The notes under the pieces were generated by a model that saw only the letters and a program-made list of their open reading frames with translations, ran no database searches and was not told where the DNA came from. This document shows, piece after piece, positions 1-37,815 of a stretch of DNA of 37,815 nucleotides. The stretch is from Actinomycetes bacterium (GTDB lineage: Bacteria; Actinomycetota; Acidimicrobiia; Acidimicrobiales; JAMCPL01), in contig JAJZWU010000017.1 of assembly GCA_021846515.1 (NCBI GenBank), forward strand, positions 1 through 37,815, written 5' to 3'. The position numbers were made by a program, and so were the translations under genes. How positions within the stretch are numbered: position 1 is the stretch's first letter; every line of letters begins with the position of its first letter.

Positions 1-1365
1 CGGCGGCTTTATCCTTATCCCTGGGAGTGAACCATAGTACTTTGCGTTTCCAAATGGATATACAGCCCCATCGGCACCGACCAACCAATAGCCGCTTATA
101 CCTCCGCTTGGCTGGCCATCTACCTCAAACCAATTGGACTGTACTCCATAGCCGGAGAATTGTGCAGCAAACGACGACCCTGAAAGACTTACCGTACCCG
201 TACTGCCCGTCATCGTCATGTTCAGAACCCTACCCCCAAGACTGCCATAGCCATTGCGGCTTGTGATAGTTATAGATGAAAGAGTTCCTATGGTGGGATA
301 TGCTTGTTCAATCGTTGTAACGGGTATCTGTGCCTGCCAAGTGTGATGTGAGTTACATGCTTGGGGTATACACACCGAGTCGCCGGCATCTACTACCGGC
401 TTGAAAGTGCTGGGGGCGGTGTACCCTCCTGTCGAGGATGAGTATTGTGTGTCTGCAACTTGGCCGTTTGGCATATATACTACTTGAGCTGCCGTATCCT
501 GCACTGCTGCAACTGCCAATGGGGTCTGATTGGCCAAGCCGTTGTAGACCTGGCAGTACAGGTCGCATGTATCTGCGTAGTTACCATTGATGCCGCCTCC
601 AAGATTTGCCATGACGTAGGATCTGGCGGCAACCGCTTGAGCTTCCAACTCCTGAAATCCCCTGGGCTGTCCCTGCGCTCCGGTAGCTCCCAGGGTGCCC
701 CAGTAAGCTGGAGACTCATTTGGAACAACTCCTGCTACATATTCTTCAAGTGGAAGCGAATTAACCGTTCTGGGACTTCCGTTCGCGTTATATGTAGCTA
801 TGACATTTCCCTGTACTGTCATATTTCCAGAGCTCATGCAGATAGTAAGAGCGTATGTCCCCGTATTAGTGGCACCCAGGGTGGTCTGCTCCGATGGAAC
901 TACTTCAGGATTGTGCAGAGCAGTCTTTACTGGGGTGGATGACCATGGTCCACTGCATCCTTGGCCGGCGTACAGCTTCCATGTGTCTGAATTACCTGGT
1001 TCCAGTTTTACTGATTGACCGGCTGGTATGTTTACACCAGCTGCACTGAATGCTGCATTGGAAGTCACCACAAGGTCATTACCATCGTTCTGAGATATTA
1101 CAACGCTTATATTGGTTGTATCCTGAGTGGCAGAGAGCTTACCCAATGTCGTGGCTCCGGAATAAGCGGAGCCATAGAAGTGAGTGATGATTTGCTGGTA
1201 GGTCAATCCGGAGATTGCATATCCAAACGCCCCCCATTGACCCATTCCGATCCCCGGACCCCAGCCGTGGCCAGTTAACGTAACATCCGTATAGGGATAC
1301 GCAGATACCGCGAGAGAGTCAAATGACCCAGGCAACCCCATGATGCTGACGAATATGAGCACCAC
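1..1365 (-). CDS. SpoIID/LytB-domain secreted protein, 3' end outside the window
   Basis: The minus frame is open from 1410 to the window edge, so the gene is partial at its C-terminus (at least 455 codons). There is no ATG before the hydrophobic leader, and GTG at 1365 is the first plausible start; no SD is visible, so the start is uncertain. After a signal-peptide-like stretch comes GHGWGPGIGMGQWGA (about residues 30-45), the usual SpoIID-family entry motif with one H changed to P. The SpoIID core follows: LPLEEYVAGVVPNE (about 203-216), AQAVAARSYV (about 241-251) and a YSSSTGGYT segment. The visible end reads YWLVGADGAVYPFGNA (about 420-440), resembling the extracellular repeats of Acidimicrobiia. 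SpoIID/LytB domains occur in peptidoglycan-acting proteins such as amidase enhancers and lytic transglycosylases. The gene starts just behind the Wzt gene, so it is probably the last gene of the glycan operon. The exact enzyme activity is unknown. Confidence 0.8.
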   Translation of the reverse strand, partial: MVLIFVSIMGLPGSFDSLAVSAYPYTDVTLTGHGWGPGIGMGQWGAFGYAISGLTYQQIITHFYGSAYSGATTLGKLSATQDTTNISVVISQNDGNDLVVTSNAAFSAAGVNIPAGQSVKLEPGNSDTWKLYAGQGCSGPWSSTPVKTALHNPEVVPSEQTTLGATNTGTYALTICMSSGNMTVQGNVIATYNANGSPRTVNSLPLEEYVAGVVPNESPAYWGTLGATGAQGQPRGFQELEAQAVAARSYVMANLGGGINGNYADTCDLYCQVYNGLANQTPLAVAAVQDTAAQVVYMPNGQVADTQYSSSTGGYTAPSTFKPVVDAGDSVCIPQACNSHHTWQAQIPVTTIEQAYPTIGTLSSITITSRNGYGSLGGRVLNMTMTGSTGTVSLSGSSFAAQFSGYGVQSNWFEVDGQPSGGISGYWLVGADGAVYPFGNAKYYGSLPGIRIKPP

Positions 1366-1390
1366 AAGCAGGACATATTGTATGGTTTTG

Positions 1391-2608
1391 TTATATGCTA
1401 ACCGTGTTATTTAACGATTCTAACTTGACATGAACCGGAGTTTCAACGATACCCAAGTTGTTTCCCGGAGCAATGATTTTGAATGTGCATGCACGGTCAA
1501 ACCTGTCATAGTCATTGGAAGTACCTCGCTTACGTATGGCGGCATTTGCCATGTATACACCACCGGCTAAAGGCAGTGTATCGATGGTAAAATTTATTAC
1601 GCCTGTTCCCTGCTTGATGGTCGGGTAGTATTCGAGGGAATCAGTATTTGACGAGAAAACTATTGTTCCAGAGTCATTCTGGATCTCTACTATGAATACG
1701 CAGTCATCGAGACCCGACCCTGCCCCGTACTGCACTGCAATCTCAGCAGAACTACCACTGTCGATCCTATCTACGGTTTGTCCGGTTGGGGATTTCAATG
1801 ATACAGATTCTATAGTAATCATTTTATCTTCACCAGATGTGTTCCTGCTTGATTCCGCGTCAAGCAGTTTTTGTTCAATGATTATATCGTGATAGCTATC
1901 TATGGCATCTTTTGCCTCCCCGATAAATACCATATTCCCCTCTTGAAGCACTACAGCACGGCTACATACTTTTTTCGTTAGGTCAGGTGAGTGGCTTACA
2001 AAGAGTATCGTGGTGCCATTTCTCTGCATCTCTCTGATCTTGTCCAGGCACTTTGCCTGGAATGTTTCATCTCCGACTGCCAATACCTCGTCTACTATGA
2101 GAATGTCGGGTTGAACGTTGATTGCGACTGCGAATCCAAGCCTGACATACATTCCTGAAGAGTAGAACTTTACTTGATTGTCTATGAAGTGCTCCAGCTC
2201 TGCAAAGGCTACTATTTCGTCGAATCGCTTGGTTACTTCCTTCACTGGTATGCCAAGTAGCGATGCATTCAGATAGACGTTGTCTCTGCCTGAAAGCTCA
2301 GGCTGAAAGCCGGCACCCAATTCCAGCAGAGATGATATCTGTCCCCGAAGTAATACCTCACCGGAGGTCGGGCGCAGGATGCCCGCAACGCATTTGAGAA
2401 GTGTAGATTTGCCTGACCCGTTTCGTCCTACAATGCCTACAGTCTCTCCCTGTTCGACATAGAAGTCTATGTCCTTGAGCGCCCAGAACTCTTCAAAGAC
2501 GCTTCGGCGGAAGTTGACTACCTTTTCCTTAAGAGAGGTTGCCTTTTCGTGGTATAGCTTGAACCGTTTTGATAGGTCGTGTACTTCTATTGAGTTATTC
2601 TTGTCCAT
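1391..2608 (-). CDS. Polysaccharide ABC exporter ATP-binding subunit, Wzt type
   Basis: This 405-aa protein is the nucleotide-binding half of an exporter that moves a finished, lipid-linked polysaccharide across the cytoplasmic membrane. The ABC domain fills about residues 5-245: Walker A GRNGSGKST at 61-69, ABC signature YSSGMYVRLGFA, and Walker B ILIVDEVLAVGD followed by an H-loop (LFVSHS). Residues about 260-395 form an extra beta-rich domain of the Wzt C-terminal type, which in E. coli O8/O9a reads the chemistry of the glycan's non-reducing end. Length and domain order match Wzt proteins rather than the short TagH or KpsT type. The permease gene ends 67 bp upstream and the SpoIID gene follows at once, so these form one transcription unit. 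The substrate cannot be read from sequence. Confidence 0.9.
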   Translation of the reverse strand: MDKNNSIEVHDLSKRFKLYHEKATSLKEKVVNFRRSVFEEFWALKDIDFYVEQGETVGIVGRNGSGKSTLLKCVAGILRPTSGEVLLRGQISSLLELGAGFQPELSGRDNVYLNASLLGIPVKEVTKRFDEIVAFAELEHFIDNQVKFYSSGMYVRLGFAVAINVQPDILIVDEVLAVGDETFQAKCLDKIREMQRNGTTILFVSHSPDLTKKVCSRAVVLQEGNMVFIGEAKDAIDSYHDIIIEQKLLDAESSRNTSGEDKMITIESVSLKSPTGQTVDRIDSGSSAEIAVQYGAGSGLDDCVFIVEIQNDSGTIVFSSNTDSLEYYPTIKQGTGVINFTIDTLPLAGGVYMANAAIRKRGTSNDYDRFDRACTFKIIAPGNNLGIVETPVHVKLESLNNTVSI

Positions 2609-2675
2609 AGCTTGGTTGTATTAAGACTCCTGTCCAATTGATTGCTCGCCCAATTGCTGTCTCATCGTCGCCAGC

Positions 2676-3683
2676 TCAGAGTTCTTCAGCAAAGTTACCT
2701 TCTATGCGACCGAAGATGATTAGCGAGATTAGGAAGAGGGCAATAGAACCGGCCAGTACTCCGAGGTCCAGTTTCAAGAACCACATCTGTCCACCTGTAG
2801 GGAGGGTAAAAACCCTTGTAGTACTTCCAGGGGGGATGTATGACACTATTGCATAGATTGCCCGCTGGAACGTCACTACTACCGGTGCGACAGGGTCCAT
2901 CAGATAGAGAAAGCCCAATCCGTGCCTTGATAGTGCACCCATGGCCGAACTGTATGGATATACTATAGGCACTCCCCAGAACCATGCTATAAGTACGATT
3001 TCCAGCAGATGATGGGTGTCGCGCAGGTATACATTTATAGACGAGAGCAGTACGGCAAGCGCGGCAGTAAACACTATCAACGCCAAGAAGGCGGGTATAA
3101 GTAACCACATGTAGTTCCACGCAGGAGCATATCCGAAGGCGGCAAGCACTATGGCCAATACTATTGCCTGGAAGCTAAAGAATACACATGCTGTTCCCAC
3201 CTCCGATATAGGAAGTACTTCGCGAGGGAAAGAAACCTTCTTGACCAAGCCAGAATTGCTTACAAGTGATGAGGTTGCACTGGTTACTGCAGAGCTGAAT
3301 AGGTTCCATACCAGTACACCGGCGAAGAGGTATATTACGAATCTGGGAACGGTAGAACGCACTATGATTTTGAAGACGATAAAGTAGACTGCAATGGTCA
3401 TAGCAGGATTGAGCATCGACCACAGAAATCCTAGAATGGAATTCTTGTACTTTACCTTGACTTCAGTACGAACGAGAAAGCTCATTAGCTCGCGAGAATG
3501 CCATATTTCCAGCAACTTCGCTCTAAGGCTTATGCGAGCCGAGACGTGCTTGACCTGTTGTGAAGTTGGGGAGCGATAGGCTATTGCCGTATCGACGGCC
3601 GTATCGGCAGTTACTTCAGAAGCTGCCTGCTGGGTCGGATGCTCTCTTTCTTGGTCGGTAATGGTCATATCAGTTGCTGGCAT
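2676..3683 (-). CDS. Polysaccharide ABC exporter permease, Wzm type
   Basis: This 335-aa protein has a hydrophilic N-terminus of about 65 residues and then an ABC-2-type membrane domain with about six predicted helices. The amphipathic lead-in (FLVRTEVKVKYKNSILGFLW) is typical of Wzm/TagG/RfbA permeases. It should pair with the Wzt protein encoded just downstream. ATG at 3683 lies inside the end of clpP, a 14-nt overlap in another frame; a GAAAGG sits upstream of it. A second in-frame ATG at 3668, just past the clpP stop, has no SD, so I keep 3683. The overlap implies translational coupling to ClpP. The N-terminal extension is rich in Ser, Thr, Gln and Glu and has no recognisable domain. Confidence 0.88.
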   Translation of the reverse strand: MPATDMTITDQEREHPTQQAASEVTADTAVDTAIAYRSPTSQQVKHVSARISLRAKLLEIWHSRELMSFLVRTEVKVKYKNSILGFLWSMLNPAMTIAVYFIVFKIIVRSTVPRFVIYLFAGVLVWNLFSSAVTSATSSLVSNSGLVKKVSFPREVLPISEVGTACVFFSFQAIVLAIVLAAFGYAPAWNYMWLLIPAFLALIVFTAALAVLLSSINVYLRDTHHLLEIVLIAWFWGVPIVYPYSSAMGALSRHGLGFLYLMDPVAPVVVTFQRAIYAIVSYIPPGSTTRVFTLPTGGQMWFLKLDLGVLAGSIALFLISLIIFGRIEGNFAEEL

Positions 3684-4317
3684 TTGCCGGTACTGCCGAC
3701 CTTTCTATAACTTCATCAATAAAACCATATTCTTTTGCCTCTTGGGCGGTAAACCAGCGATCTCTGTCTGAGTCGGCTTCAATTCGTTCAACTGTCTGCC
3801 CCGTATGAAATGCAATACGTTCGGCCATCATCCGTTTAAGATATATTATTTGCTCGGCCTGGATGGCAATATCAGCTGCCTGCCCTTCCATCTGCCCAGA
3901 TGGCTGATGCATTAATATCCTGCTGTGAGGTAGAGCAAAACGCTTACCTCTGGTACCTGCGCATAGTAGGAACTGCCCCATTGACGCAGCCAGACCTATA
4001 CATATGGTCCTGACATCGCACCTTACGTACTGCATCGTATCGTAGATAGCCAGGCCGTCGGTTACCGATCCTCCGGGGGAGTTTATATAGAGAGATATGT
4101 CTTGATCGGGGTCTTCAGCGTCGAGAAGCAGTATCTGAGCGCATACCAGATTTGCAACGTCCTGATTGATCATACTCCCAAGGAATACAATGCGTTCCTT
4201 GAGTAGTCTCTGAAATATCTCACCACTTGGATCCGACATGAGCGAATTATGCCCTGAACTAGGACCTCTCTCGGATAGCTGCGGAACGCCCCCAACTGTT
4301 GATGCTTGCCCGGACAA
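3670..4317 (-). CDS. clpP: ATP-dependent Clp protease proteolytic subunit
   Basis: ClpP is the serine peptidase chamber that degrades substrates fed by ClpX or ClpC. Numbered from the first in-frame ATG at 4362, the triad is Ser127 (GLAASMGQ), His152 (ILMHQP) and Asp201 (DSDRDRWF). The spacings of 25 and 49 residues equal those of E. coli ClpP. The motif INSPGGSVTDGLAIYD and the LLKERIVFLG entry are also standard. The ATG start gives 230 aa but only a distant AGGT before it. A strong GAAAGGAGAC (4321-4330) sits 5 nt before a TTG at 4317, giving 215 aa, and I prefer that start; either form leaves an N-terminal stretch that may be removed on maturation. The location is odd: no clpX, tig or second clpP is nearby, and the gene lies between glycan genes, overlapping the exporter permease. 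Confidence 0.93.
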   Translation of the reverse strand: MSGQASTVGGVPQLSERGPSSGHNSLMSDPSGEIFQRLLKERIVFLGSMINQDVANLVCAQILLLDAEDPDQDISLYINSPGGSVTDGLAIYDTMQYVRCDVRTICIGLAASMGQFLLCAGTRGKRFALPHSRILMHQPSGQMEGQAADIAIQAEQIIYLKRMMAERIAFHTGQTVERIEADSDRDRWFTAQEAKEYGFIDEVIERSAVPANASN

Positions 4318-4320
4318 ATT

Positions 4321-4330
4321 GTCTCCTTTC
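4321..4330 (-). promoter_or_regulatory. Strong Shine-Dalgarno deciding the clpP start
   Basis: On the minus strand this reads GAAAGGAGAC, with GGAG placed 5 nt before the TTG at 4317. It lies 32-41 nt inside the longer ATG-initiated frame, so it would be wasted if translation began at 4362. This favours the shorter ClpP. Confidence 0.55.
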
Positions 4331-4404
4331 GATCTGTTCTGTATTGATTTTATATAAGCCAAGCGTACTACCGGCTACCTTATTATTACAGTAGCACACA
4401 CCAT

Positions 4405-4410
4405 ATTATA
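4405..4410 (-). promoter_or_regulatory. Putative -10 element for clpP and the export genes
   Basis: The minus strand reads TATAAT here, in the 103-bp gap between the upstream glycan gene and clpP. A transcript would start near 4398, ahead of both possible clpP starts. No convincing -35 hexamer is seen at 16-18 bp, so this rests on the -10 match and its position. Confidence 0.4.
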
Positions 4411-4465
4411 ACGAGCGAATGGCATACAAAGAGTCAGCAGTTGTAACCAATTCGGTCATATTATG

Positions 4466-5416
4466 TCATATTGGATCAGATGCTTTGTTGCGGTAGAGGA
4501 TACCGGCCAACTTGTAGGCAATTTTCCAACTCTTGGATAGTTGTGCATCCGAAAACGCCTTTTTCAAGTGATTTAATTCGAATTCTGCCTGGTAGCAGAG
4601 GAGTTGGGTGCTTTCAAGTTCCTCTTGTAATAGGTCTGCATACCAATCAAGCCGGTTGCTACTTATATAGGTATATACAGACCATTCATCATGTTTCCCC
4701 AAGGCATGGTAGCTGGCTTCGTATTGACCGGATTGGAGCAGAATATCGGTAATTTCCGCATGGGTTTGCTTTGTTAGTTTGTTTATCTCATGCAGATCAT
4801 CACCCGGCTCTGCTTGTTTGGACTCTGAACGAGTGGGGTTTATATCCATGTCATTGCCGGTATTCGTATTGATGTTACCTTTTCTGTTCCCAGTAGGTGA
4901 TCGTAGGCCTTGGATGCAATATGGAGGTGGTATGCATAAGATAGATGCTACTGTAGGTGGTCCATAGGTGTTAATAAATTCGTTTAGCTGTATGACAAGC
5001 GGGCTACTTACCTCGTTTGTTGGGTCGAGCGGGTTCATCACGTTTTGTATATGACTACCCTGTGAACTATCACCTTGCATATAGTCGCCCTGCGAGTTGC
5101 TGTCTTCCAGCCGCTTGTCTTGCAGGTAATATGGGTACGATTCTCCAGAGGTAGAATAGGGGGCAATAATTAGAAGGTCGGTATTCCTGGGGCTGGGATA
5201 TACCTGGCTATCTATACCATCATCCGTAAAATCCTCCTGTCTATTGCCGGTTGTCCATTCGTGGTGTACCTTTGCACCTCGTGCTTTAAGACACTGGGCA
5301 ATATCGTATCCGCCATCTCCCAAAGTTGCCACTCTTTTTGGACTGAATACTTCAGTAATCTCGTTTACCAGCGAAAATAGCGACGAGAGATACAGTTCTG
5401 ACAGAGGTATTTCCAT
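4466..5416 (-). CDS. Unknown protein of the glycan locus
   Basis: I do not recognise the family. The frame could begin at 5512, but ATG 5416 is preceded by GGAGGTGAGG at a good distance and lies right behind the stop of the glycosyltransferase gene (5421), so 5416 is the likely start (316 aa). The N-terminal part has a segment FSPKRVATLGDGGYDIAQCL that looks like a nucleotide- or SAM-binding beta-alpha turn, without a full methyltransferase motif set. The middle (about residues 105-215) is rich in Ser, Asn, Gln and Gly and probably disordered. The C-terminal 80 residues are helical and end in LSKSWKIAYKLAGIL, similar to the 'SWKI/SWR' tail found at the ends of many surface-polysaccharide glycosyltransferases. 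Position and tail suggest a role in glycan assembly; no activity can be assigned. Confidence 0.7.
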   Translation of the reverse strand: MEIPLSELYLSSLFSLVNEITEVFSPKRVATLGDGGYDIAQCLKARGAKVHHEWTTGNRQEDFTDDGIDSQVYPSPRNTDLLIIAPYSTSGESYPYYLQDKRLEDSNSQGDYMQGDSSQGSHIQNVMNPLDPTNEVSSPLVIQLNEFINTYGPPTVASILCIPPPYCIQGLRSPTGNRKGNINTNTGNDMDINPTRSESKQAEPGDDLHEINKLTKQTHAEITDILLQSGQYEASYHALGKHDEWSVYTYISSNRLDWYADLLQEELESTQLLCYQAEFELNHLKKAFSDAQLSKSWKIAYKLAGILYRNKASDPI

Positions 5417-5420
5417 TACC

Positions 5421-7958
5421 TCACCTCCATGGATACTCCGTACGGGGAGGCCAGGCCAGCTGCTGAGAGTCATGCAATGAGCTGAGGTTTGGATTGTGGA
5501 ATGGATCGGCAAAGAGCCGTGATCCCCACTTTATGTGCATAGATGTTGCATTGGCCTGCCACCCAATTATTTTTTTCTTATCCTCTGCGTATCCCCGTGA
5601 GGCAGATTCTTCGTGGTACAGTCGCGCATAAGGTGTCCAGATGATCTTAAGTCCATTATCTCCAATTCTAAGGCACAAATCGACATCATTGTAATGGTGC
5701 GGGAGGGACTCGTCAAAGCCATTTATTTTAGCCCAGACTGCCTTGCGCATGGCCAGGCAAGCTGCCGTTACTGCAGAGAACTCTTGAACCAGGACAGACT
5801 TACCCCAGTACCCGGGGCTTCCCTCGGCTACTCCTATCTGCGCGTTACCTGCAACATACATACCGCCAAAGCCGAGTAGGACTCCACCGTGTTGCATGAC
5901 CTTTGTCGTATAAAAGAGCGCTGCTCCGGCTGCTCCAACCTCCTCTCGTAAGGCTTGCGATACAAGCTCCTCCAGCCAACGGCTTTTGGGAGCCCAGACA
6001 TCATTGTTCATCAGGATCAGGACATCACCGGTGGCATGGGACACGCCTATATTGTTGAGCTTTGAGTGGTTAAATGGAAAATCACAATCTATGATCTTTA
6101 TTCCCATATCGCGATAGTTGGCAAAGAGCCGTTTCGTATCATGTCTGCTACTTTGGTTGTCGCATATTATTATCTCTTTTTGACCCATGTAGCTACTATC
6201 CAGTATCGACTTTACGCATTTATTCAGAAGATGTGCATTGTCGCGAGTCGGTATGATAAATGATACCCTTGGTGGATTATCAGGCAGTTTGTAGATGATT
6301 CTGTTGTACATTGGTAGCTCGGCCGGTACTACTCTTGCATCTATTCCTGATCGCTCCAGATGTTCCTGGATCACCCGTCTGCCGGCAATAATTGGGTAGT
6401 CATCATGGCTGACCCTGCCGGAGCCGTGTTCTTGGTTGGTTCTCCAGTGGTACAGTACTTCCGGTATATGCCGTATCTTGTCTGGTTCTATGCTTTCGGC
6501 GACCCTCATTATTAGGTCCCAATCCTGAGCGCCCTCATAGCCTATCTTGAGTCCACCGACAGCATCTACAGAGCTTTTTTTCATTACGGTAAGATGGTTG
6601 GCCATATTTTGTCCGCGCATCATTTCAAGATTCCAGTCCGGCTTGAAATATGGATCAGATCGGTATCCTGATTCACCTATCTTGTCTTCGTCGCTGTATA
6701 TCAATACGGCATCCGGATGCTTGTTGATCTCAGCAACTACTCTATATATAGCATGAATGGGAAGTACATCGTCGTGATCCATGAAGGCTACGTACTCTCC
6801 GGTTGCCATAGAAAGGGCATCATTGGATGTGGCAGATATATGGCCATTTTCTTGTCTAAATAGCGCATTTATCCGGCTGTCTTTGTTGGCGTAGCTTTTT
6901 ACGAGACGTCTTACCTCGCTTGAGCGAGATGCATCGTCTACTATGCAGAGTTCCCATCGCTCATATATCTGATTCATGACAGAGGTAATTGCCTTTTCAA
7001 GGTAGTCAGGAAATGGATCATGCACCGGCATTATGACTGACACGAGGGGCCTTATAGTAAATGTTTCGATATGCCTGCGGATCGCCTGGCGGTCATCTTC
7101 GTCCAGAGTATCGAACAACTGCACCCATAAATGATATGAGGTATTCCCTACATCACTAAGCTGTAGTCTCATTCTCTCGATCAGGTTGCTGGGTCGATTG
7201 TGTACCAGTGCGTTGACTGTCTGTGCAATTGAGTGCTTTTTGCCAGGAATGGGGTCTATGCTGACCGTTACAGCCAGCCTTAGCATTGCTGCATACTTCC
7301 ATAGTGGCTTCAGCACGACAGTTATTTGCTTGTCTGATTCCTCATCATGGGAGTTGTCTATCTTTTCGCAGGTGATGGATAGGTACTTTGTATATGGGCT
7401 GATCTTGAATATCGCTGTACCGGAATGGGAGGTATCTTTATGCAACGCTATGGTGGGTCCTGATATTGTTCTATGTCTGGATAGCTGCTCAATAGTGCAG
7501 TTTGCCGGGTCGATAGCTGTAGGGAGTTCGACTCCCATTATTATCCAGCTCTTGGAAATGTGGTCATGAAGTTGTATTAACGCGGCGCTGATTGTGCTCA
7601 CCGTCTCCTTTTTGCGGCTCCTGGATAGGCTGGTAGACGAGTTTTTCCTTCGGGTGATACTATGGGTTGTCCCCTCTGGAACTGTCTCTCCCAATGGGTA
7701 GGGGGTAGTCTCCAAAAAAAGCGTATATGTGGCCCCCTTGCTGAGCATTGCAGCCAGATGCATCTCTATCAGATGCAATTTCCTAACCCATTCGGTAGCT
7801 CGCATAATGGGTATATCGTGTAACGATTGTATACGCTCTTCAGCTATATCAATCGATTTGCGTATGTTTGTATAGCGGTTTTTCTCTTTGGCAAGCGCAC
7901 TTTCCAGCGATGAAATTGCTTTTAGCTTTTCTCCGATCACATTTGCATGATAACACAT
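5421..7958 (-). CDS. Large glycosyltransferase with two GT2 domains
   Basis: This 845-aa protein has an N-terminal coiled-coil segment (about residues 8-45), a long region of unknown fold to about 300, and two tandem GT-A-type family 2 glycosyltransferase domains. The first begins at VSVIMPVHDP (about 304) and has the metal-binding DHDD near 393 and a YSDEDK segment. The second begins at VSFIIPTRDN (about 563), has MNNDVW near 650 in place of the DXD, and a later FDESLPHHYNDVDLCLR block. Such two-domain enzymes build O-antigen-like or rhamnan chains by adding alternating sugars from nucleotide donors on the cytoplasmic face. Together with the Wzm/Wzt pair this indicates an ABC-exported surface polysaccharide. 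The start at 7958 has no clear SD and the gene is divergent from the plus-strand gene beyond 8005. The sugar specificity cannot be told. Confidence 0.88.
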   Translation of the reverse strand: MCYHANVIGEKLKAISSLESALAKEKNRYTNIRKSIDIAEERIQSLHDIPIMRATEWVRKLHLIEMHLAAMLSKGATYTLFLETTPYPLGETVPEGTTHSITRRKNSSTSLSRSRKKETVSTISAALIQLHDHISKSWIIMGVELPTAIDPANCTIEQLSRHRTISGPTIALHKDTSHSGTAIFKISPYTKYLSITCEKIDNSHDEESDKQITVVLKPLWKYAAMLRLAVTVSIDPIPGKKHSIAQTVNALVHNRPSNLIERMRLQLSDVGNTSYHLWVQLFDTLDEDDRQAIRRHIETFTIRPLVSVIMPVHDPFPDYLEKAITSVMNQIYERWELCIVDDASRSSEVRRLVKSYANKDSRINALFRQENGHISATSNDALSMATGEYVAFMDHDDVLPIHAIYRVVAEINKHPDAVLIYSDEDKIGESGYRSDPYFKPDWNLEMMRGQNMANHLTVMKKSSVDAVGGLKIGYEGAQDWDLIMRVAESIEPDKIRHIPEVLYHWRTNQEHGSGRVSHDDYPIIAGRRVIQEHLERSGIDARVVPAELPMYNRIIYKLPDNPPRVSFIIPTRDNAHLLNKCVKSILDSSYMGQKEIIICDNQSSRHDTKRLFANYRDMGIKIIDCDFPFNHSKLNNIGVSHATGDVLILMNNDVWAPKSRWLEELVSQALREEVGAAGAALFYTTKVMQHGGVLLGFGGMYVAGNAQIGVAEGSPGYWGKSVLVQEFSAVTAACLAMRKAVWAKINGFDESLPHHYNDVDLCLRIGDNGLKIIWTPYARLYHEESASRGYAEDKKKIIGWQANATSMHIKWGSRLFADPFHNPNLSSLHDSQQLAWPPRTEYPWR

Positions 7959-8004
7959 CCGCTAATGCATACCGGGTTACATCGGACACCGATTGGTGAA
8001 GCGT

Positions 8005-8010
8005 TATAAT
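8005..8010 (+). promoter_or_regulatory. Putative -10 element for the secreted-protein gene
   Basis: A TATAAT lies in the short divergent gap upstream of the secreted-protein gene. No good -35 is seen at standard spacing. If used, the leader before the ATG at 8158 would be about 140 nt. Confidence 0.35.
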
Positions 8011-8157
8011 AAAAGAATATAGTTGTAGCCTAGAGTCATGATATTATTGCTCCTGTTGTCATTATTCTTCTCGTCAGTTATGATGAAAGAAAAGTTGCAG
8101 TATAGAGTCATTGGGAGGAATGGGTTGTTGATAAAGGATAAGCGAGGAGATCAGAGA

Positions 8158-9564
8158 ATGACAAGTCGTAGGATAGCCAAAAGTAAGAGTATCTCGGTAA
8201 GGATTCATGTTGTATCCGTATGTTGCGTAGCCTTTGCCGCTTTTGTTTTCATTCAGGCAACAGCAAATGCAGTTTCTGGTACTGTTGACAGCACATACCC
8301 TCCTCCCCGTGCTGAAGCAGTTAGTTCAGTTGCTCCATTGCCTATGTCTCCCTATTCTTGGGACCCCGGTCTATATGCTGAGGTCTCGCCGGGCAATAGT
8401 ACGGTACATGCCTGGGGCATGCGCCGTACATCCGGAGCCTGGGGAACCGGCCCAGTAAATTATCAGGCCGGCGCCACTACCGATAATCGTGTAGGCAGCT
8501 CCGGTCAGCTCAGCTTCTTGATGCAGGCTACGTATTGCCCGGATGGGCAGTGTTCCTATGGAGCGGGAACCGGCTACAAGGCGTTTGTACAATTCTGGGA
8601 TAATCCAACCAACTATATTGCATTTGGGCTCATCCACGACCCCGGTGTTTCACCTTCGGGTACGACTATTATGGTAGAGGGTGCGGCCAACGGTGTACCG
8701 GTAGGAGGGTACTGGCCACCCGGAGCAGTTACGGGTACACTACATAAGATTACCGTTACCTGGGGCATCCAGGGGATAGAGTTCAATATAGACGGAGCAG
8801 TGACCCTAGGATATTACCCCGTCGATATGAGTGATCCATCGGTGTCTTTTCTTGGTGCTGCACGTATTACGGGGGATATATGCGATGTCACATTCGAGAA
8901 TATACAATTTAGTGACAGTACCGATTCGCTTCCTTCGGGTAATCCATACCTTACTTATACAGATACCATAACCGAGAATGGTACAGGCACGGGCTACAGC
9001 GCATTTATAAATGTTCACGATGCGAATAGTGACGCTGTTGCCTTTGGTATACAGAGCGATACAACGAGTCCCACATCGAATGGTCAACCTTGGTTCATGT
9101 GGGAGAGGGTGGAGAATGGAAGTTTTACTCATAGTTACATAGAGCTGGCTTCCCATTCGCCATATACCGTAACTATAAAATGGTGGTCTGCCCCTACGGA
9201 TGAAGCGGTATTCTTTGTTAATGGGAGTCCGGTAGAAGAGATTCCGTTGGATCTTTCACCCAGGTTGTTCTTTCAGGTAGAAGGTGATGGCCGTCAAAAT
9301 GGAGACGGTGTTAACGATACGTTTGGTCCGGTAGATATCTCGGTTGGAAATGACTGTCCGGCTTATTGCGGGTTGAATGGATCGTGGAACACCGGTTTTG
9401 GCAAATTCGGGCTTAACGCCACCCAGACAAACAGCAATGCGCAGAATGGAGCTTCGTTTGATGTCAACGGCACGGTAACTGGGTTGCCCGCAGGGGCGAA
9501 TTGGGGCAATTATACCATGGCGGCAGGAATTGCTATGATTGCTCAGTATTGGAATGGTGCGTAA
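8158..9564 (+). CDS. Secreted protein with two lectin-like beta-sandwich units
   Basis: I do not recognise a named family. The frame is open from 8038, but ATG 8158 has AGGAG 8 nt before it and is followed by a textbook signal peptide: basic N-terminus, hydrophobic core about 18-33, cleavage after Ala-Asn-Ala near residue 38. I therefore choose it (468 aa). The mature protein has two similar halves. GTGYKAFVQFWDN near residue 136 and GTGYSAFINVHDA near 276 start corresponding segments, each continuing with IAFG/VAFG and ending in a beta-rich stretch. The pattern (GTGY, hydrophobic alternation, WxxxxAxFxxxG) resembles LamG or concanavalin-like lectin domains. The C-terminal 65 residues (CPAYCGLNGSW onward) are Gly/Asn rich with a Cys pair. 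A cell-surface or exported carbohydrate-binding role is an inference. Confidence 0.72.
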   Translation: MTSRRIAKSKSISVRIHVVSVCCVAFAAFVFIQATANAVSGTVDSTYPPPRAEAVSSVAPLPMSPYSWDPGLYAEVSPGNSTVHAWGMRRTSGAWGTGPVNYQAGATTDNRVGSSGQLSFLMQATYCPDGQCSYGAGTGYKAFVQFWDNPTNYIAFGLIHDPGVSPSGTTIMVEGAANGVPVGGYWPPGAVTGTLHKITVTWGIQGIEFNIDGAVTLGYYPVDMSDPSVSFLGAARITGDICDVTFENIQFSDSTDSLPSGNPYLTYTDTITENGTGTGYSAFINVHDANSDAVAFGIQSDTTSPTSNGQPWFMWERVENGSFTHSYIELASHSPYTVTIKWWSAPTDEAVFFVNGSPVEEIPLDLSPRLFFQVEGDGRQNGDGVNDTFGPVDISVGNDCPAYCGLNGSWNTGFGKFGLNATQTNSNAQNGASFDVNGTVTGLPAGANWGNYTMAAGIAMIAQYWNGA

Positions 9565-9578
9565 CGTTTTACTGATTT

Positions 9579-9662
9579 GCGGGCGTGGCGGAATTGGCAG
9601 ACGCGCCGGGTTTAGGTCCCGGTGCTCGTAAGAGCGTGGAGGTTCGAGTCCTCTCGCCCGCA
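9579..9662 (+). tRNA. tRNA-Leu (anticodon UAG)
   Basis: The acceptor arms GCGGGCG and CGCCCGC pair fully, with A as discriminator. The anticodon stem CCGGG/CCCGG encloses TTTAGGT, giving anticodon UAG. A long variable arm (TGCTCGTAAGAGCGT) marks a class II tRNA, and the T arm has TTCGAGT. CCA is not encoded. It lies 14 bp after the secreted-protein stop codon. Confidence 0.97.
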
Positions 9663-9870
9663 CTTCGTAATGCGATTTTACAACACTACTCGCGCCGACA
9701 TTAGCTGATTCAGTCTCCAGCCCTCGGTACTGGTACTCACTGTAACATTTTTTCCAGCTTGTACCCCTTGTCGTCGCCACGATCCCATTGTTATCGTCGT
9801 TGCACTCATTTGCAATTCCCTAATATACAGGGTTCCCAACTTCGGATTTAGTATTTTGCCGGTACTAGAG

Positions 9871-9876
9871 TAAGAT
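9871..9876 (+). promoter_or_regulatory. -10 element for a probably leaderless icd mRNA
   Basis: TAAGAT is followed by exactly 7 nt and then the icd ATG. No SD is present before that ATG, so transcription would begin at or next to the start codon. The remaining 200 bp between the tRNA and icd show no other gene or clear hairpin. Confidence 0.5.
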
Positions 9877-9883
9877 TGTAGAC

Positions 9884-11089
9884 ATGGCAGAAAAAATTAC
9901 AATGAACAGCGATGGAATATTGGTAGTACCCGATGAGCCGATCATCCCCTTTATAGAAGGTGACGGTACTGGGGTGGATATATGGCCGGCTGCGAAGCTG
10001 GTTATCGATACGGCAGTTGCCAAACAGGGCAAGGAGATCGTTTGGAAAGAGGTCTTGGCTGGCGAGAAAGCATACAATGAGACCGGCAATTGGCTTCCGG
10101 ATGAGACCGTGGAGGCTTTCCGTGAATATCTTATTGGGATCAAGGGTCCGCTTACTACTCCAGTGGGTGGAGGGATAAGGTCGCTTAATGTCGCTCTACG
10201 CCAGATACTCGACCTCTATGTCTGTCTACGGCCAGTCAGGTGGTTTGAGGGCGTACCTTCTCCTGTATTGCACCCGGAAAGAGTGGATATGGTTATATTC
10301 CGGGAAAATACCGAGGATGTCTACGCAGGACTTGAAGTACAGGCTGGAACTCCTGAGGCTACCAAGCTGGCGGCCTTCTTGAAGGAGAATATGGGCTGGA
10401 ACATCAAAGACAACTCCGGTATCGGGATAAAGCCGGTATCGGAAGAGGGATCGAAGCGTCTCATAAGAGCTGCCATCAAGTACGCACTATCCCATGGCCG
10501 TAGTAGCGTGACTATGGTACACAAGGGTAATATACAGAAGTTTACTGAAGGGGCATTCCGCAGTTGGGGCTATGATCTGGTAAGAGATGAGTTTGGTGAT
10601 GTTGCGGTATCGTGGGATGACTGCAACGGCAAGCCGGGAGACAAGTTGCTGGTAAAGGACAATATAGCTGATATCACCCTACAGCAGGTACTTACTCGGC
10701 CCGCAGACTTTGACGTGATCGCCACTACAAACTTGAATGGCGACTACCTTTCAGATGCTTTAGCCGCTCAAGTGGGAGGTATCGGAATAGCTCCGGGAGC
10801 GAACATAAACTACGTAACCGGTCATGGGATATTTGAAGCTACGCACGGTACTGCTCCCAAATACGCTGGCTTGGACAAGGTAAATCCCGGTTCTGTAATC
10901 CTGTCAGGTGTTCTCATGCTAGAGCACCTGGGATGGAACGATGCTGCAAACAGCATAGTAAGGGCGCTTGAGGCTACTATTGCCGCCAAGATTGTTACCT
11001 ATGATTTCGCCAGGCTCATGGACAATGCAACCGAGGTGAAATGCTCGGAGTTTGCAGCTGAGATAGCGGCGCGAATCCAAGAGGCATAA
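9884..11089 (+). CDS. icd: Isocitrate dehydrogenase, NADP-dependent
   Basis: This TCA-cycle enzyme oxidatively decarboxylates isocitrate to 2-oxoglutarate and makes NADPH. The 401-aa protein is of the homodimeric E. coli type, not the monomeric type common in other actinobacteria. Visible features are the [10 protein letters not shown] entry, the substrate loop [13 protein letters not shown] with Ser100 (equivalent to the E. coli phosphorylated Ser113), the [10 protein letters not shown] block, and the NADP-discriminating stretch HGTAPKYAG with Lys-Tyr. There is no SD; a TANNNT hexamer 7 nt upstream suggests a leaderless message. purD begins 9 bp after the stop. No AceK kinase is in the window, so regulation through Ser100 is not implied. 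Confidence 0.96.
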
Positions 11090-11098
11090 TACGACTGG

Positions 11099-12400
11099 AT
11101 GAGAAGTCTTATAGTAGGCCATGGCGGGCGGGAGAGCGCACTGGGCATGCGTATGTCGCAATCCAGTACTCTTTATGCCTTTATGGGGCACGTAAATCCC
11201 ACCTTGGCGGACATGGTCTTGAGGACGGGTGGTGAATACACGATCGGCGATGTATGTGATGCACGCGCCATAGCAGACTATGCGACAGAGAAATCTGTGG
11301 ATGTAGCCATGGTGAGTAGTGACAATCCCCTGGAAGCTGGGGTGGTTGATGCGCTGCAGGCATCAGGTATTCCGGCGGTCGGCCCTACTCGTGACGGCGC
11401 CGAGATAGAATGGAACAAGGCATTTTCACGCCAAGTGGTTTCGAAAATAGAGCCTGAGGCAAATCCCCAATATATTTTAGTAAGAGATATCGACGGGCTT
11501 GCGTGCGCTATATCGGATATGTCGAAAGGTGGCAGGCAGGTGGTCATCAAGCCTGTCGGGTTGACCGGAGGAAAAGGGGTAAAGGTAGTGGGACCGCATT
11601 TGGCGGATAACGAGGCTGCTTATGAATACGGTTCAAGTATCATCCTGTCCGGTCAAGCCGGTGGGGCGGTAATAGTAGAGGAGAGGATAGATGCTCCCGA
11701 GTTCACCATACAGGCGATGACTGACGGGAATAAGGTAGTATTTCCACCTGCAACATACGACTATCCGTATCGCTACGATGGAGACAGTGGACCGGGTACC
11801 GGAGGTATGGGCTCGTATTCCATGACTGATGGGTTATTGCCATTCCTGGATAAGTCCACCTACGAGCATGCTTGCCAGATAACAGAAGATGCTATACACT
11901 ATCTGGCAAGAGATGGCCGTCATTTTACCGGATGCATGAATGCAGGGTTCTTCGCAACAGAAGATGGCCCAAAGGTTATAGAGTTCAATTCCAGATTCGG
12001 CGATCCGGAGGGACTTAACATTATGACGTTATTCGAGGGTGATTGGGTGGATGTAATGTACGCCATGCATCATGGGAAGCTTAATGACCTTCTTGTACCG
12101 CTGGCCAGAGAGTCTTCGGTGGTGGTCTATCTGGTATCTCCGGAATATGCATTAAAGCAGGGTAATCCCCACAGATTCAGCTTGGATGTCAATCGAGCCT
12201 CAGCAGATGGAGTAAATGTGTATTTTTCATCAGCCTGCGAGGAAAGCCCCGGTCAATTTGTAACGGTTGGCACGTCTCGGGCAGTTGCATTTGCGGCTCA
12301 TGCACCAATCCTGGCAGATGCCAGAGAGCAGGTTTACGGCGTGATCGGATCGATCGTAGATGGTCCGCTGGAGTATCGAAAGGATATTGCGCTGATATAA
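11099..12400 (+). CDS. purD: Phosphoribosylamine-glycine ligase, divergent (archaeal-like) form
   Basis: PurD joins phosphoribosylamine and glycine with ATP to give GAR in purine synthesis. The 433-aa protein has the PurD layout: an N-terminal Rossmann-like domain (LIVGHGGRESAL), ATP-grasp core (VIKPVGLTGGKGVKVVG and DGDSGPGTGGMG near residue 226), the metal site EFNSRFGDPE, and a C-terminal domain. It departs from ordinary bacterial PurD at several points: GGRESAL for GGREHAL, no APGN motif, and TYDYPYRY where QDHKR is usual. The IEWNK and GLTGGKGVK wording recalls archaeal PurD as I remember it, which would suggest an old transfer or a separate subfamily. It follows icd closely and precedes a membrane-protein gene. 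No other pur genes are here. Confidence 0.85.
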   Translation: MRSLIVGHGGRESALGMRMSQSSTLYAFMGHVNPTLADMVLRTGGEYTIGDVCDARAIADYATEKSVDVAMVSSDNPLEAGVVDALQASGIPAVGPTRDGAEIEWNKAFSRQVVSKIEPEANPQYILVRDIDGLACAISDMSKGGRQVVIKPVGLTGGKGVKVVGPHLADNEAAYEYGSSIILSGQAGGAVIVEERIDAPEFTIQAMTDGNKVVFPPATYDYPYRYDGDSGPGTGGMGSYSMTDGLLPFLDKSTYEHACQITEDAIHYLARDGRHFTGCMNAGFFATEDGPKVIEFNSRFGDPEGLNIMTLFEGDWVDVMYAMHHGKLNDLLVPLARESSVVVYLVSPEYALKQGNPHRFSLDVNRASADGVNVYFSSACEESPGQFVTVGTSRAVAFAAHAPILADAREQVYGVIGSIVDGPLEYRKDIALI

Positions 12401-12401
12401 T
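12396..12401 (+). promoter_or_regulatory. Putative -10 element at the purD stop
   Basis: TATAAT overlaps the purD stop codon, 12 nt before the ATG at 12414, which has no SD. It could drive a transcript with a very short leader for the membrane-protein gene. A match this AT-rich can also arise by chance at a stop codon. Confidence 0.3.
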
Positions 12402-12413
12402 CGTATATGATAT

Positions 12414-13076
12414 ATGGATACTCAAAATTACGACAAGCAGGAGCAGAACCACCATTATAGTATAGATCTTCTCCGGTTCAACAAACTGGTGTCGCTGGCG
12501 CTTATTGCAATTGTTGCCGGTTTGATCCCTTGGACGGTATTCTTGGCCATCAAGCTACCTATAAGATACACGGCGCGCCACTGGACGCTGTTGTGGGTAG
12601 GGTTCGATTTGGTACTTATGATTGTTCTGGCCTACACTGCCTGGGCTGCATGGTTCCGTAAACAGATAATGGTGGTGATGTCCATAGTAGCCGGTACTAT
12701 GCTGGCTGCTGATGCTTGGTTTGATGTGATCACCTCTCTCGGGAAGAGGGGCGAATGGATTACACTGCTCACTGCGTTTCTGGCTGAGATCCCGGGGAGC
12801 ATATTCTTCTTTTGGCTTGCCAGAGCAGTTATCTTGAGATCTATAGACAATGTATACAAGATGGCCGGCATAGCTAGCTCCCCTCCTCGCTTACGGGATA
12901 CTTCGGTACTCTACACACTCTCTTCTCTATCCACAGAGCACAAGAACCTTCCTCTGCCGACAGGTAGCAAGAAAGCCAATTCTCCGTTGGACGGGGAACT
13001 CTCCGGTCAGTCGACGGAGCAAAAGCAGGTATCCCCTGGTCTGGGGGTCACCTCAGCCCCAGGTAAGAAAGAGTAA
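12414..13076 (+). CDS. Four-helix membrane protein of unknown function
   Basis: The 220-aa protein has four predicted membrane helices (about residues 26-48, 57-80, 84-104, 113-136), then a hydrophilic Ser/Pro/Lys-rich tail of about 75 residues. The motifs WVGFDLVLM in helix 2 and DAWFDVITS in helix 3, with a Glu-Ile-Pro in helix 4, recall a family of uncharacterised actinobacterial membrane proteins; I know no function for it. It lies 13 bp after purD and 17 bp before the radical SAM gene, so the three may be cotranscribed. The positions of Asp and Trp within helices could point to a bound cofactor or ion, but that is speculation. Confidence 0.75.
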   Translation: MDTQNYDKQEQNHHYSIDLLRFNKLVSLALIAIVAGLIPWTVFLAIKLPIRYTARHWTLLWVGFDLVLMIVLAYTAWAAWFRKQIMVVMSIVAGTMLAADAWFDVITSLGKRGEWITLLTAFLAEIPGSIFFFWLARAVILRSIDNVYKMAGIASSPPRLRDTSVLYTLSSLSTEHKNLPLPTGSKKANSPLDGELSGQSTEQKQVSPGLGVTSAPGKKE

Positions 13077-13093
13077 TAGGGCAGGAGAGGGTA

Positions 13094-14341
13094 ATGGTGT
13101 CGACCGATCTGCCAGTTGCAGCTCCTAGTGCAGTTCCCAACTCGGCCCCTTACCGGCAGCTCCATTTTGACAGGGGGGCAAGGCCATTTTTGGTCCTGTG
13201 GGAGTTAACACGAGCCTGTGATCTGGCTTGCATCCATTGCCGTGCAGAATCCAGGTCATGGAGAGATCCAGATGAGCTTTCTACCCCTGAGATCACCAAT
13301 GTACTCAACGACCTGGCGGCTCTGGGTGCCCCAAGGCCAATAGTAGTGCTGACAGGAGGAGATCCATTTAAGCGTCCCGACCTTTCCGATATCATATCTT
13401 ATGGTACGAAGCTCTCATTACGGATGGCTGTATCACCGTCTGGTACTCCGTTGGCGACGCGTAAGAACCTTGCAGAGTTACGGCTTGCCGGGGCAACCGC
13501 TGTCTCCTTCTCTATTGACGGTGCTTCAGCAGAGTCGCATGATAGCTTTCGCAGGGTTCCGGGCTCGTTTGACCTGACTGTGAATGCCTGCAGGGAGGCA
13601 GTCGATTTGGGCTTTCATCTACAGGTGAACACTACGGTTACCAGTGAAACAGTTGATCAGTTGCCGGGCATCCTCCGTCTGGTAGGTTCTATTCCAGCTG
13701 GACTTTGGAGTCTGTTCTTTATAGTGCCAACGGGCAGAGGACGTCTGCTAACACCGCTCAGTGCGGAGCAGGTAGAAGATGTGCTTTTATTCTTGGCGGA
13801 GGTATCCGACGTTATGCCGGTTAAGAGTACTGAGGCGCCCCAGTTCAGGCGAATACTTGTTCAGCGAGAAGCTGGCCCCGGCGTAGCGCCCACTACCTCT
13901 CTCTATTCTAGGCTGATGGAGGGGATTGGAGATGTTCTGCTGGCTGGTAACCACGGCAATGTGGGTGGCCGAAATTCAACTACCAGTCGTAGCTCTGGCG
14001 CCAGTGTACGCAGCGGTCCGGCTCGTCGTCCTTTGGTGGTAGGTGACGGTTATGGTGTGGTGTTCATCTCGCATACGGGAGAGGTATTACCCAGCGGTTT
14101 CCTGCCAATGGTCGTCGGCAATGTTAGGGACTCTTCTATAGTAAATATATACAGGGAGTCAGAATTACTCAATATGTTGAGATCACCTTATCTGTATGGA
14201 GGGAGATGCGGCGTCTGCGAGTATCGTGATATCTGTGGAGGTTCGCGTGCTCAGGCGTTTGCTGCCTATGGTGATCCACTTGCAGAGGATCCAAACTGCT
14301 CATTCCAGCCGGTTACCGATCCACCGGCTATTGCAAGCTGA
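13094..14341 (+). CDS. Radical SAM/SPASM protein
   Basis: The 415-aa protein carries the radical SAM cluster site CDLACIHC (Cys42, Cys46, Cys49) and the SAM-binding LTGGDPF (about 86-92). Its C-terminal SPASM-type motif uses Cys372, Cys375, Cys381 and Cys402 (CGVCEYRDICGG ... EDPNC) and should bind an auxiliary Fe-S cluster. The WELTRACDLAC opening and the GDPLAEDPNC ending resemble the AhbD/NirJ heme-synthesis enzymes and the uncharacterised actinobacterial TIGR04053-like group. Without ahb or nir neighbours I favour the latter. A Gly/Ser/Arg-rich insertion near residues 293-312 is probably a loop. ATG 13094 is preceded by AGGAG at a good distance. It is convergent with the GH5 gene. Confidence 0.85.
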   Translation: MVSTDLPVAAPSAVPNSAPYRQLHFDRGARPFLVLWELTRACDLACIHCRAESRSWRDPDELSTPEITNVLNDLAALGAPRPIVVLTGGDPFKRPDLSDIISYGTKLSLRMAVSPSGTPLATRKNLAELRLAGATAVSFSIDGASAESHDSFRRVPGSFDLTVNACREAVDLGFHLQVNTTVTSETVDQLPGILRLVGSIPAGLWSLFFIVPTGRGRLLTPLSAEQVEDVLLFLAEVSDVMPVKSTEAPQFRRILVQREAGPGVAPTTSLYSRLMEGIGDVLLAGNHGNVGGRNSTTSRSSGASVRSGPARRPLVVGDGYGVVFISHTGEVLPSGFLPMVVGNVRDSSIVNIYRESELLNMLRSPYLYGGRCGVCEYRDICGGSRAQAFAAYGDPLAEDPNCSFQPVTDPPAIAS

Positions 14342-14357
14342 AACTGCGTTCCCGTTT

Positions 14358-14379
14358 CTGCCAATGGCAGGGTTGGCAG
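14358..14379. terminator. Weak hairpin between convergent genes
   Basis: CTGCCAA and TTGGCAG form a perfect 7-bp stem around an 8-nt loop, in the 46-bp space between the convergent radical SAM and GH5 genes. Neither strand shows a following T-run, so this may be a factor-assisted terminator or chance. Confidence 0.3.
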
Positions 14380-14387
14380 GCAAACGA

Positions 14388-15968
14388 TCAAGAGCAGGTA
14401 TGACCACCATGTGAAGGAGCAAGAGTAACCGTTACACTTGTAGCGCCGGTTTTATTATAGAGTTCAAGCCAGTTGGAGCAGGTCGTGTTTTTCGATGATA
14501 CTTTGGCAGTGGCGCCGGATACATGCAACGAATATCCATGCGGATAGTGTAGAGCAACGGAGGTATATACAAGCGTAGGAGCAGTTATTTTTTTGGTGGC
14601 GCTGTAGCTTAGATGGAAAATGCCTGTAGATGGATTGTATCCATATGAACCGGGCACGCCGGCGATGGCTGCCGGGTATGGCTGCGAGAGGGCAGTTGCC
14701 TTCTTCCTGTGCAAGCTGGTGATTATGCAATCGTTACGGAAGAGGCTTTCCGGGGAGTCTTTCGGGCACTTTCCATGGTCAGATGCATAACTACGTGTAG
14801 TAATATCTCCGGATGCCTTGAATTGCCAGTATATCCAGCCAATCATATCCTGACTGGCAAGCTGGATATCCTTGGATATCTCTGGGGTATAGAAGGTGGC
14901 TCCAAATTCTGTCATAAATGGAGCAGCACCAGTTTCTGAGTAAGCTGCAAGGGCGTTTGAATCGACGTGCTGGAATTGTCCATAACAAAGAGATAGGCGG
15001 GCAGTGGTATAGGGATTGCTGAACTCCCCATGGGTCAGGCAGTAGTTATGGAACGAGAAGCCAACCGGGTCAAGGTTGGAGGGTGGAGCGGTAAAGCTGG
15101 AGGGTACTCCACCATTGAAAGTAACGGGTGGTTCGTAAAAAATGATGTGAGAGGGATCATTTTTTCTTATTGCTTGGGCACTCATTGTCTCGAATGGCTC
15201 CAGATACTTTGTATCGAATATGGCAGGAGATCCAATGAATTTGGCCGGCCATGGTTCGTTCATGATATCGTATCCAAGTACCATCGGGTCATTCTTGAAG
15301 TAAGCTGCCACCTTGCCCCACGCCTGTGCATAAGATTGCCATACGTCTCCACGGTTTTCCCATAATCCGTCAAATGCAGCCATTACCGCATTCGATAGTT
15401 GATTGCCTGGAAACGGCCGATTGACCGAAAGACTGAGATGGTGATTGTGAACAGCCCACTGGGGGAATCCCTCCCCTCCGAATTTCTGTGTATATAGGTC
15501 CTGGTGGCTGTCTACAAGAGTGAATATATGCTGAGCTGCCAGCATTTTTTCTGTACGCTGCAGGCAGTTCAGGTAGTTGTAGTCAAACTTACCTTTTTGC
15601 GGCTCAAACCCCTCCCACAGATACCCGAGGCGTACTACATCAAAACCGAGGTTGTGCATCAATGAGGCATCGGCCGGTTCGATCCCCCAAGCCGTGTCCT
15701 GTGGGCAATATGGGGGTACTTTGTATACTTCGTTTACGCCATGAAGTATGATTACGCGTCCTGTGCTGTCGACTATAAACCTACCTGAAGTGGTAAGCGG
15801 TCCCTTTGGCCAGTCTATGCCCTTTAGGTCGGACGATTTGTAGAGGGAAGATGGGGTGTCCTGGTAGCTTTGAGATGACTTTGGAGTGGTAGCGCAGGCC
15901 GCCAATGCCATAATAGGTAATAACAGCGCCAAGATCGCAATAAGGGGGTATCTCAATGCTCTGTTCAT
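14388..15968 (-). CDS. Endoglycoceramidase-like GH5 lipoprotein
   Basis: The 526-aa protein begins with a lipoprotein signal whose lipobox (ALAAC) puts the lipidated Cys near residue 24, so it should be anchored outside the membrane. The catalytic region is GH5 of the endoglycoceramidase type: GRVIILHGVNEVYK, VVRLGYLWEGFEP, LVDSHQDLYTQKF, acid/base Glu in YDIMNEPWP (about 238) and nucleophile Glu in FMTEFGAT (about 352). A C-terminal beta domain (GYNPSTGIFHLSY) follows, as in rhodococcal enzymes, and two Cys near the end may form a disulfide. Known members release the glycan from glycosphingolipids or related glycolipids; the substrate here is unknown. The ATG overlaps the stop of the phosphatase gene by 4 nt (ATGA), so translation is probably coupled. 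Confidence 0.85.
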   Translation of the reverse strand: MNRALRYPLIAILALLLPIMALAACATTPKSSQSYQDTPSSLYKSSDLKGIDWPKGPLTTSGRFIVDSTGRVIILHGVNEVYKVPPYCPQDTAWGIEPADASLMHNLGFDVVRLGYLWEGFEPQKGKFDYNYLNCLQRTEKMLAAQHIFTLVDSHQDLYTQKFGGEGFPQWAVHNHHLSLSVNRPFPGNQLSNAVMAAFDGLWENRGDVWQSYAQAWGKVAAYFKNDPMVLGYDIMNEPWPAKFIGSPAIFDTKYLEPFETMSAQAIRKNDPSHIIFYEPPVTFNGGVPSSFTAPPSNLDPVGFSFHNYCLTHGEFSNPYTTARLSLCYGQFQHVDSNALAAYSETGAAPFMTEFGATFYTPEISKDIQLASQDMIGWIYWQFKASGDITTRSYASDHGKCPKDSPESLFRNDCIITSLHRKKATALSQPYPAAIAGVPGSYGYNPSTGIFHLSYSATKKITAPTLVYTSVALHYPHGYSLHVSGATAKVSSKNTTCSNWLELYNKTGATSVTVTLAPSHGGHTCS

Positions 15969-16753
15969 GACAGCACCTCTGGGCCGGTTCCGTTGATCTT
16001 GTTATAGAATTGGTCAAGCAGTTCCCGGTTGGCAGCAGCAATAATTGCATGCCTTACTGCATTGTCCATAGATAATATATTGCTACCGTCTGTATCACGC
16101 ATGTATCCACCTGCTTCTTCGCAAATTAACTTACCTGCAATATAGTCCCATACTCCGAGATGGGCAAAGCCAACCGATCCATAACAGTCCAATACCCCTT
16201 CCGCCACCAGGCATATATCCAGTGCAGCTGCACCAAGGACACGATACTGTGACCATCCAAGGTATCTACCGGGGAAACCGGATAGACCCACTATCGACTC
16301 TGAGAATGCATTGCAACTTGAAGTTGCCAGCCTTGTTTCGTCTTTCCAGGAGCCGAGTCCTTTTACTGCACGGTAAGTATCTCCATCGGCCAGGTTCGAT
16401 ACGAGGGCAACACGCGGTCCATCTATCCCTACTGAACATAGACTGGTGGCATACCACGGGATGCCATGAGCAGCGTTGGTTGACCCGTCAATTGGGTCTA
16501 TGACTACGATAATATCCTCTATTGCATTGTTGGGCGATGTGATACCACTCTCTTCTGAAAGAGTGGTAAGCCGGTTGTCGTGCAGTATTTTAATAGCGGC
16601 GGCATCTGCAGCAAGGTCAATTTCATATTGGCCGGGTCTTTCGCCCAAAGACGATCTGTCCTTTACCGAATTTAATGCTTCGATAACTGCGGTTTTTACC
16701 TCATCAAATATTTCGAGTAGCCATTTGTCTGTGTTGTCGGGTAAGTTAGTCAT
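15965..16753 (-). CDS. Inositol-monophosphatase-family phosphatase
   Basis: The 262-aa protein belongs to the Mg-dependent, Li-sensitive phosphatase superfamily. It has the metal-binding Glu67-Glu68 (LSEESG), DPIDGSTN at 86-93, and a late GVWDYIAGKLICEEAGG block containing the third metal ligand. Members hydrolyse inositol phosphate, fructose-1,6-bisphosphate, histidinol phosphate or PAP, and the motifs do not decide among these. The neighbouring GH5 lipoprotein, coupled by a 4-nt overlap, suggests a link to glycolipid or inositol-lipid turnover, but this is inference. No SD precedes ATG 16753; a TATACT lies 15 nt upstream on the minus strand, so the leader may be very short. Confidence 0.88.
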   Translation of the reverse strand: MTNLPDNTDKWLLEIFDEVKTAVIEALNSVKDRSSLGERPGQYEIDLAADAAAIKILHDNRLTTLSEESGITSPNNAIEDIIVVIDPIDGSTNAAHGIPWYATSLCSVGIDGPRVALVSNLADGDTYRAVKGLGSWKDETRLATSSCNAFSESIVGLSGFPGRYLGWSQYRVLGAAALDICLVAEGVLDCYGSVGFAHLGVWDYIAGKLICEEAGGYMRDTDGSNILSMDNAVRHAIIAAANRELLDQFYNKINGTGPEVLS

Positions 16754-16881
16754 CTTGTCGTACTTGTGAGTATACTATTTCAGAGGCTAGCCTGCGGCTT
16801 GTACTCTGTATTTTATTAAGTTTCACAGATAGGCGGTTGCTCGGCATCAAATAACTGCCGCTTAATGAGCTTGTAAGGTGT

Positions 16882-16887
16882 TAGACT
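16882..16887 (+). promoter_or_regulatory. -10 element for a probably leaderless mRNA
   Basis: TAGACT is followed by exactly 7 nt and then the ATG at 16895, which lacks an SD. The spacing is identical to that at icd, the HNH gene and divIVA. Confidence 0.42.
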
Positions 16888-16894
16888 ACTGGGT

Positions 16895-17464
16895 ATGGCA
16901 GTAATTGACGTTCCGGGCTTCGTAGCCGAATTAAAGGATCATTCCGCCGATCATGGGTTCCATATTCATGATGAGCGCCACTTCGTGGAGACCTATTCAT
17001 TGCAACAGACCTGGGAGGTAGATTTGCACCCTGAAGCAGGGTGTGGTGGCCCTATAGATCTCCACCTTTCACTGGAGGTGGACCCTAGGATCCTATTGGC
17101 ATTTGAAGATGCTGTAATGGCACTGCCCGATGATGCAGATCCGCCAAGTGGCTTTGAGTTCCCGCTTTCGTTCAATTGGTCATTACCCCCACTGCCCAAT
17201 GGCCCCGATCTACTGCGTCTGGCTATAGATTTAGCAGGTATTGGAGGTATAGAGCTTCCATTGGAAGTGTCGGCCATTGACTCTTATGCGTCTGCTACCG
17301 ATGGCGCCGAACGTAGACTCACCATAGTAGCCAGTCACCCTGTATCTCTGTCTAAGATACTTTCCGGAGAGGAGATGCTCTGTGACGTACTGGATAAGTG
17401 CCTGGCCGTGAGTGACTACCTGCTTGAGTCATCTCCGGCCTGGCTGGCGGATAACAGTATGTAG
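16895..17464 (+). CDS. Unknown acidic cytoplasmic protein
   Basis: The 189-aa protein has no signal peptide or membrane helix, is acidic, and is rich in Leu, Pro and Asp. It looks like a single soluble alpha/beta domain: an N-terminal helix-forming stretch, alternating strands near LHLSLEVDPRILLAFE, and a hydrophobic C-terminal helix (DVLDKCLAVSDYLLE). I do not recognise it and see no catalytic motif. Codon use and start context match its neighbours, so it is probably real. It is divergent from the phosphatase gene (141-bp gap) and precedes the HNH gene in the same direction. Confidence 0.65.
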   Translation: MAVIDVPGFVAELKDHSADHGFHIHDERHFVETYSLQQTWEVDLHPEAGCGGPIDLHLSLEVDPRILLAFEDAVMALPDDADPPSGFEFPLSFNWSLPPLPNGPDLLRLAIDLAGIGGIELPLEVSAIDSYASATDGAERRLTIVASHPVSLSKILSGEEMLCDVLDKCLAVSDYLLESSPAWLADNSM

Positions 17465-17484
17465 CACTTGGTCGTTAGCGTAGC

Positions 17485-17505
17485 GTCTCGTAAATAGTGT
17501 TATGG
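17485..17505 (+). repeat. Degenerate copy A of a short intergenic element
   Basis: GTCTCGTAAATAGTGTTATGG resembles the core of copies B (18081-18115) and C (31765-31799) after a 3-nt gap. It lies between the 189-aa unknown and the HNH gene, in the same orientation as the other copies. The match is weaker than that between B and C. Confidence 0.4.
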
Positions 17506-17530
17506 TATTCACTTGGTCGCTACATTGTGT

Positions 17531-17536
17531 TACTAT
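17531..17536 (+). promoter_or_regulatory. -10 element for a probably leaderless HNH mRNA
   Basis: TACTAT is followed by exactly 7 nt and then ATG 17544. No SD is present. The spacing supports ATG 17544 over the upstream in-frame ATG at 17502, which would lie before this promoter. Confidence 0.45.
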
Positions 17537-17543
17537 ATTTATT

Positions 17544-18080
17544 ATGGGATATGACGGCATGGGAGCTGGTAGCGGTAGGCGTGCGCTGGTATTGAACGCC
17601 ACCTATGAGCCGCTCTCGGTGGTGTCGTCTCGGCGGGCTCTGCTGCTTGTGATAGCCACCAAGGCGGAGCTGATTCATCCAACCAGCAGGTTCTACAGAT
17701 CGGAGAGTTTTAGTTTTCCGGAGCCCTCGATAGTCAAGCTGTCGCATTATGTGCGCGTACCTCATGACAGGGGAGTGGCATTGAACCGGCGTACCCTCTT
17801 TGCACGAGATCATGGGCGATGTCAGTACTGCGGTAAACCGGCGGAGAGTATAGACCACGTTGTTCCTCGCAGTAGAGGAGGCCGTCATTCATGGGATAAT
17901 GTGGTTGCAGCCTGCAAGTACTGCAATATGCGCAAAACAGATAGATTGCCTCATGAGGTGGGATTCGTGCTTGCCAAAACTCCTGCTGTTCCAAAGAGGA
18001 AGGTGTGGCTTATTGCTCTAAGTGGTAACGCGCCTGAAGAGTGGATGCAGTATCTGGACGAAGAGTCGCTCAGTGCTTAG
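17544..18080 (+). CDS. HNH endonuclease-domain protein
   Basis: The 178-aa protein (from ATG 17544) has an N-terminal domain starting ALVLNATYEPLSVVSSRRA, then a zinc-stabilised HNH nuclease fold: Cys93 and Cys96, Asp104-His105 (IDHVVPRSRGG), Asn119, Cys124 and Cys127. This architecture is widespread and usually single-copy in actinobacteria, where it appears to be a housekeeping nuclease rather than a phage or intron enzyme. The frame extends to 17502, but the extension lacks similarity to the usual start and lies before the -10-like hexamer. Its cellular role is not established. Element B begins directly after its stop codon. Confidence 0.85.
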   Translation: MGYDGMGAGSGRRALVLNATYEPLSVVSSRRALLLVIATKAELIHPTSRFYRSESFSFPEPSIVKLSHYVRVPHDRGVALNRRTLFARDHGRCQYCGKPAESIDHVVPRSRGGRHSWDNVVAACKYCNMRKTDRLPHEVGFVLAKTPAVPKRKVWLIALSGNAPEEWMQYLDEESLSA

Positions 18081-18115
18081 TGGTCTACCCCGTAAATAGC
18101 GTGAGGTTGTCCGGC
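18081..18115 (+). repeat. Copy B of a short intergenic element
   Basis: It begins TGGTCTACCCCGTAAATAGC directly after the HNH stop codon. Aligned without gaps to copy C (31765-31799), 29 of 35 bases agree. It may be a remnant of a transposon end or a shared regulatory site; no partner inverted copy is seen. Confidence 0.55.
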
Positions 18116-18199
18116 GTATCAGAGGTGTCGCTTGACTGGAGGGGTACAGGTTTCGTCTACAAGCGCAGGAGGAGATAACACCATAGGTAGTGGCTATTG

Positions 18200-18994
18200 A
18201 TGTTACCTGGAGGTGATTCGGCATGGAGGATAGAGACCAGGCTGGATACCGCCGATCGGCTTCATATGAAGTGGCCTCCACCGGAATTGATGCATTCAAG
18301 AGTGGTGGCATTCAGTAATGTATCTCATGCAGCGGTAGTGCTTGGAAGTACTCAGAGATTAAAAATAGCTGGGCATATTGAATCGGCTGGTATCAGTTGG
18401 AACGAGTTGGCCGATGGTAGTTGCAGGGAGATTGAAGTGATCAGCCGCTCCAGCGGCGGCGGTGCGGTATATGTAGCTCCCGCTGAACAGCTATGGGTCG
18501 ATTTCTGGCTACCGAAAGATGATATGTGGTTCGACAGCGACATATTGAGATCGTCCGTATGGGTGGGGAATATATGGGCAAAAGCCTTGAATAGCATTGG
18601 GGTGCAAGATATTCGCATACATGAAGGGCGTCTTATCCCGGGAGAATGGGGATCGTTGGTATGTTTTGCCTCTACCGGTCCCGGTGAGGTATTTTACGGA
18701 ACGCGTAAGGTGGTAGGCATCTCCCAGCGCAGAACAAGAGACGGTATATGGTTCCAGACGATGGCGCCATTACGATGGGAGCCCGGCAAATGGATACCCT
18801 GCATGTTGCCCTATCTGGAATTGCTCATAGCAGAAGAGCACGGATCAAGGAAGCGATTGGATACTGTTGCGCTGGATGCATGGCTTATGGAGCATGTAGT
18901 GTTGTTGGGCGAACTCGGCGGTTTCAAGTATCCCGACGATGGAACGGCCGTACATGCTATTGCTGGCGAGTTGGTTGCAAACTTACCGGCTTGA
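18200..18994 (+). CDS. Lipoate/biotin-ligase-family protein (LplA-like)
   Basis: The 264-aa protein has the lipoate-protein ligase core: SRSSGGGAVYV (about residues 81-91), which binds the acyl-adenylate, the VCFASTGPGEV segment, and the lysine-bearing RKVVGISQRRTRDG (about 168-181). Proteins of this fold attach lipoate, octanoate or biotin to carrier domains, or move fatty acyl groups. The actinobacterial subgroup with ISQRRTRDG is not assigned to a substrate as far as I know. TTG 18197 is an alternative start directly before ATG 18200; no good SD precedes either. No lipoyl-domain enzyme or lipA/lipB is nearby. Confidence 0.75.
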   Translation: MLPGGDSAWRIETRLDTADRLHMKWPPPELMHSRVVAFSNVSHAAVVLGSTQRLKIAGHIESAGISWNELADGSCREIEVISRSSGGGAVYVAPAEQLWVDFWLPKDDMWFDSDILRSSVWVGNIWAKALNSIGVQDIRIHEGRLIPGEWGSLVCFASTGPGEVFYGTRKVVGISQRRTRDGIWFQTMAPLRWEPGKWIPCMLPYLELLIAEEHGSRKRLDTVALDAWLMEHVVLLGELGGFKYPDDGTAVHAIAGELVANLPA

Positions 18995-19158
18995 ACCTGC
19001 CAGCTTGGCTCTCCAAAATCCCTGAACGTCAAGACTGCCCAAGTGCATATTGGCTACCGTCGCGCACATCTCATACATCTCATGTACAGATACCGGCTGC
19101 CGCTATTCCACCTCTGTATATTCCGGCTGTTGTAGAGGGCAACTGATTACGTAGATAC

Positions 19159-19190
19159 TTGAACAGAGTGTGAAAAATAATCGGTAATAT
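19159..19190 (+). promoter_or_regulatory. Promoter candidate for the dcw cluster
   Basis: TTGAAC at 19159-19164 could be a -35. The -10 could be GGTAAT at 19183-19188 (18-bp spacer) or TAATAT at 19185-19190 (20-bp spacer). It ends about 17 bp before the first clear MraZ-type box, so the boxes would cover the transcription start. Confidence 0.35.
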
Positions 19191-19206
19191 CCACCACTGG
19201 GGTATG

Positions 19207-19233
19207 AAGTGGTGTAAAGTGGGTCGAAGTGGT
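19207..19233 (+). promoter_or_regulatory. Three-box MraZ operator candidate
   Basis: AAGTGGT, AAGTGGG and AAGTGGT start at 19207, 19217 and 19227, an exact 10-bp period, all in direct orientation. A degenerate fourth unit (CTGGGG) sits one period upstream. MraZ is known to bind direct repeats of TGGG- or AAAGTGG-type boxes with about one helical turn between them, upstream of its own gene. mraZ starts 78 bp downstream. Confidence 0.65.
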
Positions 19234-19310
19234 ATATCAGGGAGGCAAAATCTCTCTGAGTGGGATAATGATACCGAGAAGAGAAGCGAAAGGTTGGAGA
19301 GGTAGAGTAG

Positions 19311-19733
19311 ATGGAAGGGTTTTTCGGTCGCTATGACCATAAGCTCGACAGTAAGGGAAGGTTAACGTTGCCCTCCCGGTTCTGCAACGCCTTTGAAGAT
19401 GGAGCTTTCATCTCTTCCTATCTGGGTGGCTGCCTGGCACTTTGGACGCCGGTAGAGTTTGGCATCAGAATGCGCGAGATGCAGGAGAAGGCATCCACCT
19501 CTGCAAAGTGGCGCAATTTGGTACGTGTGTGGGCGGCTGGAACGTACCAAGCCGAGAAGGACGGCCAAGCCAGAATCATTATTCCACCTCACCTCAGGGA
19601 GTTTGCCGACATTGCTTCAGAGGTGGTCATCTCGGGTGCAATCGATCATATAGAGATATGGAATCCATTGCGCTGGAGAGAACTGGAAGAACCGCAGGAG
19701 AGGATGCTTATCTTGGGGGAGCAGGATATATGA
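19311..19733 (+). CDS. mraZ: MraZ, transcriptional regulator of the dcw cluster
   Basis: The 140-aa protein has the two tandem swapped-hairpin domains of MraZ. Each half shows the DxKxR-type motif: DHKLDSKGRLTLPSRF at about residues 9-24, and the counterpart QAEKDGQARIIIPPHLREF at about 80-98. MraZ forms a ring-shaped oligomer that binds repeated boxes and represses the first dcw promoter. Such a set of boxes lies 78 bp upstream, consistent with autoregulation. A GGAGAGGTAGAG sequence precedes the ATG. The stop codon overlaps the rsmH start (ATGA). Length is normal for the family. Confidence 0.96.
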   Translation: MEGFFGRYDHKLDSKGRLTLPSRFCNAFEDGAFISSYLGGCLALWTPVEFGIRMREMQEKASTSAKWRNLVRVWAAGTYQAEKDGQARIIIPPHLREFADIASEVVISGAIDHIEIWNPLRWRELEEPQERMLILGEQDI

Positions 19734-20695
19734 CTTCATATCACTTACCGGTGATGGCAGAGACGGTAGTAAAACTTTTCTCACATTGTCCTAATGGCTG
19801 CATAGTGGATGCAACTGTCGGCACGGGTGGGCATGCAGAAGCAATTTTACTTTCCAACGATTCAATACATGTAGTCGGTATTGACCGGGATAGTAGTGTA
19901 CTGGAACTCTGCAGAGTACGCCTTGAAAGGTTTGGCAATAGGATCAAGCTTATCCAGGGCAGATTTTCCCAGATTGAGAGGCTGCTGGGCGAGATAGGTG
20001 TGGGAAGCTCTCAGGCTGCCGGAATACTACTGGATTTGGGTCTCAACTCGTTACAGGTAGATACACCAGGTAGGGGCTTCTCCTATATGGTGGATGGTCC
20101 GCTTGACATGCGTATGGATGCAACTCAAGGTATCGCTGCGTCAGATCTGGTAAATGAGGCCACAGAAGATGAATTGGTAGAGCTGTTTCGTGCAAACGGC
20201 GAATATCAAAATGCACGAAGAGTGTCTAGGGCTATAATTGCATCAAGGCCGTTGCATAGCACGACACAACTGGTGGATGTAATAGACAGGGCAGTATCCG
20301 GCAGCGCTCGTAAGCGTAAGGGTCACGTGGCAAAACGTTTCTTTCAGGCGATGCGCGTATATGTGAATGAAGAGCAGGCAGAACTGGCCACGGTGCTGGA
20401 TGCATCTATGCGTTTACTGTCTGACGGGGGATATCTGATCACGATATCTTATCATTCCGGAGAAGATGGCATGATCAAGGCATTTATGAGGTACGCAGAG
20501 ACAGGAGGCTGCCAGTGTCCTCCTCAGTTGCCCTGTAGGTGTGGGGCGGTATCACTGGGAAGGATGGTCTTTAGAGGAGTGCGTAAACCTACTCGCGATG
20601 AGATAGACAATAACCCACGGGCGAAGAGTGCGAAGTTGCGTGCATTTGAGCGGGTGATTTCGGCGACAGGAGAGAGAGAAGGGAGAGAACTGTGA
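19730..20695 (+). CDS. rsmH: 16S rRNA m4C1402 methyltransferase
   Basis: RsmH adds the N4-methyl group to C1402 in the ribosomal P site. The open frame extends back into mraZ, but ATG 19730 overlaps the mraZ stop by 4 nt and begins with the family's usual HLPVMAETVV, so it is the start (321 aa). SAM binding is shown by DATVGTGGHAEAIL (about residues 28-41) and GIDRD; the LDLGLNSLQVD and RGFSYMVDGPLDMRM blocks are also typical. The family's SYHSLED appears here as SYHSGEDG, a small departure. The C-terminal part contains a Cys-rich GGCQCPPQLPCRCG segment. Translation is probably coupled to mraZ and to the next gene (GTGA overlap). Confidence 0.95.
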   Translation: MTSYHLPVMAETVVKLFSHCPNGCIVDATVGTGGHAEAILLSNDSIHVVGIDRDSSVLELCRVRLERFGNRIKLIQGRFSQIERLLGEIGVGSSQAAGILLDLGLNSLQVDTPGRGFSYMVDGPLDMRMDATQGIAASDLVNEATEDELVELFRANGEYQNARRVSRAIIASRPLHSTTQLVDVIDRAVSGSARKRKGHVAKRFFQAMRVYVNEEQAELATVLDASMRLLSDGGYLITISYHSGEDGMIKAFMRYAETGGCQCPPQLPCRCGAVSLGRMVFRGVRKPTRDEIDNNPRAKSAKLRAFERVISATGEREGREL

Positions 20696-21294
20696 AAACT
20701 GCACAATCCGTTGAAACCAGGAGAACCAAAAAATGTGCACAATCCGTAAAACCTGCAAAATCAAGTAAATCAGTACAATCTGTCAGATCTACAAAATCAG
20801 TGGGCACATCCGGTAAATCGACCAGAAGTCAGTCCATGTCGGGCAGGAAAGTTGTAAAACACAGGAAAGCGTTGCTGCCTGGTTGGGTGGTCATTACGTG
20901 CGGTGTTCTATTCGTCATTGGTAGCGTGTTGTTGGTGCTGGCCGGTGAAGCGTTGCTCACTTCCAGGCAGGTATCTGTAGGTCAACTGCAGGATAGCCTG
21001 CAATCCAAAGAGGCATTGCACAACGATTTTTCTACGCAGGTAGGCTTACTCAGTCAGCCTGACCGCCTGCTGTCTGCGGCACTCTCTGGCTCTTCGGGCA
21101 AGTTATCAAACCCAAGTGGACCAACCGCTCCCAGTCGTTCCTCGCATTCCGCAGCAGGAGCACATGGGGCAGTACGCTCCGGTGGCGGATTATTGCACCA
21201 GCCTTCCCAAAAATTAAAGTCAAATAGTGGTCAATTACTTGCTACTCCATCAGATGGACATCACCGGTTCTCGTCCAAAGTACTTGCGGGGTAA
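20692..21294 (+). CDS. ftsL: FtsL-like bitopic division protein
   Basis: Position between rsmH and ftsI, a single membrane helix (about residues 64-85) and a short periplasmic helical stretch (about 92-115) identify an FtsL-like protein, which in other bacteria joins the FtsQ-FtsB complex and activates FtsW/FtsI. The GTG start overlaps the rsmH stop (GTGA). At 200 aa it is longer than typical FtsL. The cytoplasmic part is a Lys/Ser/Thr low-complexity tract with repeated QSV and KSV units, and the outer tail of about 85 residues is rich in Ser, Gly, His and Pro. Sequence identity to FtsL families is low, as is normal, so the call rests on topology and context. Confidence 0.75.
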   Translation: MKTAQSVETRRTKKCAQSVKPAKSSKSVQSVRSTKSVGTSGKSTRSQSMSGRKVVKHRKALLPGWVVITCGVLFVIGSVLLVLAGEALLTSRQVSVGQLQDSLQSKEALHNDFSTQVGLLSQPDRLLSAALSGSSGKLSNPSGPTAPSRSSHSAAGAHGAVRSGGGLLHQPSQKLKSNSGQLLATPSDGHHRFSSKVLAG

Positions 21295-21297
21295 GGT

Positions 21298-23118
21298 ATG
21301 CGTAAGACTCCACTACCGAAAAAGAGAATAAGCTTTATTACAATTGGTATCTTGCTGGCATTTCTGGTGCTGCTGGTGAGGCTTGTTTATGTTCAGGTTG
21401 TTCATGCTCCCGTATATGCTGCTTATGGCAGGAATGAGTTGGCTCAGAGGGTCTATGTTCCGGCAATTCGGGGACCTATTTATGCGCGTGATGGTAGGTT
21501 GCTTGCCGAATCCGTACAGCGGGAAGATATTGTGGCTGATCCATTCCTTATAACTGATCCTGCAGCCGATGCAGCCAAACTGGCATCTTTATTGGGAGAG
21601 AAGGCAGGTACGCTTACTGCGCTGATGAACGAGAAGAGCGGCTATGTTGTAATAGCTACCGATCTGGCTCAGTCTACGGCTACCAGTGTCATGAATCTGG
21701 GATTGGCAGGTATTACTACCCAATCGGTGAGCGTCAGGATATATCCTGCAGGATCGTTGGCACAGCCGGTTATCGGGACAGTGAATTGGCAGGGGCAGGG
21801 TGCCGCAGGTCTTGAGTACCAGTATAATGCTCTACTTTCTGGACACTCGGGATGGGATAGTGAGTCCTACACTCCAGATGGAGTCCCTTTGCCTGGGGGA
21901 AGCCATGTCATTAAGCCGGCCGTGAACGGTACCGGATTGGAATTGACCATAGACGAGCCACTTCAGTATGCAACCGAAGAGGCGTTGGCATCCGAGTTGC
22001 AGAAACAACGAGCCACCGGTGGAGCCGCCATAGTAATGGATGTACATACCGGAGCGATACTTGCAATGGCGAGCCTGGACTCGAATCCCAAAACTCGCAG
22101 CGTAACTGAGGCACCAAACAATATTGCTACCGACCTGGTGTACGAGCCGGGGTCGGTATTCAAGATAGTCAGTTTCTCTGCAATGCTGCAAGATGGCATA
22201 ATAACGCCAAACACTATGGTTACTATTCCTCCGTATCTGGATTTGGGAGGCTGGACATTTCACGATGCATGGTCTCATGGCACCATTCACTACAGTGCCA
22301 CACAGGTCATTGCGTACTCTTCCAACCTTGGTACCATACTGTTAACTCAGAAGTTGGGTGCAAATCGGCTTGCCCAGCAGACTTCAGCTCTTGGATTCGG
22401 TCATCCTACGGGACTCAACTTTCCTGGTGCTTCTCCTGGAATAGTCAATCCGGTATCGCAATGGTCTGCGTCAGCAATGGGGTCCACCCCGATAGGGGAG
22501 GATACGGGAGTGACACCCATGCAGCTGTTGGACGCTATGAACACAGTGGCAAACGGTGGAGTGTTTGTGGCTCCACGACTGGTAAGAGCAGAGATATCAC
22601 CGACTGGCAAATTGGTCAAGATGCCGGCACCTGCTACGCATCGCGTATTTAGTAAAAACGTAGCAAGTGAATTGTCTGGTATGCTCGAAAGGGTAGTTAT
22701 GTATGGTACTGGAGTCAAAGCTGGCGTACCCGGATATGATGTGTCCGGAAAGACCGGAACATCTAAAGTAACCAGTCAACATGGCGGAGGATATGTCCCC
22801 GGAGCATACTGGGGTACATTCTGCGGATTCCTGCCATCGCAGGATCCGGTATTATCTGCTTGTGTCGTGATCGATCAGCCGGATCAGTATTTTGGTGGCT
22901 CTGCGGCTGCGCCGGTTTTCAGCCAAATTATGCAGTACGCAGTTCACCGTTTCAATGTTCCAGAGACACCGGGGGGATGGATTACCGGAGGGAAGTACCG
23001 TCCCATAAACTTTCCATCAGTTGGCGGGCCCAATCCTTATGGTTATTTCGATCCGCTTGGCTCACTGCGCTCGCAGGTAAGCGCGGCAGTGGATGGCAGG
23101 GGTACCAGGCTGGGATAG
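21298..23118 (+). CDS. ftsI: Septal peptidoglycan transpeptidase, PBP3
   Basis: FtsI cross-links septal peptidoglycan in partnership with FtsW. The 606-aa class B PBP has one N-terminal membrane anchor (about residues 11-34), the dimerisation domain starting RGPIYARDGRLLAES, and a transpeptidase domain with Ser286-x-x-Lys289 (EPGSVFKIV), Ser341-Ser342-Asn343 and Lys485-Thr-Gly-Thr488. All catalytic motifs are intact. No PASTA domain is visible; the protein ends with a Gly/Pro-rich tail of about 60 residues. It starts 3 nt after the FtsL-like stop and ends 2 nt before murE. Confidence 0.96.
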   Translation: MRKTPLPKKRISFITIGILLAFLVLLVRLVYVQVVHAPVYAAYGRNELAQRVYVPAIRGPIYARDGRLLAESVQREDIVADPFLITDPAADAAKLASLLGEKAGTLTALMNEKSGYVVIATDLAQSTATSVMNLGLAGITTQSVSVRIYPAGSLAQPVIGTVNWQGQGAAGLEYQYNALLSGHSGWDSESYTPDGVPLPGGSHVIKPAVNGTGLELTIDEPLQYATEEALASELQKQRATGGAAIVMDVHTGAILAMASLDSNPKTRSVTEAPNNIATDLVYEPGSVFKIVSFSAMLQDGIITPNTMVTIPPYLDLGGWTFHDAWSHGTIHYSATQVIAYSSNLGTILLTQKLGANRLAQQTSALGFGHPTGLNFPGASPGIVNPVSQWSASAMGSTPIGEDTGVTPMQLLDAMNTVANGGVFVAPRLVRAEISPTGKLVKMPAPATHRVFSKNVASELSGMLERVVMYGTGVKAGVPGYDVSGKTGTSKVTSQHGGGYVPGAYWGTFCGFLPSQDPVLSACVVIDQPDQYFGGSAAAPVFSQIMQYAVHRFNVPETPGGWITGGKYRPINFPSVGGPNPYGYFDPLGSLRSQVSAAVDGRGTRLG

Positions 23119-23120
23119 CC

Positions 23121-24578
23121 ATGATGCTGGCTGACCTGCTAGAGGGATTGAATGAAGTGGATGTAGCCTGTTATCCTGCCGGAGCCTCTATCCAGGATCT
23201 CAACATATCGTCTATCGAGTACGACTCGCGTAGCGTAATAGATGGCTCCCTCTTCTGTTGCCTTGTAGGGCAGCATGCAGATGGGCACGATTTTGCTTCA
23301 CAGGCAATAAGCAGCGGAGCCCGCGTATTACTGGTGGAGCGGCGATTGGCGTTACCGATAGCGCAGGTAATTGTCGGAGAAGGCAATGCTAGACCTGCCA
23401 TGGCAGTGATGTCAGCCAACTTTTACCGTCATCCATCAAGATCGTTGGTTATGGTAGGCGTAACAGGAACCAACGGCAAGACTACTGTTACTCATATGGT
23501 CGCATCGATTTTAGAAGCCAGCGGTATGCCTGTACGAGTAATTGGTACATTGGGGGGTGCCAGGACTACCCCCGAATCCCCTGATCTTCAAAGGATGCTT
23601 GCAGATGCTGTTACCTCGGGAACGAAAGCGGTATCCATGGAAGTGTCCTCTCATGGTATTGTTCAGCATAGGGTAGACGATATCCATTTTAATGTGGCCG
23701 TATTTACCAATCTTTCTCCTGAGCATCTTGATTTCCATGCAACTATGAGTGATTACTTTGAGGCAAAGGCTGCACTCTTTACTCCCGATAGAGTTGATAC
23801 TGCGGTCATCTACACTGGAGATGAGTGGGGTCGGTCACTTGTCGGCAGGGTATCTGGTATGGATGTCTTGACCTTTAATGACAGCGATATAAGTGATGTC
23901 TCTATAGGTGCATCGGGTAGTTCATTCGTTATAGACGGTATGCCAATTTACATTCCCATGATAGGAGTACACAATATACGCAATGGAGTTGCGGCAATTC
24001 GTGTCGCTCAATCCCTTGGAATATCACATGATGCAATATTAGATGGTTTGGCAGGGATGCCTCCGTTGCCTGGCAGGTTTAATACACACGAAATGTCCGG
24101 AGATCGTCTGGTGGTAGTGGATTTTGCCCATACCCCCGAGGCTTTGGAGGAACTGTTGAAATCGGCTCGCCAGCTGGTATCTGCGCCGGGTGAAAAGGTT
24201 ATATGTGTCTTTGGGTGTGGCGGGAATAGGGACAGACTGAAGAGGCCAGATATGGGTAAGGTGGCATCTCTGTTGGCGGATAGAGTCATATTGACATCAG
24301 ACAACTCACGGTACGAAGAGCCTGAAGACATCATCCGGGAGATTATAGACGGGGTGGATGAACAGAATCGTGACAGGGTAGAGGTGTATATAGATCGGCG
24401 TGAGGCAATAGAGCATGCTATTGGATCTCTTGGTATTGGTGATGTGGCCGTGGTCGCCGGAAAGGGACACGAAACTACCATGGAGTTCAAGGGGCAGATA
24501 TCGCACTTTGATGATTCCGAGGTCGTTCGTAGCTGTATAGACACCATCGAGTCTGGAGGTTTGCCATGCTGGGCCTGA
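23121..24578 (+). CDS. murE: UDP-MurNAc-tripeptide synthetase
   Basis: MurE adds the third peptide residue to UDP-MurNAc-L-Ala-D-Glu. The frame is open far upstream inside ftsI, but the family's normal start falls at ATG 23121 (or 23124), 2 nt after the ftsI stop, giving 485 aa. It shows the ATP loop GTNGKTT (116-122), the substrate segment SMEVSSHGIVQHRV, and the central NLSPEHLDFH. The amino-acid-selecting motif is DNSRYEEP (394-397 = DNSR). The Arg that binds meso-diaminopimelate is kept, but the Pro of the canonical DNPR is Ser, so meso-DAP is likely rather than certain. The gene overlaps mraY by 13 nt. Confidence 0.95.
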   Translation: MMLADLLEGLNEVDVACYPAGASIQDLNISSIEYDSRSVIDGSLFCCLVGQHADGHDFASQAISSGARVLLVERRLALPIAQVIVGEGNARPAMAVMSANFYRHPSRSLVMVGVTGTNGKTTVTHMVASILEASGMPVRVIGTLGGARTTPESPDLQRMLADAVTSGTKAVSMEVSSHGIVQHRVDDIHFNVAVFTNLSPEHLDFHATMSDYFEAKAALFTPDRVDTAVIYTGDEWGRSLVGRVSGMDVLTFNDSDISDVSIGASGSSFVIDGMPIYIPMIGVHNIRNGVAAIRVAQSLGISHDAILDGLAGMPPLPGRFNTHEMSGDRLVVVDFAHTPEALEELLKSARQLVSAPGEKVICVFGCGGNRDRLKRPDMGKVASLLADRVILTSDNSRYEEPEDIIREIIDGVDEQNRDRVEVYIDRREAIEHAIGSLGIGDVAVVAGKGHETTMEFKGQISHFDDSEVVRSCIDTIESGGLPCWA

Positions 24579-25609
24579 TGGTTGCAGGCGGTATTGCACT
24601 TATAGTTGCTGCATTCCTTACTCCATTACTAAGGCGTTGGCTGGTGAGTAGGTCGATTGGGCAGTATATCAGGGAGGATGGGCCTTCCATGCATAGATCT
24701 AAAGAGGGCACTCCCACAATGGGCGGAATAACACTGTTAGTTGCTATATTCGTGGGATATATAGTGGCGCATCTGGCAACTGTGGTTCGCATGAGTACAA
24801 GTGGCATGCTGGTTGTCGGTCTTGCAATATCATTTGGGCTGATTGGGCTGGTAGATGACTGGCTGAAGGTGCATAACAAGAGGAATCTTGGGCTGAACAA
24901 GCGTGCTAAACTAATAGCGCAAGTCGTTGTAGCTTTGTTATTTGCATTGGGCGCAGAGAAACTTGCACATGCCAATACCTTCCTTACTTATACAAGATTT
25001 AATTCTACTGGAATAAATCTTGGGACGATTGGTTGGATAGTGTGGGTTATGCTTATCGTGATTGGTTCTTCCAATGCTGTGAACTTGACTGATGGTCTTG
25101 ATGGGCTAGCGGCTGGTTCATTGACACTGGTATTCGCCGTTCTCTCGATAATAGGGTACTGGCAGTTCCGGCATTTCAGTATATATAGGGTATCTTCGTC
25201 GTTGGATCTGAGCTTGGCATCTGTAGCTTTTGCTGGGGCATGTGTCGGTTTTTTATGGTGGAATGCCTCCCCAGCACGTATCTTTATGGGTGATACGGGG
25301 TCTCTGGCATTGGGAAGCGGTCTGGCGGGTATCGCCATTATGATGAATCTTCAACTCTTACTACCCATCTTGGGAGGATTGTTTGTCATAGTCACGTTGT
25401 CTGTTGTAGTCCAGGTTATAAGCTACAAATTGTTTCATAGAAGGATTTTCAAGATGGCGCCGCTCCATCACCACTTTGAGCTTAGCGGATGGCCGGAGTC
25501 TACCGTTATAGTACGGTTCTGGATATTGGCAGGACTTTTTGCCGCACTGGCACTGGGGCTGTTCTACGCAGATTACCTATCGATTACCAGGTTGCTGTCG
25601 AAGACATGA
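24566..25609 (+). CDS. mraY: Phospho-MurNAc-pentapeptide transferase
   Basis: MraY transfers phospho-MurNAc-pentapeptide to undecaprenyl phosphate, making lipid I in the membrane. The 347-aa protein has about ten hydrophobic helices and the family's catalytic blocks: GLVDDWLK with the Asp pair, NAVNLTDGLDGLA, FMGDTGSLALG, and the His-rich MAPLHHHFE. It starts inside murE (13-nt overlap) and its stop overlaps the murD start by 4 nt. In most dcw clusters murF lies between murE and mraY; here there is no room for it. Confidence 0.96.
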   Translation: MLGLMVAGGIALIVAAFLTPLLRRWLVSRSIGQYIREDGPSMHRSKEGTPTMGGITLLVAIFVGYIVAHLATVVRMSTSGMLVVGLAISFGLIGLVDDWLKVHNKRNLGLNKRAKLIAQVVVALLFALGAEKLAHANTFLTYTRFNSTGINLGTIGWIVWVMLIVIGSSNAVNLTDGLDGLAAGSLTLVFAVLSIIGYWQFRHFSIYRVSSSLDLSLASVAFAGACVGFLWWNASPARIFMGDTGSLALGSGLAGIAIMMNLQLLLPILGGLFVIVTLSVVVQVISYKLFHRRIFKMAPLHHHFELSGWPESTVIVRFWILAGLFAALALGLFYADYLSITRLLSKT

Positions 25610-26901
25610 GTTATGTAATGGTATTTGGAGCCGGAGTTACCGGCCAGGCAGTTACCTCAGTTCTTTCGGCGGAAGGGTTGGAGGTGATGATGATAGATGA
25701 TGCTGTTCTATCACCCGAGATGGAAGAGCTGGAAAGTTTTATTGAGGGTGCATCGCAGGTCGTGGTAAGCCCCGGAGTTCCCCTTTCTCATCCAGTACAT
25801 AAGTTGGCAGCCGGTAAGCTCATAAGCGAGATAGGTCTGGCCAGACCCAGGATAAAGATACCCTTTGTGGCAGTTACAGGAACGAACGGAAAAACAACAG
25901 TAGTTACACTTGTTACCCGTATGTTGATGGAGTCGGGTATGCGCGTGCAGGCTGCTGGTAATATAGGGACCCCTTTGATTTCAGTGGATACTTCTTCGCT
26001 GGATGTAGTGGTAGCCGAGTTGTCCTCCTTCCAGCTGGCGACTACCCCGGGTCTCGCCCCTGACGTAGGAGCATGGTTGAATTTCCAGCCTGATCATCTT
26101 GATTGGCATAGGGATATTAATGATTACAGGTTATCAAAGGCCAGGATATGGCAGGGAATCGGAGACAAGAGCGTGATAGTTGCCAATGCTCATGATCAAG
26201 TCGTTATGTCGGAAGCACGTAAAGCACAACATAGCGGGGCGCGCATGGTGACATGGGGGGGAGGAAATGGCATGTGGCGCAGGGTTGGCGACATGCTGGT
26301 ATCACCTGAGGGGGACGAACTTATTGCGGTTGATTCATTATATCGTTCTATGCCTCACGATGTGGATAACGCCCTGGCGGCAATGGCTATCGCTACAAGT
26401 ACAGGAGCATCCATTGAAGGCTGCATGAAAGGGTTACTGCAATTTCATGGCCTACCGCATCGCGTGGAGTCTATTGCAGATTGTAATGGAGTGGAGTATA
26501 TCGATGACTCTAAGTCGACTACACCGAGTTCCACGGCTGTAGCTATTGCCGGCATAGGGGATACATACGGGCAGGGAAAGATAGTGCTTATTGCAGGTGG
26601 CCGCAACAAAGGTCTTGATATCGGGATGCTGCGTGATTATGCAAGGTTCTTAAAAGCCATGGTTTCTATAGGTGAAGCTGCCAGCGAGATAAAGTCTGCA
26701 ATGTCAGGTATATGTCCTGTTACGATAGCTGAGTCCATGCAGGATGCAGTCAATGTGGCTACAGATCTGGTTGGTGACTATGGAGTAGTGTTGCTGTCGC
26801 CAGCCTGCTCTTCTTACGACTGGTATCAATCCTACGCGGAGAGAGGTGATGATTTTCGGGCGTGCGTGATGGAAACGATCAGGAATGGAGGTCATTTATG
26901 A
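25606..26901 (+). CDS. murD: UDP-MurNAc-L-alanine:D-glutamate ligase
   Basis: MurD adds D-Glu to UDP-MurNAc-L-Ala. The frame runs back to 25489, but ATG 25606 overlaps the mraY stop (ATGA) and starts the expected Rossmann strand SYVMVFGAGVTGQAV, giving 431 aa. The central ATP-grasping loop is VTGTNGKTT (about residues 90-98), followed by VVAELSSFQL and NFQPDHLDWH. The C-terminal domain has DDSKSTTP and the LSPACSSYDWYQSYAERGDDF block, both standard for MurD. Its stop overlaps ftsW by 4 nt. Confidence 0.95.
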   Translation: MSYVMVFGAGVTGQAVTSVLSAEGLEVMMIDDAVLSPEMEELESFIEGASQVVVSPGVPLSHPVHKLAAGKLISEIGLARPRIKIPFVAVTGTNGKTTVVTLVTRMLMESGMRVQAAGNIGTPLISVDTSSLDVVVAELSSFQLATTPGLAPDVGAWLNFQPDHLDWHRDINDYRLSKARIWQGIGDKSVIVANAHDQVVMSEARKAQHSGARMVTWGGGNGMWRRVGDMLVSPEGDELIAVDSLYRSMPHDVDNALAAMAIATSTGASIEGCMKGLLQFHGLPHRVESIADCNGVEYIDDSKSTTPSSTAVAIAGIGDTYGQGKIVLIAGGRNKGLDIGMLRDYARFLKAMVSIGEAASEIKSAMSGICPVTIAESMQDAVNVATDLVGDYGVVLLSPACSSYDWYQSYAERGDDFRACVMETIRNGGHL

Positions 26902-28088
26902 TTACGAGGGTGAGATCTATGCTTGGAAGAACTCGACCGTCATTGGTCATAGTAGTTTGTGTGGCATTGTTGCTCGGTTCCGGTGTGGTGATGGTACTTG
27001 CCTCATCGCCTTACAGTTCTTTAGTGACCTATGGGTCGGTGTGGTCTGTATTCTTGCGTCAAGTTATCTGGATTGCCGGGGGGGTTGTTATGGCAGTTGT
27101 AGCCTTGCTTGTGCCGACTGCTGCTATACGTAAACTGCGCTATATATTATTGGGAGGCGGTTTCATCTTACTGCTGGCAGTGTTGGTTCCTGGCGTAGGG
27201 CAGAGTGTTTCCGGATCAAGTAGGTGGATTGCGCTTGGACCGATAACTATACAGCCCTCGGAGATCATGAAATTTGCCTGGTGCGTTTTTGCGGCTGATC
27301 TGCTGTCTCGCCGTACTGGTGACGGATGGAAGGTTAAAGATGTCCTTGTTCCCCTGTTGGGCACTTTATCGGTAGCCTGCGCCTTGATTGTCAAGCAACC
27401 TGACCTGGGTACCACCATAGTAATAGTAGCCATGACGGTCGCTATGATGGTTGCATCGGGACTACCTGTTTCGGTAGTTGTGAAGGTTGTAGGTGCTATG
27501 GGTGTTATTGGTGCAGTACTGGCTTTTGCGGCGCCGTACAGGAGAGCGAGGCTCCTATCTTTCGTGCATCCCTTTGCACATGCGTATAGCTCCGGCTATC
27601 AGGTAGTGCAGTCATTGGTGAGTTTTGGCACGGGAGGGGTAACTGGTGTCGGTTTGGGACGTGGAGCTGCTCAGTGGGGCTTTCTCCCTCATGCCCACAC
27701 CGACTTCATCTTTTCTATAGTTGGCGAACAGACTGGTATTATTGGTACGCTGCTAATAGTCGGGCTGATGTTACTGCTCTTACTGATGGGTCTACGTATA
27801 GCAAGCAAAGCTGTAGGTAAATTTGAGTCGTTGCTTGCTATGGGCATTACCTGCTGGCTGGCTGCAGAATCGCTTATCAATATGGGAGCTGCATTGGGGA
27901 TATTGCCGGTAACTGGGATCCCTCTGCCATTTGTGTCGTATGGCGGATCGTCAATGCTTATTACTATGGCTGCTGTTGGAGTCCTGTTACGGATCACACG
28001 CGATTCCGAGAGAGGTTTTAGGGTTATAGATGGTGGTCGGATGAAGGTTTCTATGAATCATCCGGTGTTCACCGCTCCAGTGGGATAG
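26898..28088 (+). CDS. ftsW: Septal peptidoglycan glycosyltransferase, SEDS family
   Basis: FtsW polymerises lipid II at the septum and works with FtsI. ATG 26898 overlaps the murD stop (ATGA) and is preferred over the upstream in-frame start, giving 396 aa. There are about ten membrane helices. SEDS signatures are IQPSEIMKFAW, KQPDLGTTIV, GYQVVQSLVSFGTGG with GVGLGRGAAQWGFLPHAHTDFIFSIVGEQTG (shown here in two pieces), and FVSYGGSSML. The catalytic Asp of SEDS proteins corresponds to that in the HAHTDFIF block. A 33-nt gap before murG is one of the few breaks in the run. Confidence 0.95.
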   Translation: MITRVRSMLGRTRPSLVIVVCVALLLGSGVVMVLASSPYSSLVTYGSVWSVFLRQVIWIAGGVVMAVVALLVPTAAIRKLRYILLGGGFILLLAVLVPGVGQSVSGSSRWIALGPITIQPSEIMKFAWCVFAADLLSRRTGDGWKVKDVLVPLLGTLSVACALIVKQPDLGTTIVIVAMTVAMMVASGLPVSVVVKVVGAMGVIGAVLAFAAPYRRARLLSFVHPFAHAYSSGYQVVQSLVSFGTGGVTGVGLGRGAAQWGFLPHAHTDFIFSIVGEQTGIIGTLLIVGLMLLLLLMGLRIASKAVGKFESLLAMGITCWLAAESLINMGAALGILPVTGIPLPFVSYGGSSMLITMAAVGVLLRITRDSERGFRVIDGGRMKVSMNHPVFTAPVG

Positions 28089-28107
28089 TACCGGTAGTGC
28101 TGAATGA

Positions 28108-28113
28108 TATGAT
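28108..28113 (+). promoter_or_regulatory. Putative internal -10 element before murG
   Basis: TATGAT is followed by 8 nt and then the murG GTG, with no SD between. It could give a near-leaderless internal transcript for the second half of the cluster. Confidence 0.3.
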
Positions 28114-28121
28114 GCAGTAGC

Positions 28122-29429
28122 GTGAGATACTATGCCCTAATTGCCGGAGGTGGGACAGCCGGCCATGCTTTGCCTGCATTACGGTTGGCGGAAGAACTTG
28201 CCAAGCGGCAACCAGATAGGAGAATTGGACTGATAGGTGGCCGGAGAGGATTGGAGCGGAAAGTATGGTCGTCATCGGCTTTCGATACTTATTATCTTCC
28301 AGGCAGGGGTATACCTCGTGTTACGAGTAGGTTGTCGTTTGCAGGAATGGTTAGATACTTGCTGGAGATGGTAGATTTTGTCATTAACCAACTTGGCTCC
28401 CTCCTTCAATCCATTAAGCTTATAGTTCTGAATAGGCCATCTGTTGTTGTGGTCTTTGGTGGATACAGTGCGATTGCTCCTGCACTGGTAGGTGTATCTA
28501 TGGGCGTACCGTTGGTGGTTGTGAATGTGGATTCGATAGCCGGCAGGTCTAATCGTATTCTTTCGCATTTTGCCCGGGCAGTGGCGGTGGCTTGGCCGGG
28601 TACCGGCTTGCCCAAAGAACAGGTGACCGGTATGCCGGTGAGTTCAGGAATAATCGAGGCAGGAAGCGTCAGGAGAGCGATTCTCGGCGCCCTGTCCGCC
28701 AACACCGCTCCGGCTTCCGGGGATGGAGATGGTGGCGAGGATGTAGTTGTAGACCAATACGAAGCGGAAAAGTTGCGCCATTTGGCCAGGGGTACTCTCG
28801 GACTGCCGGAAGAAAGGACAGTGATTCTTGCTGTCGGTGGGTCTCTGGGTGCTCGTCGATTGAATGAGCTTGTAATGGAACTATCTTCAATATGGGAGGA
28901 GCGAGGTGATCTGGCTGTATACCATATAGCCGGCGAGAGGTTCTTGCAAGAGTCGTCTGCATATGCCGAACGCCTTGGACTGTCGGATAGTGGAAGTGCA
29001 CAGGGAGGTCAAGAGAGAGCTGGCCGGATCTACTACGGGCAGGTAGGGTATGAACCTCGGATGGACAGAGCATACCTGGCTGCGGATTTTGCTATATGCA
29101 GAGCCGGTGCCGTAACAGTGGGAGAGTTGGCGGTGGCCGCCCTACCTGCTCTGCTGATTCCTCTTCCAGGGGCACCCTCACGCCACCAGGAGGCCAATGC
29201 AGCAGTGCTTACATCGATAGGTGCGGCCATCATGGTAGAAGAGGAAGACATGACTGCTGCCAAATTGGATGAGATGCTTAAAGGCATAGTAGACGATAGA
29301 GATCGATTGAGGAAGATGTCAGCTGCTTATCCTGGTCTGAACAACATTGATGGTACCTCCAATCTGGCCGACTTGGTGGGGCGTTATGTGGATAGAATTG
29401 GCAGAAGGGATAGAAGTGGCAGTAGCTGA
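28122..29429 (+). CDS. murG: Lipid II-forming GlcNAc transferase
   Basis: MurG adds GlcNAc to lipid I, yielding lipid II on the inner membrane face. GTG 28122 is followed directly by the family's first strand, and GGGTAGH lies at about residues 9-15. Later motifs are VFGGYSAIAPAL, GGSLGARRLNE, and the UDP-GlcNAc block RAGAVTVGELAVAALPALLIPLPGA followed by HQEANA (quoted in parts). At 435 aa it is about 70 residues longer than usual. Much of the excess is an acidic Gly/Asp/Glu-rich stretch at about residues 189-215, near the domain boundary, and a Ser/Gly-rich loop after ERLGL. The core looks intact, so it is probably active. Confidence 0.94.
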   Translation: MRYYALIAGGGTAGHALPALRLAEELAKRQPDRRIGLIGGRRGLERKVWSSSAFDTYYLPGRGIPRVTSRLSFAGMVRYLLEMVDFVINQLGSLLQSIKLIVLNRPSVVVVFGGYSAIAPALVGVSMGVPLVVVNVDSIAGRSNRILSHFARAVAVAWPGTGLPKEQVTGMPVSSGIIEAGSVRRAILGALSANTAPASGDGDGGEDVVVDQYEAEKLRHLARGTLGLPEERTVILAVGGSLGARRLNELVMELSSIWEERGDLAVYHIAGERFLQESSAYAERLGLSDSGSAQGGQERAGRIYYGQVGYEPRMDRAYLAADFAICRAGAVTVGELAVAALPALLIPLPGAPSRHQEANAAVLTSIGAAIMVEEEDMTAAKLDEMLKGIVDDRDRLRKMSAAYPGLNNIDGTSNLADLVGRYVDRIGRRDRSGSS

Positions 29430-30789
29430 CCTCTCTGACAGACGCAATATACATGTAATTGGGGCAGGTGGCGCCGGCATGAGTGCCATTTCTACCCTTC
29501 TTGCAGCCCGGGGACACAACGTACATGGTAGTGACCTTAAGAGATCACCGGCTACCGACCGATTGAACGCTTTTGGTATACCGGTTACCATAGGTCACTC
29601 TCCGGATAATGTCGGTGGAGCGGATATGGTTGTAGCCTCTTCAGCTATCCCACACGATAATACTGAATTGACAATGGCCAGGAATAACGGCATTCAGATA
29701 TTTAGCCGCGCAGAGATGTTGCATTCTATTTTCAAGGATAAGCAGATTATATCGGTATCAGGCACTCATGGAAAGACTACTACTACATCTATGCTCTCTC
29801 TATGCCTTGTGGAAGCCGGCTTACATCCGTCGTTTCTTGTCGGTGGAGATATAAATGAGTCAGATACAAATGCTGTATGGGATAGTGGTGACTTGGCGGT
29901 AGTAGAGGCCGACGAGAGTGATGGAACGTTTTTGGCACTGGACACCGATATAGCCGTCATAACCAATATAGAGCCTGATCACTTGGATCATTATGGTGAT
30001 TTTGACTCACTGGTAGGGGCATTCGATCAGTTTGCACGCCATGCCAAACGAACGGTAGTCGTGAATGGGGACGATCCGCTTGCCTTTGCAATTGCGAGGA
30101 AAATAGGCGGTGAATCCGTCGGTATGGATGGATCGGCTACATGGCGCATAGTGAGCGGGAGTACGTATGTAAATGGTTCGGAGTTTTTACTTGCCAGACA
30201 TGGAGAGTTATTCCCTGAAACCTTTAGAGTGCCTGTGATTGGAGAGCACAATCTCCGTAATGCGGCGCTGGCTGTAGCCACTGCGATCTATGCCGGAGGC
30301 TCCCCAAGTGCGGTGGCAACCGGTTTGGCGCGCTTCGGAGGTGTAGCCAGGCGATTCCAAAGGAGAGGATCCAGCCACGGGGTGATTTTTATAGACGATT
30401 ACGCGCATTTACCCGGTGAAGTGAGCGCTGCGATCAAGACAGCAAGATTACTGCAGTCCAATAGGGTAGTGGTAGTTTTTCAGCCCCATCGCTACAGCCG
30501 TATTAGTATGCTGGCTGATGATTTTGGATCTCCTCTGGCGCTTGCGGATGTTGTCATAGTGACTGATATATATCCTGCCGGAGAGCCGGTATCTCCGGGG
30601 GTAACAGGACAACTGGTAGCTGATGCAGTGATTCGTTCCAATCCTGATGTGGTGGTGCACTACATTCCACGCCTCTCCCAGCTTCCCCAGCTTATGGACG
30701 AGATACTGGAAGAAGGCGATCTCTGTATTACCATGGGTGCTGGGGATATAACCACACTCTTTGATGAGATGCTGATGTACTGGGGGTAA
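29416..30789 (+). CDS. murC: UDP-MurNAc:L-alanine ligase
   Basis: MurC adds the first L-Ala to UDP-MurNAc. The frame is open from 29347, but GTG 29416 has AAGGG 6 nt before it and gives the expected N-terminus (ADLSDRRNIHVIGAGGAGMS), 457 aa. ATP loop SGTHGKTTTT lies at about residues 115-124; VVEADESDGTFL, NIEPDHLDHY and the C-terminal DDYAHLPGEV and FQPHRYSR blocks are all present. It overlaps murG by 14 nt, and murB begins 1 nt after its stop, so MurC, MurB and MurG are likely made in step. Confidence 0.95.
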   Translation: MAVADLSDRRNIHVIGAGGAGMSAISTLLAARGHNVHGSDLKRSPATDRLNAFGIPVTIGHSPDNVGGADMVVASSAIPHDNTELTMARNNGIQIFSRAEMLHSIFKDKQIISVSGTHGKTTTTSMLSLCLVEAGLHPSFLVGGDINESDTNAVWDSGDLAVVEADESDGTFLALDTDIAVITNIEPDHLDHYGDFDSLVGAFDQFARHAKRTVVVNGDDPLAFAIARKIGGESVGMDGSATWRIVSGSTYVNGSEFLLARHGELFPETFRVPVIGEHNLRNAALAVATAIYAGGSPSAVATGLARFGGVARRFQRRGSSHGVIFIDDYAHLPGEVSAAIKTARLLQSNRVVVVFQPHRYSRISMLADDFGSPLALADVVIVTDIYPAGEPVSPGVTGQLVADAVIRSNPDVVVHYIPRLSQLPQLMDEILEEGDLCITMGAGDITTLFDEMLMYWG

Positions 30790-30790
30790 G

Positions 30791-31783
30791 GTGCTTTCTG
30801 AGGTATACAATAGACTCGCTGCCAGAATGGGGAAGAAGGTATCCTGGGAAAAAAATATTGGCTCTATGACGACATACAGAGTTGGGGGAGCTGCCAGTGT
30901 GTTTGTTAGTATTCAGAGCTTAGAGGATTTGCAGGTACTCGCTTCCGTGCTCAATGAGATGGATTACAAAGGGCCCTTTCTGGTAATGGGAAAAGGCTCG
31001 AATCTACTCGTGGCTGATGATGGTTTCAAGGGAGTCGCCATCACACTTGGTCCTGCTTTCTCCAGATTTGGCTTTCCAGGGAGCCCTCATGGCGATATTA
31101 TCCCCCAGGCGTTGAATGACTGCAATGAGCCTTGGGGTAGCCGCGTAAAACTCAGAGCCGGATCTGCACTGGCGTTGCCGGCATTGGCCAGAAAGGCTCT
31201 CAGTGAGGGGTTCCTTGGAGCAGAGTGGTGTGTTGGGGTTCCTGGATCCGTCGGTGGTGGTGTAAGGATGAACGCAGGTGGACATGGTTCGGACATGGCA
31301 TCTATGCTCGACGGTTGCCTGCTGTTCAAGCTGGATGACGGAGGGTTGGAATATCGTCCGGTGGATGACATGAACCTCTCTTATCGCAGTTCAAATATAA
31401 TGTCGTATGAGGTAGTTGTAAGTGCCGATATATGGTTGGTTCGCGGAGATCCTGCCGAAGGTAGGCGCCACATTGCAGAGATAGTTCGCTGGCGTCGAGA
31501 GCATCAGCCAGGGGGATCAAATGCAGGTTCTGTTTTTGTAAATCCCGAGATGGAGGCTGCAGGAAGCCTTATAGAACGCTCAGGCCTAAAGGGGATGCGT
31601 ATTGGAACAGCGCAGGTTTCGACCAAGCATGCCAACTTCATCCAGGTAGATGACCACGGTTCTGCTGATGATGTCTATGGGCTTATGTGTTACGTTGCTG
31701 AGTCGGTGAAGGATAAATTTGGAGTGGAGCTGAGAACAGAAGTGCAGCTCGCTGGATTTTCTAATGGTCTGTCCCGTAAGTAG
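30791..31783 (+). CDS. murB: UDP-N-acetylenolpyruvoylglucosamine reductase
   Basis: MurB is the FAD enzyme that reduces UDP-GlcNAc-enolpyruvate to UDP-MurNAc with NADPH. The 330-aa protein (GTG start 1 nt after murC) shows the FAD motifs TTYRVGGAASVF, MGKGSNLLVADDGFKG and GVPGSVGGGVRMNAGGHG, and the catalytic-Ser block GGSNAGSVFVNP. The SYRSSNI segment is like type II enzymes, which also lack the long Tyr loop. The last residues (NGLSRK) are encoded by the beginning of repeat element C, so that element has supplied the present stop codon. Confidence 0.94.
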   Translation: MLSEVYNRLAARMGKKVSWEKNIGSMTTYRVGGAASVFVSIQSLEDLQVLASVLNEMDYKGPFLVMGKGSNLLVADDGFKGVAITLGPAFSRFGFPGSPHGDIIPQALNDCNEPWGSRVKLRAGSALALPALARKALSEGFLGAEWCVGVPGSVGGGVRMNAGGHGSDMASMLDGCLLFKLDDGGLEYRPVDDMNLSYRSSNIMSYEVVVSADIWLVRGDPAEGRRHIAEIVRWRREHQPGGSNAGSVFVNPEMEAAGSLIERSGLKGMRIGTAQVSTKHANFIQVDDHGSADDVYGLMCYVAESVKDKFGVELRTEVQLAGFSNGLSRK

Positions 31784-31799
31784 CGTGACGTTATCCGCC
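31765..31799 (+). repeat. Copy C of a short intergenic element
   Basis: It begins TGGTCTGTCCCGTAAGTAGC and covers the last codons and stop of murB, then continues into the gap before ftsZ. It agrees with copy B at 29 of 35 positions. Orientation is the same. Confidence 0.55.
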
Positions 31800-31858
31800 A
31801 GGCCACTAATACGATATATGATGGTTAGTGGGGTGATAGTTAGTGTTACATAGATCGT

Positions 31859-31864
31859 ATAATG
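31859..31864 (+). promoter_or_regulatory. Putative -10 element for ftsZ
   Basis: TATAAT in the 204-bp gap upstream of ftsZ, about 120 bp before the ATG. A second, weaker candidate is TATAGT at 31945-31950. Neither has a clear -35. A separate ftsZ promoter is usual in actinobacteria. Confidence 0.35.
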
Positions 31865-31987
31865 AGGTTCACATGATTACATGTAGGTGTTTTAGCAGCT
31901 ATACAGTATATTTTTAAGAATATGCACAAAGCAAAAAAAGAGGCTATAGTAAGTAAGTCTGGTGTATAGGGTTTTAAGGAGATAGAA

Positions 31988-33115
31988 ATGTTAGCGCCTG
32001 AATCAAACAATTATTATGCGCTCATAAAGGTCGTCGGAGTCGGCGGTGGTGGAGTAAACGCCGTAAACAGGATGATTGAATCCGGCCTTAAGGGCGTTGA
32101 GTTCATAGCTATGAATACCGACTCTCAGGCATTGCTGGCCAGCGATGCGGATGTGAAGCTCACTATAGGTGGCGACCTGACAAGAGGTTTGGGCGCGGGA
32201 AGTAATCCAGAGATAGGTAGGCAGGCTGCCGAAGACCACAGGGCAAACATTGAAGAGGTTCTTAAGGGCGCTGATATGGTGTTTATTACTGCCGGTAAAG
32301 GTGGCGGTACGGGTACGGGAGCTGCGCCGGTTGTGGCTGAGATTGCCCGTTCACTTGGAGCGCTTACGATTGCAGTAGTAACTAGGCCATTTAGCTTTGA
32401 AGGCAGGAAGCGTTCTGTCCAAGCCGATCAGGGAATTGAAAGGTTGAGAGAAAAGGTAGACGCAATAATAGTGATCCCAAACGACAGGTTGCTGTCGGTC
32501 TCTAACGACAAGACGACTCTGAACGCAGCATTCAAGGCTGCAGATGAAGTCCTTTTGCAGGGAGTGCAGGGCATTACAGATTTAATCAACGTTCCGGGAC
32601 AGATCAATACAGACTTTGCTGATGTGCGAACTGTACTCGAGTCGGCGGGAACCGCCATTATGGGTATTGGCAGCTCTTCTGGAGAGAGCAGGGCTATAAC
32701 TGCTGCAAGAGCTGCGATTACCAGTCCGTTGCTGGAGTCTTCTATTGATGGTGCAAGAGGTATTCTGGTAAATGTTGCCGGCGGCCCCGATATAGGCCTG
32801 CTGGAGGTGCACGAGGCTATGGAGGTCATCCACGAAGGGGCGCATCCTGAAGCCAATATAATCTTCGGAACCGTTCTGGATGATTCAATGGGCGATGAGG
32901 TCAAGATTACCGTTATCGCAGCGGGCTTTGAACGCTGGGAGGACAGTCGCCATCGTAGCTCAAATGCGGTGTTGAATACTGCCTCCAGCGCCGATAGGAA
33001 CGGTAGCTCGCCTTCCAAGAATGGGGTGTCTGCTTTCTTTGATGATTTAAGCGACGAAGATATAATGGCAGGTATTGGGGATGATGATATTGATCTTCCC
33101 AAGTTTATGCATTGA
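31988..33115 (+). CDS. ftsZ: Cell division GTPase
   Basis: FtsZ polymerises into the cytokinetic ring. The 375-aa protein has the tubulin signature GGGTGTG at residues 105-111, the NTDSQAL segment, and the T7 synergy loop [11 protein letters not shown] that completes the active site of the next subunit. After the core comes a short linker and a C-terminal acidic peptide ([11 protein letters not shown]), which should bind SepF in place of FtsA. AAGGAG (31976-31981) lies at good distance before the ATG. ftsQ, normally just upstream, is missing. The stop overlaps the pgeF start (TTGA). Confidence 0.98.
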
Positions 33116-33870
33116 GTTCCCTTGAAATAAGAGGTACTCCGGTAAGGGCATACTGGACAGGGATTGCTGACGGAGATCTTGCGTATTTGAAATTGGGTAG
33201 GCTTGATCCCAGTCTTGCCGGATTGATTGGATTGGACAGTTCTGCTCGTGAGTGGAAGCTGTCCAGAATCAGGCAGGTTCATGGTGGCGATGTAGTGGTA
33301 GATTTTGCTACTTCCGGGGAGGCTGCTGTTTACGCAGGACATGCTGTCTACGAGGAAGATCCTCCTGAGGTGATTGCCGCCAAAGAGGATGCCCCCATTC
33401 CAGAGGGGGATGCCATACTAAGTAGAGAGCACGGCAACTGCCTTTTGATTGTAACTGCAGACTGCATGTCTATAGCGCTGGGGAGCCCGGAGGGGATATA
33501 TGGTGCAGTACATGCAGGGTGGAGAGGCTTGCTGGCAGGAGTGGTAGAGAATGCCATTGGCGCGATGTATGTATATGGTGCTTCCAGGGTAGTTGCAGCC
33601 ATTGGGCCTTCAATTGGTAAATGCTGCTATGAATTTTCGCACAATGATGCATTGCCACTTGTTGGAAGATATGGTGAGTCAGTGATCAGTTCCAATTCAA
33701 CCGGAAAGGAAACGGTTGATCTTCACGCAGCAGCAACGCAGGCTATAGAACAATCAGGAGCAGAGTTGTTCTGGCGGTCAGAGGAGTGTACTTACTGTAG
33801 CGGAGGGTATTATTCGTATCGGCGTGGAGACGGACTATCTCGTCAAGGTATGTTCGTGTGGAGATATTAA
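33112..33870 (+). CDS. pgeF: PgeF/YfiH-family laccase-domain protein
   Basis: The 252-aa protein is of the multi-copper-like YfiH family, shown in other species to be a purine nucleoside phosphorylase/adenosine deaminase and in E. coli to remove misplaced L-Ser from peptidoglycan precursors. Motifs are [31 protein letters not shown] and [16 protein letters not shown], which hold the His/Cys metal ligands. The start is TTG 33112, overlapping the ftsZ stop by 4 nt. Its place after ftsZ is the usual one in Gram-positive dcw clusters. The PLP-binding yggS-type gene that normally follows is absent. Confidence 0.9.
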
Positions 33871-33992
33871 TAGATTGTCCGATGGCGGATATTCTAGCTA
33901 TTTTTGAAAAATAAGCGTCTACGAATATATGCCGGTAATAATTTCGCAGATATCCAACACATAGGTAGCCAGTTAGTGTATGTTATTAAGAC

Positions 33993-34001
33993 AAAGGAGG
34001 T
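33993..34001 (+). promoter_or_regulatory. Near-perfect Shine-Dalgarno of sepF
   Basis: AAAGGAGGT, 4 nt before the ATG, the strongest ribosome-binding site in the window and in contrast with the SD-less genes. It points to high SepF output. Confidence 0.7.
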
Positions 34002-34005
34002 TTAG

Positions 34006-34581
34006 ATGGCAGGATCAGTAATGAAGAAGATGGCGTTTTATCTCGGGCTTACCGATGATGATTTTGATGACCAGGATGACGTTTATGAGGATGATGTAAG
34101 CATTTCACCAACGTCTAATGAGGTATTGGCCAGTGATGTAATTAGGCCGATCAGTTCGTCTGACAGTCGTGCAGAGAAGCGTGATTATGGTAGTTATGTA
34201 GACGAACAGAACGCGTCATCAAATACAGGGGGCAAACGCCCTGAGCATAGATTTGGCTCGAAACAACCAACAACATTGCGTCCGTTGGCTGTGGATACGG
34301 CGATGACAGAGTTTTTGGTGGTTCGGCCCATATCCTATGCGGATTCAAAGGATATAGCAGACCATGTGATGCGTAGGCAGCCTGTCATTATCAATCTCCA
34401 ATCGGCAGAGGCAGATATCCGGCGAAGGGTAATTGATTTTTGTAGTGGAGTGACATATGCGATAGGGGGTCATCTTGATAAGGTGGCAGATCAAGTCTTG
34501 TTGCTCACTCCGTCTAATGTCAAAGTAACAGCCGCCGAGAGGGAACGGATTAGAGAAGAGCACGAAATAGCCGAAGACTAA
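34006..34581 (+). CDS. sepF: SepF, membrane anchor of FtsZ
   Basis: SepF tethers FtsZ to the membrane in bacteria without FtsA. The 191-aa protein starts with a short amphipathic segment (MKKMAFYLGL), the usual membrane-targeting helix, followed by an acidic, disordered linker (about residues 16-95). The C-terminal SepF domain runs from about 100: VVRPISYADSKDIADHV, QPVIINLQSAE, RRRVIDFCSGVTYAIGG and FLLTP-type ending (VLLLTPSNV). The pairing with an FtsZ C-terminal peptide and absence of ftsA fits actinobacterial division. A 135-bp gap separates it from pgeF. Confidence 0.95.
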   Translation: MAGSVMKKMAFYLGLTDDDFDDQDDVYEDDVSISPTSNEVLASDVIRPISSSDSRAEKRDYGSYVDEQNASSNTGGKRPEHRFGSKQPTTLRPLAVDTAMTEFLVVRPISYADSKDIADHVMRRQPVIINLQSAEADIRRRVIDFCSGVTYAIGGHLDKVADQVLLLTPSNVKVTAAERERIREEHEIAED

Positions 34582-34809
34582 GAACGAGGGTATTCGTTTC
34601 GGAGACGATTTCTTTGTTATCCCAAGTCAAACTGGGTTTGCTTTGCCAACGCATTTATGTCTATGTCTTGATGCATGGGGCTCAATATGCCCGACAACTC
34701 GTCTGTTCGCTATAGCGCAGGTGGGCATCATCCAGATGCGCTTGTGGGCTCCATCCAATCATCTTACTGGTGATGCCACTTTCTGGGTGCGTTCAGGTAA
34801 GGTATTTGC

Positions 34810-35079
34810 ATGATCATTAAAGAAATTCTTGTTTGGCTAATTGAGCTGTATATAATCATGCTTGTTTTACGAGCTGTGTTGTCTTGGTTCCCGGTCAGCC
34901 CAGGTTCTTCAATGCATGGTATATCCAGGGCGCTTGAATCCATTACCGAGCCTTTGCTGAGTCCGGTTAGGAAGGTCATACCCCCATTGTCTGCTGGGGG
35001 GATGGGTATTGATCTGTCTTTTATAATCGTATTGTTGGTTTTGCAGATAGTGGTAATTCCAATTGTACAGGCGCTCTGA
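34810..35079 (+). CDS. YggT-family membrane protein
   Basis: The 89-aa protein has two membrane helices, about residues 4-29 and 66-88, with the family motif SWFPVSPGSSMHGISRALESITEPLL (quoted only as the key piece SWFPVSPG and ITEPLLSPVRKVIPP). YggT proteins sit between sepF and divIVA in Gram-positives and cyanobacteria and affect cell shape or chloroplast/nucleoid organisation in homologues; the mechanism is unknown. ATG 34810 is preceded by TAAGGT, which could act as a weak SD or a -10. The 228 bp between sepF and this gene show no further gene. Confidence 0.88.
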   Translation: MIIKEILVWLIELYIIMLVLRAVLSWFPVSPGSSMHGISRALESITEPLLSPVRKVIPPLSAGGMGIDLSFIIVLLVLQIVVIPIVQAL

Positions 35080-35183
35080 AAGCTGTTTCCTTTTGCCTGT
35101 TCAACCCATGCCCTTGGCTAACGCAGTGTCTAGCATGTCTTATAAATGTGTCCACTATCCACCATATAGATATGTAGTTTGTC

Positions 35184-35189
35184 TAAAAT
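35184..35189 (+). promoter_or_regulatory. -10 element for a probably leaderless divIVA mRNA
   Basis: TAAAAT is followed by exactly 7 nt and then the divIVA ATG, with no SD. It suggests that divIVA is expressed from its own promoter, apart from the genes before it. Confidence 0.5.
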
Positions 35190-35196
35190 ATGATCT

Positions 35197-36162
35197 ATGA
35201 GCAGTGACGAGAATGTAACACCTAATGAAGAAGTGGTTGACCCCTATAGCAAGCTGAGAAGTATTAGGGTAGTGGAGTTTCGGCAGGCTTTGCGTGGGTA
35301 CAATATCGACGATGTCGACGAGTATCTTGAGCAGGTAGCGGTTGAGGTCGATACCGCGTTTGAACAGATAAGGCAACTATCCGATCAGCTCAATCAATCA
35401 CATGCCAGAGTTGCGCAACTCGAGAGCAATACTGTCAGCCAAGTGCAGCAGGCGTCTGTCCATATAGCGGAAGCAGCAGATGCACTTGGTGGAGAGACTC
35501 TGGAGTCATTGCAGCGAACATTGCTTATGGCTCAAAAGTTTGTAGACCAGGTTCATGCTGAGGCGCAGGAGCAATCTCGTAGCACTATAGCGGCGGCTCA
35601 GCAACAGGCACACGATACGGTTGTCGCTGCAGAGCAGCGTGCACGCGAGATGCTTGCCAATGCAGATGCAGAAGCTAAGAAGATAATTACTGACACTGAA
35701 GGGCGTATGCGCTCGGAGGTTGCACGCTTGGAGCAGGTACGTGCCAGGCTGGCCAATGAAGTGGAGATGGTGGCTAAGTATCTGGATGGCGAGCGTGGAA
35801 GATTGCGTGGAGTGTTGGCAGAAATGCTTGCGTGGGTGGATGAGAAGTTCAATCCGGCGGTGGCTATGTTGAGTTCAGGTGACCAGGTGGAAGATGCGAG
35901 AGGAACGCAGGCTGGATACGATACAATCCAGTCTGATACGGCCAAAACTCTGGCGCAATCAGGAGATCGGGGTGGATCCGGTAACGGAGATTCAACGAAT
36001 AAAAGCAACCATTCCACTGGTAAGGCTGTCAGGGATGACGAGGAGCAACATGGCTACAGCAAAGGTAATATATCCAATGGGCAGAGTCTGTCATCCAGCA
36101 TGGCCTTCTCGCAGAGCAATGGATACGTGTCAGATATCGATGATCCTCTGAATCCTTATTAA
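35197..36162 (+). CDS. divIVA: DivIVA/Wag31 polar growth scaffold
   Basis: DivIVA gathers at curved membrane and directs polar growth in actinobacteria. The 321-aa protein has the N-terminal DivIVA domain (LRSIRVVEFRQALRGYNIDDVDEYLEQVAVEVD, key part FRQALRGYNIDDVDEYL, about residues 27-43), then coiled coil from about 50 to 220 with Ala/Gln/Glu heptads, and a disordered Ser/Gly/Asn-rich tail of about 100 residues ending in DDPLNPY. The long tail is of the Wag31 type, where it can hold regulatory phosphosites. It is convergent with the DksA-like gene, 3 bp apart, leaving no room for a terminator between the coding regions. Confidence 0.94.
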   Translation: MSSDENVTPNEEVVDPYSKLRSIRVVEFRQALRGYNIDDVDEYLEQVAVEVDTAFEQIRQLSDQLNQSHARVAQLESNTVSQVQQASVHIAEAADALGGETLESLQRTLLMAQKFVDQVHAEAQEQSRSTIAAAQQQAHDTVVAAEQRAREMLANADAEAKKIITDTEGRMRSEVARLEQVRARLANEVEMVAKYLDGERGRLRGVLAEMLAWVDEKFNPAVAMLSSGDQVEDARGTQAGYDTIQSDTAKTLAQSGDRGGSGNGDSTNKSNHSTGKAVRDDEEQHGYSKGNISNGQSLSSSMAFSQSNGYVSDIDDPLNPY

Positions 36163-36165
36163 GGA

Positions 36166-37164
36166 CTATCTGTGTAAGCCGCCACTCTTACACTCAATAC
36201 ATAGCCTTGCATAGGGAAGTGCCCTGAGCCTGGCTTTAGGTATAAGTTTGTGGCAGGAATCACATCTACCGTAGCTCCCATTCTCTATGCCTTCGAGTGC
36301 ATCGTCGATTAGTTTTATTGCTTCACTCGCTTGAGCAGATAACGTAAGGTCTAATTCTCTTTCAAGAGAAGCTGTTCCGCCTTCACCTGATTCCTCGTCG
36401 AACTGTACGTCACCAGGCTCTCGCTCCATTGCAAGCGATTCTGCCTCAGATCTTAGTTGTTCGATCTGCCCTTCGTAGATTGTGCGTTCCTTTTGCAGTG
36501 CCTCTCTCATCTCGTTGAGGAACTTTAAGTCACTTGCGTATGACTCTATCTCGAGTCGTTCTTGTGTAGAGGAGCTCCTGAGTTTACCTGGCATTCTGGC
36601 AGGCGCCAATCGGGGGTTACGGGATGTCCTAGCCTTCGCTGGTGCTTGGGCGCTGGCATTGGCATGTGAGCTTACTTTTTCTGGTGGCTTATTGACACTT
36701 CTTGATGGAGCCTGTGTAGGTCTGTTCCTCGATGAAGACCTCGCTGTAGCCTTTGGTTCCCCTTTTGTCCCGGCGCTAGCTGTCTTGGTAGTCGTTGTTG
36801 CACGATTCTCTGTGGTAGTCCTTGCATTACCAGCAGTGCCTGCCTTTGGCCTTCCTGCACTCTTGGTGCTTGTCTGCGCCCTGCCGCTTTTCGTACCTCG
36901 GGTATTTGTGGGTGTTTTGGATTTACTCGCACTCCGGTTATTTGCAGGTGCTCTGCCGCTTTCCGTACCCCGGGTCTTCGCAGCACTTGCCCTCTTCTCT
37001 GGTATGTTGCCGGTACTCGCTTTCGTTACTGTGGCTGCTCTACCGGCTGGCTTTGCTTTGGTAGTTGCAGGCGGCCTTTTACTCGTTCCAGAAGATTTTT
37101 GGTTGGTTCTTGTCTTCGCCGAGCCTGTGCTGTTTTTTGTTGAAGTGGTATTGGCTGTGGCCAT
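36166..37164 (-). CDS. DksA/TraR zinc-finger protein with histone-H1-like tail
   Basis: The 332-aa protein has two parts. Residues 1 to about 195 are low-complexity, rich in Lys, Ala, Thr, Ser, Arg, Pro and Gly, with loosely repeated units such as TRGTESGRA and TRGTKSGRA; this resembles H1- or AlgP-like DNA-binding tails. Residues about 200-332 form a helical hairpin (LKFLNEMREALQKERTIYE) and the DksA/TraR zinc finger C301-x2-C304-x17-C322-x2-C325. DksA-like proteins bind RNA polymerase's secondary channel; the acidic DxxDxA tip of true DksA is not evident. AGGAG lies 8 nt before the ATG. The protein may join nucleoid binding and RNAP control, which is inference. Confidence 0.85.
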   Translation of the reverse strand: MATANTTSTKNSTGSAKTRTNQKSSGTSKRPPATTKAKPAGRAATVTKASTGNIPEKRASAAKTRGTESGRAPANNRSASKSKTPTNTRGTKSGRAQTSTKSAGRPKAGTAGNARTTTENRATTTTKTASAGTKGEPKATARSSSRNRPTQAPSRSVNKPPEKVSSHANASAQAPAKARTSRNPRLAPARMPGKLRSSSTQERLEIESYASDLKFLNEMREALQKERTIYEGQIEQLRSEAESLAMEREPGDVQFDEESGEGGTASLERELDLTLSAQASEAIKLIDDALEGIENGSYGRCDSCHKLIPKARLRALPYARLCIECKSGGLHR

Positions 37165-37206
37165 GTAGGTTACTCCTCTCGCTAGGTTGTTTTATGTAAA
37201 ACTCGA

Positions 37207-37212
37207 ATTATA
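37207..37212 (-). promoter_or_regulatory. Putative -10 element for the DksA-like gene
   Basis: The minus strand reads TATAAT about 43 nt before the ATG, allowing a leader of about 35 nt that includes the AGGAG. No good -35 is seen. Confidence 0.42.
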
Positions 37213-37272
37213 TTATCATAGTGGTTGTCTGATGAATTTTTTCGTACAATATTGTTCACCTACGGTATCATG

Positions 37273-37302
37273 TTGTGAGCCGGGGCAAAAACAGAATACA
37301 AT
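37273..37302 (+). promoter_or_regulatory. Sigma-70-type promoter for ileS
   Basis: TTGTGA (37273-37278) and TACAAT (37297-37302) are separated by 18 bp. The start would fall about 50 nt before the ileS ATG. I find no T-box signature (AGGGTGG...CCGCG) in the leader, unlike some other actinobacteria. Confidence 0.5.
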
Positions 37303-37361
37303 ATTAATTATTCAATTATGAATCGCATAACAGGGAAAGTACAGATTATTAAAGCATTGAT

Positions 37362-37815
37362 ATGTCAATAAATACACAATATAACGCTTATCCGCAGGCA
37401 GACCAGCAGCCAGACTACTCCAATATTGAGGAAGATGTCCTGGAGTATTGGACCGCAAACAGAATATTCGATCGCTCTCTGAGTGAATGCGTCATTTATG
37501 AAGGTGGCGCCGGTGGCAACTACTCTGACAATAGTGACCATTCTACGGGTTCGGGTCAGGCCAAGAGAGAAGAGTTCATCTTTTACGACGGACCTCCATT
37601 CGCAAATGGACTTCCTCATTATGGGCATCTCCTTACTGGTTTTGTGAAGGATACGATACCACGCTTTTGGACAATGCGAGGTAAGTTGGTAGAGAGACGT
37701 TTTGGTTGGGACTGCCATGGACTACCGGCTGAAATGGCTGCTGAGAAAGACCTGGGCGTATCCGGCAGGGTTGCCATAAACGATTATGGGGTAGACCGTT
37801 TCAACGCTCATTGCC
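37362..37815 (+). CDS. ileS: Isoleucyl-tRNA synthetase, N-terminal part
   Basis: The window ends after 151 codons. The class I HIGH motif is present as PHYGHLL within DGPPFANGLPHYGHLLTG, followed by GWDCHGLPAE, both diagnostic of IleS. IleS charges tRNA-Ile and edits valine. Between FDRSL and EEFIFYDGPP there is an extra Gly/Ser/Asn-rich stretch of about 20 residues (GGAGGNYSDNSDHSTGSG) where most IleS proteins have only a few residues. The ATG has no clear SD. Placing ileS after divIVA is common in Gram-positive bacteria. Confidence 0.95.
   Translation, partial: MSINTQYNAYPQADQQPDYSNIEEDVLEYWTANRIFDRSLSECVIYEGGAGGNYSDNSDHSTGSGQAKREEFIFYDGPPFANGLPHYGHLLTGFVKDTIPRFWTMRGKLVERRFGWDCHGLPAEMAAEKDLGVSGRVAINDYGVDRFNAHC

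Follow-up and report, generated by a model that had tools for sequence, protein, structure and literature searches.

Eraso et al. are said to have located the MraZ operator of Escherichia coli at the mraZ promoter in 2014. In the K-12 sequence the boxes follow one another in 10-bp steps and read CAGTGGG, TTGTGGG, AAGTGGG and AAGGGGT. MraZ is presented as a self-repressor of E. coli in one account (PMC8475190), and as an octamer on repeats in two others (PMC5282649, PMC7761207). The mollicute MraZ site is given as (AAAGTGKN3)3, a form attributed to Fisunov et al. 2016 (as cited in PMC5282649 and PMC8475190). In Burkholderia cenocepacia, the MraZ-bound fragment PmraBc contains four 7-nt repeats with 3-nt spacers, according to PMC7761207, where Maeda et al. 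2016 is also cited for MraZ regulation in Corynebacterium glutamicum. Another regulator, MtrA, is stated to bind the mraZ promoter of Dietzia (PMC9602371).

We analysed a stretch of 37,815 nucleotides from an acidimicrobial genome (contig JAJZWU010000017.1 of assembly GCA_021846515.1), which we refer to in full as the window. An array of short direct repeats lies directly upstream of its mraZ gene, at the head of the division and cell-wall (dcw) cluster. A first-pass annotation had reported three AAGTGGK boxes with an exact 10-bp period at this place, and these were recovered by pattern matching on the forward strand: AAGTGGT at 19207-19213 (box 2), AAGTGGG at 19217-19223 (box 3, which overlaps a putative -10 element) and AAGTGGT at 19227-19233 (box 4). 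Their starts are exactly 10 bp apart, and 77 bp separate the end of box 4 from the mraZ ATG. The array is longer than first described, as degenerate boxes on the same strand extend the register on both sides. Box 1, CTGGGG at 19197-19202, starts one 10-bp step ahead of box 2, and box 5, TCAGGG, occupies 19237-19242; they correspond to register positions +5 and +45 in the numbering of the relatives described below. A forward-strand GAGTGGG at 19258-19264, 31 bp beyond box 4, was not counted as part of the core operator, because it is out of register and occurs in only three of the five genus genomes; it probably lies outside.

The region around the boxes is G-rich on the forward strand, as would be expected if the repeats were a product of chance or a low-complexity tract without a regulator. 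We regard this reading as extremely improbable. A 27-base pattern of three boxes, allowing up to three mismatches, matched the window at two overlapping places, both at this array (0 mismatches at 19207, 3 at 19197), and 100 dinucleotide shuffles of the window gave a mean of 0.01 matches and 1 at the most. The shuffles, the gene-body and antisense controls and the conservation presented below speak strongly against a chance tract.

The gene behind the array (19311-19733, forward strand) encodes a 140-aa MraZ, the likely repressor acting on this site. Pfam family PF02381 matched the protein with an E-value of 4.7e-22 in two stretches (78.2 bits, cut-off 23). The first domain contains LDSKGR, and the protein aligned to MraZ chains of the PDB with an E-value of about 1e-13. 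TIGR00242 was still its best NCBIfam match (E 2.5e-22), at a score of 79.4 bits that did not reach the equivalog cut-off of 98.35 bits, and we read the protein, from these scores, as a divergent member of the family. Automatic annotation may leave it unnamed, as the TIGR00242 score is under the cut-off. The second domain has DGQAR at the signature position. A ribosome-binding-site-like GGAGAGG, read by eye, is located on the forward strand at 19296-19302, 8 nt before the ATG.

mraZ is followed by rsmH (mraW; 19730-20695, same strand; PF01795, E 4.8e-88) and then by genes for a penicillin-binding protein, murE, an mraY-type gene, murD, an ftsW-type gene, a murG-type gene, murC, murB and ftsZ; beyond ftsZ come a laccase-domain protein and then sepF. 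The names mraY, ftsW and murG were assigned from Pfam domain and position. Between the murE-type gene and the mraY-type gene that comes directly after it (22860-25609) there is no murF; further matches to Mur-ligase domains lie in other parts of the genome (contigs C29, C25 and C48). A 200-aa open reading frame between rsmH and the penicillin-binding protein gene (20692-21294), for which neither Pfam nor NCBIfam gave a match at E 0.001, occupies the usual place of ftsL. Shortly upstream of the cluster lie a gene for an HNH endonuclease-domain protein (17502-18080; PF01844, E 1.1e-14) and, after it, a lipoate/biotin ligase-like open reading frame (18197-18994).

To describe conservation at close range, the mraZ upstream regions of the window's own genome and of four further genomes of the same genus were aligned. 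Between 18990 and 19169, only 0-2 of 20 columns per block were invariant. A conserved island, about 19173-19245, starts in the block from 19170: the four 20-base blocks of 19170-19249 contained 9, 13, 16 and 10 invariant columns out of 20, the 16 belonging to 19210-19229, and the next blocks 4 and 1. The left border of the island is formed by the A-rich forward-strand block AAAAATAAT (19173-19181), which is largely conserved in the five genomes. Invariant in all five were the TGGGG of box 1, the AGTGG of box 2, the segment AGTGGTGTAAAGTGG (19208-19222) and AGGGAGG (19239-19245), which overlaps box 5. Box 4 was identical in one of the four other genus genomes and had one mismatch in its AAGTGG core in the remaining three.

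At greater distance, 56 out of 59 genomes, the window's own included, had a PF02381 (MraZ) match. Upstream DNA was examined for 55 relatives and for 35 of the 145 matching genomes in a 149-genome sample of the phylum. Each 200-bp stretch preceding the MraZ anchor was searched for the highest-scoring set of three boxes in steps of 10 or 11 bp, with AAGTGG as the reference. A score of 14 or more out of 18 was reached by 36 of 56 genomes (own genome plus 55 relatives) and by 29 of 35 phylum genomes, compared with 1/56 and 1/35 in the antisense control and 2/56 and 0/35 in the gene-body control, for which the first 200 bp of the gene were used. In 34/56 and 26/35 genomes, respectively, the observed score was matched by none of 60 shuffles. 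The genomes below the threshold (20/56 and 6/35) comprise, judged by eye, some artefacts and other, real misses: three were anchored inside the gene (G007, G011 and G017), two carry an array more than 200 bp upstream and hence outside the scored stretch (G005 and G025), and the 'MraZ' of G035 resembles a short AbrB-like protein.

Boxes with at least five of six matches, pooled over the 91 genomes, numbered 330 in sense orientation versus 63 in antisense orientation of the same stretches. A count of box distances, which makes no assumption on spacing, gave sense peaks at 10 bp (94 pairs), 20 bp (56), 30 bp (25) and 31 bp (22); for the distance of 10 bp, the antisense strand gave one pair and the gene-body control two. 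Among the order relatives the base after GTGG is variable, and many of them have an AAGGGGA-like sequence at the position of box 5. The first-pass annotation had interpreted the boxes as an MraZ operator and proposed to look for them in relatives. A lack of conservation there would have spoken against the reading; the boxes are kept in the genus island, in the order relatives and across the phylum sample, which gives good support to a predicted operator of 10-bp period.

For each TTGAC within the 200-bp upstream stretches of the 91 genomes we also recorded the offsets of boxes, accepting as boxes hexamers with at least four of six matches and one of five GTGG-like cores. The offsets were +5 (25 cases), +15 (21), +25 (27), +35 (24) and +45 (12), and no other offset exceeded six cases. 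A TTGAC followed by at least two boxes within 50 bp was present in 41/91 genomes. A promoter-plus-array model, whose form and threshold were set after these counts had been seen, combined TTG, TANNNT after 16-18 bp and five boxes within 400 bp, the first box at +4 to +6 and the others in 10- or 11-bp steps, with a score of at least 19 of 30. It fitted 34 of the 50 relatives that belong to the order but not to the window's family (TTGAC in 25/34, a 17-bp spacer in 29/34) and 17 of the 35 sampled phylum genomes (TTGAC in 6/17), and was not fitted by 16/50 and 18/35, respectively. The antisense control gave 0/91, and none of 20 shuffles of each sequence fitted.

For 27 of 56 genomes a consensus without gaps could be drawn, TTGACnGGTGGGGGnnAGGGGCGTAAnGTGGnGnGAAGTGGnGnGAAnGGGAG; these genomes were selected for TTG and TANNNT, and those letters are consequently imposed. 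In this consensus, the -10 element and box 3 share four bases, with which the former ends and the latter begins. The boxes of many relatives appear to sit on the promoter itself, not behind it. A phase-locked layout of -35 element and MraZ boxes in Actinomycetota was not found in the titles and abstract openings of the literature searched; we do not claim that it is unpublished.

The window aligns to the TTGACnGGTGGGGGnnAGGGGCGTAAnGTGGnGnGAAGTGGnGnGAAnGGGAG consensus without a gap. In this alignment, the -10 column of the 27 selected order relatives falls on a putative -10 hexamer of the form TANNNT, TAAAGT (19215-19220, forward strand), whose last four bases are common to box 3. The hexamer is invariant in all five genus genomes and agrees with TATAAT at only four of six positions, and its conservation may be due simply to its membership of the box. 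At the -35 position of the relatives (19192-19197, forward strand), where TTG and often TTGAC is found, the window reads CACCAC, which is not consensus. None of the six genomes of the window's family fitted the phased TTG plus TANNNT model. G005, which represents the family's second genus, has the array in register with TAGAGT at -10; its TTGATC, displaced upstream by six bases from the expected -35, would give a 23-bp spacer. The promoter assignment, which is drawn from the relatives, is thus weakest in the window's own family. On this assignment, transcription would start near 19227.

Given that the window has no TTG at the phased position, the boxes might instead be preceded by a separate promoter further upstream, and MraZ would then block elongation or the start site in the way seen in E. 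coli and Burkholderia. The first-pass annotation had indeed placed them downstream of a promoter candidate, for which it gave no coordinates. There are precedents for such an arrangement: in E. coli K-12, TTGACA and TAAACT (hexamers identified by eye) precede the boxes, and the B. cenocepacia repeats are described as lying downstream of the -10 and over the start site (PMC7761207). However, a scan for sigma-70-like promoters returned a single site, TAGATA-18-AATAAT, upstream of the array, and shuffles give 0.5. This site is at chance level and not conserved in the genus, and we rejected it as a promoter; TTGAAC at 19159 was rejected as well, since it is not conserved in the genus. The near lack of invariant columns in 18990-19169 also argues against a promoter there, as does the interleaving of TTG and TANNNT with the array in 34/50 order relatives. 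We consider a separate upstream promoter unlikely. A location of the boxes behind a promoter is improbable, and on this point the annotation is not supported: the register shared with the relatives would put them over the -35 and -10 positions, although the window itself has no consensus -35 by which to fix the promoter.

A loss of TTGAC as a genome-wide trait was considered and dismissed. TTGAC-N17..19-TANNNT occurred 148 times in the window's own genome versus 204 times in the reversed control, that is, without enrichment. Among 100 such matches listed, 14 ended in an exact TATAAT (counted by eye), a sign that this genome probably continues to use consensus promoters.

The position of the lost -35 is overlapped by an element on the forward strand, TATCCACC (19188-19195), which is invariant in all five genus genomes; its ATCC is also present in the same columns in G005. 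Together with its left neighbour, the element agrees at seven of nine positions with the DnaA box consensus TTATCCACA; the first and last bases differ. In the 12 kb around dnaA (L183:1-12001) we found neither TTRTCCACA nor NTATCCACC. With misfits at the end bases and no TTRTCCACA near dnaA, the DnaA-box reading is weak. The same 12 kb contained only three TTNTNCACA sites, and TATCCAC has two occurrences in it, one of them in the gap that follows dnaA. In the whole genome, ATCCACC-N17..19-TANNNT occurred 34 times versus 8 in the reversed control, and NTATCCACCNCTGGGG with up to two mismatches 20 times versus 12. Both are excesses, with places inside and outside genes counted together, and we draw no conclusion from either.

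An invariant element at the -35 position could be an activator site, and in Dietzia another regulator, MtrA, is described as binding the mraZ promoter (PMC9602371). MraZ might then be an activator, or the partner of another regulator bound at TATCCACC, and not a simple self-repressor. This is quite improbable in our view: the inferred -10 is covered by boxes, no activator motif was identified in the element, and its similarity to a DnaA box is weak.

We consider it highly probable that the array is the MraZ operator of the dcw cluster, at which MraZ would cover the core promoter and repress its own operon. Most likely it is an ordinary, conserved autoregulatory operator, as far as this can be predicted from DNA sequence. 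Binding of MraZ to the array and repression from it, which we infer, could proceed as follows. Because the repeat is 10 bp long, the boxes are expected on one face of the helix, and an oligomeric MraZ ring would for this reason probably contact several of them at once. Bound MraZ would cover the core promoter serving mraZ, rsmH and the genes downstream, resulting in autorepression. MraZ and RNA polymerase would be mutually exclusive at the array, because the -10-like TAAAGT overlaps box 3 and, in relatives, TTG stands directly before box 1. Since the phased TTG is absent from the window's family, basal transcription there would depend on the -10 by itself, on a different promoter or on some activator at TATCCACC.

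A wider proposal, which we put forward tentatively and hold to be possible but doubtful, is that MraZ operator and dcw core promoter form one composite of fixed phase throughout the actinobacterial phylum. Its elements would be, in order, TTGAC, box 1, box 2, a TA fused to box 3, and boxes 4 and 5. The window's family would have lost the -35 and kept the array together with the invariant TATCCACC, and its dcw transcription would depend on an activator taking over the contacts of the -35.

Further sites for MraZ were sought in the 2.27-Mb assembly. A two-box pattern without mismatch was found at only two places, which overlap and are both part of this array. With one mismatch allowed, the own genome gave 7 matches versus 10 in the reversed control, and a three-box pattern, used on the same genome to look for a regulon outside mraZ, gave 8 versus 11; neither is an excess. 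We do not claim a further MraZ target, and weaker sites may exist.

The array thereby adds a conserved, lineage-wide example of a predicted MraZ operator. It is not the first actinobacterial case of MraZ regulation, as C. glutamicum came earlier according to PMC7761207. With the mollicute site, as quoted in PMC5282649 and PMC8475190, the window shares the 10-bp unit, and its three perfect boxes match AAAGTGK at 6, 7 and 6 of 7 positions; the differences are that base 1 is G in two of the three boxes and that mollicutes belong to another phylum. The first-pass annotation had taken the box to be closer to a mollicute AAAGTGG form than to an E. coli TGGG form. It is correct that TGGG occurs in just one of the window's three perfect boxes, but the opposition of two forms does not stand: the third box of E. 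coli K-12 is AAAGTGGG, and the base after GTGG is variable among the order relatives. For these reasons the two forms are one motif, and the window provides no evidence for a mollicute-like lineage type.

The B. cenocepacia operator resembles that of the window in its 7-nt repeats with 3-nt spacers and differs in that these come after the -10 and overlap the start site (PMC7761207). E. coli shares with the window GTGG boxes every 10 bp directly before mraZ. The E. coli boxes follow TTGACA and TAAACT, whereas those of the window lie over the inferred -10, and, unlike in E. coli, many relatives of the window have boxes also between the -35 and the -10. This phase lock suggests direct competition of MraZ with RNA polymerase rather than a roadblock.
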